64,000 bases of DNA. Source: Varibaculum prostatecancerukia. GTDB lineage: Bacteria; Actinomycetota; Actinomycetes; Actinomycetales; Actinomycetaceae. Positions 1 to 64,000 of this stretch are shown one piece after another. Location of the stretch: contig NZ_OW968402.1 of the NCBI RefSeq assembly GCF_943169825.2, positions 496,001 to 560,000 of the forward strand, in the 5' to 3' direction. Numbering within the stretch: position 1 is the first letter of the stretch; each line of letters opens with the position of its first letter. Both the position numbers and the translations under genes were made by a program. The notes under the pieces were generated by a model. It saw only the letters and a list, made by a program, of their open reading frames with translations. It ran no database searches and had not been told where the DNA came from.

Positions 1-570
1 GGCTTCGCGCCGCTTGAGGCCGCGTTCGATGGCTTCCCCGGAGCTAACTGCCTGGGGAACCGAGAAAGATACGGTCACGTTCATAGACACGCCCCGGTAG
101 GTGGCGTCCTCAATCGCTTCCATGCCGGTCTTGGTGGCCGGTACCTTTACTACGATGTTGGGAGCCATTTCGGAGAACTCTACTGCCTGGTCAGCCAATG
201 CTTTGGCGTTTCGGTAGTAAGCCGGATTGGTCTGCACCGAGAGGCGACCGTTGCGACCATTTGAGGCTTCGAATGCCGGTTCTAGCAGCTTCGCGGCCTC
301 AATCGACATGTCCTTTACAGCCTGCCAACCAATTTCCGACTCGGTGGCGGTGGGCATATTCTCAGCGATTTTTTTAATGCGAGGAGCCCAAATGTCCAAA
401 TTCTTAGAAAATGTGGTGTAAGCGATGGTCGGGTTGCAGGTCGCACCCACTGCGCCCCAAGAGATCGCTTGACGAAGCTCATTTAAATCAGAGGAATCGT
501 TCCACAGCGCGGTCTTCGAATTCTTGGCTGCATCCAGCAGGGGACCGGGGGTCATCTTAATCTCGGTCAT
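1..570 (-). CDS. transaldolase-family protein of the inositol cluster (3' end cut by window)
   Basis: I translated this by hand from the ATG at 570 to the window edge: 190 codons open without a stop. The N-terminus begins MTEIKMTPGPLLDAAK. It carries a transaldolase-type signature (GATCNPTIAYTT, about residues 42-53) and a VVKVPATKTGM segment that fits the Schiff-base lysine strand of the transaldolase/aldolase barrel. A clean GGAG ribosome site lies 6 nt before the ATG. Transaldolase-like proteins recur in actinobacterial inositol clusters, but their exact reaction there is not established. The position beside a GntR regulator and iolCBD supports a role in inositol or deoxy-sugar breakdown. 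The C-terminal part is outside the window, so the length cannot be judged. The family call is firm; the substrate is not. Confidence 0.82.
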   Translation of the reverse strand, partial: MTEIKMTPGPLLDAAKNSKTALWNDSSDLNELRQAISWGAVGATCNPTIAYTTFSKNLDIWAPRIKKIAENMPTATESEIGWQAVKDMSIEAAKLLEPAFEASNGRNGRLSVQTNPAYYRNAKALADQAVEFSEMAPNIVVKVPATKTGMEAIEDATYRGVSMNVTVSFSVPQAVSSGEAIERGLKRREA

Positions 571-623
571 TGAGTCTCCTTCGTTATTTTTTTAAGCACC
601 GTCTTCAGTGCGGGTTCTCTTCC

Positions 624-652
624 AGGTTAAGGGGTAAGGAAGCCAACGTCAA
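624..652 (-). promoter_or_regulatory. candidate promoter of the transaldolase-like gene
   Basis: On the minus strand TTGACG (652-647) is followed after 17 nt by TAACCT (629-624), about 55 nt before the ATG at 570. The -35 overlaps a TGTCA-N6-TGACG inverted repeat (662-648), a plausible binding site for the neighbouring GntR regulator. Confidence 0.4.
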
Positions 653-696
653 GACTTTGACAGGACAATAGGGCAAAGATCGTATGACCTTAGTCA

Positions 697-1440
697 CTAA
701 AGGCTGATGGTGAACTTGTAGCGAGAGGCGCGGTAAATATGATCCCCGATTTCAATAGGCGCTCCTGATTGATTGTAGGAAATACGGCGCAAAGTCAAAA
801 TAGCTGCTCCTCGCGGTTCTTTCAGGGTTTCCGCTTCTTCGGTGCGGGCCTTGCGCGCGCAAATAGTTTGTTGGGCGCTGAAAACTTCGTGTCCGTGGCG
901 CCGCATCGCATTATAAAGCCCCCCAGAGCGCAGTTCCTTTTCGCTGGGTGCTACTTCCAACGGTAGATAGTTAGTCATAAGCGCCAAGGGCTCGCCATTG
1001 GCCAGGCGCAGGCGAACAACTTTAATTACACTCGCATCTGTATCAAGGTGTAAATCTTCTGCGACGTCCTCATCAGGAGAAACTTCCTCATAAGAAATTA
1101 CCTCAGTAGTGGGCTTTTGCCCGGTTTGTTTGAGGTCGTCATAAAGGGAAGACAGTTTGACTTGACGATGAATTTCTTTGGGGGCGACAATGGTGCCAAC
1201 TGCGCGTTTGCGCACTACTAAACGTAGTTCAACCAGGGACTGGAGGGCGCGCCGGGCAGTAGGGCGCGATACCCCAAGGCGGGAAGCCATGGACAGTTCG
1301 TCCTCAAGCTTTGCGCCCGCCGGAATGGTGCCGTCCAAAATGAGCTCTTTTATGGGTTCGGAAATCTGGTGATACAGGGGAATTGGGGAGTCGTGGTCCA
1401 ACTCTATATCTGCGACATAGGTTTTGGGGGTTGCCATCAT
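697..1440 (-). CDS. GntR-family (HutC/UTRA) transcriptional regulator
   Basis: About 247 residues from the ATG pair at 1440/1437. The N-terminal winged helix-turn-helix (about residues 15-80, IPLYHQISEPIKELI then LGVSRPTARRALQSL) is typical of GntR proteins. The rest fits a UTRA ligand-binding domain, including a late GAPIEIGDHIYRASRYKF segment. An open frame runs upstream to 1539, but GAAGGAGCTA stands directly before the ATG pair, so I start there; the second ATG (1437) has slightly better spacing. The gene lies between the divergent transaldolase-like and iolC genes and is probably the local inositol or inositol-phosphate responsive repressor, as IolR is in Corynebacterium. That role is inferred from position. 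An inverted repeat in its own promoter (1485-1502) suggests autoregulation. Confidence 0.85.
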   Translation of the reverse strand: MMATPKTYVADIELDHDSPIPLYHQISEPIKELILDGTIPAGAKLEDELSMASRLGVSRPTARRALQSLVELRLVVRKRAVGTIVAPKEIHRQVKLSSLYDDLKQTGQKPTTEVISYEEVSPDEDVAEDLHLDTDASVIKVVRLRLANGEPLALMTNYLPLEVAPSEKELRSGGLYNAMRRHGHEVFSAQQTICARKARTEEAETLKEPRGAAILTLRRISYNQSGAPIEIGDHIYRASRYKFTISL

Positions 1441-1470
1441 TAGCTCCTTCTGAACGAGGGTGTTTGAGCC

Positions 1471-1502
1471 ATTATAGCGCACAATGTCATATAAACATGA
1501 CA
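1471..1502 (-). promoter_or_regulatory. gntR promoter with inverted-repeat operator
   Basis: A perfect -10 TATAAT on the minus strand (1476-1471) lies about 30 nt upstream of the regulator start. Just upstream is the perfect inverted repeat TGTCATataaacATGACA (1485-1502), which would overlap the -35 region. This layout suits repression by the regulator itself. Confidence 0.5.
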
Positions 1503-1691
1503 ATATGCAGAATGCTGCTAAATTTTCCACATCTGGCACTATGGGGGATCTCCGTATCTCTACGAATAATCCGCTAATTTTGTTGACTATAGATAGGGTT
1601 TTTATTTTTAGGAGCTTCCCCTCTTCTTAAATCTTTGCTAGAATGTAAGTACAAAGCACCAAAGGTGGGCGGTGGTGCCTACGGCTGGTGC

Positions 1692-1705
1692 TGACAGTGT
1701 AGTCA
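1692..1705. promoter_or_regulatory. candidate operator in the iolC leader
   Basis: TGAC-AGTGTA-GTCA inverted repeat 30 nt before the iolC start. It shares TGAC/GTCA half-sites, in reversed order, with the repeats at 648-662 and 1485-1502. No convincing -35/-10 pair was found for iolC, although TAGAAT at 1639-1644 could be a -10. Confidence 0.3.
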
Positions 1706-1734
1706 ACAACGAATAAAAAGAGGGGAACGCTGCT

Positions 1735-2730
1735 GTGAATAGTTTCAAAATGCCCGCCGTGGATGTACTCACCATCGGGCGCTCGGGAGTGGATATCTAT
1801 CCGCTGCAAACCGGAGTAGGGCTAGAAAAGGTAGAACAGTTTGGAAAATTCCTAGGGGGAAGCCCGATGAACGTGGCGGTAGCGGCGGCGAAGCTGCGCC
1901 ACTCATCCGCGATTATCACCGGGGTAGGTAAAGATCCTTTCGGCAGATTTGTGCGTTCGGAGATGCGTTCCTTAGGTGTGTATGACACCTATGTAGTCGA
2001 TAATCCGAGCTTTGCTACCCCGGTAACTTTCTGCGAAATTTTCCCGCCGGATGATTTCCCGCTCTACTTCTATCGGGAGCCATCTGCACCGGACCTGCAA
2101 CTACGTGAAGAAGATATTCCTGTCGAGGCGGTAAGAGACGCCAAGATCTTTTGGATTTCCGTGACCGGTCTGTCCGAAGAACCCTCGCGCGGCGCTCACC
2201 ACTACGCTCTAGACCAGCGGAACCTGGGAGACGAAGGCAAGTGGACGATCGCGGACTTGGACTACCGCTCGACTTTCTGGAGCGATGAGGAAACCGCTCA
2301 CCGGGAAGTTGAACGAATGCTAGAAAAAGTCTCGGTCGCAGTCGGCAATAAAGAAGAATGCCGCATAGCCGTAGGGGAAACCGAGCCGGATCGCGCGGCC
2401 GATGCCTTGCTGGAGCGGGGAGTAGAAATCGCGGTAGTAAAACAAGGGCCGTTGGGCACTCTATGCAAAACCAAAGAGGAGCGGATTGAAGTTCCAGTGA
2501 CCCCGGTAAAGGTAACTAACGGCCTGGGTGCAGGAGATTCTTTCGGAGGATCGCTTTGTCACGGATTGCTTTCCGGATGGGATTTGCCGCAGGTTATTTC
2601 TGCGGCCTCCACTGCCGGAGCTATCGTGAGTTCTCGTCTGGAATGTTCCACGGCGATGCCCTCTGAACCGGAAATTTTGGATATGATTTCCAAGAACCCT
2701 CAGTCCGCTCCGATTGTTACTAAGAGGTAG
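1735..2730 (+). CDS. iolC: 5-dehydro-2-deoxygluconokinase
   Basis: This 331-residue PfkB/ribokinase-fold enzyme phosphorylates 5-dehydro-2-deoxygluconate in inositol breakdown. Family features visible are the N-terminal LTIGRSGVDIYPLQTG segment, the GGSPMNVAVAAAKL substrate-site motif (about residues 41-54), and the C-terminal GLGAGDSFGGSLCHG ATP/catalytic-base motif (about residues 265-279). The start is GTG at 1735 with a GGGGAA purine stretch upstream; no in-frame ATG is better placed. It begins a plus-strand operon with the aldolase, iolB and iolD genes, and the next gene starts 4 nt after its stop. Full length for the family. Confidence 0.93.
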   Translation: MNSFKMPAVDVLTIGRSGVDIYPLQTGVGLEKVEQFGKFLGGSPMNVAVAAAKLRHSSAIITGVGKDPFGRFVRSEMRSLGVYDTYVVDNPSFATPVTFCEIFPPDDFPLYFYREPSAPDLQLREEDIPVEAVRDAKIFWISVTGLSEEPSRGAHHYALDQRNLGDEGKWTIADLDYRSTFWSDEETAHREVERMLEKVSVAVGNKEECRIAVGETEPDRAADALLERGVEIAVVKQGPLGTLCKTKEERIEVPVTPVKVTNGLGAGDSFGGSLCHGLLSGWDLPQVISAASTAGAIVSSRLECSTAMPSEPEILDMISKNPQSAPIVTKR

Positions 2731-2734
2731 CGTC

Positions 2735-3625
2735 ATGGGAAAACTGATTGCAAAGCTAGCGGAAATTCGCGCCTTTGAGCCCGAACGTATAACTGAAACC
2801 CTAAAGCAGCGTCCTCGACCCAGCCTTAGGGAAGCATTAAAGGATGAAGCAGGTAAGCCTCGCAAATTGATGGTGATTGCCTGTGACCACCCCGCGCGCG
2901 GTGCGCTGGCTGCGGGTGATGATCCCAGCGCGATGGCCGATCGGGAAGAGCTGCTGGCGCGCTGCGCCGAGGCCCTTTCGCGGCCCGGGGTAAACGGTTT
3001 CTTGGGAACCGCCGATATGATCGAGGATTTGGCTCTGTTGGGCGCCCTCGATAATAAAGTGGTTTTCGGGTCGATGAACCGCGCCGGACTAGCGGGGGCT
3101 ACTTTTGGAATGGATGACCGTTTCAACTGCTACGATGCCCAAGGCGTGGAAGATGCGGGCCTGGCCGGGGGTAAGATGCTGACCCGGATCAACTATGAGG
3201 ACGCCGGCACGGTAGCAACTTTGCAGGCAACTGCGCAGGCTATTGATGAACTGGCAGATCGGAAACTGATGGCAATGGTAGAGCCGTTCATTTCGGAAGG
3301 GCCTGCCGAGAAGGTCAGTAATGTTCTCACTCCGGAAGCGGTCATAAAGTCGATGGCGATTGCAGCTGGACTGGGTCGTACCAGTGCTTATACCTGGCTG
3401 AAACTTCCGTGCGTATCCGAGATGGAACGCGTTATGGAAGCCACCACCCTTCCCTCTTTGATCCTAGGGGGAGAAGTATCTAAGGATCCCGATGCCGCCA
3501 TGGAGTCGTGGGGTAAGGCTTTGCGTCTTCCCAATGTCTTGGGGTTAGTCATCGGTCGTTCACTATTATTCCCGGCCGGTGGCGATGTGTCGCAGGCCGT
3601 AGACGAGACAGTAGGTTTGCTATGA
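2735..3625 (+). CDS. Cgl0159-like (beta/alpha)8-barrel aldolase-type protein
   Basis: About 296 residues starting at ATG 2735 behind AAGAGG; an upstream in-frame ATG at 2714 lies inside iolC and is less likely. It resembles the barrel protein conserved beside iolC in corynebacterial inositol clusters (Cgl0159 family), with KLMVIACDHPARGAL near residue 46, FLGTADMIEDL, and late TWLKLPC and LILGGEVSKDP segments that suit a class I (Schiff-base) aldolase fold. No iolJ-type aldolase is seen in this window, so it is a good candidate for the step splitting 2-deoxy-5-keto-gluconate 6-phosphate into dihydroxyacetone phosphate and malonate semialdehyde. That reaction is inferred, not shown. Its stop overlaps the iolB start (ATGA), suggesting coupled translation. 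Confidence 0.8.
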   Translation: MGKLIAKLAEIRAFEPERITETLKQRPRPSLREALKDEAGKPRKLMVIACDHPARGALAAGDDPSAMADREELLARCAEALSRPGVNGFLGTADMIEDLALLGALDNKVVFGSMNRAGLAGATFGMDDRFNCYDAQGVEDAGLAGGKMLTRINYEDAGTVATLQATAQAIDELADRKLMAMVEPFISEGPAEKVSNVLTPEAVIKSMAIAAGLGRTSAYTWLKLPCVSEMERVMEATTLPSLILGGEVSKDPDAAMESWGKALRLPNVLGLVIGRSLLFPAGGDVSQAVDETVGLL

Positions 3626-4512
3626 GTGATAACGAAAATTATTTATTCCGCGATGGTCAGCTAAAAAATGGCCAGTTCGAGTTGGATTTGACTCCGGAAA
3701 AAGCCGGTTGGGAGTTCTCGGGATTGAAGGTCCTGAATCTGCCAGCCGGAGCCAGTCAGGAGGTTAGCTCCGGTAACAACGAGCTGCTGGTTTTGCCCTT
3801 TGAGGGCGGCTGCACGGTTACGGTAGATGGCGAAGAGTTTGAAATCAAAGGTCGTAAAGATATTTGGAGCGAAATCACCGATTATCTGTACGTGCCGATC
3901 AACAAGACCTTCACGGTCAGCAGCGAAAAAGGCGGGCGCTTTGCCCTGCCTAGCTCGAAGGCCAACAATGCGAAACCGCTGCGCTACTGCCCCAAAGATG
4001 AAGTTATCTCCATGATTCGCGGCAAGGGCGACTGCACTCGGGAAGTCCACAACTATACGATGGGCAATCCGGTAGAGGTAGACCATATACTGGTCACGGA
4101 GGTTATAACTCCCGGCGGTAATTGGTCTTCGTATCCTCCCCATAAGCACGATGAGCATTCCGAAACTGAACGGATTTTGGAAGAAATCTACTACTACCAG
4201 GTAAAACCGGCCGCAAACGGCACTACCGGGATGGCGCTGCAGCGCATTTATCCCTCTAAAGGACACACCATTGATGTGTGCGCCGAGGTACACAGCGGGG
4301 ATGCAGTAGTGATGCCGCACGGTTGGCACGGTCCTTCGGTAGCCGCGCCTGGATACCACCTGTATTATTTGAACGTAATGGCCGGCCCGGCCGAGGACGC
4401 CGCCTGGTTAGTAACTATCGACCCGGACTATGTCTGGCTCACTGAGGATTGGGGCGGCGGCGATGCTGATCCCCGCCTACCCATGACCAACGCCACCATC
4501 AAGGAGGACTAA
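3622..4512 (+). CDS. iolB: 5-deoxy-glucuronate isomerase
   Basis: This 296-residue cupin isomerase converts 5-deoxy-glucuronate to 5-dehydro-2-deoxygluconate, the substrate of IolC. The metal site is visible in PPHKHDEHSETERILEEIYYY (His-x-His and Glu, about residues 173-193), followed by a later HGWHGPSVAAPGYHLYYLN segment typical of IolB. It starts at ATG 3622 within the ATGA overlap with the preceding gene and ends 2 nt before iolD. Length and motifs are normal for the family. Confidence 0.95.
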   Translation: MSDNENYLFRDGQLKNGQFELDLTPEKAGWEFSGLKVLNLPAGASQEVSSGNNELLVLPFEGGCTVTVDGEEFEIKGRKDIWSEITDYLYVPINKTFTVSSEKGGRFALPSSKANNAKPLRYCPKDEVISMIRGKGDCTREVHNYTMGNPVEVDHILVTEVITPGGNWSSYPPHKHDEHSETERILEEIYYYQVKPAANGTTGMALQRIYPSKGHTIDVCAEVHSGDAVVMPHGWHGPSVAAPGYHLYYLNVMAGPAEDAAWLVTIDPDYVWLTEDWGGGDADPRLPMTNATIKED

Positions 4513-4514
4513 GG

Positions 4515-6416
4515 ATGGCAAAATTTGAGACTGTTCGCCTAACTACTGCTCAGGCGACTATCCGCTTCTTAATCAACCAATATTCTGAGCGTGACGGTAA
4601 AGAATACCGTCTGATTCCCGGAACTTTCGGGATTTTCGGACATGGAAACGTGTGTGGCATCGGTCAGGCGCTGCTGCAAAACGAACTAGATTCCACCCCC
4701 GATGGGGGAGTGATGGAATACTATATGCCGCGTAACGAGCAGGGCGCGGTGCATGCGGCTGCGGCTTATGCTAAGGCCAAGAACCGGCTGCAGACCCTTG
4801 CGGTTACCACTTCGATTGGACCGGGTGCCTTGAATATGGTGACTGGCGCGGCGCTGGCCACCACTAACCGGGTGCCGGTATTGCTGCTGCCTTCTGACCA
4901 GTTCGCTACTCGCTACCCGGATCCGGTGCTCCAGCAGCTGGAAGATCCGCGTTCTTTGGACGTGACTGTGAATGATGCGTTCCGCTGTGTGTCGCGTTTC
5001 TTTGACCGGATTAACCGTCCCGAGCAGCTGATGCCTTCCTTGATGAATGCGATGCGCGTGCTAACTGACCCGGCAGAGACCGGTGCGGTGGTGCTGGCGA
5101 TGCCGCAGGATGTGCAGGCTGAGGCCTTCGATTGGCCGGTAGAAATGTTTGAAAAGCGGGTTTGGCATGTGCGCCGCCCGGCAGTATCTGAGACCGAGAT
5201 GGAGAGGGCTGCCGCGATTATTAAGTCGGCGAAGCGTCCTTTGATTGTTTCTGGTGGAGGCACGATTTATGCGGAAGCCTCTCAGGAGCTGCGCGATTTG
5301 GCGAGCGCCACCGGGATTCCGGTGTCTGACACCCAGGCGGGTAAGGGCGCTATCAACTATGACCACGAATGCGCCGTAGGTGGCGTGGGCTCTACCGGTG
5401 CTAATAGCGCGAACCATTTGGCAGATAAAGCAGATGTGGTAATCGGGGTGGGTACTCGCTACTCGGACTTCACTACCGCATCCCACACCCAGTTCAAGAA
5501 CCCGGATGTACGTTTTGTAAACATCAACGTGAAAGCCTTCGATGCAGCTAAGCATGCGGGTGAAATGGTGGTGGCTGACGCCAAGTTGGCGCTGGCTGCT
5601 TTGAAAGAAGCACTCGGAGATTACCGGGTTGACGAGGCCTACACCAAGGAAATCGCTAGCGAGCGCGAGGAATGGTTCGAAAAGACCGCGGAGTGCTACG
5701 GTGCGCACGACCAAGAGCTGCCGGCGCAAACCGAGGTGTTCGGGGCGCTTAACGACATGATGGGCGACAACGATGTGGTGATTAACGCCGCCGGGTCAAT
5801 GCCAGGTGATTTGCAGTGCCTATGGCAGGCAAAGACTCCGGTGCAATACCACGTAGAGTATGCCTTTAGCTGCATGGGATATGAGATTCCCGCGGCTATG
5901 GGTGTCAAGATGGCCTTGCCGGATTCGGAAGTGGTTGCGATTGTCGGTGATGGCACCTACCAGATGTTGCCGATGGAACTGGCCACCGTGGTACAGGAAA
6001 ACATCAAGGTTATCTATGTTTTGTTGCAAAACTACGGATTCTCTTCGATCGGTTCGCTATCCGAGTCGCGTGGCTCCCAGCGTTTCGGTACTCGCTACCG
6101 GATGGGTGATGGCAATCCCCATAACCAGGACGGGGAACTGCTGCCGGTAGATATTGCCAAGAACGCGGAATCTTGGGGTCTGAAAGTGCTGAAAGTGCAC
6201 ACGATCGAAGAGTTCCGGGATGCTTATCGCCAGGCAGAGAAATCTGAGCGTGCGGTGATGATTCATATCGAAACCAACCTGTTTGGTCCGAACCCGCCGA
6301 ACTGTTCTTATTGGGACGTAGTGGTGCCGGAAGTTTCTCGTATTGAATCCACGCAGCAGGCTCGTAAAGAATACGAGGAAGCACTGGTGGATCAGCGTCA
6401 CTACTGGAAACAGTAA
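4515..6416 (+). CDS. iolD: 3D-(3,5/4)-trihydroxycyclohexane-1,2-dione hydrolase
   Basis: A 633-residue thiamine-diphosphate enzyme of the acetolactate-synthase superfamily that opens the ring of trihydroxycyclohexanedione. The N-terminal Pyr domain contains FGIFGHGNVCGIGQAL and YYMPRNEQGAVHAAAAYAK with the conserved Glu. The central domain has IVSGGGTIYAEA. The C-terminal PP domain has the ThDP/Mg motif GDGTYQMLPMELATVVQ, with the conserved Asn in LLQNYGFSSIGSLS. The start follows an AAGGAGGACTAAGG site overlapping the end of iolB. It is the last gene of the operon and is followed by a strong hairpin. The remaining pathway genes (iolA, iolE, iolG) are not in this window and may lie to the left. 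Confidence 0.95.
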   Translation: MAKFETVRLTTAQATIRFLINQYSERDGKEYRLIPGTFGIFGHGNVCGIGQALLQNELDSTPDGGVMEYYMPRNEQGAVHAAAAYAKAKNRLQTLAVTTSIGPGALNMVTGAALATTNRVPVLLLPSDQFATRYPDPVLQQLEDPRSLDVTVNDAFRCVSRFFDRINRPEQLMPSLMNAMRVLTDPAETGAVVLAMPQDVQAEAFDWPVEMFEKRVWHVRRPAVSETEMERAAAIIKSAKRPLIVSGGGTIYAEASQELRDLASATGIPVSDTQAGKGAINYDHECAVGGVGSTGANSANHLADKADVVIGVGTRYSDFTTASHTQFKNPDVRFVNINVKAFDAAKHAGEMVVADAKLALAALKEALGDYRVDEAYTKEIASEREEWFEKTAECYGAHDQELPAQTEVFGALNDMMGDNDVVINAAGSMPGDLQCLWQAKTPVQYHVEYAFSCMGYEIPAAMGVKMALPDSEVVAIVGDGTYQMLPMELATVVQENIKVIYVLLQNYGFSSIGSLSESRGSQRFGTRYRMGDGNPHNQDGELLPVDIAKNAESWGLKVLKVHTIEEFRDAYRQAEKSERAVMIHIETNLFGPNPPNCSYWDVVVPEVSRIESTQQARKEYEEALVDQRHYWKQ

Positions 6417-6460
6417 ATAGATACTATCTAGTTAATAGTGAATGAGTTGGGCTAACGCCC

Positions 6461-6505
6461 AAAAGTTCCGGGGTGGGGATTTATTTCCCCACCCCGGAAC
6501 TTTTT
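6461..6505. terminator. bidirectional terminator
   Basis: A long near-perfect stem pairs AAAAGTTCCGGGGTGGGGA (6461-6479) with its complement ending in TTTTT (6486-6505). The A-rich left flank and T-rich right flank let it serve both iolD (plus) and the convergent aldo/keto reductase gene (minus). Confidence 0.9.
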
Positions 6506-6574
6506 ATTACCAGCTTTTTGTTGTTAGAAGCTATCTGTCTGCGCTGGTGTTGGTTAAAACTATCGGACGATTCC

Positions 6575-7516
6575 CTAGGCGAAGGGTTGTGACTTTTCGT
6601 CCAGGGTCGCAATCGCTTCCGCTGGTAGGCTCAGGCTGGCGGAAGCCACCAGGTCCTTTAGCTGCTGGGGATTACGCGCGGAGGCAATTGGGGCGGCTAC
6701 GCCCTTGGCGCGCAGCCAGGCAAGGGAAACTGCCGTGGGCGTAGATTCAAGTTCTGCAGCTACCTTTACTAGGGCATCTACCAGCTCAAAAGATTCGGGT
6801 CGGTTATATTCTGACAGGAAGTTGCTGCGCTCTTTGCCGGCAAGGTCTTCTGCTTTGCGGTATTTTCCGGTCAGGAATCCGGATGCTAGCGAGAAGTAGC
6901 TGAACTCCGCAACTCCGAATTCTTTACAAATCGGCTGGTAGCTCTGTTCGAAATCTTTGCGGTAAAGCAGGTTGTATTGATTTTGGATCGCTACCGGTGT
7001 TGCCAGATTGGCTTCCGCGGCCACCTGGAACCATTCGCGCATCCGCTCGGGAGAAAAGTTAGACATGGCTACGTGGCGCACTTTTCCTGCCTTTACCAGG
7101 GAATCAAACGCGGCAGCCATATCCGCTATTGGGGTCTTATTGTCATCGAAATGCGCATAGTAGAGATCGATGTAATCGGTTTGTAGTCGTTTTAAGGACG
7201 CTTCACAAGCGGATTTAATATTTTCCGGGGCGAGACCGGGAAAGTCGGGGTGCTGGCTTACCTTGGTGGCGATTACTATCTGGTCGCGATTTTTTCGTTC
7301 GCTGAGCCAGTCACCGATTACCCCCTCAGATTCTCCGCCCTTTAGACCTTCGCCCCAGGCAGAGTAAACATCGGCAGTGTCGATGAAGTTTCCGCCCGCC
7401 TCGCAGTAAGCATCCATGACTGCAAACGAATCAGCTTTATCACTGGTCCAACCGAAAGTATTAGCTCCTAAAGCCAGTTCAAAAACTGAAAGCTCCGTGC
7501 CCTTAACCTGATACAT
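6575..7516 (-). CDS. aldo/keto reductase
   Basis: About 313 residues from ATG 7516, which has an ideal GGAGGAAGA site; an upstream open stretch to 7585 is ignored for that reason. The TIM-barrel AKR catalytic tetrad is visible: Asp and Tyr in FIDTADVYSAWGEG, Lys in IVIATKVSQHP, and His in LYYAHFDD. The C-terminal NADPH-binding part has APIASARNPQQLKDL. It would reduce an aldehyde or sugar with NADPH in the cytosol; the substrate cannot be read from sequence. It stands alone, convergent with iolD, so a link to inositol is only positional. A palindrome at 7540-7551 lies in its promoter. Confidence 0.9.
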   Translation of the reverse strand: MYQVKGTELSVFELALGANTFGWTSDKADSFAVMDAYCEAGGNFIDTADVYSAWGEGLKGGESEGVIGDWLSERKNRDQIVIATKVSQHPDFPGLAPENIKSACEASLKRLQTDYIDLYYAHFDDNKTPIADMAAAFDSLVKAGKVRHVAMSNFSPERMREWFQVAAEANLATPVAIQNQYNLLYRKDFEQSYQPICKEFGVAEFSYFSLASGFLTGKYRKAEDLAGKERSNFLSEYNRPESFELVDALVKVAAELESTPTAVSLAWLRAKGVAAPIASARNPQQLKDLVASASLSLPAEAIATLDEKSQPFA

Positions 7517-7539
7517 TCTTCCTCCAAACGCATTTGTAC

Positions 7540-7551
7540 TGTCAATTGACA
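7540..7551. promoter_or_regulatory. palindromic candidate operator upstream of aldo/keto reductase
   Basis: Perfect 12-bp palindrome TGTCAATTGACA, 24 nt before the ATG at 7516. It has the same TGTCA/TGACA half-sites as the repeats in the inositol promoters, but with a 2-nt spacer. Such positioning would block transcription if bound. Confidence 0.4.
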
Positions 7552-7676
7552 TGATACTAGATGGCTCCGAGTTAGGGGCGGCCAAGTATGGGAGCCAACA
7601 AGAGCCTCTCGCAAGCCAGCTGTATAGCGGTACGTTACCGGAAGTATCTTCCAGAAAATCGGCGCAGCTATAACCC

Positions 7677-8723
7677 CTAGAAGGTGGCGGTGTCGATTAC
7701 GTAGCGGTAGCGCACCTTAGCGGCTACCACGTTGTCCCAGGCTTCATTGATTTGCTCGCCGGAAATGATCTCTATCTGGGGCGCGATATTTTTCTCGGCG
7801 CAAAAGTCCAGTACTTCCTGGGTGAGGGCGATGCCGCCGATATTGGAGCCGGCCAGCATCTTTTGGCTACCCACCAGGTTGCCCATGGCAAAGGACTGGC
7901 GATTCTCGGGCAGTCCCACAATCCCTACGATCCCTTCGGGTTTTACACAATCTAGCAACTGATCGATTTCCATTCCGTCAGACAGGGTGGATACCACCAG
8001 GTCGAACTGGGAGTGCAGGCTTTCCCAAGTCCCGTCCTCGGAAGTGGGGTGCAGCGCAACTGCCCCAAATCGTTTCGCGTCCTCTTCTTTCGCGCGAGTG
8101 CGGGAAATGACGTGGGTTTCGGCTCCCAGGGCGGCGGCGATCTGTACCCCCATATGACCGAGTCCTCCCATGCCCACGATGGCGACTTTCTTGCCCGGTC
8201 CTGCCCCTAGCCGTTTGAGTGGGGAATATAAGGTCACCCCGGCACACATAATCGGGGCGGCTTTTTCTAGAGGAATCGCGTCCGGTATCCGGCACACGTA
8301 GTCTTGTTCCACGGTGATCCCGGTGGAATAACCGCCGGCTGTGGGGACGCCGTCGCGCCCGATGCAGTTATAAGTCCAGATAGTCCCGCCCTCGCCATTA
8401 CAGAATTGTTCGGTTCCTGCCTGGCACGCCTCGCATTTTCCGCAGGAATCCACGAAACAGCCGACCCCTACCCGGTCACCAACCGCAAACTTGGTTACTT
8501 TCGAGCCGATTTTGGTGACGATTCCCGCGATTTCATGACCGGGGGTGAGGGGGTAGATTACCTCTCCCCACTCCGCGCGTCCGGTGTGAATATCAGAGTG
8601 GCAGACCCCGGCATATTTGATCTCGAAGTAGATTTCGGTGGGCCCCGGTTCGCGCCGCTCTAAGGTTACGGGGTGGAAGGGCGAGGTGGCCGAATCCATC
8701 GCATAGGCTTTTACCTGGGTCAT
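7677..8723 (-). CDS. zinc-dependent NAD(P) alcohol dehydrogenase (MDR family, YahK/CAD-like)
   Basis: A 348-residue medium-chain dehydrogenase. The catalytic zinc site is visible in YAGVCHSDIHTGRAEWG and GHEIAG, the structural zinc cysteines in CGKCEACQAGTEQFC, and the Rossmann motif in GMGGLGHMGVQIAAALG. Spacing and motifs match the cinnamyl-alcohol-dehydrogenase/YahK subgroup, which reduces a range of aldehydes with NADPH. The ATG at 8723 is preceded by CAAGGAGCAGCA. It lies just upstream of the aldo/keto reductase on the same strand, with a 160-nt gap, and may share a detoxification role; this is inference. Confidence 0.92.
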   Translation of the reverse strand: MTQVKAYAMDSATSPFHPVTLERREPGPTEIYFEIKYAGVCHSDIHTGRAEWGEVIYPLTPGHEIAGIVTKIGSKVTKFAVGDRVGVGCFVDSCGKCEACQAGTEQFCNGEGGTIWTYNCIGRDGVPTAGGYSTGITVEQDYVCRIPDAIPLEKAAPIMCAGVTLYSPLKRLGAGPGKKVAIVGMGGLGHMGVQIAAALGAETHVISRTRAKEEDAKRFGAVALHPTSEDGTWESLHSQFDLVVSTLSDGMEIDQLLDCVKPEGIVGIVGLPENRQSFAMGNLVGSQKMLAGSNIGGIALTQEVLDFCAEKNIAPQIEIISGEQINEAWDNVVAAKVRYRYVIDTATF

Positions 8724-8922
8724 TGCTGCTCCTTGATTGCGAGGTTGATACTGCCAGAGGGATTGTTACTTTTGTTTGGGGTTGCATCTTCTCTTGGAAG
8801 TGCTACTGCGCGCAGGACTGTTACCGTTTGCAGTATTAACCCCTGTTTTCCACCATAGCTTGCCGTCTTGCTGGGCGCAGGAGTGGGGCAAGAACGGGAA
8901 AATAATTTTTATCTGCCAATAC

Positions 8923-8940
8923 CGTACCAATAATGGTACG
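8923..8940. promoter_or_regulatory. inverted repeat in the abiE promoter
   Basis: CGTACCaataatGGTACG, perfect 6-bp arms, ending 28 nt before the preferred antitoxin start. AbiEi antitoxins studied so far repress their own promoter through inverted repeats, so this is the likely autoregulatory site. Confidence 0.55.
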
Positions 8941-8968
8941 CTTTTGACAACGAAGGGGGGTGAATGTT

Positions 8969-9535
8969 TTGACCTATGCGCGGGATTTGTGGGAGGTAGC
9001 GGCTTATAACCACGGGGTATTAACCGTTTCGGAGGCAATTTCTGCCGGTGTACCTGCTGTTGAGGTGCGAAAATTAACGTATAGAGGCACGCTGCGTAGC
9101 TATGGTAACGGGGTATACGTACATCATGGGGTGCCGCTCACGCGTTTTACCCAGTTCGCCATAGCGGTGGCGTTAGCTGGTAAAGGCGGGTTTTTATGGG
9201 GAGATGCAGTCTTTTCTCTTTTGGAACTGGGGGATTTTAATCCGCGTTCGATCCGGGTTGCTACCCGTAGACGGGTACGGAGAAAGTTGCCGCAGTGGAT
9301 GCAGCTTACCGATCGCGTTGACATTGTGGAAAAAGATATAACTGAGTACTGCAATCTGCCATCCACCTCGGTAAACGAGGCACTGACAGATGTTTTTCCC
9401 CAACTACCAAATGAAAAATGGCTGGCGTTAGTGCAGGAGTGCTACCGTAAAGATTTTGTTACCGCAAAGGAACTCAAGGCTAAGGAAGTGCTGTATGGGC
9501 GGGGTCATTCCTCCCAAAATCATTGCTCAACTTGA
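8969..9535 (+). CDS. AbiEi-type antitoxin (type IV toxin-antitoxin)
   Basis: About 188 residues. The N-terminal winged-helix region (residues 1-60, DLWEVAAYNHGVLTVSEAISAG, then a Y/G-rich GTLRSYGNGVYVHHGVP wing) fits the AbiEi antitoxin domain, and the C-terminal half fits the AbiEi body. The start is uncertain: GTG at 8960 lies on the purine-rich GAAGGGGGG, whereas TTG at 8969 sits 8 nt downstream of it and is preferred. The toxin gene overlaps its 3' end by 41 nt, as expected for a co-transcribed pair. In this family the antitoxin counters the toxin without direct binding and represses the operon. The family call rests on architecture and context. Confidence 0.75.
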   Translation: MTYARDLWEVAAYNHGVLTVSEAISAGVPAVEVRKLTYRGTLRSYGNGVYVHHGVPLTRFTQFAIAVALAGKGGFLWGDAVFSLLELGDFNPRSIRVATRRRVRRKLPQWMQLTDRVDIVEKDITEYCNLPSTSVNEALTDVFPQLPNEKWLALVQECYRKDFVTAKELKAKEVLYGRGHSSQNHCST

Positions 9536-10406
9536 GCAACGACTGCAAGAAGTGTCCGCCGCTCGGGGGATTACGGTGGCGCGCTCCCGGCTAATGCTGT
9601 CTACCTTGGTTGTATCCCAGATGCTTCCAGAGTTCACAGTAATAAAAGGCGGTATGGGCATGAAGCTGCGCGCGGGCGAGCCTGGAACTCGCGCGACCTC
9701 GGATCTTGATGTTTTTATCTCTGAGCAAACCCGCAGATTCGAAGAAGCGCTGCGCGTTAAGTTGATGAAAGGCTGGGGTTTCGTCCCGCCATCAAAAGCA
9801 CAGCTACGCAATAATCCAAACAGCGCGCCCCGAACAGCTTTCACGGGGGCTTTGGTTGCTTTACCGATCCATGACCCTGGGGTGAAGCTCCCTCAGTATT
9901 TGGTGCAACCGTACCGAGTTTCATTAAAATTTCTTGGGAAGCAGTGGTCTGCGCTCAAGGTGGAAGTGTCAGCACAAGAGATTGAGACGAGTATGTATGG
10001 GGGTACTCGTATAGACAGTGATTTGTATGATTTTAATGCCCGTTTCGGCTTTGGGGAGTTGAAGCCTGTAAGTTTGATTTCTCCTGAAGCTCAGTTTGCG
10101 CAGAAGCTTCATGCAGTTACTGATCTGACATATTCCAGAGCCCATGATTTGGTGGATCTGCAGGTGCTGTGGCGCATGCAGCTGGACTTGGTGGAACTTA
10201 AGCAATTATGTGTACGAACTTTTTCCTGGAGAAAAGCGCAAGCCTGGCCACCTCTACCTTTGCGCGATATGAGCGGTTGGGAAAGTGTATACCTGGAAGC
10301 GCGCGCTGAGACTCAGGTCAATGATGCTACGGACATACTGTCGTCACTTTCCGATGCGAGACAGTGGCTAGAACAAACTATTCGCACCATTGATAGAACG
10401 CAATGA
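9495..10406 (+). CDS. AbiEii-type nucleotidyltransferase toxin
   Basis: About 303 residues starting at ATG 9495 behind AAGGAAG; an upstream open stretch begins at 9456 but lacks such a site. The nucleotidyltransferase core is visible as VIKGGMGMKLRAG followed by RATSDLDVFIS (about residues 50-77), the GG-x-R-x-S-DxD pattern of AbiEii/AbiGii toxins. The later FAQKLHAVTDL and DLVDLQVL segments suit motifs III and IV. Such toxins transfer nucleotides to tRNA or other targets and slow growth, often acting in phage defence. It is fused by overlap to the antitoxin and there is no other gene in the cassette. Confidence 0.82.
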   Translation: MGGVIPPKIIAQLEQRLQEVSAARGITVARSRLMLSTLVVSQMLPEFTVIKGGMGMKLRAGEPGTRATSDLDVFISEQTRRFEEALRVKLMKGWGFVPPSKAQLRNNPNSAPRTAFTGALVALPIHDPGVKLPQYLVQPYRVSLKFLGKQWSALKVEVSAQEIETSMYGGTRIDSDLYDFNARFGFGELKPVSLISPEAQFAQKLHAVTDLTYSRAHDLVDLQVLWRMQLDLVELKQLCVRTFSWRKAQAWPPLPLRDMSGWESVYLEARAETQVNDATDILSSLSDARQWLEQTIRTIDRTQ

Positions 10407-10874
10407 CCAGGTAATCGGAACTCTACCTTGGGCTTGAAGACTTGGATGGCTGCAAGTTTTCATAGCAAGCACTGCTTTCTTTAGGTTTAGAAAACCCCGG
10501 TATGATCTCATTCAAATTCATTAAGTTACCAGGGTTGAGCTGGTGTGTAGATTTTGAGGGAGGGGGAGGGCGTGCGGCGAGTGTCCGCAGGCGCCATGAT
10601 CTTATTTAGAAGTAGTCAGGGTTTCTGCCACTAAAACAACTGCTAGAGCTGGATTTGAGGGAGGGTCCGTGAGGAGTCTCGCATTATAGAATAGAACTTT
10701 CCGATAATTCATTAACCATGATAAAGTGCGTGTTGTCGAATGGTATCTAGAGGCTTTAGTGCTAAGGAATCTAGATATTTTCTCAATAGTCGTGGGGGGG
10801 GGGGGCGTCCTAACCGCTGGATACCGGCAGTTTGAGTCGCTTCTTCCCGCATAAACCTTACGTACGGGGGAGCA
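10407..10874. other. intergenic region before the surface-protein gene
   Basis: 468 bases without a supportable gene. It contains two imperfect direct copies of GAGCTGG...TTTGAGGGAGGG (about 10537-10564 and 10646-10665) and the G-run listed separately. Upstream of the surface protein ATG the frame is closed by TGA at 10833, so the G-run is not in coding sequence. No clear terminator for the abiE pair was seen. Confidence 0.6.
10794..10805 (+). repeat. poly-G tract (12 G) upstream of the surface-protein gene
   Basis: An uninterrupted run of 12 G, 69 nt before the start codon of the 1588-residue surface protein. Homopolymer runs of this length are prone to slipped-strand change. It is outside coding sequence, in the likely promoter or 5' leader, so length change would alter expression level rather than frame. 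Confidence 0.85.
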
Positions 10875-13800
10875 ATGACAAAAGTTAGCACTTCGAAGGC
10901 GGCCGGCTGGTCGCTTAGGTTCCAGAAAACATTTGGTGCGATTTTAGCGGCTGCGGCACTGGTACTTGTATTTTTGCCCGCGTTTACGCCCAGCACCGCT
11001 CACGCGGATGCCCCGATTTATTCCCCCGGCAAAGCCCTGAGGGAAAAAAAGAGTGTCAGCGGTAGGGTCTATTTTGATCGCGCCGGTAGCCGCTCATACA
11101 TGGAGCCTAGGGATAAACAGGGTGCTTCCGATGGCGACATAGGGCTCTCCGGAGTTAAGGTCTATGCGCAATGGACTGATTACAACAATCGAAGGCAGAA
11201 AGGCTCATTGTCGCCGGTTTACTACACCACGTCTCGCTCTGACGGTACCTACGTTATCCAGCTGCCAGATTGGACAGATGCATTTGGGACGGTTCACAAG
11301 TGGGAGGCTTTGGCAGGTCAAACCTTGCGGATTTGGGCAGATAATCCAGATCCCAAAAAGTACACCCTTGCCTTTGTTGAAGGCGATTCTACCTTTGGCG
11401 GTCAGGGGGACCGCTATCGGGGTCTATGGAATGGAGCGATTGGGTCTAATCATGTTTATGACTACAACATCGCTTTCCAAGAACGTCCCCAGATTGCGCA
11501 GATGTTTCCGCCTGAAAACACCTGGAAGCAGAGTAATCGCCACGGGGGCGGCGGCGACGTTGTCGGTCGAGTCTGGTATGAAGAGCGGGAACTGTTAGGA
11601 AATTCTGAAGCCGTTCCAACTTTTAAATCTACATTGGGTGAAGTGCTAATTCCCGGGGTTAAGGTAGTTGGCGCTTATGTCCAGGATGAAGTTGCCCGCC
11701 GCTTCGACGCGTGGAAAAAAGCCCATAAAAACTATAAGCGCGACGAGTTCAAGGCAGCGCAACGCCAGATTATGAAAGACTATGAGGCTGAAACTGGAAA
11801 ATCCGCGATTGCTGAAACCGTATACGACACCACGGATGCAAATGGTAAATATCATCTGCAGTTCCAGGGGTTGTGGGGAGACACCTACTGGCGCAAGGGA
11901 ATTATGAATGCCGGTAACTGGGGAGAGTTGGTTCCCCCGGCTGATGATAAAAAAGGATCTCCTTGGACACCGGGTACCCTGCGCAGTCGCCACGTAAACA
12001 ACGACTATATGTATGTGGCTCCGGAAATCCCGAATGGTGTCGGTGGTTCTCTCAATAACTTCCGGGACAATATGTACCAGAACGGCCTTAACTGGACTCC
12101 AAATGCGACAACTGCTTCGATCGCGAATGTGGAAAACGTGAACTTCGCCCTCCGGTTGGAGGGACGTGACTTCCATATTGAAACCTATGACCAGACCACA
12201 AATCCGGCAAAACCGGGCGATACCGCTCCTACCAAGGCTACCGGTTTCGTTCCGAACAATACCTATGACATTGTTTGGACTGATGGTGATGGTAAAGAGG
12301 TAAAGACTTGTACAGCACAGGCATCTAACCTGGGCGTTGTGGAATCCTGCCCCTTAACGGTTCCGGCTCTTCTTGACAAAGATGAGATTTATACCGCGTC
12401 TATCTACCCGGAGAAAACCCGTGACCGGGCGATGGCGAAAGATAGTTTCGCTGCCAAGGTTACGCCTGAGTATAAGGCAACGACCATTGATTTGGATAAG
12501 ACAGCCACGGTAGCGGCACCGATTAACAAGGAGAACGCTACTACGCCTCCTGCTGATACAACTTATGCCGCTGCTGCTGCCAGTGATGTTCCTGCCTCCC
12601 TGCTTAAGGGAGTGGATAAGAACAAGGTGACAGTTGGTGCTCAACCCTGGGCGAAGGTTAACTCCGATGGCACTATTGCTCTGAGTCCGACGACTGGCAG
12701 CGTGACCCCAGGTAGCTACCTGATTCCGGTCAAGTTGACATATGGAAAAGGGAAAGACGCCTTTGAGAGGGTGATTCTGGCTCCGGTTACCGTCAAAGAG
12801 CCGGATGCTGATGGTGATGGTACTCCGGATGCTACTGATAAGTGTTTGAATGTTGCTGGTCCGACTACTAATAATGGTTGCCCGGCATGGGGCGACGGCA
12901 GCGGCAAGCCTGGCGCCGAGGTAACTCTGAATAAGGATGATGCCAATGGTAAGTTGCCGACCGGTACTTCCTGCACCGCTTCTACCGGCACTTGTACTGT
13001 TGGGGACGATGGCAATATTAAAGTAACTATTCCTCAGGACGCTAATGCTGGCGATAAGATTACGGTTACTGTTAAGGACGGGGACAAGACCTTTGATACG
13101 TCTACGGTGACTGTTACCAAACCCGACACCAAGGACGACGACGGTGATGGCATCCCTAACGATTCGGACAACTGCCCGAATATTGCTGGTGTCGCCAAAA
13201 ACAACGGTTGCCCAACCTGGAGTGACGGCGAGGCTGATCCTGGTAAGGATGTGACGCTGGCTAAGGATCCGAAGAATGGTACTTTGCCGGACACGGTTAA
13301 GTGTTCTGCTGATAAAGGTGCGAAGTGTTCTATTGAGCCGGACGGTAGTGTCAAGGTTTCTGTTCCGAAGGATGCAAAGCCTGGCGATAAGATTACGGTC
13401 ACTGTTAAGAACGGGGACAATATCTTGGATACTCCTAAGGTGACTGTTACTACTCCTGCTGATGGTGATGGTGATGGCACTCCGGATGCTTCTGATCAGT
13501 GTCCGAATGTTGCTGGTCCGACTAGTAATAATGGTTGCCCGGCTTGGGATGACGGCAGTGGTGATCCTGGTAAGGATGTGACGCTAGCCAAGGATCCGGC
13601 GAATGGCAAGCTACCGAATACGGTCAAGTGCGAGGCTTCTGCTGGTACTTGTACGGTTGGCGATGATGGTAATATCAAGGTTTCTGTTCCGAAGAATGCA
13701 AAGCCTGGCGATAAGATTACGGTTACTGTTAAGGACGGGGACAAGACCTTTGATACTTCTACGGTGACTGTTACCACGCCTGGTGTGAAGGATTATAACC

Positions 13801-15641
13801 CTGGCTATGGTAGGGCGAAGTTAGTTGAGCCTGGTGAGTCTAAGACCGCTACGCCGGTTTATACCGGTGAGGAGCCTCCTTCGGCTTCTTATAAGATCAA
13901 GGTTGGTTGGAAGGCTCCTGAGGGCTGGTCGGTGAGTGTTGATGCTGGAAATGGGAAGGTAACTGCTACGGCACCCGCTAAGCCCGATGTGAAGACCGCT
14001 GAGGAAGTTAAAGTTCCGGTGGTGGTTTCTTACCCGGATGGGGCTGCCAATGATGAAACCAGCGCTACCTTCCAGCTTGATACTGATGGTGATGGCATCC
14101 CGGACGTGACTGACGATGACGATGATGGTGATGGCATCCCGGACGAGGACGAGAAGGGCCATGGTACTGACCCGAAGAATCCTGACACCGATGGTGACGG
14201 GGTAAAGGATGGTCAAGAAGTCAAAGATGGTACTGACCCAACCAAGGTTGATACCGATGGTGACGGTATTTCTGATGGTGGGGAGAAGAAACTTGGTACC
14301 GACCCGAAGAATCCTGACACCGATGGTGACGGTCTGAAAGATGGTGAAGAGGCCGGTACCGATCTTGGTCCAGATGGTAAGGTCGTCAAGGATGAGAACG
14401 GTAAGCCGAAGGTTGATTATTCTAAGGCCACCAAGACTGACCCGACGGATCCTGATACTGATGGTGACGGAGTCTCCGATGGTCGAGAGATAAAACTTAA
14501 GACCGACCCGAATAAGGCTGACACTGATGGTGACGGTTTAACTGATGGTGAAGAGGCCGGTACCGACATTGGCCCAGATGGCAAGGTTGTCAAGAATGAT
14601 GACGGTACTCCGAAGGTTGATGATTCTAAGGCGACCAATACCGACCCGACCAAACCTGACACTGATAATGACGGGGTAAACGAGGGTAAGGATGCTACCT
14701 CGGATAACTGCCCGCTTCTAGCTGGCCCGTCCGGTAATAAGGGATGCCCGGCTTGGGGTGATGGTTCTGGTAATCCTGGCTCCGAGGTGACTCTGACTAA
14801 GGATCCGGCGAATGGCAAGTTGCCGAAGACGGTCAAGTGTGAGGCTGATAACGGAGCGACCTGTGCTTTCGATAACGATGGCAACGTTAAGGTCACTGTT
14901 CCTGCCGGTGCTGCCTCTGGAACTACTATCACGGTTACCGTTAAGGATGGTGACAAGATCCTGGATAGCTCCACGGTGACGGTTACTAAGCCCAGTGCGG
15001 ATGACACTGATGGTGACGGGGTTAGCGATGAGCGGGAAAAGGAACTTGGAACTGACCCGAATAATCCTGACACCGATGGTGACGGCTTGACTGATGGTCA
15101 AGAGGTCGGAAGCGACGTTGACAAAGATGGTAAAGCCGTCAAAGACGAGAACGGTAAGCCGAAGGTTGATGATTCTAAGGCCACCAAGACCGACCCGAAG
15201 AATCCTGACACCGATGGTGACGGGATTAATGATGGTGACGAGGTAAGTGGCGCTAAGAATCCGTTCAAGGGTGATAAGGCTGATCCGAACGGTAAACCCG
15301 GAAACACTGACCCGAACAATGCTGACACTGACGGTGACGGCATCAACGATGGTGACGAGGTGACCGGAGCTAAGAATGGTGGTAAAGCCACTAACCCGAA
15401 CAGGGCTGATACTGATGGTGACGGCATCAATGATGGTCAAGAAATCAAAGATGGTACCGACCCTCTAGATCCGAACGATCCCGGCAAGAAGGGTGGAAAC
15501 ACCGGAAATAGCGGCAACAAGGGTAACAGCGTGTGGCAGAAACTCCCCAAGTCTGGTTCTGCGGGGATTCCGGCGCTGGCGCTAGGGCTGCTAGCCGTTG
15601 GCGCGGGTGCAGTCATGGTTCGCCGTCGTAAACAGCAGTAA
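10875..15641 (+). CDS. large sortase-anchored surface protein with B-type domains and Asp-rich (TSP3-like) repeats
   Basis: 1588 residues. A signal peptide (residues 1-45, cleavage near STAHA-DA) leads into two SdrD-B/Cna-B-like folds (about residues 55-200 and 225-330: GRVYFDRAG..LSGVKVYAQW and GRVWYEE..IPGVKVVGAY, each ending in an SDGTY or ANGKY turn). A linker with PADTTYAAAA and SVTPGSYLIPV follows. Then come three Cys-containing modules of about 105 residues (about 645-970), a YPDG-type domain (about 970-1065), DTDGDG calcium-type repeats, a fourth Cys module (about 1265-1373) and more DTDGDG repeats. The C-terminus has LPKSG at 1557-1561, a hydrophobic segment and RRRKQQ, a standard cell-wall sorting signal. 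It stands alone between an upstream G-run and a strong terminator. The likely role is adhesion or biofilm; no ligand can be named. Confidence 0.9.
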   Translation: MTKVSTSKAAGWSLRFQKTFGAILAAAALVLVFLPAFTPSTAHADAPIYSPGKALREKKSVSGRVYFDRAGSRSYMEPRDKQGASDGDIGLSGVKVYAQWTDYNNRRQKGSLSPVYYTTSRSDGTYVIQLPDWTDAFGTVHKWEALAGQTLRIWADNPDPKKYTLAFVEGDSTFGGQGDRYRGLWNGAIGSNHVYDYNIAFQERPQIAQMFPPENTWKQSNRHGGGGDVVGRVWYEERELLGNSEAVPTFKSTLGEVLIPGVKVVGAYVQDEVARRFDAWKKAHKNYKRDEFKAAQRQIMKDYEAETGKSAIAETVYDTTDANGKYHLQFQGLWGDTYWRKGIMNAGNWGELVPPADDKKGSPWTPGTLRSRHVNNDYMYVAPEIPNGVGGSLNNFRDNMYQNGLNWTPNATTASIANVENVNFALRLEGRDFHIETYDQTTNPAKPGDTAPTKATGFVPNNTYDIVWTDGDGKEVKTCTAQASNLGVVESCPLTVPALLDKDEIYTASIYPEKTRDRAMAKDSFAAKVTPEYKATTIDLDKTATVAAPINKENATTPPADTTYAAAAASDVPASLLKGVDKNKVTVGAQPWAKVNSDGTIALSPTTGSVTPGSYLIPVKLTYGKGKDAFERVILAPVTVKEPDADGDGTPDATDKCLNVAGPTTNNGCPAWGDGSGKPGAEVTLNKDDANGKLPTGTSCTASTGTCTVGDDGNIKVTIPQDANAGDKITVTVKDGDKTFDTSTVTVTKPDTKDDDGDGIPNDSDNCPNIAGVAKNNGCPTWSDGEADPGKDVTLAKDPKNGTLPDTVKCSADKGAKCSIEPDGSVKVSVPKDAKPGDKITVTVKNGDNILDTPKVTVTTPADGDGDGTPDASDQCPNVAGPTSNNGCPAWDDGSGDPGKDVTLAKDPANGKLPNTVKCEASAGTCTVGDDGNIKVSVPKNAKPGDKITVTVKDGDKTFDTSTVTVTTPGVKDYNPGYGRAKLVEPGESKTATPVYTGEEPPSASYKIKVGWKAPEGWSVSVDAGNGKVTATAPAKPDVKTAEEVKVPVVVSYPDGAANDETSATFQLDTDGDGIPDVTDDDDDGDGIPDEDEKGHGTDPKNPDTDGDGVKDGQEVKDGTDPTKVDTDGDGISDGGEKKLGTDPKNPDTDGDGLKDGEEAGTDLGPDGKVVKDENGKPKVDYSKATKTDPTDPDTDGDGVSDGREIKLKTDPNKADTDGDGLTDGEEAGTDIGPDGKVVKNDDGTPKVDDSKATNTDPTKPDTDNDGVNEGKDATSDNCPLLAGPSGNKGCPAWGDGSGNPGSEVTLTKDPANGKLPKTVKCEADNGATCAFDNDGNVKVTVPAGAASGTTITVTVKDGDKILDSSTVTVTKPSADDTDGDGVSDEREKELGTDPNNPDTDGDGLTDGQEVGSDVDKDGKAVKDENGKPKVDDSKATKTDPKNPDTDGDGINDGDEVSGAKNPFKGDKADPNGKPGNTDPNNADTDGDGINDGDEVTGAKNGGKATNPNRADTDGDGINDGQEIKDGTDPLDPNDPGKKGGNTGNSGNKGNSVWQKLPKSGSAGIPALALGLLAVGAGAVMVRRRKQQ
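12803..14993 (+). repeat. four copies of a Cys-containing module in the surface protein
   Basis: Modules of about 320 bases at roughly 12803-13119, 13129-13455, 13460-13781 and 14665-14993. Each encodes a DGDGxPD..D.C.N.AGP...GCPAW opening, a KLPxxxxC.......C turn and an ITVTVKDGDKxxDTSTVTVT ending. DNA identity between copies is locally very high: the GATAAGATTACGGTTACTGT stretch near 13053 recurs near 13711. Recombination between copies is therefore easy. Confidence 0.85.
14082..15470 (+). repeat. Asp-rich DTDGDG repeats (thrombospondin type 3-like)
   Basis: Repeated units of the form NPDTDGDGxxDGxExxxGTDP occur at about 14082-14690 and again at 15001-15470, either side of the fourth Cys module. 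The regular Asp positions fit calcium-binding EF-like loops of TSP3 repeats, which stiffen when calcium is bound. Confidence 0.85.
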
Positions 15642-15663
15642 CCATTAAGAACAAGTAAATAAC

Positions 15664-15706
15664 AGTTTGGGTCGCCCCTTAAAAAAGGGGCGACCCAAAC
15701 TTTTTG
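15664..15706 (+). terminator. terminator of the surface-protein gene
   Basis: Stem AGTTTGGGTCGCCCCTT (15664-15680) pairs with AAGGGGCGACCCAAACT and ends in TTTTT. It lies 22 nt after the stop codon. Confidence 0.92.
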
Positions 15707-15785
15707 ATGTTCGCCTTCCTCTGCCCCATGTTTTTGCGTATTAACCCCCATTTTGGGGTGCGGACAGAATGTTGGAGAGTGTTTT

Positions 15786-15878
15786 ATGAATGTTTCGTAT
15801 TCCCGAGAGCAGCGTCGTGAGGCGTTGAGGGTGTATAGACGTACGGGGTCGGTATCTAAAAAAGATACTGCCGTCTAA
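15786..15878 (+). pseudogene. relic of an IS transposase orfA start
   Basis: A 30-codon frame begins MNVSYSREQRREALRVYRRT and then breaks into a stop. The opening matches the start of the helix-turn-helix orfA protein of IS3-type elements (YSREQR..AL..Y), after which the gene is lost. The truncation abuts the 3' end of the DUF3800 gene exactly, sharing 4 bases with it. No inverted terminal repeats were identified. Confidence 0.55.
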
Positions 15879-16564
15879 GGTAACTCCTTGATAATAACTT
15901 TACTGTGCAGTTCCGGTAGTTTTTCCATGGTAGCGTAATGGAAAACCCTATTTGCCACAATATCGGCAGCTCTAATCAAAGGATCCCTCGCAGAGTCACG
16001 CAAGCAAAAGTTCACCCCACTCAATAAAGGTAGAATCGGGGGATAAAACTTATCCCACTGCAGATTATATGTACCGATTCTGTACTCAGCCTCTAATGCC
16101 TCTCTGAGCTCATAACGACCATCGGTAGCTGTTGTGTGCTCATCCATTCGCACATCAATAACTTCCGAATAGTCCGGAGGAATAACACCTTCGCTTATTT
16201 GCGTGACAATAGCGTGTTTGAGACCGATTTTAAAAGCATAGTCTAAGTAACGTTGTTTACTCTTCGGATGAGAAAAAATAGATTCAAGAATGCTTTGTTG
16301 CCTCACTACAACCGCAAACTTGCACACCTGGTTAAGGGAACGAAAAAGCCTACCTTTATGAGCGTTACTAAGCGTAGCTGCTTTCAACTCACCATTTTTT
16401 GAGCGGCGAGCATTTTTACCTAAATTTCGTTCAGCTTTTAAATATTTTCTCCCCATGATGTCACGCTGATCCTTAGAGTAAAGAAGAATACCGCCAAAAA
16501 CGAAATAGTCATTATGTAAATGGTCAAATACGCCCGACTCGTCAGCGTAGACAAAAATACTCAC
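15875..16564 (-). CDS. DUF3800 domain protein
   Basis: 229 residues. The N-terminal FVYADESGVFD motif and the C-terminal PLIRAADIVANRVFHY motif with acidic residues are the marks of DUF3800, a family with an RNase H-like fold often found near mobile elements and defence genes. No activity is established for it. The start is ATG 16564. It lies alone between an IS relic and tRNA-Ser, and a 25-nt hairpin sits just upstream of its start (16580-16604). The setting suggests acquisition by transfer, but no integrase is present. Confidence 0.8.
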   Translation of the reverse strand: MSIFVYADESGVFDHLHNDYFVFGGILLYSKDQRDIMGRKYLKAERNLGKNARRSKNGELKAATLSNAHKGRLFRSLNQVCKFAVVVRQQSILESIFSHPKSKQRYLDYAFKIGLKHAIVTQISEGVIPPDYSEVIDVRMDEHTTATDGRYELREALEAEYRIGTYNLQWDKFYPPILPLLSGVNFCLRDSARDPLIRAADIVANRVFHYATMEKLPELHSKVIIKELP

Positions 16565-16889
16565 AGTTATATTCTAATAGAGCCACCCCGCTGTGGGGTG
16601 GCTCCCCCAAGGCCGGCGACCTTACAGACCGCTTAAACGTTAATTCGGTTCCTTGAGTATACAGCGCACTCTAATGCCTGCATTTATAAATTTAACACCA
16701 TAACCCCGCTACGCCAAGTAGTAATCTACTCTGTCTTAATTTTGGATAATAATCTGGCATTCATCCGCAAGTCCGTCTTAGTAGCTTCCACCTTAGTGGG
16801 TACGATGTGCAGCCTGCCCGAAGTTGATGCGAGCTAGTCCAAACCTAAAGCACTAAAACCTCACCAGAGAAAACTTTCGGCGAGTGCAT
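16565..16889. other. intergenic region between DUF3800 gene and tRNA-Ser
   Basis: 325 bases without a gene. It contains a perfect 10-bp-arm hairpin GAGCCACCCC/GGGGTGGCTC (16580-16604) with no clear T-tract on either side. I looked for a tmRNA or other RNA signature and found none. Confidence 0.5.
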
Positions 16890-16977
16890 TGGCGGAGGTA
16901 GGGGGATTCGAACCCCCGAGGGCTTGCACCCAACCCGCTTTCCAAGCGAGCGCCATAGGCCGCTAGGCGATACCTCC
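16890..16977 (-). tRNA. tRNA-Ser (anticodon GGA)
   Basis: Read on the minus strand, the acceptor stem GGAGGTA pairs with TACCTCC, the D-arm is GCCTAGCGGCC, the anticodon loop CTTGGAAAG gives GGA, the variable arm is long, and the T-arm is GGGGGTTCGAATCCCCC. CCA is encoded at 16892-16890. The long variable arm confirms the serine class. Confidence 0.96.
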
Positions 16978-17197
16978 AGACACAAGTTTGAGTTTACCGA
17001 AATGCCCTAGCTAATGTCGATTTAGGAAATGAGTAGTCGAACACAGCCCGGCGCTACTGTGGCTAATCGCGAATGCTTCAACCCCGCCGCGTCCTCGCCC
17101 TCATGCCCGAATCCTCATTTCTCTCGCTCCCAGAAAAGCGTCCGCACCGTATTACTCTCCCGTTTCCAGATACCGCGCTCCTGGGCTAAACTAGGAG

Positions 17198-17287
17198 GGA
17201 TCCTTCACGCGGCGATATCATTCGAACCTCCCCAGGGCCGGAAGGCAGCAAGGATAAGGGTGCGCTATCGGGTGCGTGAAGGGTCTT
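17198..17287 (+). ncRNA. ffs: signal recognition particle RNA, small bacterial type
   Basis: The universal SRP loop CCAGGGCCGGAAGGCAGCAA is at about 17232-17251. The flanks pair as GATCCTTCACGC (17199-17210) with GCGTGAAGGGTC (17274-17285), followed by TTTTTT, which acts as terminator. A TAAACT -10 (17187-17192) lies just before the 5' end. Placement directly upstream of dnaX is common in actinobacteria. The RNA binds Ffh and guides membrane-protein targeting. Confidence 0.93.
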
Positions 17288-17347
17288 TTTTATCCCAATA
17301 ACCCGGCATACACCCCGGAGATGGCTGGGCTTTAGTACAGTAGAGCC

Positions 17348-19894
17348 GTGAGCATCGCACTTTATCGCCGCTACCGGCCAGACACTTTCCAAGACGTGAT
17401 CGGGCAAGATCACGTGGTCAAACCGTTGATGGCGGCGCTGCGTTCTGGACGGATTAGCCATGCGTATCTCTTTTCTGGGCCGCGCGGGTGCGGCAAAACC
17501 ACCTCGGCGCGAATCATGGCGCGCTGCCTGAACTGTGCTGAAGGCCCCACCGACACTCCCTGCGGCAAATGCGAATCCTGCAAAGACTTAGCGACCGGAG
17601 GCTCCGGCTCCCTCGACGTAGTAGAAATCGACGCTGCCAGCCACAACGGGGTAGATGACGCCCGGGAGCTACGCGAGCGAGCAGGTTTCGCTCCGGTGCG
17701 TGACCGCTACAAAATTTTCATCCTGGACGAAGCCCATATGGTTACTCAACAGGGATTTAACGCCCTGCTGAAAATCGTGGAAGAACCCCCCGAACACGTA
17801 AAGTTTATTTTCGCGACCACCGAACCCGACAAAGTAATCGGCACGATTCGTTCCCGCACCCACCACTATCCGTTCCGCCTAGTACCGCCAGAAATCATGG
17901 AAAAATATATGGCGAAGCTCTGCGAGGCGGAAAATATCGAACCTGCCCCTGGGGTGCTGCAACTGGTGATGAGGGCGGGCGCAGGCTCAGTCCGTGACTC
18001 GCTTTCGGTATTAGACCAGCTAATGGCGGGTGCTGAGGACGGAAAACTAGCCTACGGAACCGCCTCTGCGCTGCTGGGATATACCGATAGTTCCATCCTG
18101 GAGCGCTCGGTAGATGCGATCATCGACCGGGATGGCGCGGCTTTATTCGAGGTAATCGCGAAAATGATTGAGGGCGGACATGACCCTCGCCGCTACCTGG
18201 AAGACCTATTGCTTCGCTTACGTGACCTGCTAGTACTCTCAGTTTCTTCTCCCGAGGACGCACAGGCAGCGTTGGCGGGCACCCCCGAAGATCAACTATC
18301 CGTCATGAACGCGCAGGCGCAGCGATGGGGAACTGCCGGGATTTCTCATGCCAGCGACCTCACCAACACTGCCTTGACAGAACTGACCGGAGCCACCGCC
18401 CCCCGTTTGCAAGTAGAGTTGCTGGCAGCGCGGCTATTGCTGCCCCCTGAAAACCCGGTGGCAATAGCCAGCGGACAGGGCGCTGTCCCAGCTGGTTCTC
18501 GTAGCGGGGCAGAGGCAGCAATCGCGGCCTTACATCGACCGGGGCGTCCTCAATCTCAAAAGAGCACCAATGCTCCCCGAACTAACCACGCCGCGCGCAC
18601 TGTTAGCGCTCCGCGACCTGCCGCTAATGAAGATTCCAGCGTTAATGCCGCCCCGGCAGTATCTGCTGCTAGCGCGCAGCCTGTCGCCCCGCGAAGCAGC
18701 GTCCCGGAACTCGCAGCCCCTCGTCCCATGACAGCGGCGGACAAACAGGTTGCGCCCGCGGTTGCGGGCACCCCAGAACAGTCCCAAGAAACGCAAACTA
18801 ACAGTAAAAATGAAGGGCAGACCGCGGCTGCAGCTCCTAAAGCAGACGCGCAGCCACCCGTGGCAACGAAAGTAGAAAAAGGTGAACAATACTGGCAGGT
18901 ATTGCAGGCGTGGGGCAAAGTATCCGCGCGACTGAAAGAGGTAGATCCGCGACTGTGGTCGACTTGTAATCGGCACCTGCAGATTGGCGGGGCACAAGAG
19001 CAGAAAGTTACTTTGCTAGCCGATAGCCCCCAAACCGTTGAGTATTTAAAAGACAAATTAGCTCCCTTAGAAAAATGTCTAGCTGAGGAGCTTTCGGGAA
19101 GCTGGGAAGTAAAGCTGCTCCCCGGAAGTAATGATAGTCTCGCTCCCGCGCTCAGCGAAGCGTTATCGCAGGTAAAACTATTCTTACCGCCGGAAAGTGC
19201 GCCCGCGGTCGAGGATGAAGCCCCGCCGGAAGAAGAACTTTATCCTCCGGAACCAGAAGACTTAGGCGATAGCGGTGGGGGTGAAACCCCGCCCTCCCCG
19301 GTGGATAGTGCGCCGACGGCATCCCTAGAAACTACCGCAGACCCGGAAATTCCCACCCCTAAAAGCACAGATGAAGCTGTAAAAAAAGTTAACCCGGTAG
19401 GGGATCAAGATGGCTCTGCGCCCAGCGGTGGTAGCTGGATTATTGACCCTGCCGCGCCCACTGTGGAGGAGGTACCTCCCGAAATCCCTGATGCGGGTGA
19501 TATGGAGCGCCAGGAGGCTCCCGAACTCTCCGCGCCTCGCCCCGGGAAAGAAATCGTTGCGCCCCGCGCTGAGGAAGAAATGGTTGCTCCGCGGGCAGTA
19601 AGTCCGCAAACACAAGCGGAGGCCCCTCGGGCTGAGGTAAACGAGACTCTAGTGGCTCCCCGAACCGGGAATAATCCTATTGCGGCCCCGCGTCCTCATG
19701 AAAGTGCTGCTCAAGTGGAAAACCCGGCCGCAGAACTCCCCGCAGAGCCCACAATCGAAGAAGACTTACCGGATATGTCCGATCCTGATGTGGGGGTCGA
19801 TGATAGCGGTGGCCGCTGGGGAGTCGAGGTCGCGAAATCTTTGCTTGGTGGCAAGATAGTTGAGACAGCAGATAACGATTCCGCCAGCAACTAG
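17348..19894 (+). CDS. dnaX: DNA polymerase III subunit gamma/tau
   Basis: 848 residues. The N-terminal AAA+ clamp-loader domain has Walker A GPRGCGKTTSAR (about residue 44), four zinc-binding cysteines between CLNC and CGKCESC, and Walker B DEAHMV (about residue 127). Domain III follows to about residue 370. A long Pro/Ala/Glu-rich linker with ten APR tripeptides flanks a folded tau-specific segment (about residues 510-600, EQYWQVLQAWGKVSARL). It loads the sliding clamp and links polymerase to helicase. Start GTG 17348 has no ribosome site, but TACAGT lies 6 nt upstream, so the mRNA may be leaderless. It is followed by recR. Confidence 0.96.
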   Translation: MSIALYRRYRPDTFQDVIGQDHVVKPLMAALRSGRISHAYLFSGPRGCGKTTSARIMARCLNCAEGPTDTPCGKCESCKDLATGGSGSLDVVEIDAASHNGVDDARELRERAGFAPVRDRYKIFILDEAHMVTQQGFNALLKIVEEPPEHVKFIFATTEPDKVIGTIRSRTHHYPFRLVPPEIMEKYMAKLCEAENIEPAPGVLQLVMRAGAGSVRDSLSVLDQLMAGAEDGKLAYGTASALLGYTDSSILERSVDAIIDRDGAALFEVIAKMIEGGHDPRRYLEDLLLRLRDLLVLSVSSPEDAQAALAGTPEDQLSVMNAQAQRWGTAGISHASDLTNTALTELTGATAPRLQVELLAARLLLPPENPVAIASGQGAVPAGSRSGAEAAIAALHRPGRPQSQKSTNAPRTNHAARTVSAPRPAANEDSSVNAAPAVSAASAQPVAPRSSVPELAAPRPMTAADKQVAPAVAGTPEQSQETQTNSKNEGQTAAAAPKADAQPPVATKVEKGEQYWQVLQAWGKVSARLKEVDPRLWSTCNRHLQIGGAQEQKVTLLADSPQTVEYLKDKLAPLEKCLAEELSGSWEVKLLPGSNDSLAPALSEALSQVKLFLPPESAPAVEDEAPPEEELYPPEPEDLGDSGGGETPPSPVDSAPTASLETTADPEIPTPKSTDEAVKKVNPVGDQDGSAPSGGSWIIDPAAPTVEEVPPEIPDAGDMERQEAPELSAPRPGKEIVAPRAEEEMVAPRAVSPQTQAEAPRAEVNETLVAPRTGNNPIAAPRPHESAAQVENPAAELPAEPTIEEDLPDMSDPDVGVDDSGGRWGVEVAKSLLGGKIVETADNDSASN

Positions 19895-19915
19895 AAAGAG
19901 AGCAGCTAAAAATCT

Positions 19916-20512
19916 ATGTACGACGGTGCCTTGCAAGACCTGATTGACGCCCTGGGACGACTGCCGGGGATTGGTCCAAAATCAGCGCAACGCATCGCCT
20001 TTTATGTGCTTTCTCGTCCTAAAGATGAAGCGAAACTACTGGCGCAAGCCTTAATGGATGCCAAAGAAAAAATCCGGTTTTGCAGCCAGTGTGGCAACAT
20101 TTCCCAAGAGGAACTCTGCACGATTTGCCGTAATCCCAAACGCGATCAGTCAGTAATCTGTGTGGTTGAAGAAGCCAAGGACGTAGGCGCGATTGAACGT
20201 ACCCGCAGCTACCGCGGCTTATATCACGTGTTGGGCGGGGCGATCGATCCCATTAACGGAATCGGACCGGAACAGTTACGTCTGCGTGAACTGCTAAAAC
20301 GCCTCAGTGGTGCGACTGTACAAGAAATTATTATTGCCACGAATCCCAATATCGAGGGCGAGGCCACGGCCACCTACCTGACCCGCACGATTTCTCCCTT
20401 GGGATTAAAAGTAACCCGCCTGGCTTCGGGACTGCCGGTAGGCGGCGACCTGGAATATGCTGATGAAGTTACTTTAGGGCGGGCTTTAGAAGGACGGCGC
20501 AGCGCCGAATAG
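19916..20512 (+). CDS. recR: recombination protein RecR
   Basis: 198 residues, the normal length. The helix-hairpin-helix [17 protein letters not shown] (residues 12-28), the C4 zinc finger [16 protein letters not shown] (about 58-73) and the Toprim domain beginning [17 protein letters not shown] (about 80) are all present, and the C-terminal [18 protein letters not shown] is typical. RecR works with RecO/RecF to load RecA at gaps. It lies 21 nt after dnaX, the classic dnaX-recR pairing. Confidence 0.97.
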
Positions 20513-20692
20513 CCGATATTTTCCGAACAGCTAATACCCTGGCAAAAGTCCCAGACAGGTGAATATCAGCAAAATTAATAGTGTGTGTTTGCTTACCGAC
20601 CAGCAAATTTGAGACGCTAGGACTTCGATTAAGCTATCTTCCTACAATTGCAGAAGATAGCTAGATGGAAAGCAGATATACAAGGGGAACAA

Positions 20693-23046
<2,354 letters not shown>

Positions 23047-23047
23047 G

Positions 23048-24349
23048 TTAGCTGCTTTTTGCTTTAGGCTGATAGGCTTCGGCGCTGTTAATCGTCAGTT
23101 TCAGCCCGTTTCCGGTCTGCAGGTTCCAACAGTCAACCCCAGATCCCGAGGACTGGCAGGCATAGGCTCCCGAGGCAGCGGCGGCACCACTGGCGAGAAC
23201 TGTTTGTGAGGTTTCCCGGTCTTTTACCCCTAAATCTTCCGGGGTCTTGGCGCCATCGGCTCCCAGGGTGAACTTGACTGTTGCCCCCGGATTTTGCCCG
23301 ATATTTCCGGTAAAGCTAAACGCGGTGCAAACCACTTCGCTACCGATAGTGCATTTAATCGGGGCATCCGGCAAAGAGAATTCACTGACCTGGTAGGCGC
23401 CATCGGGTAGCCCTTTGGCTTCTCCAATGGCGCTGGTGGGAGCGGGCGCTATTTGGCGACCCTCGGTTTTTACGTCCAGTTGCGCTCCCGCATTGTTCTT
23501 GCCGCTTTTACCACCTTTACCAGCTGATTTACCGTCTTTGCCGTTCGCCGCCCCATTTTCTTGGGCATCGGGGATTCCGTTATTATTGCGATCCTTATTC
23601 AGGTCCGAATCCCCGAAAATCCGCGCAATCACCCCGTTTTTCCCGTACCAACTCTTGGAGCCGTCACCGCCGGTGAGCCGATCCGCTAGATTTCCTCCAA
23701 TCGAAAGTACCAGCCCGATAAGCACGGCCACAATAATCACGAAAATCTTGCTTTTCTTGGAGGCAGTTTTTTCTTCCTGTGGGGAAAACTCCTCTAAATC
23801 AGCTTCATCAGCTAGTTTTAGTTTTTCTGCTTTGGTTTTTTGGGCAGCTGTGGTCTCGGGTGAGGCGTCAGCGCGCTTCTCGGTTAGTGGGGGGAACTTG
23901 GCTTTGGGGGAGGAGGCCGCGGGTTCGGGACTAGCCATATTTCTTGTTGGCTCGGTTTGCTGAGGCGAGGTAGCAGCCGCCAAAGCCTGGGTGTCGTCGG
24001 TTGCTTGCGCACGCTCAGATTTAGCGGCAATCTCAGCTGGTAATGCCGCTGACGGTGAGGTTTGCGCAGGCTGCGGGCTTTTTGTGGAAGCAGGCTGCGC
24101 GCTTTCTAAGCCGGCGGAAGCCAGTAGAGCTTTCCGGCGGGCAGCCCGGTTGATGCGGTTTTGGCGTCGCTGTAAAGCGGCCGCGATTTCGGGATCAGAA
24201 AATTCGCCTAACCACTCTAAAAGCGCTGGATAGGTGGAGGGATTTTCCGCGATAAGTGGACGTAAGGAGGGATGATTTTGAGCTAAGCTCTGCAGCTCTT
24301 CCAGCGGCGTTGCGGGATCGCTTGCCCGCTCGACCGGGTCAGTGCTCAT
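23048..24349 (-). CDS. single-pass membrane protein with N-terminal variant leucine-rich-repeat segment
   Basis: 433 residues. The N-terminus (about 1-60: ASDPATPLEELQSLAQNHPSLRPLIAENPSTYPALLEWL) matches the short variant leucine-rich repeat seen at the start of many actinobacterial membrane proteins. A low-complexity Ala/Pro/Glu/Lys linker follows, then one membrane segment (about residues 203-222, IFVIIVAVLIGLVLSIGG). After it come an extracytoplasmic DLNKDRNNNGIPDAQEN calcium-loop-like motif, a Gly/Lys linker and a C-terminal domain with four cysteines. No function is known. It stands alone, convergent with asd. Confidence 0.75.
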   Translation of the reverse strand: MSTDPVERASDPATPLEELQSLAQNHPSLRPLIAENPSTYPALLEWLGEFSDPEIAAALQRRQNRINRAARRKALLASAGLESAQPASTKSPQPAQTSPSAALPAEIAAKSERAQATDDTQALAAATSPQQTEPTRNMASPEPAASSPKAKFPPLTEKRADASPETTAAQKTKAEKLKLADEADLEEFSPQEEKTASKKSKIFVIIVAVLIGLVLSIGGNLADRLTGGDGSKSWYGKNGVIARIFGDSDLNKDRNNNGIPDAQENGAANGKDGKSAGKGGKSGKNNAGAQLDVKTEGRQIAPAPTSAIGEAKGLPDGAYQVSEFSLPDAPIKCTIGSEVVCTAFSFTGNIGQNPGATVKFTLGADGAKTPEDLGVKDRETSQTVLASGAAAASGAYACQSSGSGVDCWNLQTGNGLKLTINSAEAYQPKAKSS

Positions 24350-24518
24350 AGTGCCTCCTTTAGTTTCCCTCTAGCGATTATAGATGACTCGGAGGCGAAA
24401 ACAGTTTCCGCGCCGCCATAGTTGCCATTGCCAGAACTACTAGCTGTCTCTTGCGCTGGAAACAGAGTCTAAGGTGGGAGAAAAATCCCGACTTATCTGT
24501 AAAGAAAACAAAGGGAGT

Positions 24519-25238
24519 TTAACTGGCACGGTGGATGGGGCAGGCAGAAGTCGCCATTCCTTCGTCGCCTCGAGCAGAGAAAGGATTTTCATCCATATCT
24601 AAGGGGCGACCTAAGAAACGTTTCGCACTGGGTAGCGGCGCGATTTTATGGTCAGCTCCCAGGGAGCGTAGTACGTAGGCTTGCACGCAGTGGATCAAAT
24701 ATTCGCGGCGCATCGGGTCTTTCGGTAGAGATCTTCCCGCCAAGGAGGCATTAACCATAGAAATAGCAATCGGAAGATTCTGGGGAGGGAGCGTGCCCTC
24801 GCTGATTGCCCTACGTAGAATCTGCCGCAAGATATTTTCTACGATGCGTGCATGTTGGCGCAGTTCAGAACTGGTTTCATGCGATACTTGACGGCGCAAA
24901 TCCAGTCCGGGAGCCAGATGATAGGACGATCCCAGGGTAAGTTGTTCCCGAATATAAATTCGCAGCATCTTGATTGGGGAACTAACTCCCTCCAATGCGT
25001 GGTTTAAACGCAGCGAATACTGTCCAGTTTCATAGGTGATAAACGCCAACAGCAGCGCTTCTTTATCTTGGAAATGGTTGTAGACCGCGGTGCGTCCCAC
25101 CCCGGCTTCTTCCGCGATCTTCGCCATGGTTAATGACTCGAAAGTGCTGGTCTGCAAAAGACGTGATAGTGCATCAAAGAGTTGCTGGCGGGTTTTCTTA
25201 CGATGTTCTTCCAGCGTTTCCCCGATGATTCTAGGCAT
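24519..25238 (-). CDS. TetR-family transcriptional regulator
   Basis: 239 residues. The N-terminal helix-turn-helix (about residues 15-62, TRQQLFDALSRLLQTSTFESLTMAKIAEEAGVGRTAVYNHFQDKEALL) is a textbook TetR DNA-binding domain; the remainder is the ligand-binding/dimer domain. It is transcribed away from the MFS gene at 25373 with about 130 nt between, the usual arrangement for a repressor and its exporter. An AGTGaCACT inverted repeat at 25258-25266 in that gap is a candidate operator. The ligand is unknown. Confidence 0.9.
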   Translation of the reverse strand: MPRIIGETLEEHRKKTRQQLFDALSRLLQTSTFESLTMAKIAEEAGVGRTAVYNHFQDKEALLLAFITYETGQYSLRLNHALEGVSSPIKMLRIYIREQLTLGSSYHLAPGLDLRRQVSHETSSELRQHARIVENILRQILRRAISEGTLPPQNLPIAISMVNASLAGRSLPKDPMRREYLIHCVQAYVLRSLGADHKIAPLPSAKRFLGRPLDMDENPFSARGDEGMATSACPIHRAS

Positions 25239-25372
25239 AAGACCATTCTTTCATTTAGTGACACTTTTAGTCTAATCGTCTTGAAAAATGGGGTGGTGAG
25301 GGTGGTAACGAGGGGGATTTTAAAGATGTTAACGGATTGGGAATGCTGGTAATTTTAATCGGGGAGGTGCAC

Positions 25373-26614
25373 TTGACTAACTTACTGCTGGCACTGATTT
25401 ATCTCGCGTTTATCAGCTTGGGGCTGCCTGACGCTCTGCTGGGTTCTGCCTGGCCAGCGATTTATCCAGATTTTGAAGTTACGGTTTCCTACGCCGGCAT
25501 TGTTTCAGTGATTATTTCTTTAGGAACCATCGTTTCCTCCCTACTATCAGATCGTTTGATATCCCGACTGGGAACCGGAAAAATTACGGTCATCTCAGTG
25601 GCGCTGACTGCGGCAGCTATCCTCGGTTTCGGGTTGGCACCCAATTTTTGGGTGCTGTGTATCTGGGCTATTCCTTACGGACTGGGAGCAGGCAGTATAG
25701 ATGTGGCGCTAAATAATTATGTGGCGCTACATTTCAAGAGTAGTCATATGAACTGGCTGCATTGCTCGTGGGGAATTGGAGCCACTATCGGTCCTTACAT
25801 TATGGGAGCGGCACTTTCTGGAGGTAGTGGCTGGCGAGGGGGCTACTGGTATGCAGCCTGCATACAGCTGGCCATAACCGCGATTTTGTTCCTAAGTTTG
25901 CCCCTGTGGAAACGCCGAGAGCAAGCCGATTCTGCCGCTGCCCGAAGCAGCAAAACGGATCCGGGTGCAGAAAACAATGCGCCCACAACTGTCGAGGAAG
26001 TGCTGGAACCGACAGTGCAGCCCACGCAGTCTGGGTATCTGAAACTTTCCGAAGTGGTACAGATTTGGGGAGTGAAAGCCATGATGGTCTGTTTCTTCTG
26101 TTATTCCGCGGTAGAACACACCATCGGGCTGTGGGCGGCGACCTACTTGCGGTTGTTTAAAAATATGGATGCGGCTGCGGCCGCCGCCTTCGCTAGCATG
26201 GTGTTCTTGGGGATAACCCTCGGGCGTGCCGTCAGCGGTTTTTTGGCTATGCGTTACTCAGATCAACAGATGATCCGTTTCGGAATGATACTGACAGGTT
26301 TGGGGTTACTAATCCTGATTATCCCGGGTCCAGCCACATTGGCAGTGTGCGGAATTATGACTATCGGACTGGGGTGCTCTCCCATTTACCCGGCGATGAT
26401 CCATTCCACTCCGCAGATTTTTGGGAGGGAGCGCTCTCGGGCAATCACCGGGGTGCAAATGGCCTGTTTCTTTGTGGGAGTCCTGATAATGCCGCCGCTA
26501 TTCGGTATAGTGGCTGATCATTTGTCAGTGGGGTTGCTGCCAGTATATTTGAGTATCGCCCTGGGGTTAATGGCATTTATGCAGTACCGTCTGGGGCGAC
26601 TAGCCGATGTTTAA
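25373..26614 (+). CDS. MFS transporter (12 TM)
   Basis: About 413 residues from TTG 25373, which follows GGGGAGGTGCAC; an upstream ATG at 25337 lacks a site. The N-terminal half has a GLPDALLGSAWPAIYPDF opening and the SDRLISRLGTGK loop between helices 2 and 3. A polar loop of about 45 residues splits the two six-helix halves, and the second half has GITLGRAVSGFLAMRYSDQ. The GLPD/NWLH pattern suits the sugar or drug MFS groups that include FucP-like porters, but the substrate cannot be read. It is divergent from a TetR gene, which suggests induced export. Confidence 0.85.
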   Translation: MTNLLLALIYLAFISLGLPDALLGSAWPAIYPDFEVTVSYAGIVSVIISLGTIVSSLLSDRLISRLGTGKITVISVALTAAAILGFGLAPNFWVLCIWAIPYGLGAGSIDVALNNYVALHFKSSHMNWLHCSWGIGATIGPYIMGAALSGGSGWRGGYWYAACIQLAITAILFLSLPLWKRREQADSAAARSSKTDPGAENNAPTTVEEVLEPTVQPTQSGYLKLSEVVQIWGVKAMMVCFFCYSAVEHTIGLWAATYLRLFKNMDAAAAAAFASMVFLGITLGRAVSGFLAMRYSDQQMIRFGMILTGLGLLILIIPGPATLAVCGIMTIGLGCSPIYPAMIHSTPQIFGRERSRAITGVQMACFFVGVLIMPPLFGIVADHLSVGLLPVYLSIALGLMAFMQYRLGRLADV

Positions 26615-26821
26615 GCGGTTTTTCAAGCTATGTTTTGCTGCCGGATATCTAGCATCCTGTTTGCGCAAATATGCTTGGGGATTTAGGAACCAGAGAATCC
26701 GTGAATCGAGTCGAATTAGGGTTGTGGGTCAGGTAACATTTTTTATGTCTAAGTATTTGTTATCGCAATGACGCTGTTTATAGCAAAGAGAACCAAAACG
26801 CCTAATAGAAAAGAGTTGGCA

Positions 26822-29449
26822 ATGTCCCAAAAAAGCTCCCCTCCCGTCCTCAGTGAAGAATCTGAAGAAAAATCCGCGATAGATGTGCTGGTAGAGGAGG
26901 CGCTACAGGCGCTTAAGGATTTTAAGAAACTCGATCAGCAAACCGTAGATCTGATTGTGGAAACCGCAGCCCGAAAGGCGCGGGAAGCCCATGCGGTGCT
27001 GGCCGCCGAGGCGGTCGCGGAAACCAAGCGCGGAAACTTCGAAGACAAAACGGTAAAAAATATCTTTGCCTCCGAAGTTATCGCCGATGACTTGGAAGGA
27101 CAAAAAACCGTAGGAGTTATTTCCCGTGATGAGCTCTCGGGGATTGTGCAGGTAGCCGAACCCGTCGGGGTGGTGGCGGCGCTAACTCCAGTCACTAACC
27201 CCACCTCCACCACTATTTTTAAGGCTCTGATCTGCCTTAAAACCCGGAATCCGATTATTTTTGCTTTCCACCCTTACGCCCAAGATTGTTCGGCTCATGC
27301 CGCAAAAATTGTTTACGAGGCGGCGTTGGAAGCCGGGGCGCCTAAAGGCTGTGTACAGTGGATTTCCGCTCCCTCTATGCAAGCCACTGCTGACCTAATA
27401 AATCACCCCGGGGTGGCAGTTATTTTAGCGACCGGCGGTAATGCCATGGTTAAAAGCGCCTACTCATGTGGCAAACCTGCCTTGGGGGTGGGAGCTGGAA
27501 ACTGCCCCGCCTACATTCACGAGAGCGCGGTAGTGAAAAACGCGGTCAATGACATTACCATTTCCAAGTCTTTCGACAACGGGATGATCTGCGCATCCGA
27601 ACAGGCAGTGATTCTCGATGCCTCCATTGCTGACCAGGCGCTGGCAGAGTTCGAACATCTCGGGTGCCATCTGGCAAATGCAAAGGAAAAAGAGCAACTG
27701 GAAGACTTGCTATTCGGGGCGCGCGCCGGGAGTGAAGAATGTAAGACCGCCAAGTTGAATGCGGCGGTCGTGGGGCAGAGCGCAGCAAAAATAGCTGAAA
27801 TGGCTGGATTTAGCGTACCCGAGGATACCCAGGCAATCCTAGTGCAATGCACGGAAGTGAGTTATGCCGAACCCTTGACCAGGGAAAAACTCTCGCCAGT
27901 GTTAGCGGTGCTCCGGGCAGAAAACTCCGCCGAAGGCATCGAATTGTCTCGCCAAATGGTGGAACAAGACGGGCTGGGTCATAGCGCCGCCATTCACTGT
28001 CGGGATCGTGAAGTTATTGACAAGTTCGCCACCGAAGTTAATACCGTACGCATAATAGAAAATTCTCCCAGTTCATTCGGAGCTATCGGCGGACTTTATA
28101 ACGCGATGGTGCCCTCCTTGACCCTAGGTTGCGGCTCCTATGGACATAACTCAGTGTCGAACAATATCAGTGCGGTGAACTTGCTAAATATCAAACGGCT
28201 AGCCAGGAGGAACCCGGTAATGACGCCTTTCCAAATCCCCAATCAAATCTATCTTGGATCTGGCTATATCCGGCAGCTAGCCAACCTGGAGCTGGGAACG
28301 AAAATTACGGTGATTACCAACCAACGTGCCGCCAATAGCGGACAGTTGGATGTGGTGATGCAGCTGCTATATGCCCGCAGTGAAAAAATATCTGTGCAGG
28401 TTATCGAAGATGTAGAAGCTCATTTCACTACCGAGTATCTAAAGAAGAAGGTGCGGGAAGTTTCCGGTTACGGTCCGCAGACGATTTTAGCCGTGGGGGA
28501 GCGTGACGTCATTAATGTCGCTAAGTTCTTGCGGCTGTTGGTTGCTTGCCCCCAGCTGCCAATCAAAGAGGTCTGCGCCGGGCATATTGCGCTGCCTTCT
28601 CTCATTAATTCGCCGCAGCTGATCTGTGTGCCCACTATTACCGGAGGACGAGCTTCAGTAGCACCCTGGGCAGCGATCACCGATGTTAATACCGGCTTTG
28701 CTCGTCCGGTTAAATCCACCGCTTTTCTACCGCAAATCGTGGTTATGGATACCACTTTGGCGGTCTATTCCCGAAAAGATACCCTGCAGCGCGGTTTCCA
28801 AGCGATCGCCTATGGGATCGAGGGCTACACTTCTACGCAGGCCAGCGAATATACCAATTCTTTGGCGCTGCATGGTCTAGAAAATGTCTACAAGATCCTG
28901 CCCCAGGTAGTTAGCGCCTCGGAGAACAGTCAAGAATTCATTGATCTGCGAGAAAAGCTGATTGAAGGATCATTCTTGATTTCAACTGCCCAGGCGAATA
29001 CCACTATGGGGTTGGCAGATTCCATCACTAAGACTTTCGCGGCCGTCTTTGGAGGACGCGCTCAGGACTATTTCTCCTCGGTACTGCCCAATACGGTGCG
29101 TTTCTTAGGAGGGCATCCCCGAAAGTTTGTGGCTTCCCCTAACTACCTGCGATTCCAGGCTCCCCAGCAATTAGCTGAGATCTGCAGGCGGCTGGGGATT
29201 AGCGCCCAGGAAGATAACGCAGGAGAGGCTCTGGCGCAGGCTCTAGAAAGCTTAGTAGTCGATTTCGGAGTGCCGCTAAAGGTGCAAGACTTCCAGGTAT
29301 CGGAAGCCGATTTCTTGGAGCAGCTGCCGGAACTTGCCCAACGCACTTTCGATCGAGAGTCCTATACCGGTACTCCACGTAAAGCCACGATAGCGGAAGT
29401 AGAAAATATCCTTAGAGCCTGCTACTACGGACAAGAATTCGTTTCCTAG
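26822..29449 (+). CDS. adhE: AdhE homologue: intact acetaldehyde dehydrogenase half, degenerate iron-alcohol-dehydrogenase half
   Basis: About 875 residues from ATG 26822; the ATG at 26768 is also in frame and neither has a strong ribosome site. The N-terminal half (to about 440) has all expected CoA-acylating aldehyde dehydrogenase motifs, including the catalytic cysteine in FDNGMICASEQAV and LTLGCGSYGHNSVS. The C-terminal half aligns with the iron-dependent alcohol dehydrogenase of AdhE, but its motifs are changed. The NAD-binding GGGS is GERD (residues 559-562). Against the E. coli ligands Asp653, His657, His723 and His737, I read Gln660, Tyr664, Asp733 and Ala747. It probably makes acetyl-CoA from acetaldehyde or the reverse; ethanol formation by the second half is doubtful. 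Confidence 0.88.
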   Translation: MSQKSSPPVLSEESEEKSAIDVLVEEALQALKDFKKLDQQTVDLIVETAARKAREAHAVLAAEAVAETKRGNFEDKTVKNIFASEVIADDLEGQKTVGVISRDELSGIVQVAEPVGVVAALTPVTNPTSTTIFKALICLKTRNPIIFAFHPYAQDCSAHAAKIVYEAALEAGAPKGCVQWISAPSMQATADLINHPGVAVILATGGNAMVKSAYSCGKPALGVGAGNCPAYIHESAVVKNAVNDITISKSFDNGMICASEQAVILDASIADQALAEFEHLGCHLANAKEKEQLEDLLFGARAGSEECKTAKLNAAVVGQSAAKIAEMAGFSVPEDTQAILVQCTEVSYAEPLTREKLSPVLAVLRAENSAEGIELSRQMVEQDGLGHSAAIHCRDREVIDKFATEVNTVRIIENSPSSFGAIGGLYNAMVPSLTLGCGSYGHNSVSNNISAVNLLNIKRLARRNPVMTPFQIPNQIYLGSGYIRQLANLELGTKITVITNQRAANSGQLDVVMQLLYARSEKISVQVIEDVEAHFTTEYLKKKVREVSGYGPQTILAVGERDVINVAKFLRLLVACPQLPIKEVCAGHIALPSLINSPQLICVPTITGGRASVAPWAAITDVNTGFARPVKSTAFLPQIVVMDTTLAVYSRKDTLQRGFQAIAYGIEGYTSTQASEYTNSLALHGLENVYKILPQVVSASENSQEFIDLREKLIEGSFLISTAQANTTMGLADSITKTFAAVFGGRAQDYFSSVLPNTVRFLGGHPRKFVASPNYLRFQAPQQLAEICRRLGISAQEDNAGEALAQALESLVVDFGVPLKVQDFQVSEADFLEQLPELAQRTFDRESYTGTPRKATIAEVENILRACYYGQEFVS

Positions 29450-29468
29450 TTCGTTTCCTAGCAGTAAA

Positions 29469-29508
29469 AAGCCTGCGGGGCGTTACTTTAACACCCCGCA
29501 GGCCTTGC
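29469..29508. terminator. terminator between adhE and the sugar kinase
   Basis: AAGCCTGCGGGG (29469-29480) pairs with CCCCGCAGGCCTT (29494-29506) around a short loop. It separates the two convergent genes; A and T flanks are short but present. Confidence 0.75.
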
Positions 29509-29540
29509 CATGCTGTCCTTAGTTCTAGGATGATCCTTTC

Positions 29541-30506
29541 CTAGAGGGTAGGATCACTCTCGCGTACCTTAGCGACCTCCGCCTGAGTAGGAGCATAGGC
29601 GCCTACCTTGCTTACCGTAATCCCTGAGGTGATAGTTGCCCGGTGCAGGGCGCCTTCAACATCGCTGAGTTGGGCTTGCTGTAGTCGCTGTTTGGCTTCT
29701 GCCGAGCCCAATAGCCCCGCATCCAGTAGCCCCGAAATCAGTCCCGCCATAAAAGAATCTCCGGCACCCACCGTGTCTTTGACCTCGATATTTAGGGGAT
29801 CGACCGCCAACATATCCCGGTCATTGGCGCACACTGCATAGGTAGCCCACGGCCCGCGGGTAGCCACAATCAGACCCGGCCCCATAGCTTTCCATTTCCG
29901 CAACACTGCCTCTAAGGGAGTGTCTTCGCCATAGAGCCAAGCAATATCCTCGTCACTGGCTTTGACCACATCGGCTAGGCTGATCAGTTCTTCAATCCGC
30001 GGCCGTACCTCTTCGGGGGTACCCATCAAGGAGGGGCGCACATTCGGGTCGTAGCTGACGGTGCCTTGAGCCGCCATTGCCTTCACTGCCTCGGCCACTG
30101 CTGAGGCACCGGGTGCCAAGGTAGCGGCGAAACTACCGGTATGCAGGTGGCTAAGAGCAGAAACTTCGGGCAGGGACGGAACTTGCCACTCTAACTCGAA
30201 ATCGTAGGTTGCTTGCCCGTTATCGTCGATATGGGCGTTAGCTATCGGAGTTTTCTGAGCGTTAGCGCTGCCAGGGACAACTTTAACCCCGGCGGTGGCT
30301 AATTTTTCTTCCAGGCTCTTTCCACGCGCGTCCTCGCCCCACCAAGAAGCTAGGGAGGTGGGATGCCCCAAACTGGCTACTCCACAGGCAACGTTAAAGA
30401 CGCTGCCTCCTACTTTTTCTTCAATGTTTCCTGCACGTTCAATAACGTCGATCAGGGCTTCGCCCAGGCAAAGTACAGGATGATCGGTTGATTTCATTTC
30501 TGTCAT
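29541..30506 (-). CDS. PfkB-family carbohydrate kinase (fructokinase-like)
   Basis: 321 residues. The PfkB signatures are present: GGSVFNVACGVASLG near the N-terminus and DTVGAGDSFMAGLISGLLDAG with the catalytic Asp in the C-terminal third. The LCLGEALIDVIE opening and SYDPNVRPSLMG segment are closest to fructokinases. It lies 5 nt downstream of a sugar porter gene on the same strand with a GGAG site, so the pair probably imports and phosphorylates one sugar, perhaps fructose. The sugar identity is inference. Confidence 0.88.
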   Translation of the reverse strand: MTEMKSTDHPVLCLGEALIDVIERAGNIEEKVGGSVFNVACGVASLGHPTSLASWWGEDARGKSLEEKLATAGVKVVPGSANAQKTPIANAHIDDNGQATYDFELEWQVPSLPEVSALSHLHTGSFAATLAPGASAVAEAVKAMAAQGTVSYDPNVRPSLMGTPEEVRPRIEELISLADVVKASDEDIAWLYGEDTPLEAVLRKWKAMGPGLIVATRGPWATYAVCANDRDMLAVDPLNIEVKDTVGAGDSFMAGLISGLLDAGLLGSAEAKQRLQQAQLSDVEGALHRATITSGITVSKVGAYAPTQAEVAKVRESDPTL

Positions 30507-30511
30507 GGTAG

Positions 30512-31909
30512 TTACTCCACACCTAGTTTCTCGGACATTTCTTCAAGCGGAATACCCTTGGTTTCCGGCATTACTTTCAGTACCCACAGTAGCTGACCGC
30601 ACATACACAGGAAGAAGATTAGGAATGACCAGCCGCCCCCGAGGAACGCAATCATAGAGGGGAATACCCCGGAGGTGATTGCCGCAAAAGTCCAGTGAGT
30701 AGTCGACCCTACTGATTGTCCGGCACCACGTACCTTGTTCGGGAAGATTTCGGAGATGAACACCCAGATAACTGAGCCTTGGCCGAAGGCGTGCGCGGCG
30801 ATAAATACCAGCAAACCAATCAAAACCAGCACCGAGGAACCGGAAGTAAAGTTGCCCTCAAAGCGGAACATCACGAAGGTTAAGAATCCCAAGCTGATTA
30901 GGTATCCGAAAGAGCCCACCAGCATTAGCGTACGGCGTCCCAACTTGTCGATTACCGTCAACGCGGTCATGGTGGCAACCAAGTTCATGAATCCGACCGC
31001 AATCGACATCAGGTAGGAGGCGTTTTCGCCGGCTCCTGCCTCTTGCATAACCATCGGTGCATAGTAAAGAATCGCGTTAATGCCGGAAAGCTGGTTGAAA
31101 GCGGCAATCGCGATCGCCATCAGCATTACTTTGCGGTAACGCTTGGAGAAGAAATTAACTTTGGTCTTGGACTGTTCCAAGTCGCGCTCAATCTGCTGCC
31201 TAATCTCGGTCAGCTCCTGGTCGGACTCCTCCTGGGAGGAACAGAGTTTCAGGCTAATAGTTTCTGCCTCATCATCGCGTCCTTGTGCCATTAGCCAACG
31301 GGGGGTTTCCGGCACCGTGAATAGCAATAGCAAAAACACTATGGAGGGAACGGCCATAATCCCGAGCATCCAACGCCAAGCGGTATCGGCGGGGGCAATA
31401 CCGCGAATAATGGCATTGGAGGCGTAGGCCACCAAAATGCCTAACACAATATTGAATTGCACCAAGCCAACCAGACGGCCGCGTTGGCGGGCAGGGGCTA
31501 TTTCCGCGATATAGATGGGGGCGCACACGCTGGCCATGCCGACGCCGACGCCTCCTAATAATCTAGAGGCTAGGAATAACCAATAGGCAGAGGCAGGTGC
31601 CAGGGCGGTCCCTAGGCTGCCTAATAGGAATAGAGCGCCGATAGCGAATAGTAGCTTTTTTCGTCCGTATTTATCGGCCAGACCCCCACCTGATAGCGCA
31701 CCGACAATAGTGCCGATGGTTGCAGAGGCGACGGTGAAACCGAGCGACTGCGGGGTTAGCTCGAATACTTTTTCTAATGCGTGAGTGGTTCCCGAAATCA
31801 CTGCGGTGTCAAAACCAAAAATCAAGCCGCCGACAGAGGCTACTACGGCACTGCGGATGACCAGACCATTGGCACGAGAGCGTTCCAGGGTATTTGTCTC
31901 GCTGGACAT
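30512..31909 (-). CDS. sugar porter family MFS transporter
   Basis: About 465 residues from ATG 31909, which follows AAGGGAACC; an open extension to 31987 is disregarded. The sugar porter signatures are clear: GGLIFGFDTAVISG in helix 1, GLADKYGRKKLL after helix 2, RLLGGVGVGMASVCAPIYIAEIAPARQRGRLVG, PETPRWL at the end of the first half, QLSGINAILYYAP in helix 7, and the closing PETKGIPLEEM. It would bring in a hexose, pentose or inositol by proton symport. It forms an operon with the downstream PfkB kinase. Confidence 0.93.
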   Translation of the reverse strand: MSSETNTLERSRANGLVIRSAVVASVGGLIFGFDTAVISGTTHALEKVFELTPQSLGFTVASATIGTIVGALSGGGLADKYGRKKLLFAIGALFLLGSLGTALAPASAYWLFLASRLLGGVGVGMASVCAPIYIAEIAPARQRGRLVGLVQFNIVLGILVAYASNAIIRGIAPADTAWRWMLGIMAVPSIVFLLLLFTVPETPRWLMAQGRDDEAETISLKLCSSQEESDQELTEIRQQIERDLEQSKTKVNFFSKRYRKVMLMAIAIAAFNQLSGINAILYYAPMVMQEAGAGENASYLMSIAVGFMNLVATMTALTVIDKLGRRTLMLVGSFGYLISLGFLTFVMFRFEGNFTSGSSVLVLIGLLVFIAAHAFGQGSVIWVFISEIFPNKVRGAGQSVGSTTHWTFAAITSGVFPSMIAFLGGGWSFLIFFLCMCGQLLWVLKVMPETKGIPLEEMSEKLGVE

Positions 31910-32006
31910 GATGGTTCCCTTCGTCTGTGGTTTTCCAAGAGAAAAACTTTGTTTTTGTGGTATTACTGTTGGATTGTGAGTATTCAATCGTTAGTAATGC
32001 CGTATT

Positions 32007-32034
32007 GATATAATATTCCCAAAGAATGCCACAA
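32007..32034 (-). promoter_or_regulatory. candidate promoter of the sugar porter operon
   Basis: On the minus strand TTGTGG (32034-32029) is followed after 16 nt by TATATC (32012-32007), about 100 nt before the start. The leader further holds GGTATTAC and GTAATGCC half-sites that may be a regulator target. Confidence 0.35.
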
Positions 32035-32173
32035 TACCAGGAAATAAAAAATGTGAGGTGTATATTACTTTTTTGCTGGAACATTCGCTAAGTAATTCAC
32101 GATTTCTTGCGGGCGTTTCTACTTTTTCTCCCTGCGTATACAAGTTTCCGCCCGCGCTCAGGGCACTGTTATA

Positions 32174-32208
32174 GCTCCCGGTAACCCTGGGGGGGGGTTA
32201 CCGGGAGC
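32174..32208 (-). terminator. hairpin after the lipoprotein gene
   Basis: GCTCCCGGTAACC (32174-32186) pairs perfectly with GGTTACCGGGAGC (32196-32208). The loop holds most of a run of 9 G. It lies about 50 nt beyond the lipoprotein stop and could end that transcript, although the T-tract is poor. Confidence 0.55.
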
Positions 32209-32256
32209 GCCGTTAGCAACTATTTAGACTAAGCAGCAGTTATCTAGAGCGAGTGG

Positions 32257-32865
32257 CTACTTTTGTAACTCGTCAGTGGTAACCATGAAGCCTTCCACTG
32301 GCAGCTGGTTGCGGACAATCAATAGGTTGTTGGTGTCCGCAGGAAGGGTATATTCCCAAGTTGCCTCCGCCGGTTTATCCGTCCCGCAGGCCACTTTGGT
32401 TAACTGTCCTTTCCGGTCGGAACTGCTCTCATCGCTGTCCGGAGCAATCCACACATCGATAGTGGCTGGTTTTACCGTCTGGCAATAGAAACCAATTTTA
32501 AATTTACTCCCGGCTTTCCAGTCGCCATTGTGGTTGAGATATAGGCTGTAACTCTTGATTTCATCTTTGCTAAAGTTCGCGAAAGTCGGGTCAATGTTAA
32601 ATGTCTGAATTCCCTTTTTCGCGGCAAATTCTTTACCTTTATCCTTCCACTTTTTCGCTAGGGCTTCCGCATCATCTACCTTTACCTCTTGCTGTTTTTC
32701 CTCCGGCTTTACCACATTCTCGGTGGTGGATATGAGCCCCACTTTCGTTTCGGGGGCTTTACCTTCCGGGGTAGCCTTCTTTTCCCCTCCGCTCCCTCCG
32801 CCCCCGCAGGCAGACAAGCTAATAGCTAGGGCGAATGCAACCGCTAAGGCAAATAATTTTCTCAT
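32257..32865 (-). CDS. secreted lipoprotein, unknown function
   Basis: 202 residues. A lipoprotein signal peptide ends in LSAC (Cys about residue 20), followed by a Gly/Ser and Lys/Glu-rich linker and a C-terminal domain (about residues 65-200) with two cysteines that may pair (FYCQTVK, KVACGTDK). The domain is not one I recognise. It stands alone downstream of the sensor kinase on the same strand, with about 115 nt between. It could be anchored near the sensor cluster, but this is only proximity. Confidence 0.75.
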   Translation of the reverse strand: MRKLFALAVAFALAISLSACGGGGSGGEKKATPEGKAPETKVGLISTTENVVKPEEKQQEVKVDDAEALAKKWKDKGKEFAAKKGIQTFNIDPTFANFSKDEIKSYSLYLNHNGDWKAGSKFKIGFYCQTVKPATIDVWIAPDSDESSSDRKGQLTKVACGTDKPAEATWEYTLPADTNNLLIVRNQLPVEGFMVTTDELQK

Positions 32866-32980
32866 GGTGGTTCCCTCCCGTTATCAAGACCGGTGGAGTT
32901 CCCTCGCCCCACTAACCTCAACCCTAGGAAGGTAGCTAGCGTAAGTAATCACCCAAAAGTACGTATTTTTTGCCTGCTAG

Positions 32981-34426
32981 TTAGTGGGAACGCGGCAGGC
33001 GCGCCCGCAGGGTAAAACCGGGGGTAGTTACAATCGTCAAGGAGCCGCCCGCAGATTCCAAACGAGCTTCCAAACCGCTCAGACCGGTACCGTAAGCCGG
33101 AGTAGTGGTGACCACCCCCGGATTGGAAACTTCCAGCCAGTAACTATGGGTGTCCTCCCACATACGCGCCGTCATTTCGGTGGAGGTGGTGTGGATCAAT
33201 ACGTTGGTAATCCCCTCCCGCAGTACCTGCACAAACAAGAGAGCGCGATTTTCTTCGACAGGCAACTCCCCAGAAATGTTCAAATCTAGCTGCGCGGCGG
33301 TTGCCAAGTCCTGCAAAGAATCCAGCCAAACCGTTGCGGGAATCATTGCCCGGTCATGGCTTAAATCAGTAGGTAGTTTCGCCAGCAGAGCCTGCAGTTG
33401 TGCCAGCCGCTGATCGTCTGAAACCCCATCCTCTAAGAAACGGTGTACGAAAGAGATCCGCTGGGAAACAGTGTCGTGAATAGAGGAACGGGTTCTTAAC
33501 ACTAGACGCTTGGTGAGGGCTTCATCGAGGCGAGCGGTTTCCTGGGCAAGCTGTTTTTGGCGCTCTTGGAAACTGTCAATTTCATCTGAAAGTTCCTGGC
33601 TCAATGACATATATTTGCTAACGTCCAGGGCAATCAATTGTGTCAAAATGTGTCCCTTATCAGCCAGTTGGGTGCGATTAAGCATCCAGGTTCGCCCCTG
33701 GGGGGCATTTATCCGGAAGTTAGCCGGGGTGTCGGTAGTTGTTTCCTCCTCGTTGGCACCTTCAGTAGTGGTGTAAGCAGGAATTATTTTGTCAGTTGCC
33801 AGCTGCCGGAGTTGGCTTGCCAAAGTGTCGTACCGAGTCAGAGAAGTCAGGTTTAAGGTATCTAGTAACCTTTCCATGCTGGAATTGGCGAGCTTATTGT
33901 GTCCTCGGGAATCAGAAAATAGTACCCCGTGTTCGGGACGATCCAAGGCTTCTTTGATGCTGAAAGGACTCAAGTCGTGCTGCAGCAGTTGCCATTCGCG
34001 CCACACCTGGACCCCTAGCCAAGTGGTGGAAAAAGTTCCGGCAGCTAGCAGCACCCACTTTCCCCCAAACCCCACAATGGGAGGAAGTAGCGCGGTTAAG
34101 AAAACCAGTAAAGGCGCCGCTGCAAAGCGGTAGGTGGTCTTAAGGAGCGCCAATCCCAAACCCAGGCAAATCACTACAAACCAGCCGAAATAATAATCGT
34201 AGAGGACAAAAATTCCGGCTTGCGAGTTGATAATAGTAACCGCAAATCCCCAGGTGTAAAAGGACATTAGCACCGCCACGCTCAATAGGAATCCGGTGGC
34301 TAAGGGGCGGCGGTGAATAAACCATTGGCTCATCGTCAATAGGCAGGCCTCCAGGGAACCGATAATCATCAGGGCGGTTCCGGCAGCTAACAGAGCCGGT
34401 GAAAGGCTATAAAATAAGGCACTCAC
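32981..34426 (-). CDS. membrane histidine kinase (NarL/DesK class)
   Basis: 481 residues. About six membrane helices occupy the first 145 residues, followed by a PAS-like segment and a coiled coil (about 275-315). The phosphoacceptor is His317 in SSIHDTVSQR, the H-D-x-x-x-Q pattern of the HisKA_3 class. The ATPase domain has its N box in LREGITNVLIH and G box in GTGLSGLEARLESAGGSL. The D box is altered to VSNPG, which occurs in this class. It overlaps the preceding receptor gene by 4 nt (ATGA) and is the third gene after a NarL-type regulator. It would phosphorylate that regulator, probably under control of the receptor. Confidence 0.85.
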   Translation of the reverse strand: MSALFYSLSPALLAAGTALMIIGSLEACLLTMSQWFIHRRPLATGFLLSVAVLMSFYTWGFAVTIINSQAGIFVLYDYYFGWFVVICLGLGLALLKTTYRFAAAPLLVFLTALLPPIVGFGGKWVLLAAGTFSTTWLGVQVWREWQLLQHDLSPFSIKEALDRPEHGVLFSDSRGHNKLANSSMERLLDTLNLTSLTRYDTLASQLRQLATDKIIPAYTTTEGANEEETTTDTPANFRINAPQGRTWMLNRTQLADKGHILTQLIALDVSKYMSLSQELSDEIDSFQERQKQLAQETARLDEALTKRLVLRTRSSIHDTVSQRISFVHRFLEDGVSDDQRLAQLQALLAKLPTDLSHDRAMIPATVWLDSLQDLATAAQLDLNISGELPVEENRALLFVQVLREGITNVLIHTTSTEMTARMWEDTHSYWLEVSNPGVVTTTPAYGTGLSGLEARLESAGGSLTIVTTPGFTLRARLPRSH

Positions 34427-37065
34427 TGACTCTGCTCCCCACTACTGTCTTCAGGGTCACCGGCAGCTTCCGAAAATTCTTGATTTTCCGCGCTGGGCGG
34501 TGCTAAGTCATTAGCGTCCTCATTAGGGCTTTTGAGTAGCATCTGCAGATTGACTACCCCGTCTTCTATGATTAGTTTGATTTTTGCTCGCGGCCAATCC
34601 AGAAGCGGCTGTAAAAGACCGATTTGGCTAACGGGAATATCTAAAATCCAGTTCATTTTGGCCGGCTGCCTGCCGGAGCTGACCGCCAGATTTATGAATA
34701 CTGCTAAATCCGGCAGACTCACCACGCACCCCAGGCCGCGATGCAGAGCTTCTAGGTCCCAAAGTGCCTCCTCTAGACGGATACTTCCGCTGGTGGGACC
34801 GTGCAAGCCTGCTAAAGCATTGGCGTAAGAAAAATCCGTACAAGACTGGCTTAACAAAGTGGTTAAAACGTTGACCGAAACCTCTCCGTTCTCAAAATAG
34901 GATAAAGTGAGCAGACCTGCGCGTTTAGCGTAGCCGAGATCCATTTTTATGCTGCGCAAAAGTTCGGCAAGCTGATTGCTATCTAGGTGACTGCCCAGCC
35001 GGGCGCTATTGGATTGCACTCGGCTCAGCGCATTATTCATCAGTTCATCGAGCCGGTCGTAAAGCAGCGGCGCCTGGGAGGGCTGTTGCACCTGCTTTAA
35101 GGCTTCATATTCGGAGGAAAGTACCTTAGTTTGGTGAGCCTCCCGCTCTCGGAGGGCAGCCAAGGTTTTCTCTAACTCTTGAACGGCGCTAATATCGGTT
35201 TCCCAGATGACGTGTCCGGCGTTTATGGGCTGCGCCTGACAGTAGAGAGTACGCGGGAATTTACCGGAATTATCGGTTATCAACACCGGGGTGTTAGTTT
35301 CCCGCAGCTGGCGTTTAACCGAATCGTTCAGGTAGAGAGGGTTGGAGGTGACGTAGCGGGGTTCCCAGTCGCGATCGACGATTTCCATAGGGACGGTAGA
35401 TTTCTTAAAGAACCGAGTGTAACCCCGGTTTTGGGGAATCAGACCGATAAAGAATAGTGCCTCCCAGGCCAATAAGAAAAAGATGCAGTAGATTTGCACA
35501 TTTTCGCTGGCTCTAACCAGGGGAACCCGCCAGGTGTAGGCGAGCGAGTAGGTGACCGCAAAAGCAAAAAGCACCCCTAACGCCGCTAATAAGCGAGTGC
35601 GGTTGCCTTTGAAACTCCACAGCGCCACGTAAAGAATGGCGGCGAACAGCAGCAAGACTGAAAGATAATAAAGGTAATAGCCGGGACCATATTTATAGTC
35701 CACCCAAGATTGCCCCCGACCAAAGCGCAACAGCAGGTGGTGGAAATCGTTAGTAAATACCATCAACATTAGCGCCGTCCCCAGCGCTACTATAAAGGCG
35801 CGCAGGCTACGGTAGGCGGGTGGTAGGCGGCGCGAGGAGTGCGCGATTACAAAAAATAGGATGGTCAAGGTCGAATAAATCGGAACATAGTAGTAGTACC
35901 AGGCGTAACGCTCGTAGACTCCCGGCAAAGAGTGCTTGATTATGCGCGCTAAAATCCACAGTGCAAGCAAACTGGCTTGAATCAGTACCGCTCGGCGAAC
36001 ATAGGGGGAGACAGTGGTCCAAAAGCGCCAACCGGCCCAAAAACTTAGCAGGCACAGCAGGGCGATGAAGGAACCGATTTGGTAGGCCTCGTTGGTGTTT
36101 TTCCACTCCCAAGAAGCGCCAAAAGTATCATTGGACAGGCTTTGATCCCAGGTGAACTGCTTAAACTGTTCTAAGTTGTCAATCGGGGTGGCGTTAATAT
36201 TTTTTTGAAAAGACGCTGACAAAGAGGGATAGGCAGCGGGATTCAGGAGATCAGTAGGCGGAGGTAGCAACCGGAAATCTGGGCTGGGACCTCCGGGGTG
36301 CCGCGACCAAAGCCCTTCCATAAAGGTCACTGTAGGGAACTTGGCGTAGTTTAGCTTTTCGGAGGGGGAACTGGCGACGCTGCGATTATCGGTGGTCAGG
36401 CAAAAGTAGCCATGAGCAAGGGCGTCCTTCAGCTCTTGAGGGGACGATCCGGTTGCTAGTCGTCCCTGCGCTTGAAGTTCCTCCAAAAGCTGGGAGGCCT
36501 GCTGGGAGGAGAAAGCTTGTGCGCCCTCGCTGCCGGGGGTAGTCGTTAGTGCCAAGGCGCTCAGCAGTTCCAGGCGTCCTACTCCTTGGTCTAAATAAAC
36601 TTTTTCTTTCCCCGAAAGTAGTTTCTGAAGATTATTAACCGAGGCAACCTGGGGATTCGGGGAGGCTAGAACCACCGATTTTGGGTAAAGCGGCATGAAA
36701 GAGGCATTCGGCTCGGCGGTTATAGCGGCGTTTGCGGTGGTTTCGGTGGTGATTACAAAGTTTGCCCCGGAACGCAGTTGTCGCAAGAGCGACCATTCAC
36801 TGTGGGGCTCGACCGCTAAACCCTGGGACTGAAAAAACTGGGTCAGACGCGGATCAAAATCATTAGGGACCGCCAGGGTATTGCTGGCTTGGAAAGAAAC
36901 TGTACGTAAAGGAACAAAAATTAAGGTAAGTACCGCCACCCCCAAGAGCAGCGCAAACACCAAATGAGAAAACCAGTCCTGGATCCAGGTAGACCGCACC
37001 GATTCTACGGCAGGGGAACTGGGGAAGCGATTAGGAGGACGCTTCCAGGTAGTTGCGCTAGCCAT
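34423..37065 (-). CDS. large 7TM-type receptor with extracytoplasmic binding-protein-like domain and no recognisable kinase domain
   Basis: 880 residues. One membrane helix (about 33-53) leads to an extracytoplasmic region (about 60-325) with the look of a periplasmic binding-protein fold (LAVPNDFDPRLTQFFQSQGL, GANFVITTETT). Seven or so helices follow (about 330-560), resembling the 7TM region of histidine kinases. Then come a PAS-like segment (VPMEIVDRDWEPRYVTSNPLYLNDSV), a coiled coil and a C-terminal region of about 220 residues. I see no H box, N box or G boxes there, so it is not an active kinase by itself. It sits between the response regulator (13 nt) and the kinase (4-nt overlap). The likely role is ligand sensing for the partner kinase. 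Confidence 0.75.
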   Translation of the reverse strand: MASATTWKRPPNRFPSSPAVESVRSTWIQDWFSHLVFALLLGVAVLTLIFVPLRTVSFQASNTLAVPNDFDPRLTQFFQSQGLAVEPHSEWSLLRQLRSGANFVITTETTANAAITAEPNASFMPLYPKSVVLASPNPQVASVNNLQKLLSGKEKVYLDQGVGRLELLSALALTTTPGSEGAQAFSSQQASQLLEELQAQGRLATGSSPQELKDALAHGYFCLTTDNRSVASSPSEKLNYAKFPTVTFMEGLWSRHPGGPSPDFRLLPPPTDLLNPAAYPSLSASFQKNINATPIDNLEQFKQFTWDQSLSNDTFGASWEWKNTNEAYQIGSFIALLCLLSFWAGWRFWTTVSPYVRRAVLIQASLLALWILARIIKHSLPGVYERYAWYYYYVPIYSTLTILFFVIAHSSRRLPPAYRSLRAFIVALGTALMLMVFTNDFHHLLLRFGRGQSWVDYKYGPGYYLYYLSVLLLFAAILYVALWSFKGNRTRLLAALGVLFAFAVTYSLAYTWRVPLVRASENVQIYCIFFLLAWEALFFIGLIPQNRGYTRFFKKSTVPMEIVDRDWEPRYVTSNPLYLNDSVKRQLRETNTPVLITDNSGKFPRTLYCQAQPINAGHVIWETDISAVQELEKTLAALREREAHQTKVLSSEYEALKQVQQPSQAPLLYDRLDELMNNALSRVQSNSARLGSHLDSNQLAELLRSIKMDLGYAKRAGLLTLSYFENGEVSVNVLTTLLSQSCTDFSYANALAGLHGPTSGSIRLEEALWDLEALHRGLGCVVSLPDLAVFINLAVSSGRQPAKMNWILDIPVSQIGLLQPLLDWPRAKIKLIIEDGVVNLQMLLKSPNEDANDLAPPSAENQEFSEAAGDPEDSSGEQSQ

Positions 37066-37078
37066 AGAAACTCCGATT

Positions 37079-37717
37079 TTAGGCGGGAAAATCCGGGTCA
37101 GAGCGGTTTTCTTGGATGGCGACGTAGCCGTTAGACACTGCCCATAAAGCTAGGCGCGCCACCGAAGAAAAACCACTTTTGGCTAGCAATTGGGAGATAT
37201 AAGACTTAATAGTGTTTTCGCTTAAGAACATTTTCTTCGCGATTTCTTTACGGGGGTACCCAGCGCATACCAGTCTTAGCACCTGCATTTCGCGGTCATT
37301 AAACTGGTTAGCCCCAAAACTAGGTCGAGCGGGGGAGTCGGGGAAACTGTTTTCCCCTTTTATGGTGGCCCGCAATAGAGTCAGTAAATCCGAGGTAGAG
37401 ATATTTTTGTAGGTAAAAGCGTCGACTCCGGCCGTCTGCGCTTCCTCAACGAATGAGGCATCAGGCATCGCCGTAAACACCACTACTTTCACGCTGGGGT
37501 GTGCGGCTTTGAACTTGGCAGATTCTTTCAATCCTGAAGAGTTCTCGGTAACTACGTCCATTAGCACCAGGTCTGCCGGATGTAAACGCTGGGAGGCGTG
37601 AATATCGGCGGCATCGGAGAGTTTATCGACCACCATAAAATCTGCTTCCGCATCGATAGCAGCAGCTAAAGAATCCAGCAGAATGGTTTGATCCTCAACA
37701 ATAGTGATCCGCGTCAA
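37079..37717 (-). CDS. NarL/LuxR-type response regulator
   Basis: 212 residues. The receiver domain has the acidic pair Glu8/Asp9, phosphoacceptor Asp54 in LVLMDVVTE, and the conserved Thr and Lys in VFTAMPDAS and FTYKN. The LuxR-type helix-turn-helix is near residues 140-195 (FNDREMQVLRLVCAGYPRKEIAKKMFLSENTIKSYISQLLAKSG). The start is TTG 37717 behind GGAGGG. It is the first gene of the three-gene sensor operon and so is probably controlled by its own system; the target genes are not known. Confidence 0.92.
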   Translation of the reverse strand: MTRITIVEDQTILLDSLAAAIDAEADFMVVDKLSDAADIHASQRLHPADLVLMDVVTENSSGLKESAKFKAAHPSVKVVVFTAMPDASFVEEAQTAGVDAFTYKNISTSDLLTLLRATIKGENSFPDSPARPSFGANQFNDREMQVLRLVCAGYPRKEIAKKMFLSENTIKSYISQLLAKSGFSSVARLALWAVSNGYVAIQENRSDPDFPA

Positions 37718-37870
37718 CGGCTCGCCCTCCCGTGCCTCCCCCCGCCATTGGAGGTTTCGCTGCCTTCGTTAGAACTATTTTACCAAAGCAAGATTGTTTA
37801 TTGGGGCGGGTAGAGAGGCTTTTCCTGGTGACCAGCCCCGGCCGCATACTGCTGGATCCCCGGGTATTTC

Positions 37871-38848
37871 CTAGAATTTGCCGCCTCCAGAACTAAACGA
37901 GGTACCCCCAGAACTAAAGGAACCGCTGCTAGAGCTTCCGCTTTTCTTCGGTCGCGCCACCTCGGTGACATAGGAGTTCACAAAGACTTCGTTACCTCCG
38001 GTTATCTGGTTTGATCCGGCAACAATATAGCTAGCGGCGCCGGCTTGTTGCTGGGCGGTGTGATGTTTGCGTTCAATCCGCCGCATCACCCCATACCCGC
38101 CTGCGCCGCCGAGTCCTAGCGCCACTGCCAGCCCCCAAAGGGTGGACTCCAGGGTCATCCGATAGGGTACCGGATGATTTTCGTTGTAGGGAGTGCCGGC
38201 CTTCCACTGCTCTAAGTAATCAGTGATTTGCTGCAGGTAAACCTCCATGCCCCCGTCCCAGTCGTCGTCACCTAGGGGCTTTTTTACGTGCTCATATAAT
38301 CTGTCAACCCCGTAAGGGGTGAGTGCTTTCTCGCCCTCGCCATGACCTAAGAACCATAAATCCCTGGTAGAGGGGTTAATAATCATGATTACCCCGTTTG
38401 CTGACTTGAGATCCAGTCCGAGTTTGTTCGCGTTGTAGTAGTTAGCAGCGCATTGTTCGGGGGACAAATAATCGAAATCGTCAACTGTGACCACGTAGGG
38501 GGCTATCCCATATTTATTAGCTAGTGCCTGTAACTGTTTTTCCCAGGCAGGAAGTTTCGAGGCACTAAAAATTTTAGAGTGGTCGCGAATGAAGGGAGCT
38601 GCCGCGGATGCGTTCTCTTGACCGCCCTGGTACTGCACCTCTTGATCGTCAGGAAACTTGATAATGTCAGACAGGTCATCGCTGGCGGAAGCGAGAACGC
38701 TTGGCGCAGCCGGGTGGGAAAGTGCTACCGCCGCTGCCGGATTAGGCGTTGCTGCCTGTGCGTTAGCTAGGTTCAGTCCCATCAACGGGAATGCGGTCAA
38801 GGCGGTAGCAGCCAGGATATAGGCAAGTTTCTTGAAAATACTCATCAT
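37871..38848 (-). CDS. TPM-domain membrane protein (YdjH-like)
   Basis: 325 residues. A signal peptide (cleavage near NAQAA, about residue 33) is followed by a TPM domain (about 85-210: IRDHSKIFSASKLPAWEKQL, GIAPYVVTVDDFDYLSPEQCAANYY, NGVIMIINPSTRDLWF), one membrane helix (about 235-255), a short cytoplasmic tail and a Ser/Gly-rich end (SFSSGGTSFSSGGGKF). This matches Bacillus subtilis YdjH in layout. It is the last gene of the SPFH/zinc-ribbon/TPM cluster, 9 nt after the zinc-ribbon gene. The role in membrane-stress response is inferred from that family. Confidence 0.8.
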   Translation of the reverse strand: MMSIFKKLAYILAATALTAFPLMGLNLANAQAATPNPAAAVALSHPAAPSVLASASDDLSDIIKFPDDQEVQYQGGQENASAAAPFIRDHSKIFSASKLPAWEKQLQALANKYGIAPYVVTVDDFDYLSPEQCAANYYNANKLGLDLKSANGVIMIINPSTRDLWFLGHGEGEKALTPYGVDRLYEHVKKPLGDDDWDGGMEVYLQQITDYLEQWKAGTPYNENHPVPYRMTLESTLWGLAVALGLGGAGGYGVMRRIERKHHTAQQQAGAASYIVAGSNQITGGNEVFVNSYVTEVARPKKSGSSSSGSFSSGGTSFSSGGGKF

Positions 38849-38857
38849 TCAATCCCC

Positions 38858-40099
38858 CTAATCGAGAAACCAAGGCATGATAAATGGGATAAATACCGAT
38901 CCCACTACGGCGGCCAAAGCGGTAGCGATACCTATTAATCCGCCCCAGTACTTAGCTTTAGAAACGGGGAAGGTACCCACGAATTTTCCGGTTTGACCGT
39001 TCATGGCGTAGTTATAGTTTTTGCCTTGGAAATCCACGTTCAACAGCCAGACCGGCAAGAACACATATTCGAGCTCCCCGAAGGCCGGCTCGAAAGCTGA
39101 ACTGGTCATTTTTACGCTGTCATAGCCGGTAACTGAGTCCCTTAGAACGTCCTTGGCAGAATTGCGCATCCTATCGAGGGCACGCGGGTTAGCTTCCTCG
39201 GCTTCTACATCGTATTTATTGGTCATAAACCCGGTTAAATATGCCGGTGAAAACCCTACGGAAGTGGAATAATCGAACGGCTCTATCGACTCGGTAAGAT
39301 CCTCAGTTACTTTGGAAGTGCCGGAGACCGGAACATCTAGATAGGCGATATTGCCGCTGCGCGAAACTTGGTAAACATCATGTTCGGTATAGGTATAATC
39401 CGAATCAGACCAGCTTCTAGTGTGTTCACACTCGAACTCGGCCGTCCCGTAAACGCTGGCATCATAGAGCCAATAGGGGATATAGACACCTTGAATATCA
39501 TCTACGCTAGCGTGCTGGAACGCATTGGGAGCCAGCTTCAAACGTGATGCTTCTTTTTTGAAAGCGGCTAGTGCCTGTTCTTTGGTCATCCCGAAAGGAA
39601 TCATCCGGTCAGGAACCCGAGTACGCACCAACTGCCCGGTGGCAACAATATTGTTGTTACACCAGGGACACTTGGCGCTGACCATGTCGGGGGAGCCGAT
39701 GATTTCTCCGCCACAAGAATCGCATTCAAATTGCGCCATTTGTTGCCCGGTCGCCTCATCCATATAGGTGGGTGGAGGCTCCACCCAACCGGTTTGAGGG
39801 ACAGGGGCAACAGCGCCCGCGGGAGGAATCTGGGCGCCCTCGCTATCCGTTTGCGCCGCTAGCGTTGAATCTGCCTGCTGCCCCGGCGGCACCTGGGGTG
39901 GGGCCGGGGGCTGCGAGCCTGCCTTTTGCGCTTCGTAGGCGGCATTAAGCTCCTGGTTAGCGGCGGAAATCCCGTTAAACTGATTTACTTCTTCCACGGA
40001 AAACATGGCGCCGCAATAGTTGCACTTCATTTTCCCGCTGGGCACATCAAAATTAATGGGTGCCCCGCACGCCGGGCATTTTAGTTGCAGATCACTCAC
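38858..40099 (-). CDS. zinc-ribbon membrane protein (YdjG-like, TFIIB-type ribbon)
   Basis: 413 residues. A TFIIB-type zinc ribbon opens the protein (CPACGAPINFDVPSGKMKCNYCG), then a Pro/Ala-rich linker, then a second ribbon (CDSCGGEIIGSPDMVSAKCPWCN, about 122-144). A beta-rich domain follows with paired aromatic motifs (YIPYWLYDASVYG, EYVFLPVWLLNVDFQGKNYNYAMNGQTGKFVG), and one or two membrane helices lie at the end. B. subtilis YdjG has this architecture and works with YdjH, YdjI and PspA. Here it follows the SPFH gene on the same strand. Confidence 0.82.
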   Translation of the reverse strand: MSDLQLKCPACGAPINFDVPSGKMKCNYCGAMFSVEEVNQFNGISAANQELNAAYEAQKAGSQPPAPPQVPPGQQADSTLAAQTDSEGAQIPPAGAVAPVPQTGWVEPPPTYMDEATGQQMAQFECDSCGGEIIGSPDMVSAKCPWCNNNIVATGQLVRTRVPDRMIPFGMTKEQALAAFKKEASRLKLAPNAFQHASVDDIQGVYIPYWLYDASVYGTAEFECEHTRSWSDSDYTYTEHDVYQVSRSGNIAYLDVPVSGTSKVTEDLTESIEPFDYSTSVGFSPAYLTGFMTNKYDVEAEEANPRALDRMRNSAKDVLRDSVTGYDSVKMTSSAFEPAFGELEYVFLPVWLLNVDFQGKNYNYAMNGQTGKFVGTFPVSKAKYWGGLIGIATALAAVVGSVFIPFIMPWFLD

Positions 40100-40203
40100 G
40101 ATTAGTTCCCTTCCTTAATAAAAACGGTTCCCCAGTGCCGGGTTCTTAGTGGCGAGCCTCGCGCGCCAGATTTGAGGCTGCCAAGAACCCGGGTAGCGCT
40201 GGT

Positions 40204-41412
40204 TTAAGCGACTGGAGTTCCGCATTCGGGACAGAATTTTGGTTTGGGATCCGGTAGGGGCTTTCCGCAGTTGGAGCAAAAGCCTCCGGGGGTGGGGGTC
40301 GCCGGCCGTGGCTGACCGCAATTTCCACAAAACTTGCCGGTATTTTGGACACCGCACTGGCATCTCCAGGCTTCAGGCGAGGAACCAGCGTTTTCAGCCG
40401 CTCCTGCCTGCTGCTTTGCTTGTTGCTCAGCGGCCATTTGGGCTTGGTTGGAAGCGGAGGTAGATTGCATGAAGCCTCCGGCGGCGTTCATTCCCATACC
40501 TACGCCCATCATGGCGACTCCGGCTCCTGCCGGGTTGGAGCCAGCATTTTGAATGCCGGTACCTACTGCTCCCTGTACGAAACCTTCGCGGATGGAGGGA
40601 TCTTGCAACATGGCGCCCTGGTTGCGCATATCGATCATCTTGCGCGACTGTTCATCGTAGGAGATGGAGGCGATACCTACGGCTTGCACCTCAATACCGC
40701 GCTGCTCGACCCATTCTTCATCCAGGGCATCGCGCATATAGCGGGATAGCTCGGTCATATGGGACTGGACTTGGGAGATCCGAATCCCGTCCAGGCTCAT
40801 CTTGTTTAATGCCACCGAAAAGGCTTCTAAGAATTCGGATTGGTACTGTTCTTTGATGTCATCGATATGTACTCGCTCCGCATCCCGGGGGATAGCTTCC
40901 ATATAGAACTTAATGGGGTCAACGATTCGCAGCGAGTAAGTGCCGTGCGACCTCAAGAAAAGTTCCGCGTTATAGAAATTGTCGAAATATTGAATGGCAT
41001 TGGGAGTACCAAACTTTATGCCTTTTATTTCCTGCAGGTTTACAAAGAAGGCTTTTTGTTGCCCCGAGGGCGCCCCACCGAACTTGAAACGTTCCCAGGT
41101 ATCTCGAAGGGCACCTTTAAAATTCCCATTAAATAGCGAGGGTGCAGTGGCAGAACTGTAAGTGTAGGCGCCGGGCTCGGTAGAAAAGTCCACGATTTTG
41201 CCGGAGTCAGTAATCAGCATGGCCTGTTTGTCGTAGACCAAGATTTTAGAACCGTCCGAAATAATGGCTCCGGTGCCAGTATTTTTTCCTCTAATCTGTT
41301 GGCCGCGTACAAAAACGATGCCTTCGCCCATGTCCTGAGCGCTAATCGCATCTAGCCATTGATCTTGGAGGGCGCCACCGATTGCCCCGCTAACTGCCTG
41401 AATCAAACCCAT
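40204..41412 (-). CDS. SPFH-domain protein with C-terminal double zinc ribbon (YdjI-like)
   Basis: 402 residues. The N-terminal SPFH (band 7-like) region spans about residues 25-270, with GEGIVFVRGQQIRGKNTGTGAIISDGSKILV at its start. A Gly/Ala-rich, Met-containing linker (about 285-345) follows. The C-terminus has three short ribbons: CQCGVQNTGKFCGNCG, CSNCGKPLPDPKPKFCPECG. This is the YdjI/virion-core-like SPFH family that in B. subtilis binds YdjG/YdjH and PspA at stressed membranes. It lies between the small membrane protein and the zinc-ribbon gene. Confidence 0.85.
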   Translation of the reverse strand: MGLIQAVSGAIGGALQDQWLDAISAQDMGEGIVFVRGQQIRGKNTGTGAIISDGSKILVYDKQAMLITDSGKIVDFSTEPGAYTYSSATAPSLFNGNFKGALRDTWERFKFGGAPSGQQKAFFVNLQEIKGIKFGTPNAIQYFDNFYNAELFLRSHGTYSLRIVDPIKFYMEAIPRDAERVHIDDIKEQYQSEFLEAFSVALNKMSLDGIRISQVQSHMTELSRYMRDALDEEWVEQRGIEVQAVGIASISYDEQSRKMIDMRNQGAMLQDPSIREGFVQGAVGTGIQNAGSNPAGAGVAMMGVGMGMNAAGGFMQSTSASNQAQMAAEQQAKQQAGAAENAGSSPEAWRCQCGVQNTGKFCGNCGQPRPATPTPGGFCSNCGKPLPDPKPKFCPECGTPVA

Positions 41413-41495
41413 ATCAATCTTCTTTTCTTTAGTAGTAGTTGTTTGTTGGCTGTTCCCGCTGCCGGCACAGATACCTAACAGCGGGACGCAGTCTC

Positions 41496-41876
41496 CTATA
41501 GGTGCACCATGCTGTTTTGGATTGCCGTTCCGATTCCGGTGGCGATAGACGGCAGGAAAATCACCACCAGGAAAATGATCAGCGGCATGGTCTTGGGACG
41601 GGACTTAATCAGGGCGATTAATCCCAGGATGAACGCCACCAAGTTCAAAATTGAAGCCAATCCCAAGAAAATAAGTCGCTTGGTGTCTGCAGCTTGAGCT
41701 GCGGCGACATCAAGGTTACTGAGGGCTGCGGCTCCTGCTTTCCCAGCCAGGAAAAATCCCAGGATGATTAGCAGAGAGGCGATAATCGTCATGATTAAAG
41801 CCGCCATTGCCATATTCTTCTTGACGCTAGGTACATCTGTACTTGGTACGTTTGTAATCGGAGGTCGACCAGTCAT
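41496..41876 (-). CDS. small three-helix membrane protein
   Basis: 126 residues with three membrane helices (about residues 22-45, 70-90, 95-118) and a short charged N-terminus. AAGGAGCTATC stands before ATG 41876. No known family was recognised. It is the first gene of the SPFH/zinc-ribbon/TPM group, 83 nt ahead of the SPFH gene, and follows a terminator that isolates the group from the ABC transporter operon upstream. It may be a membrane partner of the complex; this is inference. Confidence 0.7.
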   Translation of the reverse strand: MTGRPPITNVPSTDVPSVKKNMAMAALIMTIIASLLIILGFFLAGKAGAAALSNLDVAAAQAADTKRLIFLGLASILNLVAFILGLIALIKSRPKTMPLIIFLVVIFLPSIATGIGTAIQNSMVHL

Positions 41877-42008
41877 GATAGCTCCTTAGGGTCGGGGTAA
41901 AACTTATTCTTGGTGCAGTTTTTCTTCTTTGAAACCTGCATTTTCAAAGTAACAAGCAGGATTTTGCTAATGAATACCCAAAAGGGTGAAAACTATGCGA
42001 AAAATGGT

Positions 42009-42049
42009 GAAAGCTCCGGGAAAACTGCAATAGCTTTCCCGGAGCTTTC
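42009..42049 (-). terminator. terminator of the ABC exporter operon
   Basis: GAAAGCTCCGGGAAA (42009-42023) pairs with TTTCCCGGAGCTTTC (42035-42049), a perfect 15-bp stem. On the minus strand it is followed by ACCATTTTTC. It separates the permease gene from the small membrane protein gene. Confidence 0.85.
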
Positions 42050-42109
42050 ATTCTTGAGATGTTTCCCCGTCCTTAGGGCGCACTTGTTGAGTTAGATTCT
42101 TTATTCCCC

Positions 42110-43567
42110 CTAGTCATTAGCGCGTTGCTGCAGCAGACGTAAACGCCGATGCAGGGGGTGGCTAGCGAGAATTGAAGCGGCCGTAACCGCTAAACCGGCC
42201 AGCATTAACAGGCACATTTGGGTCACCGAATTCTCGGGGGTTTGTCCGGTTTGTTCCTTTAACATTTGCACCATCGGCATAGCGGCTACTAGTCCTAAGA
42301 TGCCTCCTCCTAGCACGGATACTGCAAGTGGACCCAAGGTTTCCAGCCACATCGAGCGCAATTCGAAGCCGCGCGGGGCGCCCATTTTCGCCAGAGCCCG
42401 GGACTGCTCGGCATTTTCAATCACCGTTGCCGCTTGGGTAATCAACATGGCACAGGCACAAAGCGCGAAACTGACCGCCAAGGTAATCATGGCTCCAGTT
42501 TGGAAATCCCAACGGGTGGCTGTAATAAAGTTGTCAGCCAGGCGATCAGAATCTTCCCCATTGACCAGTACTGGCGACATGGCTACGAAACCCGCGAGAA
42601 AAGCTAAGAACCCCATACCGCTGACGCGCCGCCAAGTAGTCTTGGGGTCGGCCACTATTCGCCGAGACGCCAGTACCATCGCAGGAATCGGCACCTTTGC
42701 CAGCAAGCGGGCATTTAGTTGCAACAGGTAGGGTCCCAGCAAGTTAAACCCCAAAATAACTACCAGGACAACGGCGGAGACTATCGCTATCGTCCAGGTT
42801 TTTGATAACCCCAAGGTCGCCTGGCTGACAATAAAAGCGGCGATAAAAATAGCTACCGCAGCTACCAGTCGCCAAATGCGCAGCGCTGGTTGGCTCGCTC
42901 TGCGGGTTACTCCCAAGGGAGAAACTCTTACCTGCTGCATTCCCCACCAGGAAGAAAGCTGCCCCAGCAAGATAATTGCCGCTAGCACTATCAACAGCAG
43001 CCACCAGGGCAGCAGCATTTCTTTAACCGTTATATATTTGGCTTCTATTTCAAGAAATGTCCAGGCAGGCAGGGTTGCTAAATAAAGGGCAGTACCGATC
43101 AGGGAACCGATAGCTGCTTGGATCAGTGCATCTAGCAGGGTCATCTTGGTTACCTCCGCGGAGGACACACCCAACAGGCGTAGGGAGGCTAAACGCTTTT
43201 CGCGTCCTCGTGCCCCCAATACTGCCGCTTTAGTAGCAAGCGAGCTTAAAGGGGGGAGGATCAAGGTGCAGGCCAAAACGGCTAAGAGGAAATAGAACTT
43301 TAGAATGATTTCGAAACTCGCATCGGCTTTAAGTAGCTGGGCGGCAATTCCCGTTGGGGACATCCAGCGGTTATAAAACATATAGGTGCCGCCGGCAACC
43401 GTTAACGCCAATCCGGAACACACCGTATAGGCCAGGATTGACGCCAAATAAAGCAGAGATTCACCCTGGCGAGAGCGGAAACGGGCTTTGGTGAGATGAA
43501 AGGTTAACCAGTTGAGGTTTTGTGCGCGCGAGGAGGTTGCTGGGCTGGCTGTACTAGTGCTCGACAT
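42110..43567 (-). CDS. FtsX-like ABC transporter permease
   Basis: 485 residues with about eight membrane helices in two sets. Helix 1 is near residue 45-65; a central block lies at about 185-260 and a last block at about 345-480. The ASLRLLGVSSAEVTKMTLLDALIQAAIG segment and ALAKMGAPRGFELRSMWLETLGP are FtsX/MacB coupling-helix motifs. It exports or releases a lipid or peptide with the ATPase encoded upstream. GGAGGGCATAA precedes the ATG, and the ATPase stop touches this start (TAAATG). Confidence 0.87.
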   Translation of the reverse strand: MSSTSTASPATSSRAQNLNWLTFHLTKARFRSRQGESLLYLASILAYTVCSGLALTVAGGTYMFYNRWMSPTGIAAQLLKADASFEIILKFYFLLAVLACTLILPPLSSLATKAAVLGARGREKRLASLRLLGVSSAEVTKMTLLDALIQAAIGSLIGTALYLATLPAWTFLEIEAKYITVKEMLLPWWLLLIVLAAIILLGQLSSWWGMQQVRVSPLGVTRRASQPALRIWRLVAAVAIFIAAFIVSQATLGLSKTWTIAIVSAVVLVVILGFNLLGPYLLQLNARLLAKVPIPAMVLASRRIVADPKTTWRRVSGMGFLAFLAGFVAMSPVLVNGEDSDRLADNFITATRWDFQTGAMITLAVSFALCACAMLITQAATVIENAEQSRALAKMGAPRGFELRSMWLETLGPLAVSVLGGGILGLVAAMPMVQMLKEQTGQTPENSVTQMCLLMLAGLAVTAASILASHPLHRRLRLLQQRAND

Positions 43568-44278
43568 TTATGCCCTCCTGGATTGTGGCGCTAGAGCGCG
43601 ATCGGAGTGGATTTGACCGTCCCGAATCTCGATTAGACGTGAACACCATTTCGCTACGTTAATATCGTGGGTTACCAGCACTAATGCTGCCCCGCAGCGT
43701 TGTGTTTCTCGGGTTAAAGTTTCCATCATTTCGTATCCGGTAGCTTGATCAAGAGCGCCAGAAGGTTCATCTGCAAAAACCACTTTCGGGTTGCCGATCA
43801 GGGCGCGGGCGATTGCTACCCGCTGTGCTTGACCCCCAGACATATCTCCGGGACGCCGCTTTTTCAGCTCAGAAAGTCCCAGTTGGGAGAGCAGTTGATC
43901 TGCGCGCTTTAAAGCTTTTGGCAGCAGGGTGCCAGTCAAGACCAGGGGGAGTGCCACGTTTTCGCGGGCAGGCAGCTCGGGGATGAGTTGCCCGTCTTGG
44001 AACACAAACCCGAACTGGCTAAGCCGCAGCCGGGAGCGCTTCACATCTTTTTGCGCCGCGATATCCTCGCCCCGGAATAAGACCTTTCCGGATTCGGGAA
44101 CGAGGACGCCGGATAGGCAATGCAGCAGGGTCGATTTTCCTGACCCAGATGGCCCCATGATTGCCACCGACTCGCCCTCGTGAATTTGGAGAGAAACCCC
44201 GGAGAGGGCGCGAACGTTTCCGAAACTTTTTGTAATGTTATCGGTGCTGAGCACCTCTTTTTCTTGATATTGATTCAT
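43568..44278 (-). CDS. ABC transporter ATP-binding protein (LolD/MacB type)
   Basis: 236 residues. Walker A GPSGSGKSTLLHCLSG, Q-loop FGFVFQDGQLIPELPARENVALPLVL, signature MSGGQAQRVAIARALIGNPKVVFADEPSGALD and switch His in LVTHDINVA are all intact. It pairs with the downstream FtsX-like permease. The SGALDQATG motif and the length are usual for export and lipoprotein or antimicrobial-peptide systems. No regulator lies next to it, so the substrate is open. Confidence 0.93.
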   Translation of the reverse strand: MNQYQEKEVLSTDNITKSFGNVRALSGVSLQIHEGESVAIMGPSGSGKSTLLHCLSGVLVPESGKVLFRGEDIAAQKDVKRSRLRLSQFGFVFQDGQLIPELPARENVALPLVLTGTLLPKALKRADQLLSQLGLSELKKRRPGDMSGGQAQRVAIARALIGNPKVVFADEPSGALDQATGYEMMETLTRETQRCGAALVLVTHDINVAKWCSRLIEIRDGQIHSDRALAPQSRRA

Positions 44279-44623
44279 ACTCTCTATTTCAGTCCGCCTG
44301 CCGGGCCCAGGGAACAGTGCTGAAACTAATTTTTAGGTATTGCTAAAAACGACCCGGAGGTAGAGCTGCCACTACCTAAAGGGGGAGTGCGCCCTCCCCG
44401 TGACACAACTTCTGGGTCAGGAGTTGGGGTAATGATTTACCGCGATTGCCTGGGAAAACCTATATAGATAGCTATTTGTTAGGGGGTTAGCTAAAATCAA
44501 GGTAGGTAACGCGCTAGGTGCTCGTTATGTTATCCAAGTGGGGAGCTAATTTCCGATGACATTGTAATCTCTACTCAGCTCAGCTGAGACGCCGCCCTTA
44601 ATCGTTGCGTCCTGGAGATTATT
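44279..44623. promoter_or_regulatory. divergent promoter region and possible leader peptide of the ABC-F gene
   Basis: 345 bases between the ABC exporter and the ABC-F gene. A ten-codon frame MLSKWGANFR at 44527-44559 has AGGTG 6 nt upstream, and a CTCAGCTCAGCTGAG palindromic stretch lies at about 44575-44589 before the ABC-F start. Such leaders control many ABC-F resistance genes by attenuation. The evidence here is only layout. Confidence 0.4.
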
Positions 44624-46249
44624 ATGCCTGCCATCATTCTCGAAAATATTTCTTTTTCATATTCCTCTAAACCGCTGCTCGAAAACATCAATTTGCAGGT
44701 AGGGGAGGGTGAGCGTGCCTGTTTGATTGGTCCCAATGGTTGCGGGAAAACCACCCTGCTTCGCATCGCTTCCCAGGATCTTTTGCCAGAACAAGGCAAG
44801 GTCAAGATCGAGGGAACAAACACTGAGTTCTTCCAGGTGCCGGCGATTGAACATTATCGTGGAAGTGCCAGAGATTACCTCGAATGCGCGTTGCGTCCTC
44901 TGCGAAATATCGATACCCAGTTTCAGGACGCGACCACCAAAATGAGCCAGGGTATTGATACTGACCAGGAGGGACAGCGCTATGACCAGATACTTGCCTT
45001 AATGAGCTGTTTTGATATTTGGTCGCTCGAGGCGCGGCTCAAGGAGGTTTTGGCGAGGCTGGGATTGAGGGGGGTCACAGGATCAGGACGTGACCGCAGT
45101 TTAAGCAGTATGTCCCCGGGGGAGCGGGGGAGGCTGCAACTGGTGGTCACGCTAATCATGAAGCCCGAGGTGTTGATTTTGGATGAACCCACCAACCATT
45201 TAGACGCGCGTGCAATCGATTTTCTAGTAGAAACCGTTAATAAGTGGAGAGGCGCGGTTTTGATGTCGAGTCACGACCGGGCGTTTATCGAGGACACTGC
45301 CACGGTTATTTACGATATGGACGTAGCACTATGGAATGAACTAGCTAAAGCTACTGGTAGTAGTCAGGTTATTGGTCTTTATCGCTGCGCGGGCGCCTAC
45401 TCGAAATATTTAGCCGAAAAAACGAATGCCCGCCGCAAGCATCGGGAATTACATGCAGCTCAGCAGGCCGAGAAACGGTTACTGAGAAAACATCGCCAGG
45501 AAGCTAGCAAGATAGCTCGCGGGGGCGTACGCCTGGCGAGCGCTGAGGGGAAAGCCAAGAAGTTTTTTGCGGATCGCGCTGCTGCCACCGCGCAGCGCCG
45601 AATGCGAAATGACGATAAACGAGGCGAGCATCTTAGCAACCAGGAAGTGCGTAGACCCCGTAGCTACGACCTGTCTTTTGAGCTCAATCAACCCGCTGTA
45701 AGCACCGGAATCGCGGTGGCTGCCCGTCGTGCCACAGTTGCCGGCCGCTTGGCGCCGGTCAGTTTTGATCTTTCCTGCGGAGAGCATCTGCTGGTCACTG
45801 GCGCTAATGGGTCAGGTAAATCTACCTTATTGAACTGGATCTATAGTGGGCATCCACCCGAGGGTGCGCAAAGTAGCGGCACAATCACCGGCGACCGGAG
45901 GGTCGGGCTGGTTCCTCAGCAGCTTCCTAAGGAAAACGATCCCAGGTTTACTAGCCCCGTTTGGGAAAATGGTATTGGCGAGGCCGGCAAAGGCGTCCTC
46001 CATCCTTCCCTGTGGACTAAGCCCATCCCGGAGCTGTCGGCCGGAAACCAGCGGCGAGCCCAAATTGCGTTAGCGCTGGCCACCTCTCCCGCCTTGCTCA
46101 TAATTGATGAGCCCACTAACTACCTGGACTTGGAGACGATGCAAGCGCTGGAAGAAGCCTTAAAGGAGTGGACGGGAACCCTAGTTGTAGCAAGCCATGA
46201 CCGGTGGCTAATCAACCATTGGAAAGGTAGAAAAATTTATATTCACTAG
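44624..46249 (+). CDS. ABC-F family ATPase
   Basis: 541 residues with two ABC domains and no membrane helices. The first has Walker A GPNGCGKTTLL and SPGERGRLQLV...LILDEPTNHLD; the second has GANGSGKSTLL and SAGNQRRAQIALALATSPALLIIDEPTNYLD. The DEPTN switch and the inter-domain linker (about residues 250-330, rich in Lys/Arg) place it in the ABC-F group that acts on the ribosome. Some members protect against macrolides, lincosamides or pleuromutilins; others are translation factors. The sequence alone does not say which. The signature motifs are slightly unusual (SPGE, SAGN). Confidence 0.88.
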   Translation: MPAIILENISFSYSSKPLLENINLQVGEGERACLIGPNGCGKTTLLRIASQDLLPEQGKVKIEGTNTEFFQVPAIEHYRGSARDYLECALRPLRNIDTQFQDATTKMSQGIDTDQEGQRYDQILALMSCFDIWSLEARLKEVLARLGLRGVTGSGRDRSLSSMSPGERGRLQLVVTLIMKPEVLILDEPTNHLDARAIDFLVETVNKWRGAVLMSSHDRAFIEDTATVIYDMDVALWNELAKATGSSQVIGLYRCAGAYSKYLAEKTNARRKHRELHAAQQAEKRLLRKHRQEASKIARGGVRLASAEGKAKKFFADRAAATAQRRMRNDDKRGEHLSNQEVRRPRSYDLSFELNQPAVSTGIAVAARRATVAGRLAPVSFDLSCGEHLLVTGANGSGKSTLLNWIYSGHPPEGAQSSGTITGDRRVGLVPQQLPKENDPRFTSPVWENGIGEAGKGVLHPSLWTKPIPELSAGNQRRAQIALALATSPALLIIDEPTNYLDLETMQALEEALKEWTGTLVVASHDRWLINHWKGRKIYIH

Positions 46250-46261
46250 CGCTTGCTATAG

Positions 46262-46300
46262 TTTTCATCTTTCATAGATATCGCGGCGGTGTCCCAAATC
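46262..46300 (-). pseudogene. relic of a RelE toxin gene 3' end
   Basis: The minus-strand frame reads DLGHRRDIYER at its end, matching the C-terminal DLGHRRDIYDK of the intact RelE gene at 48484-48750. The DNA matches for about 23 bases without change (TCATAGATATCGCGGCGGTG). The rest of the gene is missing, so this is a fragment of a second relBE locus. Confidence 0.65.
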
Positions 46301-46360
46301 ATTTTTTCCGTGCCATAGCGAGCCATAATTTTCTGACCTTTGCCGGCATGTGCAATTCTT

Positions 46361-46415
46361 GGCGGTGATTCCGTAAGGGAAGCAAGGGAAAGCTCTTGAA
46401 TTTGTACTGACAGAT
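46361..46415 (+). repeat. dispersed element, copy A (upstream of dinJ)
   Basis: GGCGGTGATT (46361-46370) and, 35 nt later, ACTGACAGAT (46406-46415), 40 nt before the antitoxin start. The same two blocks recur at 47090-47147 and 49130-49198. It may contain the promoter of the pair. Confidence 0.45.
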
Positions 46416-46454
46416 ATTTTAAAATGTATGTGCAAATGTTGAAAGGAGGGGCTG

Positions 46455-46727
46455 ATGGGAGCTAGCACTTTAACTGTCAGAATTGATAGCGGGTTAAAAG
46501 AAGAAACAGCGAAAGTGGTGGAGAACTACGGTCTTGATTTGTCGTCGGTGATCCGCGCATTTTTCACTGAAATAGTGAACACTGAGTCCATCCCGCTATC
46601 CTTCGATTACCGGCGACCTAATGCCGAGAGTCTGGAAGCTATTCGTGAAACCGAGCAGATGATCGCGCGCGGTGAAGGTAAAACCTATGTAAGTGGTCGG
46701 GATGTTATCGAAGCAGCGTTAGCATGA
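46455..46727 (+). CDS. RelB/DinJ-family antitoxin
   Basis: 90 residues. The ribbon-helix-helix N-terminus (TLTVRIDSGLKEETAKVVENYGLDLSSVIRAFFTEIVN) is that of DinJ; the charged C-terminus binds the toxin. AAGGAGGGGCTG stands before ATG 46455. The stop overlaps the toxin start (ATGA). It neutralises the YafQ-type toxin and represses the operon. Confidence 0.93.
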   Translation: MGASTLTVRIDSGLKEETAKVVENYGLDLSSVIRAFFTEIVNTESIPLSFDYRRPNAESLEAIRETEQMIARGEGKTYVSGRDVIEAALA

Positions 46728-47029
46728 ATGGGAGGCTTACAGCCAAGTTCACTTCTGCTTTTAGTAGGGATCTAAAGAAAAAAGCTGCTAAAAGACAGTG
46801 GAATCTCGATGAACTGGAGGCTGTCATTGATCTGATTTTAGAAAACTCGCGTGAATCGCTCGGTGTCCTGAAGCAACGCCACAGAATGCATAAGCTCTCG
46901 GGCCAATGGGGTGGGAGCAATGAGTGCCACGTGGCTAATGCGGGTGATTGGTTGGTGATTTGGAGAACCTGCGGCCAGGTTGCCTATTTTCAACGAACCG
47001 GAACTCACGATGAACTTTTTCGTAGGTAA
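46724..47029 (+). CDS. YafQ-family mRNA interferase toxin
   Basis: 101 residues of the RelE superfamily, typed as YafQ by its FSRDLKKKAAKRQWNLDELEAVIDLI start and C-terminal HKLSGQWGGSNECHVANAGDWLVIW and FQRTGTHDELF; the His residues of the catalytic site are present. It cleaves mRNA on the ribosome. It overlaps its antitoxin by 4 nt. No terminator was seen behind it. Confidence 0.93.
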   Translation: MNGRLTAKFTSAFSRDLKKKAAKRQWNLDELEAVIDLILENSRESLGVLKQRHRMHKLSGQWGGSNECHVANAGDWLVIWRTCGQVAYFQRTGTHDELFRR

Positions 47030-47089
47030 AGAAGGGATAGCGGGGGCAACTTAAAATGTGGGGGGGCAGCCACAAGTCATCTAAAACTG

Positions 47090-47147
47090 GGCGATGATTT
47101 TAATGGTTCCGCCGCATGAAAAGTTTCTTTAACTTGTACTGACGGTT
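47090..47147 (+). repeat. dispersed element, copy B (behind yafQ)
   Basis: GGCGATGATT (47090-47099) and ACTGACGGTT (47138-47147), 38 nt apart. One mismatch in the first block and two in the second against copies A and C. No gene starts just downstream of it on this strand, so this copy may be a scar. Confidence 0.4.
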
Positions 47148-47226
47148 ACTAATGATTTACGCGCGAAAATCTTTAGAGGCGGGAAGTTGCTAGCTTTATC
47201 TATAAACCAGTTAGATTCTGATGCTT

Positions 47227-48243
47227 TCAATCTGTATTTATGTGGAGGTCATTTTCGAGAGCAAACTGGTAGATATCTCTGGTTAGTGATTGTGAATGCC
47301 AGCGGGCAAACTTTCCAGAGGTGTTTTGACGCATGGCTTGCAATGCAAAAGTTCTAGCACCTTGTAATATTTTTGGGTATTTTTGGCAGATTCTTTTTAA
47401 GTCACCGCTGGTAAACACCACTTGGTCGGCGGACGTGGACCTGTAGTCTACTTGGTCAACAAAAAACCCTCGGGTATAACGCTTCCAAGGTGTCGATAGG
47501 GAGAGCAGCCTGCTATGCGAAAACGTTCCGGCAGTAGTATTGAGACAGGAAAGTCCCGAGGCCTCCCTTCTCGGGAAGAAAAGAAGTTCCAGAGTCCCGG
47601 TATTTAGTGTTGCCCAACGACCTCCTGCAGTACTTGGATAATCTGAAATCGTCCAATACCTTCCTTCAAGCTTGATAGCTTCGGGAACCAGATTTGTTAA
47701 AGCAAAAACCAAATCAGCGAGAATGAGATCTCGGTATTCATCAGGAACCTGTTTTAGAAACTTCGAAGGTTCATTTCCCAAGGAAGGTAATTTTTCTTTC
47801 GTGCCGCACAAATCGTAGGGGCCATCCCCAAGTACCCAAGAATGCTGTTCCTCCACCGGTATCGCTTTATCCAGTTTTGAGGGTTGATTGTGACCTAAGT
47901 TCAGAGCACGATTCCGCAAAGGCTTACCAGATTCCCGAAATCTGCGAATTTCTCTATCTTCTATTTCCGTCAAGTTCAAGTCTTGGGGTACAGGCATAAA
48001 CCATAACTTCTCTATGTCATCCCAAGCTTCATGGTGATTGGTGTGACCACGCCGGTGCTGAGCAAAACGCGTTACTACATTCTGTGCTTGACCGACATAA
48101 AACTCGCCGTTGAAAAATTGGAGCACATAGATACCCCGGCGTTGTTCTGGAATTAACGCGGAAATCGACTCCAGCTGGGATACATTAAAGCGCAAATACT
48201 TAAGGTTTGCTTTACCGGGATTTGTGCTATTAGAAGAGGTCAT
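47227..48243 (-). CDS. GIY-YIG nuclease-domain protein
   Basis: 338 residues. A GIY-YIG domain fills about residues 30-110: RGIYVLQFFNGEFYVGQAQNVVTRFAQHRRG, with Arg and a later Glu region (LTEIEDREIRRF). The remaining 220 residues form a second domain I do not recognise, with several conserved-looking Trp/Tyr and a cysteine pair. It is alone on its strand in the toxin-antitoxin island. The start is ATG 48243 without a strong ribosome site. It may be a mobile-element or defence endonuclease. A relic of a second copy's start lies at 49441-49466. Confidence 0.78.
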   Translation of the reverse strand: MTSSNSTNPGKANLKYLRFNVSQLESISALIPEQRRGIYVLQFFNGEFYVGQAQNVVTRFAQHRRGHTNHHEAWDDIEKLWFMPVPQDLNLTEIEDREIRRFRESGKPLRNRALNLGHNQPSKLDKAIPVEEQHSWVLGDGPYDLCGTKEKLPSLGNEPSKFLKQVPDEYRDLILADLVFALTNLVPEAIKLEGRYWTISDYPSTAGGRWATLNTGTLELLFFPRREASGLSCLNTTAGTFSHSRLLSLSTPWKRYTRGFFVDQVDYRSTSADQVVFTSGDLKRICQKYPKILQGARTFALQAMRQNTSGKFARWHSQSLTRDIYQFALENDLHINTD

Positions 48244-48395
48244 CGCGTGGTTCGGTTCGGGTTAGTGTCAACAGCAGCTCGCTTGCTCGACACAGTATAT
48301 CAACAGCCAATCTGCCCCGAGGCGAATTTCGTGGAGCCCGGTTTCGAGTGGGTGTTCGCTCGCTGCGCTCTCTACGGCTCTTCTTCGCCTGTTTT
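48225..48395. repeat. imperfect duplicated segment, left copy
   Basis: Two blocks, AGAAGAGGTCATCG...TTCGGTTCGGG (about 48231-48267) and GGGTGTTCGCTCGCTGCGCT (about 48349-48368), recur in the same order at about 49455-49492 and 49597-49616. They flank the relBE genes and the small membrane protein gene. Confidence 0.6.
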
Positions 48396-48483
48396 TCCTT
48401 GGGTAGTACGGTCGAACGTCACTGGAAGATAATCGCCGATGATGCTTATTGGAATAGACTTTATCAGTGCAAATTACTGGCTT

Positions 48484-48750
48484 TCATTTGTCATAGATAT
48501 CGCGGCGGTGTCCTAAATCGATTGCTAGGATTAGCAGCTCTGAGTCCATGATGTCGCAGATAACCCGGTAGTTTCCCACGCGATAACGCCAGTAGCCGGA
48601 TAGTTCGCCTTTCAGGGCTCTACCTTTTGAGCGGGGGTTATCTAGCTGGCTAACAATATGGAGTTCTTTTAGGATTCGCTTCGCAGAGGTGGCATCAATC
48701 TTGCTGAGAGCCTTTTCTGCGCGCCGAGTGAAATCAATTCTCCATACCAT
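48484..48750 (-). CDS. relE: RelE-family toxin
   Basis: 88 residues, full length. WRIDFTRRAEKALSKIDATSAKRILKELHIV and SGYWRYRVGNYRVICDIMDSELLILAIDLGHRRDIYDK show the RelE/ParE-type fold with the Arg and Tyr residues of RelE ribonucleases. ATG 48750 lies inside the end of the antitoxin gene (17-nt overlap). It cuts mRNA on the ribosome until blocked by RelB. A relic of a related gene is at 46262-46300. Confidence 0.92.
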   Translation of the reverse strand: MVWRIDFTRRAEKALSKIDATSAKRILKELHIVSQLDNPRSKGRALKGELSGYWRYRVGNYRVICDIMDSELLILAIDLGHRRDIYDK

Positions 48751-49009
48751 AGCGAGACATCATTTCTTCTAGGCTGACGGTGTCGAGCTGTCCTGCGCGG
48801 TAGGCTGCCGAATCTCGATGTAAAGCGCGCGCGTAATCGGATACTGGTGCCGCCACTTCGAAGGGGATACGTCGTTCAGTCCCAACTTTTTTGGCAAAAA
48901 TTGTAAAGGCGGCGGTCAGAGTCAACCCCATAGCTTTACAAGCATCTTCCATCGACTCTTTCACATCAGTATCGAGTTTAAAATTAACATTTGATGTTGT
49001 TGGTTTCAT
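48734..49009 (-). CDS. relB: RelB/DinJ-family antitoxin
   Basis: 91 residues from ATG 49009, placed by AAGGAGGATACGTA; the open frame extends to 49108 but those residues are poor coding sequence. The N-terminus NVNFKLDTDVKESMEDACKAMGLTLTAAFTIFAKKV is the ribbon-helix-helix of RelB; the C-terminus LEEMMSRYGMEN is charged. It overlaps relE and forms the second complete toxin-antitoxin pair of the island. Confidence 0.9.
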   Translation of the reverse strand: MKPTTSNVNFKLDTDVKESMEDACKAMGLTLTAAFTIFAKKVGTERRIPFEVAAPVSDYARALHRDSAAYRAGQLDTVSLEEMMSRYGMEN

Positions 49010-49129
49010 TACGTATCCTCCTTTTTTATAGTTATTGTCAGTGTACTTCATTATTTTATATTTGTAATCCATTGTTCTGTTGGTTGTTAAAAACGAAGGG
49101 GCTGACAAACTGTAAGCCGTCTAATTCCG

Positions 49130-49198
49130 GGCGGTGATTCTAAAAGCAGGACAAGAAAAATCGAGCTGCGGAATTTTCCGGTATTCTGACTGACAGAT
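49130..49198 (+). repeat. dispersed element, copy C (upstream of the small membrane protein)
   Basis: GGCGGTGATT (49130-49139) and ACTGACAGAT (49189-49198), 49 nt apart, identical in both blocks to copy A. It ends 31 nt before the small gene at 49230, as copy A ends 39 nt before dinJ. Confidence 0.45.
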
Positions 49199-49229
49199 CT
49201 TAAGATTTTATGGGATGGGGGCAGTGGTC

Positions 49230-49439
49230 ATGCGGTGGTACGAGAATCCCGATCTGTACTGGGTTATTGGTTGCTGCTTAGTGGGTTGTAGTGGAGTTTT
49301 CGCGGTACTACTGTTCTGCGGTGCAGTCAGCGTTATTACTGGGGTAGCTAATATTCTTTCTACTTTGGCTCTTGCTATTACCTGTTATGTTTTGTGCTAT
49401 CGGTTTAAACAATCTACGTCTGACTCAGATAAAAACTAA
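49230..49439 (+). CDS. small two-helix membrane protein
   Basis: 69 residues from ATG 49230, preceded by GGGATGGGGG; an in-frame ATG lies 15 nt upstream. Two hydrophobic stretches (about residues 9-30 and 35-55) and a polar KQSTSDSDKN tail are visible. It has no recognised family. Its leader carries the same repeated element as dinJ, so it may be a passenger or toxin-like member of the island. Coding status is likely but not certain. Confidence 0.5.
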   Translation: MRWYENPDLYWVIGCCLVGCSGVFAVLLFCGAVSVITGVANILSTLALAITCYVLCYRFKQSTSDSDKN

Positions 49440-49440
49440 C

Positions 49441-49466
49441 TAAACCGTGCCACTAGAAGAGGTCAT
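49441..49466 (-). pseudogene. relic of the start of a second GIY-YIG gene
   Basis: The minus-strand frame begins MTSSSGTV and stops. This matches the MTSSNST start of the intact GIY-YIG gene, and the upstream DNA also matches (TTCGGTTCGGG). Only the first few codons remain. Confidence 0.5.
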
Positions 49467-49645
49467 CGTGGGATTCGGTTCGGGTGACTAGCAGCAGCTC
49501 ACTTTGAGCGGGTAGTTGCACCTGCGGTGCCTACCCTTCTTCGCTCGGATCAGAAATATGAAAGCAAGCTTTCATACTCACGATCCTCACTCAGAGCGGG
49601 TGTTCGGTCGCTGCGCTCCCTACGACCCTTCTTCACTCCGGTTAC
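49455..49645. repeat. imperfect duplicated segment, right copy
   Basis: Partner of the segment at 48225-48395: AGAAGAGGTCATCG...TTCGGTTCGGG, then GGGTGTTCGGTCGCTGCGCT at about 49597-49616. The second block sits about 75 nt before tRNA-Gly and shares CAGAGCGGGTG with the tRNA 3' end. Confidence 0.6.
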
Positions 49646-49690
49646 AAGCATTCAAACGCGTTCCGCGCTTGAGCTTGTACCTCCGTTCAG

Positions 49691-49761
49691 AGCGGGTGAC
49701 GAGAATCGAACTCGCCTCTACAGCTTGGGAAGCTGTCGTTCTACCGATGAACTACACCCGC
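49691..49761 (-). tRNA. tRNA-Gly (anticodon CCC)
   Basis: Minus strand: acceptor GCGGGTG pairs with CACCCGC, D-arm GTTCATCGGTAGAAC, anticodon stem-loop ACAGCTTCCCAAGCTGT gives CCC, T-arm GCGAGTTCGATTCTCGT. CCA is not encoded. It bounds the toxin-antitoxin island on its 3' side. Confidence 0.95.
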
Positions 49762-49896
49762 GTTGGCATCTAGCCGCCTTTAGAGTATAACCAGTACCGC
49801 CGCCCCACTCAAAACGAGCGATTAAAGTGAGAATAAATGACCGGCGACGATGTCCTAAGCGGCTAACTTGGACTCATCAACCCCAGGGAGGAACAA

Positions 49897-50355
49897 ATGA
49901 CTTTCGTAGTGGCGCTAGCGGCTATCTGCGATGGCAAACTACTGTGCGCGCAGCGTTCCTACCCGGAAAAACTACGCGGTAAATGGGAGCTACCGGGCGG
50001 AAAAGTGCGCGAGGGCGAGGAACCGGTAGCAGCGTTAGTGCGGGAAATAAAAGAGGAACTCGATTGGGAGATTCCTCCCTCTCAGTTGAAGCACATCTTA
50101 CCCGGACCGCTCCCGGCGGGGAACTGGCCACTACTTAAAGGCGCCCAGATGCGAGTAATGATTTACCATCCCCGTGAGCTCCCGGCTCTGCAAGCTGGGG
50201 ACTCTCATCTCAGCTTGCAGTGGAGTCCGGCAGAAAAAGTAACACAGCTAGACTGGCTAGAACCCGACTTGCCTATAGCCGAAGCTATAAGTCGCGTCCT
50301 GAAAAACCAGCCTAGCTGCGTCCTCAAAAATAGATATCCAGCAACCGGAGCCTAA
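49897..50355 (+). CDS. NUDIX hydrolase (MutT-like)
   Basis: 152 residues. The Nudix box GGKVREGEEPVAALVREIKEEL (residues 34-55) is complete, with G-x5-E-x7-R-E-x2-E-E. ELPGGK and the opening FVVALAAICDGKLLCAQRS match 8-oxo-dGTP diphosphatases of the MutT type. It probably clears oxidised or damaged nucleotides. GGGAGGAACAA precedes ATG 49897. It stands alone, convergent with glpC. Confidence 0.88.
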   Translation: MTFVVALAAICDGKLLCAQRSYPEKLRGKWELPGGKVREGEEPVAALVREIKEELDWEIPPSQLKHILPGPLPAGNWPLLKGAQMRVMIYHPRELPALQAGDSHLSLQWSPAEKVTQLDWLEPDLPIAEAISRVLKNQPSCVLKNRYPATGA

Positions 50356-50373
50356 ACCCCGGTTAACTTAGTG

Positions 50374-51621
50374 TTAGCTATCTTTTAGCCCCATGGCCTC
50401 AAACAACAGATAGATTGGGTGGACAGCCGGCTTGCCGCCGCCCTTTGCCAGTTGCCAACGGCAAGTCTCGGTATCCGAAACTACCAGGTCAGAGTTGGTG
50501 CTCTTAATCTTGTCGAAGGCGGTCTTACCTACTGCCTGCGCAATATCGTACTTTTCGCGTTTCAACCCGTAGGTACCAGCAATCCCACAGCAGGTGGCTC
50601 CGGATTCGTGGACGGTCAGCCCAGGAATCTTGTCCAGCAGCTGCTTGCCTGGGGTACCAATGCCCGTGGATTTGAGCTGGCAAGGAGCGTGATAAGTAAC
50701 CGTGAGATTAATCGGCTCCAGATTATCCAGGTCCAGTTCTCCCCGGTCGTAAAGATCCAGCAGGAACTCGGAAATATCCCAAATGCGCCGCGAAACCTGC
50801 TCGAGCTCCTCATCTTGAACTCCCAGAATCTCGCGGGCTTCATGTTTGACCATGCCCACGCAAGAACCGGAAGAACCGATGATTGTCAGGTCATCCCCGG
50901 GAACGTTCAAATCATGCGCCAGCTTGCGAATCAGCTTCTTTGCCCCGTCATAAAGACCGTTAGACTGCTGCGCTAGACCGCAGCAGCCATGAGGCGGTAC
51001 CAGCACTTCGTATCCCAGGTGCTCGAGAATCTGCACCGAGCGTATAGAAGTGGTGGTTTCGAAGAACTCACCCGCGCAACCGTGGAAGAACACCACTTTG
51101 CCTTTAGTGGGGGCAGGAGCAGTGCGGGTATGCTTCTTGAACCATTTTTCAAAACTGAAACCATCCGCCACCGGCATCGGAGCTTCATGGTGAACCCCGA
51201 AAGTTTTCTCCACGATCTGTCGAATCGGCTTTTGCCGTAGCGCCCAGTTCGCGACCGGCGCCACCGGAGTCATTGCCTTACCCATAAACATGGTGTTGGA
51301 GATGAGCACATCGCGAAGCGGACGGCCGTTTTGTTGCTTCATCGCGGCGCGGGCCACGTTATTGAGCTCTGCAACCTTTACCCCTTGCGGGCAGACCAAA
51401 GTGCAGGTACCGCAGCTGGAACAGTAATCAATAGTGTGATCAACCGATAGCCCCTTACGGAAACGCTCCGCCTGCGGACCCACATATTTAGGTCCGGGGA
51501 ACAGGGGAGTAACCGCTGCCACCGGGCATTGGGTTTCACAAATCGTACATTTGACGCAAGCATCCAAGCTGGCTCGCATCAGCGGATTAAACTCGGGTTT
51601 ATTACGTAAATCCTTAGTCAT
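50374..51621 (-). CDS. glpC: anaerobic glycerol-3-phosphate dehydrogenase subunit C
   Basis: About 415 residues from ATG 51621, 8 nt inside the end of glpB and preceded by GGGAGA. Two ferredoxin-type Fe4S4 motifs (CVKCTICETQCP and CSSCGTCTLVCP) lie in the first 75 residues, and two CCG domains follow (HGCAGEF with CCGLAQQ; APCQLKS with CCGIAGTYG). It carries electrons from GlpAB to the membrane quinone. It is the last gene of glpABC. Confidence 0.94.
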   Translation of the reverse strand: MTKDLRNKPEFNPLMRASLDACVKCTICETQCPVAAVTPLFPGPKYVGPQAERFRKGLSVDHTIDYCSSCGTCTLVCPQGVKVAELNNVARAAMKQQNGRPLRDVLISNTMFMGKAMTPVAPVANWALRQKPIRQIVEKTFGVHHEAPMPVADGFSFEKWFKKHTRTAPAPTKGKVVFFHGCAGEFFETTTSIRSVQILEHLGYEVLVPPHGCCGLAQQSNGLYDGAKKLIRKLAHDLNVPGDDLTIIGSSGSCVGMVKHEAREILGVQDEELEQVSRRIWDISEFLLDLYDRGELDLDNLEPINLTVTYHAPCQLKSTGIGTPGKQLLDKIPGLTVHESGATCCGIAGTYGLKREKYDIAQAVGKTAFDKIKSTNSDLVVSDTETCRWQLAKGGGKPAVHPIYLLFEAMGLKDS

Positions 51622-52861
51622 TGGTATCTCCCAAAATCGTGTCACAAGCCCGCAAAGCGGAAGCTACAGCAATCCCGTCACCGGACTTTTCCCGCCACCG
51701 GGTGGCTCCCGCAAGCAATCCGCCAGTGGCATACAGGTTCTGATATAGCGGAGCCCCGGACGTGTCCAGTACCCGCATCTGGGAATCGACCCTTACTCCC
51801 ACTTCGAACAGTGGTTGGTTTGGTCCCCAATAGTCTTCGTGAACTAGCGGTCCTTCCGGGATTACTAGCGGTAAATCAAAGGCGCGTTCTTTCACCTTCC
51901 AATAAGAGTCCACATTCAAAGTTCCCGATTCAAAGCCGCCACCAGCGTAGATGAAGTGTTTAGCCGTGATGATGGTGTCAGACCCCGCAGAGTTGATAGT
52001 AACCGATTCCACGCGGCCATCTCGGGCACTAAGCCCGGTCACTTCCGAGCCGATAATATAGCGTGCCCCCAGGTCACGTACCATTTGGGTTAGGGTCTCA
52101 TTGATCCGCATCCCTGGAATAGAGGGCGGTAGCAGGGGAATCTCAAACACCTCATGGCTCAGGCGACGGGCAATATCTTTCCAAGCATCCCGGTCTTTTA
52201 GCCCCAGCACCGCCGGGAAACCAACCACTTCGCCCTCTTCTAAGTAGGGCTTGATAAGGTCACAGAACCTTGCCCGGAAATCTTCCCTATCGAGGGCGCG
52301 TGCGAAATTTAACCCGGAAGTGTCTGCTTCGCCCGGACGCACCGGAATATCTACCCAAATATGACGCGCACTAACACCGCCGCCACCAGGCAGTTCCCCT
52401 TTCTGCATATTTTCCGCCACCATCTGCGGATAAAAGTCCTTTAACTGGCGCAGCCCCACGATCACATATTTTTTGCCGTCCGCGGCTGCTCCCGCCAACA
52501 TGGAAGGCTGCGGCAAACAGGTAGGACGCCAAGCGCCCAGGCAGGTAGGCAAAAAAACATTCTTATCGGGGTTGCCCACCAGCAAATCCGCTCCTAGCAG
52601 CTCCTTTAACCAGTTTGCTGAATCGGCAACTGCCTTTGCCCCCAACTTTCCATAGGGGTGGGATTCGGGTAACTGATCGATTGCCTCTAGGGGATTATCT
52701 ACCCGCTCTGGGCTGTATCCGTATAGGTCAATAGTGCCTTGCCCGAGCTGGATACCCCCGATGCCTTTGGTGATTAAATCAACTTCCCGCCCGGCCTGAA
52801 GCAGCCGAACTGCAGCACTGAGTCCGGAAAGGCCAGCACCGATTACTACTACGTCTCTCAC
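51614..52861 (-). CDS. glpB: anaerobic glycerol-3-phosphate dehydrogenase subunit B
   Basis: 415 residues. The N-terminal VVVIGAGLSGLSAAVRLLQAGREV is a dinucleotide-binding fold, and the closing GGLLAGATRWREKSGDGIAVASAL matches GlpB flavoproteins. GTG 52861 overlaps the glpA stop (GTGA). GlpB carries FMN and passes electrons from GlpA to GlpC. Length is normal. Confidence 0.93.
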   Translation of the reverse strand: MRDVVVIGAGLSGLSAAVRLLQAGREVDLITKGIGGIQLGQGTIDLYGYSPERVDNPLEAIDQLPESHPYGKLGAKAVADSANWLKELLGADLLVGNPDKNVFLPTCLGAWRPTCLPQPSMLAGAAADGKKYVIVGLRQLKDFYPQMVAENMQKGELPGGGGVSARHIWVDIPVRPGEADTSGLNFARALDREDFRARFCDLIKPYLEEGEVVGFPAVLGLKDRDAWKDIARRLSHEVFEIPLLPPSIPGMRINETLTQMVRDLGARYIIGSEVTGLSARDGRVESVTINSAGSDTIITAKHFIYAGGGFESGTLNVDSYWKVKERAFDLPLVIPEGPLVHEDYWGPNQPLFEVGVRVDSQMRVLDTSGAPLYQNLYATGGLLAGATRWREKSGDGIAVASALRACDTILGDTND

Positions 52862-54504
52862 GCTAGTGCCTCCTTTACGGCTTCGCGTTCCCGTTTATCG
52901 CGTTCTTGTTCCACCGGGTTGAGTGCGACCTCGCTCAGTTGTCCTTTGCCAGGTGCATGCTCCAGGTCGAAAATTCCCTGCATAATCCAGTTATCGAGCG
53001 CGACTTCCCGGGCGGACTCCCCGAACAGGATGGGTTTGATCCCAATCCAACGATTCTTCATAAATAGGGAAATCATGTTGGTTGCCCGCTCAACGGAGGC
53101 AGCGCCTTGGTCATTGACAATCCCGGCACAACGCATGGAGCAGAACCCGCCCTGACATGGCCCCATCCCGATTCGGAGTTGCCGGCGCAGATCATCGAGG
53201 GAAGCATTGGGGAATTCCTGGATTTTTTCTTCCAGCATCCGTCGAGAAACCAGTTCGCATTCACAAATTATTTGGTCTTTATTCCACTGTTTTTCTCGCG
53301 CTTGCAAGCGGTCGGTGAGGCGATGCTCGCGGGAATCTTCCTGACCGGGTACTGCTTCCTGAGCGGTGCGACAGGGGCGTACGTCCTCCATCAGTTCGCA
53401 CATGATGTTCACAGCGCGTTCGGCCATGAGCCGGCAGGTAGTTAGTTTTCCGCCCGCCACCGTGAGCATTCCTTTTACTCCGTCGCGCTCCTGGTGATCC
53501 ATTATCGACATTCCTCGGGACATATGGCGCGAATCGGTAGCGGCGACCCGGTTGTCTTTAACCAAAGGACGCGCTCCCATCCATACGTGCAGAGGACGAG
53601 AATGACGGAATCCGGGCAGTAGAGCTTCCCCCGCGTCTAGCATTTGCTGGACTTCTTCGTCTTTTATCTCCAAAAAGTCGGCGCTGGGTGCCACCTGGTC
53701 GGTAGTACCGATAATGGCGACCTGATGGGCAGGCACAATCAAATCTCCATCCGAAGGGTAAACGCAGCGATTGATTACGTGCTGGCAGATGCGGTGATTC
53801 ATGGCAATCATGATCCCGGCGCCGGGAACTACATCTACATCATGGCAACCTGCCAGGGCGGCGATTTCACCTGCCCAAGGCCCTGCGCAATTAATTACGA
53901 ACTGGCAGTCGATGCGGACTTTTTCCCCACCATTCTTGTGATCTTCACAAATGACAGCACTAACAGCTCCGTCGGTAACCTCAATGTCGGTCACCCAGTG
54001 ATAGGGGAGGATTTCCGCGCCGTACTCTTTAGCTGACTCAGCAAACCCCCACACCATTTTCCAGCCATCGATAGTGCCATCTTGTACTGCGAAAGCTCGC
54101 TTTAGTTTAGGGTCCAGGCGCGGTTCGCGTCGCAGAGCTTCGGCAACAGAAATCTCGTAGGCAGGCACTTTGGTCTTTTGTGCACATTCCAAAAAAATAT
54201 CGGCGTGTTCTTCACTGTCTTGGGAAGTAGTTACAAATAGGCCGCCGGTGTCCTCTATCGCGTGGGGAACAACTTTCCGTAAAATAGCGTTTTCTTCCGC
54301 ACATTCGGTGGCGGATTCGGGATCCGATTTTACGTAGCGTCCTCCGGAATGGAGTAGACCGTGGAATCTTGCAGTGGTACCTTGGGCTAGATCGACCCGA
54401 TCTACCAGAGCGGTTTTAAATCCCCGCATAGCCACATCGCGCACCACGGCACTGCCGGTGGATCCGCCACCAATCACCACCACATCGACTTCAAGTTTTT
54501 TCAC
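52858..54504 (-). CDS. glpA: anaerobic glycerol-3-phosphate dehydrogenase subunit A
   Basis: About 548 residues from GTG 54504, placed by GGAGGCATAGG; the frame is open further upstream but without a site. The FAD motif VVVIGGGSTGSAVVRDVAMRG opens the protein. GTTARFHGLLHSGGRYV and GKLTTCRLMAE are typical of the glycerol-3-phosphate oxidase fold. The C-terminal [2Fe-2S] BFD-like domain has CECELVSR and GMGPCQGGFC. It oxidises glycerol-3-phosphate to dihydroxyacetone phosphate without oxygen. It lies downstream of the Ugp-like importer on the same strand. Confidence 0.95.
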   Translation of the reverse strand: MKKLEVDVVVIGGGSTGSAVVRDVAMRGFKTALVDRVDLAQGTTARFHGLLHSGGRYVKSDPESATECAEENAILRKVVPHAIEDTGGLFVTTSQDSEEHADIFLECAQKTKVPAYEISVAEALRREPRLDPKLKRAFAVQDGTIDGWKMVWGFAESAKEYGAEILPYHWVTDIEVTDGAVSAVICEDHKNGGEKVRIDCQFVINCAGPWAGEIAALAGCHDVDVVPGAGIMIAMNHRICQHVINRCVYPSDGDLIVPAHQVAIIGTTDQVAPSADFLEIKDEEVQQMLDAGEALLPGFRHSRPLHVWMGARPLVKDNRVAATDSRHMSRGMSIMDHQERDGVKGMLTVAGGKLTTCRLMAERAVNIMCELMEDVRPCRTAQEAVPGQEDSREHRLTDRLQAREKQWNKDQIICECELVSRRMLEEKIQEFPNASLDDLRRQLRIGMGPCQGGFCSMRCAGIVNDQGAASVERATNMISLFMKNRWIGIKPILFGESAREVALDNWIMQGIFDLEHAPGKGQLSEVALNPVEQERDKREREAVKEALA

Positions 54505-54876
54505 CCTATGCCTCCAGAATCTAACGCGGCCTCGCTGCCGCGCGTTCAGTAGTTGCCACAAGATCTCGCCCCTGCGGCTCTTTTTCAGCGTATATCGCAC
54601 ATCCATTTCTCGTCGGGCTTAGTGCGCACTTTGCACATATTCACACGCGATTTTTTGTTACTACACGTCCTCTCAAAAGCTAAAAGGTCTTTCGCTGCAA
54701 TTAGTTCCCCCGACAGGTTTGCACAGATTTGCAAAACCGTCGGGGGAGAGATTAATTTCTGAACGAATCACTAGCTAGGGGAGGGGACAACAAAAAGTTT
54801 AGCCGTCTCTCAGTCTGTGTTTGGTGAAAGTTCAAGTTAACTGCTTTAAGTTCACTACACGGTTTTATTTTTCCGA
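54505..54876. promoter_or_regulatory. glpABC leader and hairpin behind the importer operon
   Basis: 372 bases without a gene. An imperfect 17-bp stem (54707-54745, CCCCCGACAGG... with ...CCGTCGGGGG) surrounds TTTGCACAGATTTGCAAA, which itself is a near palindrome and could be a regulator site or part of the hairpin. A similar TTTGCACATATTCACA half occurs at about 54630-54645. I could not fix the promoter. Confidence 0.45.
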
Positions 54877-55998
54877 TTAACAAACTTCCGGAAGCGACAA
54901 AGATGCACTCTCGGATACGGCCTGCCCCGTAGCAGGATCGAAGAAGTAAAGTTCTTCTAAGTTGGGCTTCGTCCGATAGATCTCGCCACGATCAGGGAAC
55001 ACCCCTCGCTGCAATAACACCGCAGCTCGATCCGGGGTGGCAGCTACTTTTTCTGGGGGTTGCCCATATAGGAATGCCTGACTACCTAAGCGTTCGATGA
55101 TGTGGGTAGTAAGGGAAAGTGCCGCCTCCTCCTTACTGGCGGGTAACCAGGATTCTGGGCGCACCCCTAATATGACTTCCTCTTTTAATTGGGCACGCAC
55201 CGTCCTGGGAATTGGTACAGGCAAATCACCTAGCAGAGCTTGACCTTCAGAGTTAATAGGCAAAGTGAACAAGGTGATCGCCGGGGAACCTATGAAGGAA
55301 GCTACGAAAGTGTTTACCGGATTGCGGTAAAGGTCAGTAGGGGTAGCCACCTGTTGAAGTACCCCTGACTCCATCACCGCTACTCGATGACCCATAGTCA
55401 TTGCTTCCACTTGATCATGGGTCACGTAAACAGTAGTGACTTCTAGTTCGCGCTGCAAAGATGCAATCTCTCCCCGCATGGAAACCCGCAGTTTCGCGTC
55501 CAGGTTAGATAGCGGCTCATCCATGCAAAAAACGGTGGGTTTGCGCACGATTGCGCGCCCCATAGCGACCCTTTGCCGTTGTCCGCCACTCAGGGCACTG
55601 GGTTTGCGATCCAAAAGATCCTCTAGCTGCAGTAGCTGGGCTGCCCACTGCACCTGTTCCTTAATTTTATCTTTCGGCATCCTATTGTTTTCCAAGGCGA
55701 ATCCCATGTTTTGGGCAACCGTCATATTGGGATAGAGGGCGTAGCTTTGGAACACCATCGCCACGTCACGTGAACGCGGCCGGGCTCCGGTCATATCTTC
55801 ACCGCCGATCAAGATTCGTCCGGAGGTGACCGGCTCCAGGCCGGCCACCATCCGCAGCGAAGTGGATTTGCCACAGCCAGACGGTCCGACTAAAACTACG
55901 CATTCACCGTCCTCAATATGCAGATTCAGGGAATCAACTGCCGGTTTGGCTGCTCCCGAGAACAGGCGGGATGCATTTTCAAAAGTCACGCTAGCCAA
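54877..55998 (-). CDS. ugpC: ABC importer ATP-binding protein (UgpC/MsmK type)
   Basis: 373 residues. Walker A GPSGCGKSTSLRMVAG, Q-loop MVFQSYALYPNMTVAQN, signature LSGGQRQRVAMGRAIVRKPTVFCMDEPLSNLD and switch His in YVTHDQVEAMTMG are intact. The C-terminal OB-type regulatory domain (from about 240) is that of sugar importers. The start is TTG 55998 behind AAAGGAA. It is the last gene of the importer operon. Assignment to glycerol-3-phosphate rather than a sugar rests on the neighbours. Confidence 0.85.
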   Translation of the reverse strand: MASVTFENASRLFSGAAKPAVDSLNLHIEDGECVVLVGPSGCGKSTSLRMVAGLEPVTSGRILIGGEDMTGARPRSRDVAMVFQSYALYPNMTVAQNMGFALENNRMPKDKIKEQVQWAAQLLQLEDLLDRKPSALSGGQRQRVAMGRAIVRKPTVFCMDEPLSNLDAKLRVSMRGEIASLQRELEVTTVYVTHDQVEAMTMGHRVAVMESGVLQQVATPTDLYRNPVNTFVASFIGSPAITLFTLPINSEGQALLGDLPVPIPRTVRAQLKEEVILGVRPESWLPASKEEAALSLTTHIIERLGSQAFLYGQPPEKVAATPDRAAVLLQRGVFPDRGEIYRTKPNLEELYFFDPATGQAVSESASLSLPEVC

Positions 55999-56037
55999 GG
56001 CATTTCCTTTCTTGTTGGCGCCAATACGCCCTAATAG

Positions 56038-57339
56038 TTACTTATTCTTATCGAGTTTCGGTTTAATCTGATTGTCGATAACCTTTTGCAAATCCTTCTG
56101 CAGGGCATCGAATGTGGCCTTCACGTCCTCACCTTGTGCAATCTTGTCCAAAGCGGCACCAATCTTTTGACCGCCACCAGAGACATAGGCGCGGGCGGCA
56201 TCCTGTGCTTTGGTCATAGGCAACTGATCTAGAGCGGTCTGGAAGTTGGGGTGCTCTGTTACGTATGCTTTGGTTTCAGCGGAATCAACCGCCGAGGTGC
56301 GAACCGGCATATAGCCGGTAGCCTGCGAGAACTTCACGGTGTTCTCGGTGTTGGTGAGGAAAGCGATGAACTTGGCGGCTGCCTCTTGATTTTTGGATTT
56401 AGCGGGAATCGCTAAGCCGCTCCCTCCGGTAGAAACTCCCGGCACGCCCTCGGGAGAGGGCAGGAATGCGGTCCCCACATTGACCTTGCCGTCCTTTTCA
56501 ACGCCCTGCAGCGAGCCGGTGGATTCAAGCATCGCGGCTGCTCGCCCGGTAGTGAACGGAACAGTGGCATCTTTAGTGGCTTTAAAGTAACCGTTTTTGA
56601 ACTGATCTTGCAGGAACTTTCCAGCAGCCACGCCCTTCTCATCTGCCACGTTCACGGTCAGATCTTTCGAATAGGAACCGCCCATCGACCAAATCATGCC
56701 CTGGAAGTACCAATCCAGGTAGTTGGCGCCGTCAGGAATAGACAGGGGCAGTACCCCGGAGGCCTTCAGTTTAGGTGCGTAATCATTGTTCCACTCGTCC
56801 CAAGTCTTAGGACCGCGGTCGGGAACACCTGCTTTCTTGAACAAGTCTTTGTTGTAGTAGAAAAGCGGAGTTGAACGCGCATAGGGAACTGCATAGTGCT
56901 TACCATCGATGGTGTACTCATCGTAAAGCGACTTTACATAGTCGTCGGGTTTTGCATCCACCTTTTTCATCAGGTCATCTAGGGGAACAAAGTTATCGTT
57001 TAGTGCGAAGTTGTACCAGTTCACATCGGACGCAACGATTACATCAGGAGTTTGCCCACCGGTGAGAGCGGCATTGAACTTTTGCGCCACTTCCTCGTAA
57101 TCTTTCCCAGCGTCGGTGAGCTTAATCTTGATATTGGGGTTTTCTTTCTCGAAAGCCGCAATAATTTCCTGTTCGGTAGCTTTCGAGCTAGCCGGGTGGT
57201 TTGACCACACGTCCAACGTCACCTTGCCGTTAGGGTCATTTTGCTCGACAGATCCCGAGGAGGAAGTGCCGGCGCATCCAGACAGTACCAGGGATGCAAC
57301 TGCGGCTCCAGTGAGGAGCAATTTCCGTGTACGATTCAT
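56038..57339 (-). CDS. ugpB: extracellular solute-binding lipoprotein (UgpB-like)
   Basis: 433 residues. A lipoprotein signal ends in LVLSGC (Cys about residue 22). The binding-protein fold has VTLDVWSNHPASSKATEQEIIAAFEKENPNIKI and YARSTPLFYYNKDLFKKAGV. The latter, together with LDWYFQGMIWSMGGSY, resembles UgpB of E. coli, which binds glycerol-3-phosphate and glycerophosphodiesters. ATG 57339 follows AAAGG. It sits between the permeases and the ATPase in the operon. A maltose-like sugar remains possible. Confidence 0.85.
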   Translation of the reverse strand: MNRTRKLLLTGAAVASLVLSGCAGTSSSGSVEQNDPNGKVTLDVWSNHPASSKATEQEIIAAFEKENPNIKIKLTDAGKDYEEVAQKFNAALTGGQTPDVIVASDVNWYNFALNDNFVPLDDLMKKVDAKPDDYVKSLYDEYTIDGKHYAVPYARSTPLFYYNKDLFKKAGVPDRGPKTWDEWNNDYAPKLKASGVLPLSIPDGANYLDWYFQGMIWSMGGSYSKDLTVNVADEKGVAAGKFLQDQFKNGYFKATKDATVPFTTGRAAAMLESTGSLQGVEKDGKVNVGTAFLPSPEGVPGVSTGGSGLAIPAKSKNQEAAAKFIAFLTNTENTVKFSQATGYMPVRTSAVDSAETKAYVTEHPNFQTALDQLPMTKAQDAARAYVSGGGQKIGAALDKIAQGEDVKATFDALQKDLQKVIDNQIKPKLDKNK

Positions 57340-57362
57340 TTTTACCTTTCTGATTGTCCAGG

Positions 57363-58250
57363 TCAGCCCTTAACTGCCCCGGAAGTAAGTCCCTTAATCA
57401 TGTTCTTCTGCAGTACCAGGAACACGATTAAGAGGGGGATGACGGCTAGCACGGTGCCAGCCATGACCGGGCCCCAGTTGGTGAGACCCTCGTTATTCTG
57501 TAAGAAAGTCAATCCGATTTGGATAGGGGCGGTGCGTTCGTCCTCAGACATAAGGAATGGCCACAGATATTCATTCCAGTCATTAACAATGGTGATCAGG
57601 GCGAACGCGGACAGGGTTGGCCACGACATGGGCAAAACTACTCTCCAAAGCAGTTTCAGGGGACCGGCTCCATCCATCCGAGCCGCTTCGATAACTTCGG
57701 TGGGTAGCGACATGAAATGGTTACGCATTAGGAAAGTGCCGAAAGCGGTACCTGCCAGGGGCAGAATAATCCCGGCAAAGGTATTGCGCATATTCATTCC
57801 CGCTACCAGCGAATAGTTAGAAATCACCGTAATCTGATTAGGTACCAGCAAGGACGCGATAATCAAGATGAAAACCAGGTTGCGGCCGGGGAAGCGCAGC
57901 AGCGCTAAGGCATAAGCGGAGAGCACACCCAGCAGGATTTTCACCGCTGAAAGCATGATGGTGATGATCAACGAGTTCCGCAGGTAGGCGCCCAGGGGTA
58001 TCTCACTGCTTACTGCCCGGTAGTTCTCGGTGGTAAAGGGATTCGCGATATAGGTCGCTGGGTGAGTGTAAATATCTCCTTGGGTCTTAAAGGAAGTAAG
58101 CACAATCCAATAAATCGGGATCATGATTCCCAGGAAGGCAATCACCATGGCGATATACCCGATTACCTTGAACACGGTAGAGGGATGTGCCGTAGCTTCG
58201 CGAACGTCCTCGTCCCTATTGAGTTTTAGAAATGAAAGTTTGTTGCTCAT
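57363..58250 (-). CDS. ugpE: ABC importer permease (UgpE/MalG type)
   Basis: 295 residues with six membrane helices. The EAA loop is visible as EVIEAARMDGAGPLKLLWRVVLPMSWP (about residues 185-211). VIGYIAMVIAFLGIMIPIYWIVLTSFK is the first helix. Its ATG overlaps the stop of the other permease by one base (TAATG). It forms the channel with UgpA. Confidence 0.9.
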   Translation of the reverse strand: MSNKLSFLKLNRDEDVREATAHPSTVFKVIGYIAMVIAFLGIMIPIYWIVLTSFKTQGDIYTHPATYIANPFTTENYRAVSSEIPLGAYLRNSLIITIMLSAVKILLGVLSAYALALLRFPGRNLVFILIIASLLVPNQITVISNYSLVAGMNMRNTFAGIILPLAGTAFGTFLMRNHFMSLPTEVIEAARMDGAGPLKLLWRVVLPMSWPTLSAFALITIVNDWNEYLWPFLMSEDERTAPIQIGLTFLQNNEGLTNWGPVMAGTVLAVIPLLIVFLVLQKNMIKGLTSGAVKG

Positions 58251-59233
58251 TATTTATCCCTATCCATTACCCGCACTTGCAGCAGGGTTATTACCAGCAG
58301 AATCAAGAACATAATGGTGGCTACGGTGGCTCCATAGCCTGCCCGGGCGTTAACGAATGTTTCCTGGTAAATCTGGTAAACCATGGTGGTAGTGCCAGTA
58401 CCCTGCGGGCCGCCGTGGGTCATCACATTGATGATGTCGAATACTTGCATTGAGTTGAGAAGTACGGTGATTGACAAGAAGAACGTAGTAGGACGTAGTT
58501 GCGGTAACAGCACTTTAGTGAAACGTCGCCATGGGGAGGCTCCATCTATCTCTGCCGCCTCGTCCAGGTCTATTCGCCTAGCTTGGAGGGCGGCTAGGTA
58601 GATTACGAAGGTGTAGCCCAGGTTCTTCCAGATATAGGTCATAGTCACCATGAACAGCGCCCAGTTGGGGTTTTGGTAGAACTCGGGGATGGAAGTGAAT
58701 CCTAGGCGAACCATGATGTCTTGGATGAGACCGACGCTGGGGTCGAACACGAACTGGAACGCCACCCCGATGGCGGCGCCGGAAATAACGTAGGGCGCGA
58801 AAACCACTGAGCGCACTACATTCCGCCCAAAGAGCTTTTGATCCAGGATGATCGCCATAATAAGTCCCAGGAGTAGCGATCCGACCACGGTGGCGAAAGT
58901 GAAGATTAACGTGTTTAACAGGATTCGTCCGGTGGAATCTGCGTGGAACCATTCCACATAGTTTCCGAGACCGATGAAGGTGGCCTGCGGGGAGGAGATG
59001 TTCCAATCCATGAAGGATAGGCGAATGTTGTCAAGGAGAGGACGATAGGTGAAAACAAACAGCAGTATCAGGTTGGGGATAAGTAACGCTGCTGCTAACC
59101 ATCCTTCCGCCCGGTCTGGTCTGTCGGAGCGTTTAGCGCTGTGAGTCGCGCTACTGCTGGGGTTATTGATCCTGGGTTTTGAGGAGGTCGGGGGCGTGGC
59201 GCCGGCGACCGCAGAAGAAAGTTTCTTAGCCAC
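58250..59233 (-). CDS. ugpA: ABC importer permease (UgpA/MalF type)
   Basis: 327 residues with a Ser/Pro-rich N-terminal tail (about 1-45) and six membrane helices. The EAA loop reads DEAAEIDGASPWRRFTKVLLPQLRP (about residues 218-242). The start is GTG 59233; no close ribosome site was found, AAGGAG being over 20 nt upstream, so the start may be misplaced or weak. It is the first gene of the importer operon, whose order is ugpA, ugpE, ugpB, ugpC. Confidence 0.88.
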   Translation of the reverse strand: MAKKLSSAVAGATPPTSSKPRINNPSSSATHSAKRSDRPDRAEGWLAAALLIPNLILLFVFTYRPLLDNIRLSFMDWNISSPQATFIGLGNYVEWFHADSTGRILLNTLIFTFATVVGSLLLGLIMAIILDQKLFGRNVVRSVVFAPYVISGAAIGVAFQFVFDPSVGLIQDIMVRLGFTSIPEFYQNPNWALFMVTMTYIWKNLGYTFVIYLAALQARRIDLDEAAEIDGASPWRRFTKVLLPQLRPTTFFLSITVLLNSMQVFDIINVMTHGGPQGTGTTTMVYQIYQETFVNARAGYGATVATIMFLILLVITLLQVRVMDRDK

Positions 59234-59461
59234 AACCCAAGTACTAAGAGATTCTCCTTAACTGAAGGGGAATAGGAGTTTACCGCTTGGCAGCTAATCG
59301 GTGAACACTTCCTGGCTAATAGGTTAATTTTTGATAACTCCCGCCGTTATTTACTCACTTTCAAAGACAGTTCCCCAGTCGCCAAAGTTTTAACTCTGCC
59401 GCCTGAGATGACAGACCCGCTTCAAAGGTGAACAAAAGTCCTAAAAGTGCCCTGCTCACAC

Positions 59462-59467
59462 TATAAT
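59462..59467 (+). promoter_or_regulatory. -10 box of a leaderless MFS gene
   Basis: TATAAT 6 nt before the GTG at 59474, with no ribosome site between. No clear -35 was found. Confidence 0.55.
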
Positions 59468-59473
59468 TGCCAG

Positions 59474-60760
59474 GTGCCAAAACCTCCGTCCTCGCCGCTA
59501 GTGCAGTTAACCCTGCCGCTCTATGCGCCCTCACTGACCTGGGGAATCGGACTGGGAACCTTAAATGCGGTTACGGTAATCACCGCCCTAGAACTGGGAA
59601 TGCACGCGGCTTTAGCCTCGGCACTGGTAGGAATCGCGGGCGTTACTGCAGTGATCACCGGCCCGCTTATCGGGCGTTTCGTAGACCGGTTAGGAGATCG
59701 CAACGCCCTAATTACCGGCTCATTACTGGCAACCTCCGCTTTGGTTGCCACCCTGATTTCTTTGCGATTTCCTGGACAGAGTTTTGCGCAAATGATTTAT
59801 CTAGGCGCAATAGTGGCTCTGGCACTTTCCAGCGGAATCTGGCAGCTAGGGCGGCAATCTTACGTAACCGAAACGGTTCCGATTACTTTTAGAGCCCGGG
59901 CAATGGCCATGTTAGGAGGGATCGCGCGGCTAGGGCGACTGGTAGGTCCGGCCATCGGTTCGGCAGTGATTGCCGCCTGGGGAATTGAAGGAGCGTTCTA
60001 CTTACAGATAGTAACGGCGCTGCTAGCAGCAGTATTAGTGGCCGTATTTACCGCTCCTGATCCGCATATGTTGGAAGCCGGGCTGGCGGGGGCAATAACC
60101 GGCGATCGGGAATCAACAGGAAAGCAAACCACCCCCGCCACCACTCCCATTAAGCCAGGGGCACGATCCTCCGCCGACGCACCAGCCACCGCCCTGCTGG
60201 CGGTGTGCGCGATATTGCTGTCACTGGTGCGAGCAGGACAAATAGTGGTAGTACCACTGGTGGGGCGAACCCTAAGTGTGTCTAATGAAGTTATTTCCGC
60301 AACCTTCGCGGTTAGCGCCCTGCTGGATGTGGCGGTCTTCTATGCCTCCGGGCAGCTAATGGATCGGTTCGGACGCCGCGCCGCCATCATCCCTTCCCTA
60401 GCGATTATGGGCGCAGGATTCATTGCCTTAGGGCTTGCAGGTAGCCTGCTTCCCTATTTCATCTCTGCCTGCACCGTGGGGCTCGGCAACGGTTTGGCTG
60501 CCGGAATTCTGTTCACTATGGGAGCAGACCTATCTCCCGAGGTAGGACGCTCGCGATTCTTAGGCATCTGGCAATCCATTTCCCAAATCGGCCCCACCGT
60601 TGGCCCCTTCCTTACCTCCGCCATAGTGGGACTGGCTAGCGCGGCGGTAGCAGCCGAGATTACCGGGGCATTGGCATTTAGCGGATGTGTGTGGTCATTT
60701 TTCGCAATCCCGCGCGCCTACCGCCGGATTGGGATGGATGAGCGGGCGCGTCCTCTTTAA
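59474..60760 (+). CDS. MFS transporter, probable exporter
   Basis: About 428 residues with 12 membrane helices and a loop near residues 200-235. The first-half loop reads GRFVDRLGDRNALI, and REQSYVTE-type QLGRQSYVTETVPITFRARAM follows; these fit DHA1-type exporters. The start is GTG 59474 although an ATG at 59447 is in frame. A perfect TATAAT (59462-59467) ends 6 nt before the GTG, so transcription would begin at the start codon (leaderless). The substrate is unknown. Confidence 0.85.
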   Translation: MPKPPSSPLVQLTLPLYAPSLTWGIGLGTLNAVTVITALELGMHAALASALVGIAGVTAVITGPLIGRFVDRLGDRNALITGSLLATSALVATLISLRFPGQSFAQMIYLGAIVALALSSGIWQLGRQSYVTETVPITFRARAMAMLGGIARLGRLVGPAIGSAVIAAWGIEGAFYLQIVTALLAAVLVAVFTAPDPHMLEAGLAGAITGDRESTGKQTTPATTPIKPGARSSADAPATALLAVCAILLSLVRAGQIVVVPLVGRTLSVSNEVISATFAVSALLDVAVFYASGQLMDRFGRRAAIIPSLAIMGAGFIALGLAGSLLPYFISACTVGLGNGLAAGILFTMGADLSPEVGRSRFLGIWQSISQIGPTVGPFLTSAIVGLASAAVAAEITGALAFSGCVWSFFAIPRAYRRIGMDERARPL

Positions 60761-60826
60761 ATAGCGGTTTTAGTAACCTGCGTAAGGAAAATAGCTACCC
60801 GCCCCTAACAAGTATGCGGGCTGCGC

Positions 60827-60832
60827 TAGACT
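60827..60832 (+). promoter_or_regulatory. -10 box of dcd
   Basis: TAGACT followed by GAAACC and then ATG. The spacing puts the transcript start at the codon, again leaderless, and no ribosome site is present. Confidence 0.45.
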
Positions 60833-60838
60833 GAAACC

Positions 60839-61435
60839 ATGCTTTTATCTGACCGTGACATTGCCAAACTGTGTGCCTCCGGGGAAGTCGAGATTGACCC
60901 CTATGACCCCAAAATGATTCAGCCCGCCTCTATCGACGTGCGCCTGGATCGTTACTTTCGACTTTTCGATAACCATAAATACTCGGTAATCGACCCGGCG
61001 CTACCCCAAGACGACCTGACTCATCTAATTGATGTGGGGGAGAGCGCACCATTCGTCCTCCACCCCGGAGAGTTCGTGCTGGGATCCACCTTGGAAAGAG
61101 TGCGCCTAGCTGACAACATTGCTGCACGCCTGGAAGGAAAATCGTCACTGGGACGCCTGGGGTTATTAACCCACTCCACTGCCGGTTTCATCGACCCCGG
61201 TTTCAACGGTCACGTCACCTTGGAACTATCGAACACTGCGACTATGCCGATTCTGCTCTACCCGGGTATGAAAGTCGGTCAACTGTGTTTCTTCCAGTTG
61301 TCTTCGGCGGCGGAAAAACCCTACGGATCCCAGGAGCGAGGATCGCGCTACCAGGGGCAACGGGGACCGACTGCCTCCCGCTCCTACCTGCGCTTTAGTT
61401 GCAGCGAAGTACCGAAAATGGAAGAAACACAGTGA
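60839..61435 (+). CDS. dcd: dCTP deaminase
   Basis: 198 residues, within the normal range. The trimer-fold motifs are present: [56 protein letters not shown] with the catalytic Ser, Arg and Glu, and [22 protein letters not shown] at the end. The actinobacterial enzyme is often bifunctional and also hydrolyses dUTP; that is possible but not shown here. The start is ATG 60839. The next gene overlaps its stop (GTGA). Confidence 0.96.
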
Positions 61436-62583
61436 GCGATACTCCGCTTACCGATACCTCTACCTTTGCGCGGATAGAAACCGGGAAAATTCGTGCGGTA
61501 CGCCTAACTGAGCAGGGAATACAAACTCAAAAGCAGGCGGCAGCTATTAACCCCGGAGCGTCCTATATGCGCTGCCAGGGACCCCTGGAAGCTGCTGACT
61601 TCACCCCGGTAGGTTGTCCGCAGCTGGTAGTTTTCCCCGCGGAAGTCACCCCGGAAGAGGTAGAGGCGCTAGCGGTTTCCCTTTGGGAGGACGCCGGATG
61701 GGTTGCTCCTGGCCGCTTGCGCCTGACGGGACAGGCCGAATTGAATGGTCCTTTTTCTCTTGACCAGCAAACTCGTGAAACCTTGCACTTGCCACCCTAC
61801 TCCCAGGTTGCTTTTCGCCTGGATTGTCCGCGGCAGCGTAGCGGAGAGCTAGCGGAAGATTTGCGAGGAATCGACCTGCTCACCGATGCTTTTGCTGCCA
61901 GTGAGCCGATTGGTCTGGAATATGAAGCGCTCCGTGGCCTACTAGCGATTTGTCGCCGCCTAGGAGGGAGTCTGCGGGTGGGGCCGGGAAATAGTTCAAA
62001 AGACTCCGCTGCACAAATGCTTTCACCGGATCCGGACTCGGCGGTAAACTTGGCGGTTTATTCGCCCTATTGGATAGAAAAAAATGCCCTAAAGGATCTG
62101 CTAGAACCGGTCTTGGGAGAACTAAATACAGAACCGGGAGCTCCCGAGCGCCCCAGTCGTTCTCAGCAGCGTCTTAAGCGGGAGGCCGAAGCCTTGGTAA
62201 CCGCCCAACTGGGAGCAGAAAAACTTGCCTGGATAGCGGCAGAGGCAGCAGCTTTTGATAAAGAAGTAGGTGGGCAGCTAAGTAACAGCAATGCGTTTGC
62301 TTTTTACGGCTCCCTGGGGTCGGGGGCAGATTTCTTTGTGGGAGTCGAAGCGAGTTTACAGGTGCCGGCCTCCTTGCGTTTTCACCCTAATCATGGAAAA
62401 CCTTTCGCTATCTACCAGTTGCAATGGTTAGGGGAACCGTCGGGGAATAGGCGTCTTAGCCGCGTAGAGCGAGTGGCGCGGATGAAAGTAATAAACGCCT
62501 TTGAGGACGCGGCTCGCCTTTTGGCTCAGGTAGCTGCGGGAACGGTAGTAGACGAAGATTCCTTCCTAGTAACCTGGAATTAG
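61432..62583 (+). CDS. uncharacterised protein translationally coupled to dcd
   Basis: About 383 residues from GTG 61432, which overlaps the dcd stop. I recognise no family. It has no signal peptide or membrane helix. Visible features are a repeated-acidic first half, a long Glu/Ala/Leu-rich helical region around residues 230-285 ([23 protein letters not shown]), and a C-terminal [12 protein letters not shown]. The coupling hints at a link to nucleotide metabolism, but many actinobacterial neighbours are unrelated. It is probably cytosolic. Confidence 0.7.
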
Positions 62584-62739
62584 TTTCCCTTCTCTTCAGT
62601 AGTTGCGGTAGGGGATGACCTCAGCCGCCTAAATCGCCAATAGCGAATGCAAATTTCTATATAAGTCGTTGTAGAAACTAGAAAACTTTTCCTGGCGGCG
62701 GCTAGAATTTAGCGGTAATCGCGAGGTGCAAGGATTTAA

Positions 62740-64000
62740 ATGAACTCAAATAACAAGCTCGCTTCTCCTAGAGGGCACTCAGAGGTTATGCAAGTGCTAT
62801 CAGGACTACTGATGGTGCTGTTCGTGGCGGTAATGTCAATAACTATCATCGGTACCGCACTCCCCACGATGATGGCGGCACTTAGCGGCAGCGAATCTCA
62901 ATACACCTGGGTGGTTACCGCAGCGATGCTTTCGGCGACGGTAGCTACCCCGGTTTCGGGGAAACTCGCCGATATGTATGACTCCAAGAAACTACTAATC
63001 GGGGCCATCGGGCTGTTTACTTTTGGATCTTTGCTTTCTGGAGCAGTAAACGCTGCCTGGCAGCTGATTATTACCCGGATTGTGCAGGGCATCGGGATGG
63101 GCGCGATCATGTCTCTTTCCCAGGTGGTAATCGCCTTGGTGATCCCCCCGCGCGAACGCGGACGCTACAACGGCTATATCGGGGCAGTAATGGCGATTGC
63201 CAACATTTCCGGACCATTGGTTGGTGGTTTCATAGTAGCGACTCCCTGGATGGGATGGCGTTGGTGCCTGTGGATTTCTATCCCCTTCTCCCTGGCAGCC
63301 ATGGCGGTGCTCTGGCGTTTCTTGAAGGTTCCGACACCTCAAATCACTAAACCGAGGATCGATTTTTTAGGTACTGCCCTGATTACTGCCTCGGTTTCCG
63401 GTACCTTAATTTGGCTGTCACTGGCCGGTAAAACTTTTGCTTTTGCCTCCTGGCAAACTGCGGTGATGCTCACTTTATCCGCGCTGTTCCTGGTGGTATT
63501 CGTGCTGTGGGAACTGCGTTTTCCGGAACCCATCATCCCCATGTGGATGTTTACTCAGCGCACCACCTTGCTGGCGATTTTAGGGTCAATCTCGGTGGGA
63601 ACTGCAATGGTGGCTCCGCCCCTGTTCTTTACCCAGTTTTTTCAAATCTCGAAAGGGATGAATCCCGCACTGGCGGGAATGGCGCTGCTGCCGGGAATGA
63701 TCGGTACTTTTATTGCGTCAACTTTGATAGGTCAGCTGGTTTCGCGGATAGGACGCTGGAAACGCTTCGTGGTCGGTGGCTTCGTGGTGATGTGCCTAGG
63801 TATTTTACTAATCACCCTGGTTGACCAAAAGACTCCCTACTGGTTCTGCGCCCTGGGGATGTTCCTGCTGGGAGCGGGGCAAGGTGCCAGTATGCAAAAC
63901 CTGGTGTTGGCGGTGCAAAACGGGGTGAAACTACGCTACATGGGAGCTGCCACCTCTACGGTTACTTTCTGCCGGTCTATGGGAGGAGCTATCGGGATTC
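62740..64000 (+). CDS. drug exporter of the DHA2 (14-TM, EmrB/QacA) MFS family (3' end cut)
   Basis: 420 codons are open from ATG 62740 to the window edge, preceded by AAGGA. The start reads MNSNNKLASPRGHSEVMQVL. The DHA2 motifs are visible: helix 1 VMSITIIGTALPTMMAAL, TWVVTAAMLSATVATPVSGKLADMYDSKKLL, RIVQGIGMGAIMSLSQVVIALVIPPRERGRYNG, and GPLVGGFIV with the antiporter-type Gly/Pro pattern. It expels drugs or dyes using protons. The last helices lie beyond the window. Confidence 0.88.
   Translation, partial: MNSNNKLASPRGHSEVMQVLSGLLMVLFVAVMSITIIGTALPTMMAALSGSESQYTWVVTAAMLSATVATPVSGKLADMYDSKKLLIGAIGLFTFGSLLSGAVNAAWQLIITRIVQGIGMGAIMSLSQVVIALVIPPRERGRYNGYIGAVMAIANISGPLVGGFIVATPWMGWRWCLWISIPFSLAAMAVLWRFLKVPTPQITKPRIDFLGTALITASVSGTLIWLSLAGKTFAFASWQTAVMLTLSALFLVVFVLWELRFPEPIIPMWMFTQRTTLLAILGSISVGTAMVAPPLFFTQFFQISKGMNPALAGMALLPGMIGTFIASTLIGQLVSRIGRWKRFVVGGFVVMCLGILLITLVDQKTPYWFCALGMFLLGAGQGASMQNLVLAVQNGVKLRYMGAATSTVTFCRSMGGAIGI

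Follow-up and report, generated by a model that had tools for sequence, protein, structure and literature searches.

The closest described relatives of the protein considered here are the bifunctional AdhE enzymes (PRK13805/NF010378), in which an aldehyde dehydrogenase (ALDH) half and an iron-dependent alcohol dehydrogenase (ADH) half are joined by a linker. In work on AdhE assembly, F670 fits a pocket formed by F462, I460 and I712, and mutation of F670 breaks the spirosome (PMC6778083). When the spirosome of E. coli is disrupted, the ALDH reaction suffers in the forward direction (PMC6778083; PMC7080775), and this is the reaction mainly affected in assembly mutants (PMC6778083). In the E. coli enzyme, loop 2 contributes to closing off the cavity between the two active sites (PMC7080775), and the loops at the ALDH–ADH interface are described as specific to AdhE in PMC12454647. 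Loss of ADH function is documented in PMC11269746, where 70 of 85 partial adhE genes of Lactobacillaceae are ALDH-only; the catalytic ALDH half is kept in these genes and the ADH domain is deleted. The same source cites a Polytomella AdhE, which is eukaryotic and full-length and whose ADH domain shows very little activity. Two further systems were compared. BdhE, according to PMC12454647, is an independent ALDH–ADH fusion that shares the enzymatic activities of AdhE, and it has an ADH domain that adopts the same fold (9ldl, Z 43.6). ErcA (NF041833) is classified by NCBIfam as an ADH-like regulatory protein.

The window, by which we mean the whole 64,000-nucleotide stretch analysed (G+C 52.6%), contains an open frame at 26822–29449 on the forward strand that encodes an AdhE-lineage protein of 875 amino acids with an active-looking ALDH half and a pseudo-ADH half. 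An in-frame ATG at 26768 is an alternative start that would give a product of 893 amino acids, but comparison of four species of the genus showed insertions and deletions in the region 5' of 26822. The Pfam domains Aldedh, Fe-ADH and ADH_Fe_C were all detected. The top NCBIfam model was bifunctional AdhE, with a score of 895.1 bits that does not reach the curated cut-off of 951; TIGR02518, consulted for a monofunctional acetylating acetaldehyde dehydrogenase, gave 438 bits (cut-off 620). The protein shares with bifunctional AdhE the two-half architecture, the linker, loop 3 and the ALDH catalytic residues, but differs from it in having no iron ligands, a broken NAD motif, a short loop 2 and a score below the cut-off. 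It also differs from the Lactobacillaceae genes as they appear in PMC11269746, since its ADH half is full-length and under selection. BdhE matched the window protein with an E value of only 1.8e-14. The ErcA model covers the ADH-like part only and matched the ADH half weakly, at 86.6 bits, far under its cut-off of 550.

To compare catalytic residues we used the numbering of E. coli K-12 AdhE (NC_000913.3) and an alignment with 102 other intact AdhEs. In the ALDH half (about residues 1–447; 26822–28162, forward strand) both catalytic residues are retained, C246 as C257 and H367 as H387. The state of the pseudo-ADH half (residues 465–875; 28214–29446, forward strand) is different. The iron ligands D653 and H657 are replaced by Q660 and Y664 (28799–28813, forward strand), H723 and H737 by D733 and A747, and the fifth conserved ADH residue, H727, by K737 (these three within 29018–29062, forward strand). 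The NAD motif GGGSPMD reads GERDVIN at residues 559–565 (28496–28516, forward strand), G544–S547 corresponding to G559-E560-R561-D562 and D550 to N565. The preliminary description had named the retained ALDH cysteine, the GERD sequence at 559–562 and all five replacements, and the alignment bore out every residue number, as well as its view that the second half is no ordinary iron- and NAD-dependent alcohol dehydrogenase. We considered whether the ligands had been shifted but were still present. From residue 465 onwards the window protein has four histidines in total (534, 588, 684 and 765), the closest to ligand positions being H765, 18 residues from 747, and H684, 20 residues from 664. With none near the ligand positions, the three histidine ligands are absent rather than displaced, and this alternative was rejected. 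The D-H-H-H-H set of five residues was present in 120/120 other AdhEs read, which comprised 23 from the same family, 17 loci from the order and phylum, 79 loci of named species and E. coli. From these residues, the ADH half of the window protein is almost certainly inactive as an iron-dependent alcohol dehydrogenase, and its ALDH half is very probably active.

The same losses were found in relatives. A search of 213 genomes of the family at a threshold of E <= 1e-100 gave an AdhE match in 35, and in nine of these, which represent five genera, the protein is full-length and shows the losses, so that a sequencing or assembly artefact is unlikely. Four carriers belong to the genus of the window (G000, the genome of the window, with G086, G103 and G044; 84–100% identity) and five to other genera (G150, G023, G160, G034 and G005; 50–56% identity). 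Two further genomes of the same genus, G011 and G068, had no AdhE at this threshold, and the form is patchily distributed: it occurs in four of the six genomes of this genus and here and there in four other genera. The draft genome G034 has two gene copies with identical scores, at C27:62788–65337 and C51:24354–26903, which may reflect either a duplication or redundancy of the assembly. Canonical-scoring AdhEs occurred in 24 genomes of the family, and D-H-H-H-H was intact in 23/23 of those read (G078 was left out). In two genomes, G189 and G193, the ALDH half stands alone, with its cysteine and histidine retained and a frame that stops just past the linker. Outside the family, no match above 815 bits was obtained in 396 genomes from the order or in 396 from the phylum, compared with at least 875 bits for the nine carriers, and the 17 loci read from these searches were all canonical. 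The five ADH residues are lost throughout the nine carriers with one exception, a histidine at 723 in G034 (locus L090), and the former ligand positions differ among them: Q or E at 653; Y, C or Q at 657; D, G, E, H or N at 723; A, N or R at 737. The motif GGGSxxD has G545, G546 and D550 replaced and G544 retained in 9/9.

The structure of the ADH half was also predicted. AlphaFold2 returned a model with pLDDT 89.4 and pTM 0.89; its input alignment combined the ADH half with 59 canonical AdhE rows and favoured the canonical fold, so the model shows compatibility of sequence and fold and nothing beyond. The solved structures closest to this predicted model (VIA) were ADH domains of AdhE, with 3zdr at Z 51.7 and an rmsd of 1.8 A over 394 residues. 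In phmmer the ADH half matched AdhE 7dag with an E value of 1.7e-42, against 2.2e-13 for the best other iron-dependent ADH, and since the ADH domains of AdhE match best by a wide margin, a swap of the half for another Fe-ADH family is unsupported. The predicted fold and the presence of new polar invariant residues would suit an ADH half that retains dehydrogenase or other catalysis by a different chemistry, with another metal or none, or another cofactor. We regard this as very improbable, because the variation at the former ligand positions leaves no common new ligand set in their place, and G545, G546 and D550 of the NAD motif are replaced in every carrier. With its fold kept by prediction, its catalytic residues lost and its sequence under purifying selection, the ADH half is best described as a pseudoenzyme.

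The contacts that hold AdhE assemblies together are preserved in part. The end of the ALDH half and the linker occupy residues 448–464 (28163–28213, forward strand; E. coli about 432–448), the equivalents of N440, K442 and R447 are invariant in 9/9 carriers, and the segments that form the ALDH dimer are for the most part preserved. Since these elements persist, the domain-swapped dimer is expected to persist as well. The first ADH strand is altered in all nine, the canonical W453 being replaced by proline and E463 by glycine. Position 670 is tyrosine or phenylalanine in eight of the nine (Y677 in the window protein) and leucine in one, and position 460 is isoleucine or valine, but the equivalents of F462 and I712 are replaced in 9/9; position 712 is methionine in 101/103 canonical rows. 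Because two of the three residues of the F670 pocket are changed, a classical spirosome in the carriers appears doubtful. The earlier suggestion of a structural second half thus stands as plausible, given the predicted fold and the invariant linker residues. The more specific idea that this half holds the spirosome form fared less well, since the aromatic residue at 670 is set against the replaced F462 and I712 and the short loop 2.

Loop 2 (residues 576–597; 28547–28612, forward strand; E. coli 561–589) is 22 residues long in 9/9 carriers and 29 (n = 116) or 33 (n = 4) in the 120 canonical AdhEs, a deletion of seven residues being common to all nine. All nine also have the substitutions D550N, W556R, T601G and Y620R, and 21 ADH-half residues are private invariants, found in 9/9 carriers and in at most 5% of the 103 canonical AdhEs. 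Maximum-likelihood trees were built with 34 of the 103 canonical rows. In the ALDH-half tree, which is independent of the changed ADH columns, a branch supported at 100/99 sets the nine carriers and the two ALDH-only proteins apart from the other rows. The ADH-half tree, for which the program gave a long-branch warning, separates the nine with support 100/100. The common loop deletion, the private and common residues and the tree branch together suggest that the inactivated form most likely arose once. The best ALDH tree nests the pair from G189 and G193 with G005. A tree in which the nine form a separate clade was not rejected (AU p 0.102), so that deletion of the ADH half in the G189/G193 lineage after inactivation is likely, short of demonstrated. 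No convincing remnant of an ADH half was found by tblastn in 9 kb beside the two ALDH-only genes (best E 0.019).

The two halves differ strongly in constraint. We defined a conserved position as one that is the same in at least 95% of the 103 canonical AdhEs, which gave 133 positions in the ALDH half and 119 in the ADH half. Of the 133 ALDH positions, 119 are kept by every carrier and no position is missing from all of them; of the 119 ADH positions, every carrier keeps 25, and 51 are lost throughout the nine. The window protein alone keeps 130/133 and 43/119, respectively. Losses were more frequent at active-site positions of the ADH half than at its remaining conserved positions (13/19 versus 36/97; one-sided Fisher p 0.012, with 120 canonical rows, 116 conserved positions and 49 lost), a p value that is descriptive only since the active-site set was chosen after seeing the alignment. 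Across the five genera the divergence of the ADH half is 1.71 times that of the ALDH half, compared with ratios of 0.86–1.20 in 200 canonical quintets. The number of invariant ADH columns is 78 across the five genera and 73 across all nine carriers, against 155–208 in 200 canonical quintets with similar divergence of the ALDH half. Within the genus, omega of the ADH half was 0.07–0.11 by NG86 (six pairs) and 0.09–0.17 by YN00, and that of the ALDH half 0.03–0.07 and 0.05–0.10. In comparisons made by NG86 only, with some dS >1, ADH omega exceeded ALDH omega in 7/7 pairs of the carrier group and was below it in 16/19 canonical pairs.

The excess divergence and omega are what would be expected of an ADH half decaying toward deletion, with the two ALDH-only proteins as the end point, and loss by domain through ALDH-only genes is known in Lactobacillaceae (PMC11269746). 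Such decay is nevertheless quite unlikely here. The ADH half is under purifying selection: omega is far below 1, the frames are open in 9/9, and both the loop length and the 73 invariant columns have been maintained across five genera. The ALDH-only proteins, moreover, may be a sister lineage, given the AU result for the nine-only clade. The ADH half is relaxed relative to its former state but remains strongly selected, and the frame of the window gene is open over its full length, in agreement with the preliminary description, which had seen no simple decay by frameshift.

An MFS transporter gene directly upstream of the locus (25337–26614, forward strand) and a downstream gene for a PfkB-family sugar kinase (29541–30506, reverse strand) adjoin the AdhE gene in 4/4 same-genus carriers. 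In G103 and G044 (L119 and L120) the block of MFS, pseudo-AdhE and PfkB genes lies beside genes for Efe-like iron uptake and for metal ABC transporters (named by eye), a different setting which indicates a rearrangement of the block or of what surrounds it. In G023, G160, G034 and G005, each compared with the window only (G150 was not included), no gene flanking adhE matched the window flanks. In G023 (L121, 6276–13832) the pseudo-AdhE gene is a few kb from matches to genes at window positions 697–3625 that look iol-like (inositol breakdown) by eye. A Rex-type operator motif gave 18 matches in the window with up to 2 mismatches against 23 expected, with none between 25337 and 26822, and was rejected as a signal; in 5/8 relatives a 410-base stretch spanning the start contained a match with 2 mismatches, whose position varied, a count not set against chance.

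A zinc-dependent alcohol dehydrogenase or aldehyde reductase gene at 7677–8723 on the reverse strand is a candidate partner. Its product resembles the NADPH aldehyde reductase Ahr with 268 bits, well below the cut-off of 470, and a second Zn-ADH is encoded elsewhere in the genome. The proposal that ethanol would need the 7677–8723 enzyme is thus not established. The genome also has a PFL-like gene, and with the two Zn-ADHs a two-enzyme route to ethanol would be possible. PFL-like genes were present in 195/213 genomes, including 8/9 carriers (not G044), and are therefore uninformative as a correlate. The deoC gene was found in 12/13 genomes searched and not in that of the window, which makes deoxyribose breakdown by DeoC unlikely as a source of acetaldehyde there. 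At window positions 7578–7678 an aldo-keto reductase gene and the Zn-ADH gene are about 100 bases apart; the corresponding distance in G086 is about 7.1 kb, a stretch that holds a regulator, deoC, an MFS transporter, an epimerase-like gene and a sugar kinase (all but deoC identified by eye). No other Fe-ADH was found in G000, where a shikimate kinase/3-dehydroquinate synthase is the sole further PF00465 match; further PF00465 matches in the eight remaining carriers scored 24–43 bits, and the one inspected (G150) looked dehydroquinate-synthase-like by eye.

The explanation we favour, and consider probable, is that the protein is a monofunctional acetaldehyde-CoA dehydrogenase of AdhE descent whose pseudoenzyme ADH half has been retained for assembly. 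From the known chemistry of the family and the residues retained, the ALDH half would interconvert acetyl-CoA and NADH with acetaldehyde, CoA and NAD, and there would be no second reaction on the same chain. The fold would be retained because the ALDH half works within the AdhE domain-swapped dimer, which would require an ADH body that is folded and attached to the linker. Acetaldehyde would be released rather than channelled to a neighbouring iron site, and its reduction (or its supply) would fall to separate enzymes, for instance the Zn-ADHs; a shorter loop 2 suits a channel that is no longer required. The impairment of the forward ALDH reaction by spirosome disruption in E. coli gives a reason for keeping a folded but dead ADH body. 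Counter-evidence comes from G189 and G193, in which an ALDH half with cysteine and histidine stands alone and the ADH half is thus dispensable, and from the F462, I712, W453 and E463 positions, whose alteration in all nine argues against an unchanged spirosome contact.

The private invariants bear on a further reading, which takes up the earlier suggestion of a different ligand. Here the old ADH cleft would have been refitted to bind, say, a nucleotide or an anionic metabolite, and would regulate the ALDH half allosterically. The 21 residues include N565, R571, G609, R628, R657, S847 and G850, several are at or next to the old NAD motif, the helix of the iron ligands and C841, and the ADH half is under strong selection. 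Those near the old NAD and ligand positions presumably line the former cleft, and their placement hints at a new site over a plain scaffold. Common descent alone would fix some of these columns, and only 78 ADH columns are invariant across the five genera where canonical quintets have at least 155. We consider the refitted cleft possible though rather unlikely; the fuller scenario, in which activity was lost once, the channel loop was shed and the cleft was then refitted for a new, perhaps anionic, effector controlling the ALDH half, is unlikely. Assembly or stability, and not a new ligand, is probably the main reason why the ADH half has been kept.

Loss of ADH by domain is known, and we found no report in the open-licence literature of a bacterial AdhE with a retained, selected but dead ADH half. 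The counterpart of the Lactobacillaceae ALDH-only genes in the family of the window is the pair from G189 and G193. One bacterial family thus offers a natural separation-of-function series, in which AdhE is intact, has an ADH half that is dead yet selected, or consists of the ALDH half only. This series makes it testable whether the ADH body and the filament serve the ALDH reaction structurally, apart from the channelling of acetaldehyde to the iron site. It also calls for caution with annotation, as genomes annotated with a bifunctional AdhE may not form ethanol in that way.
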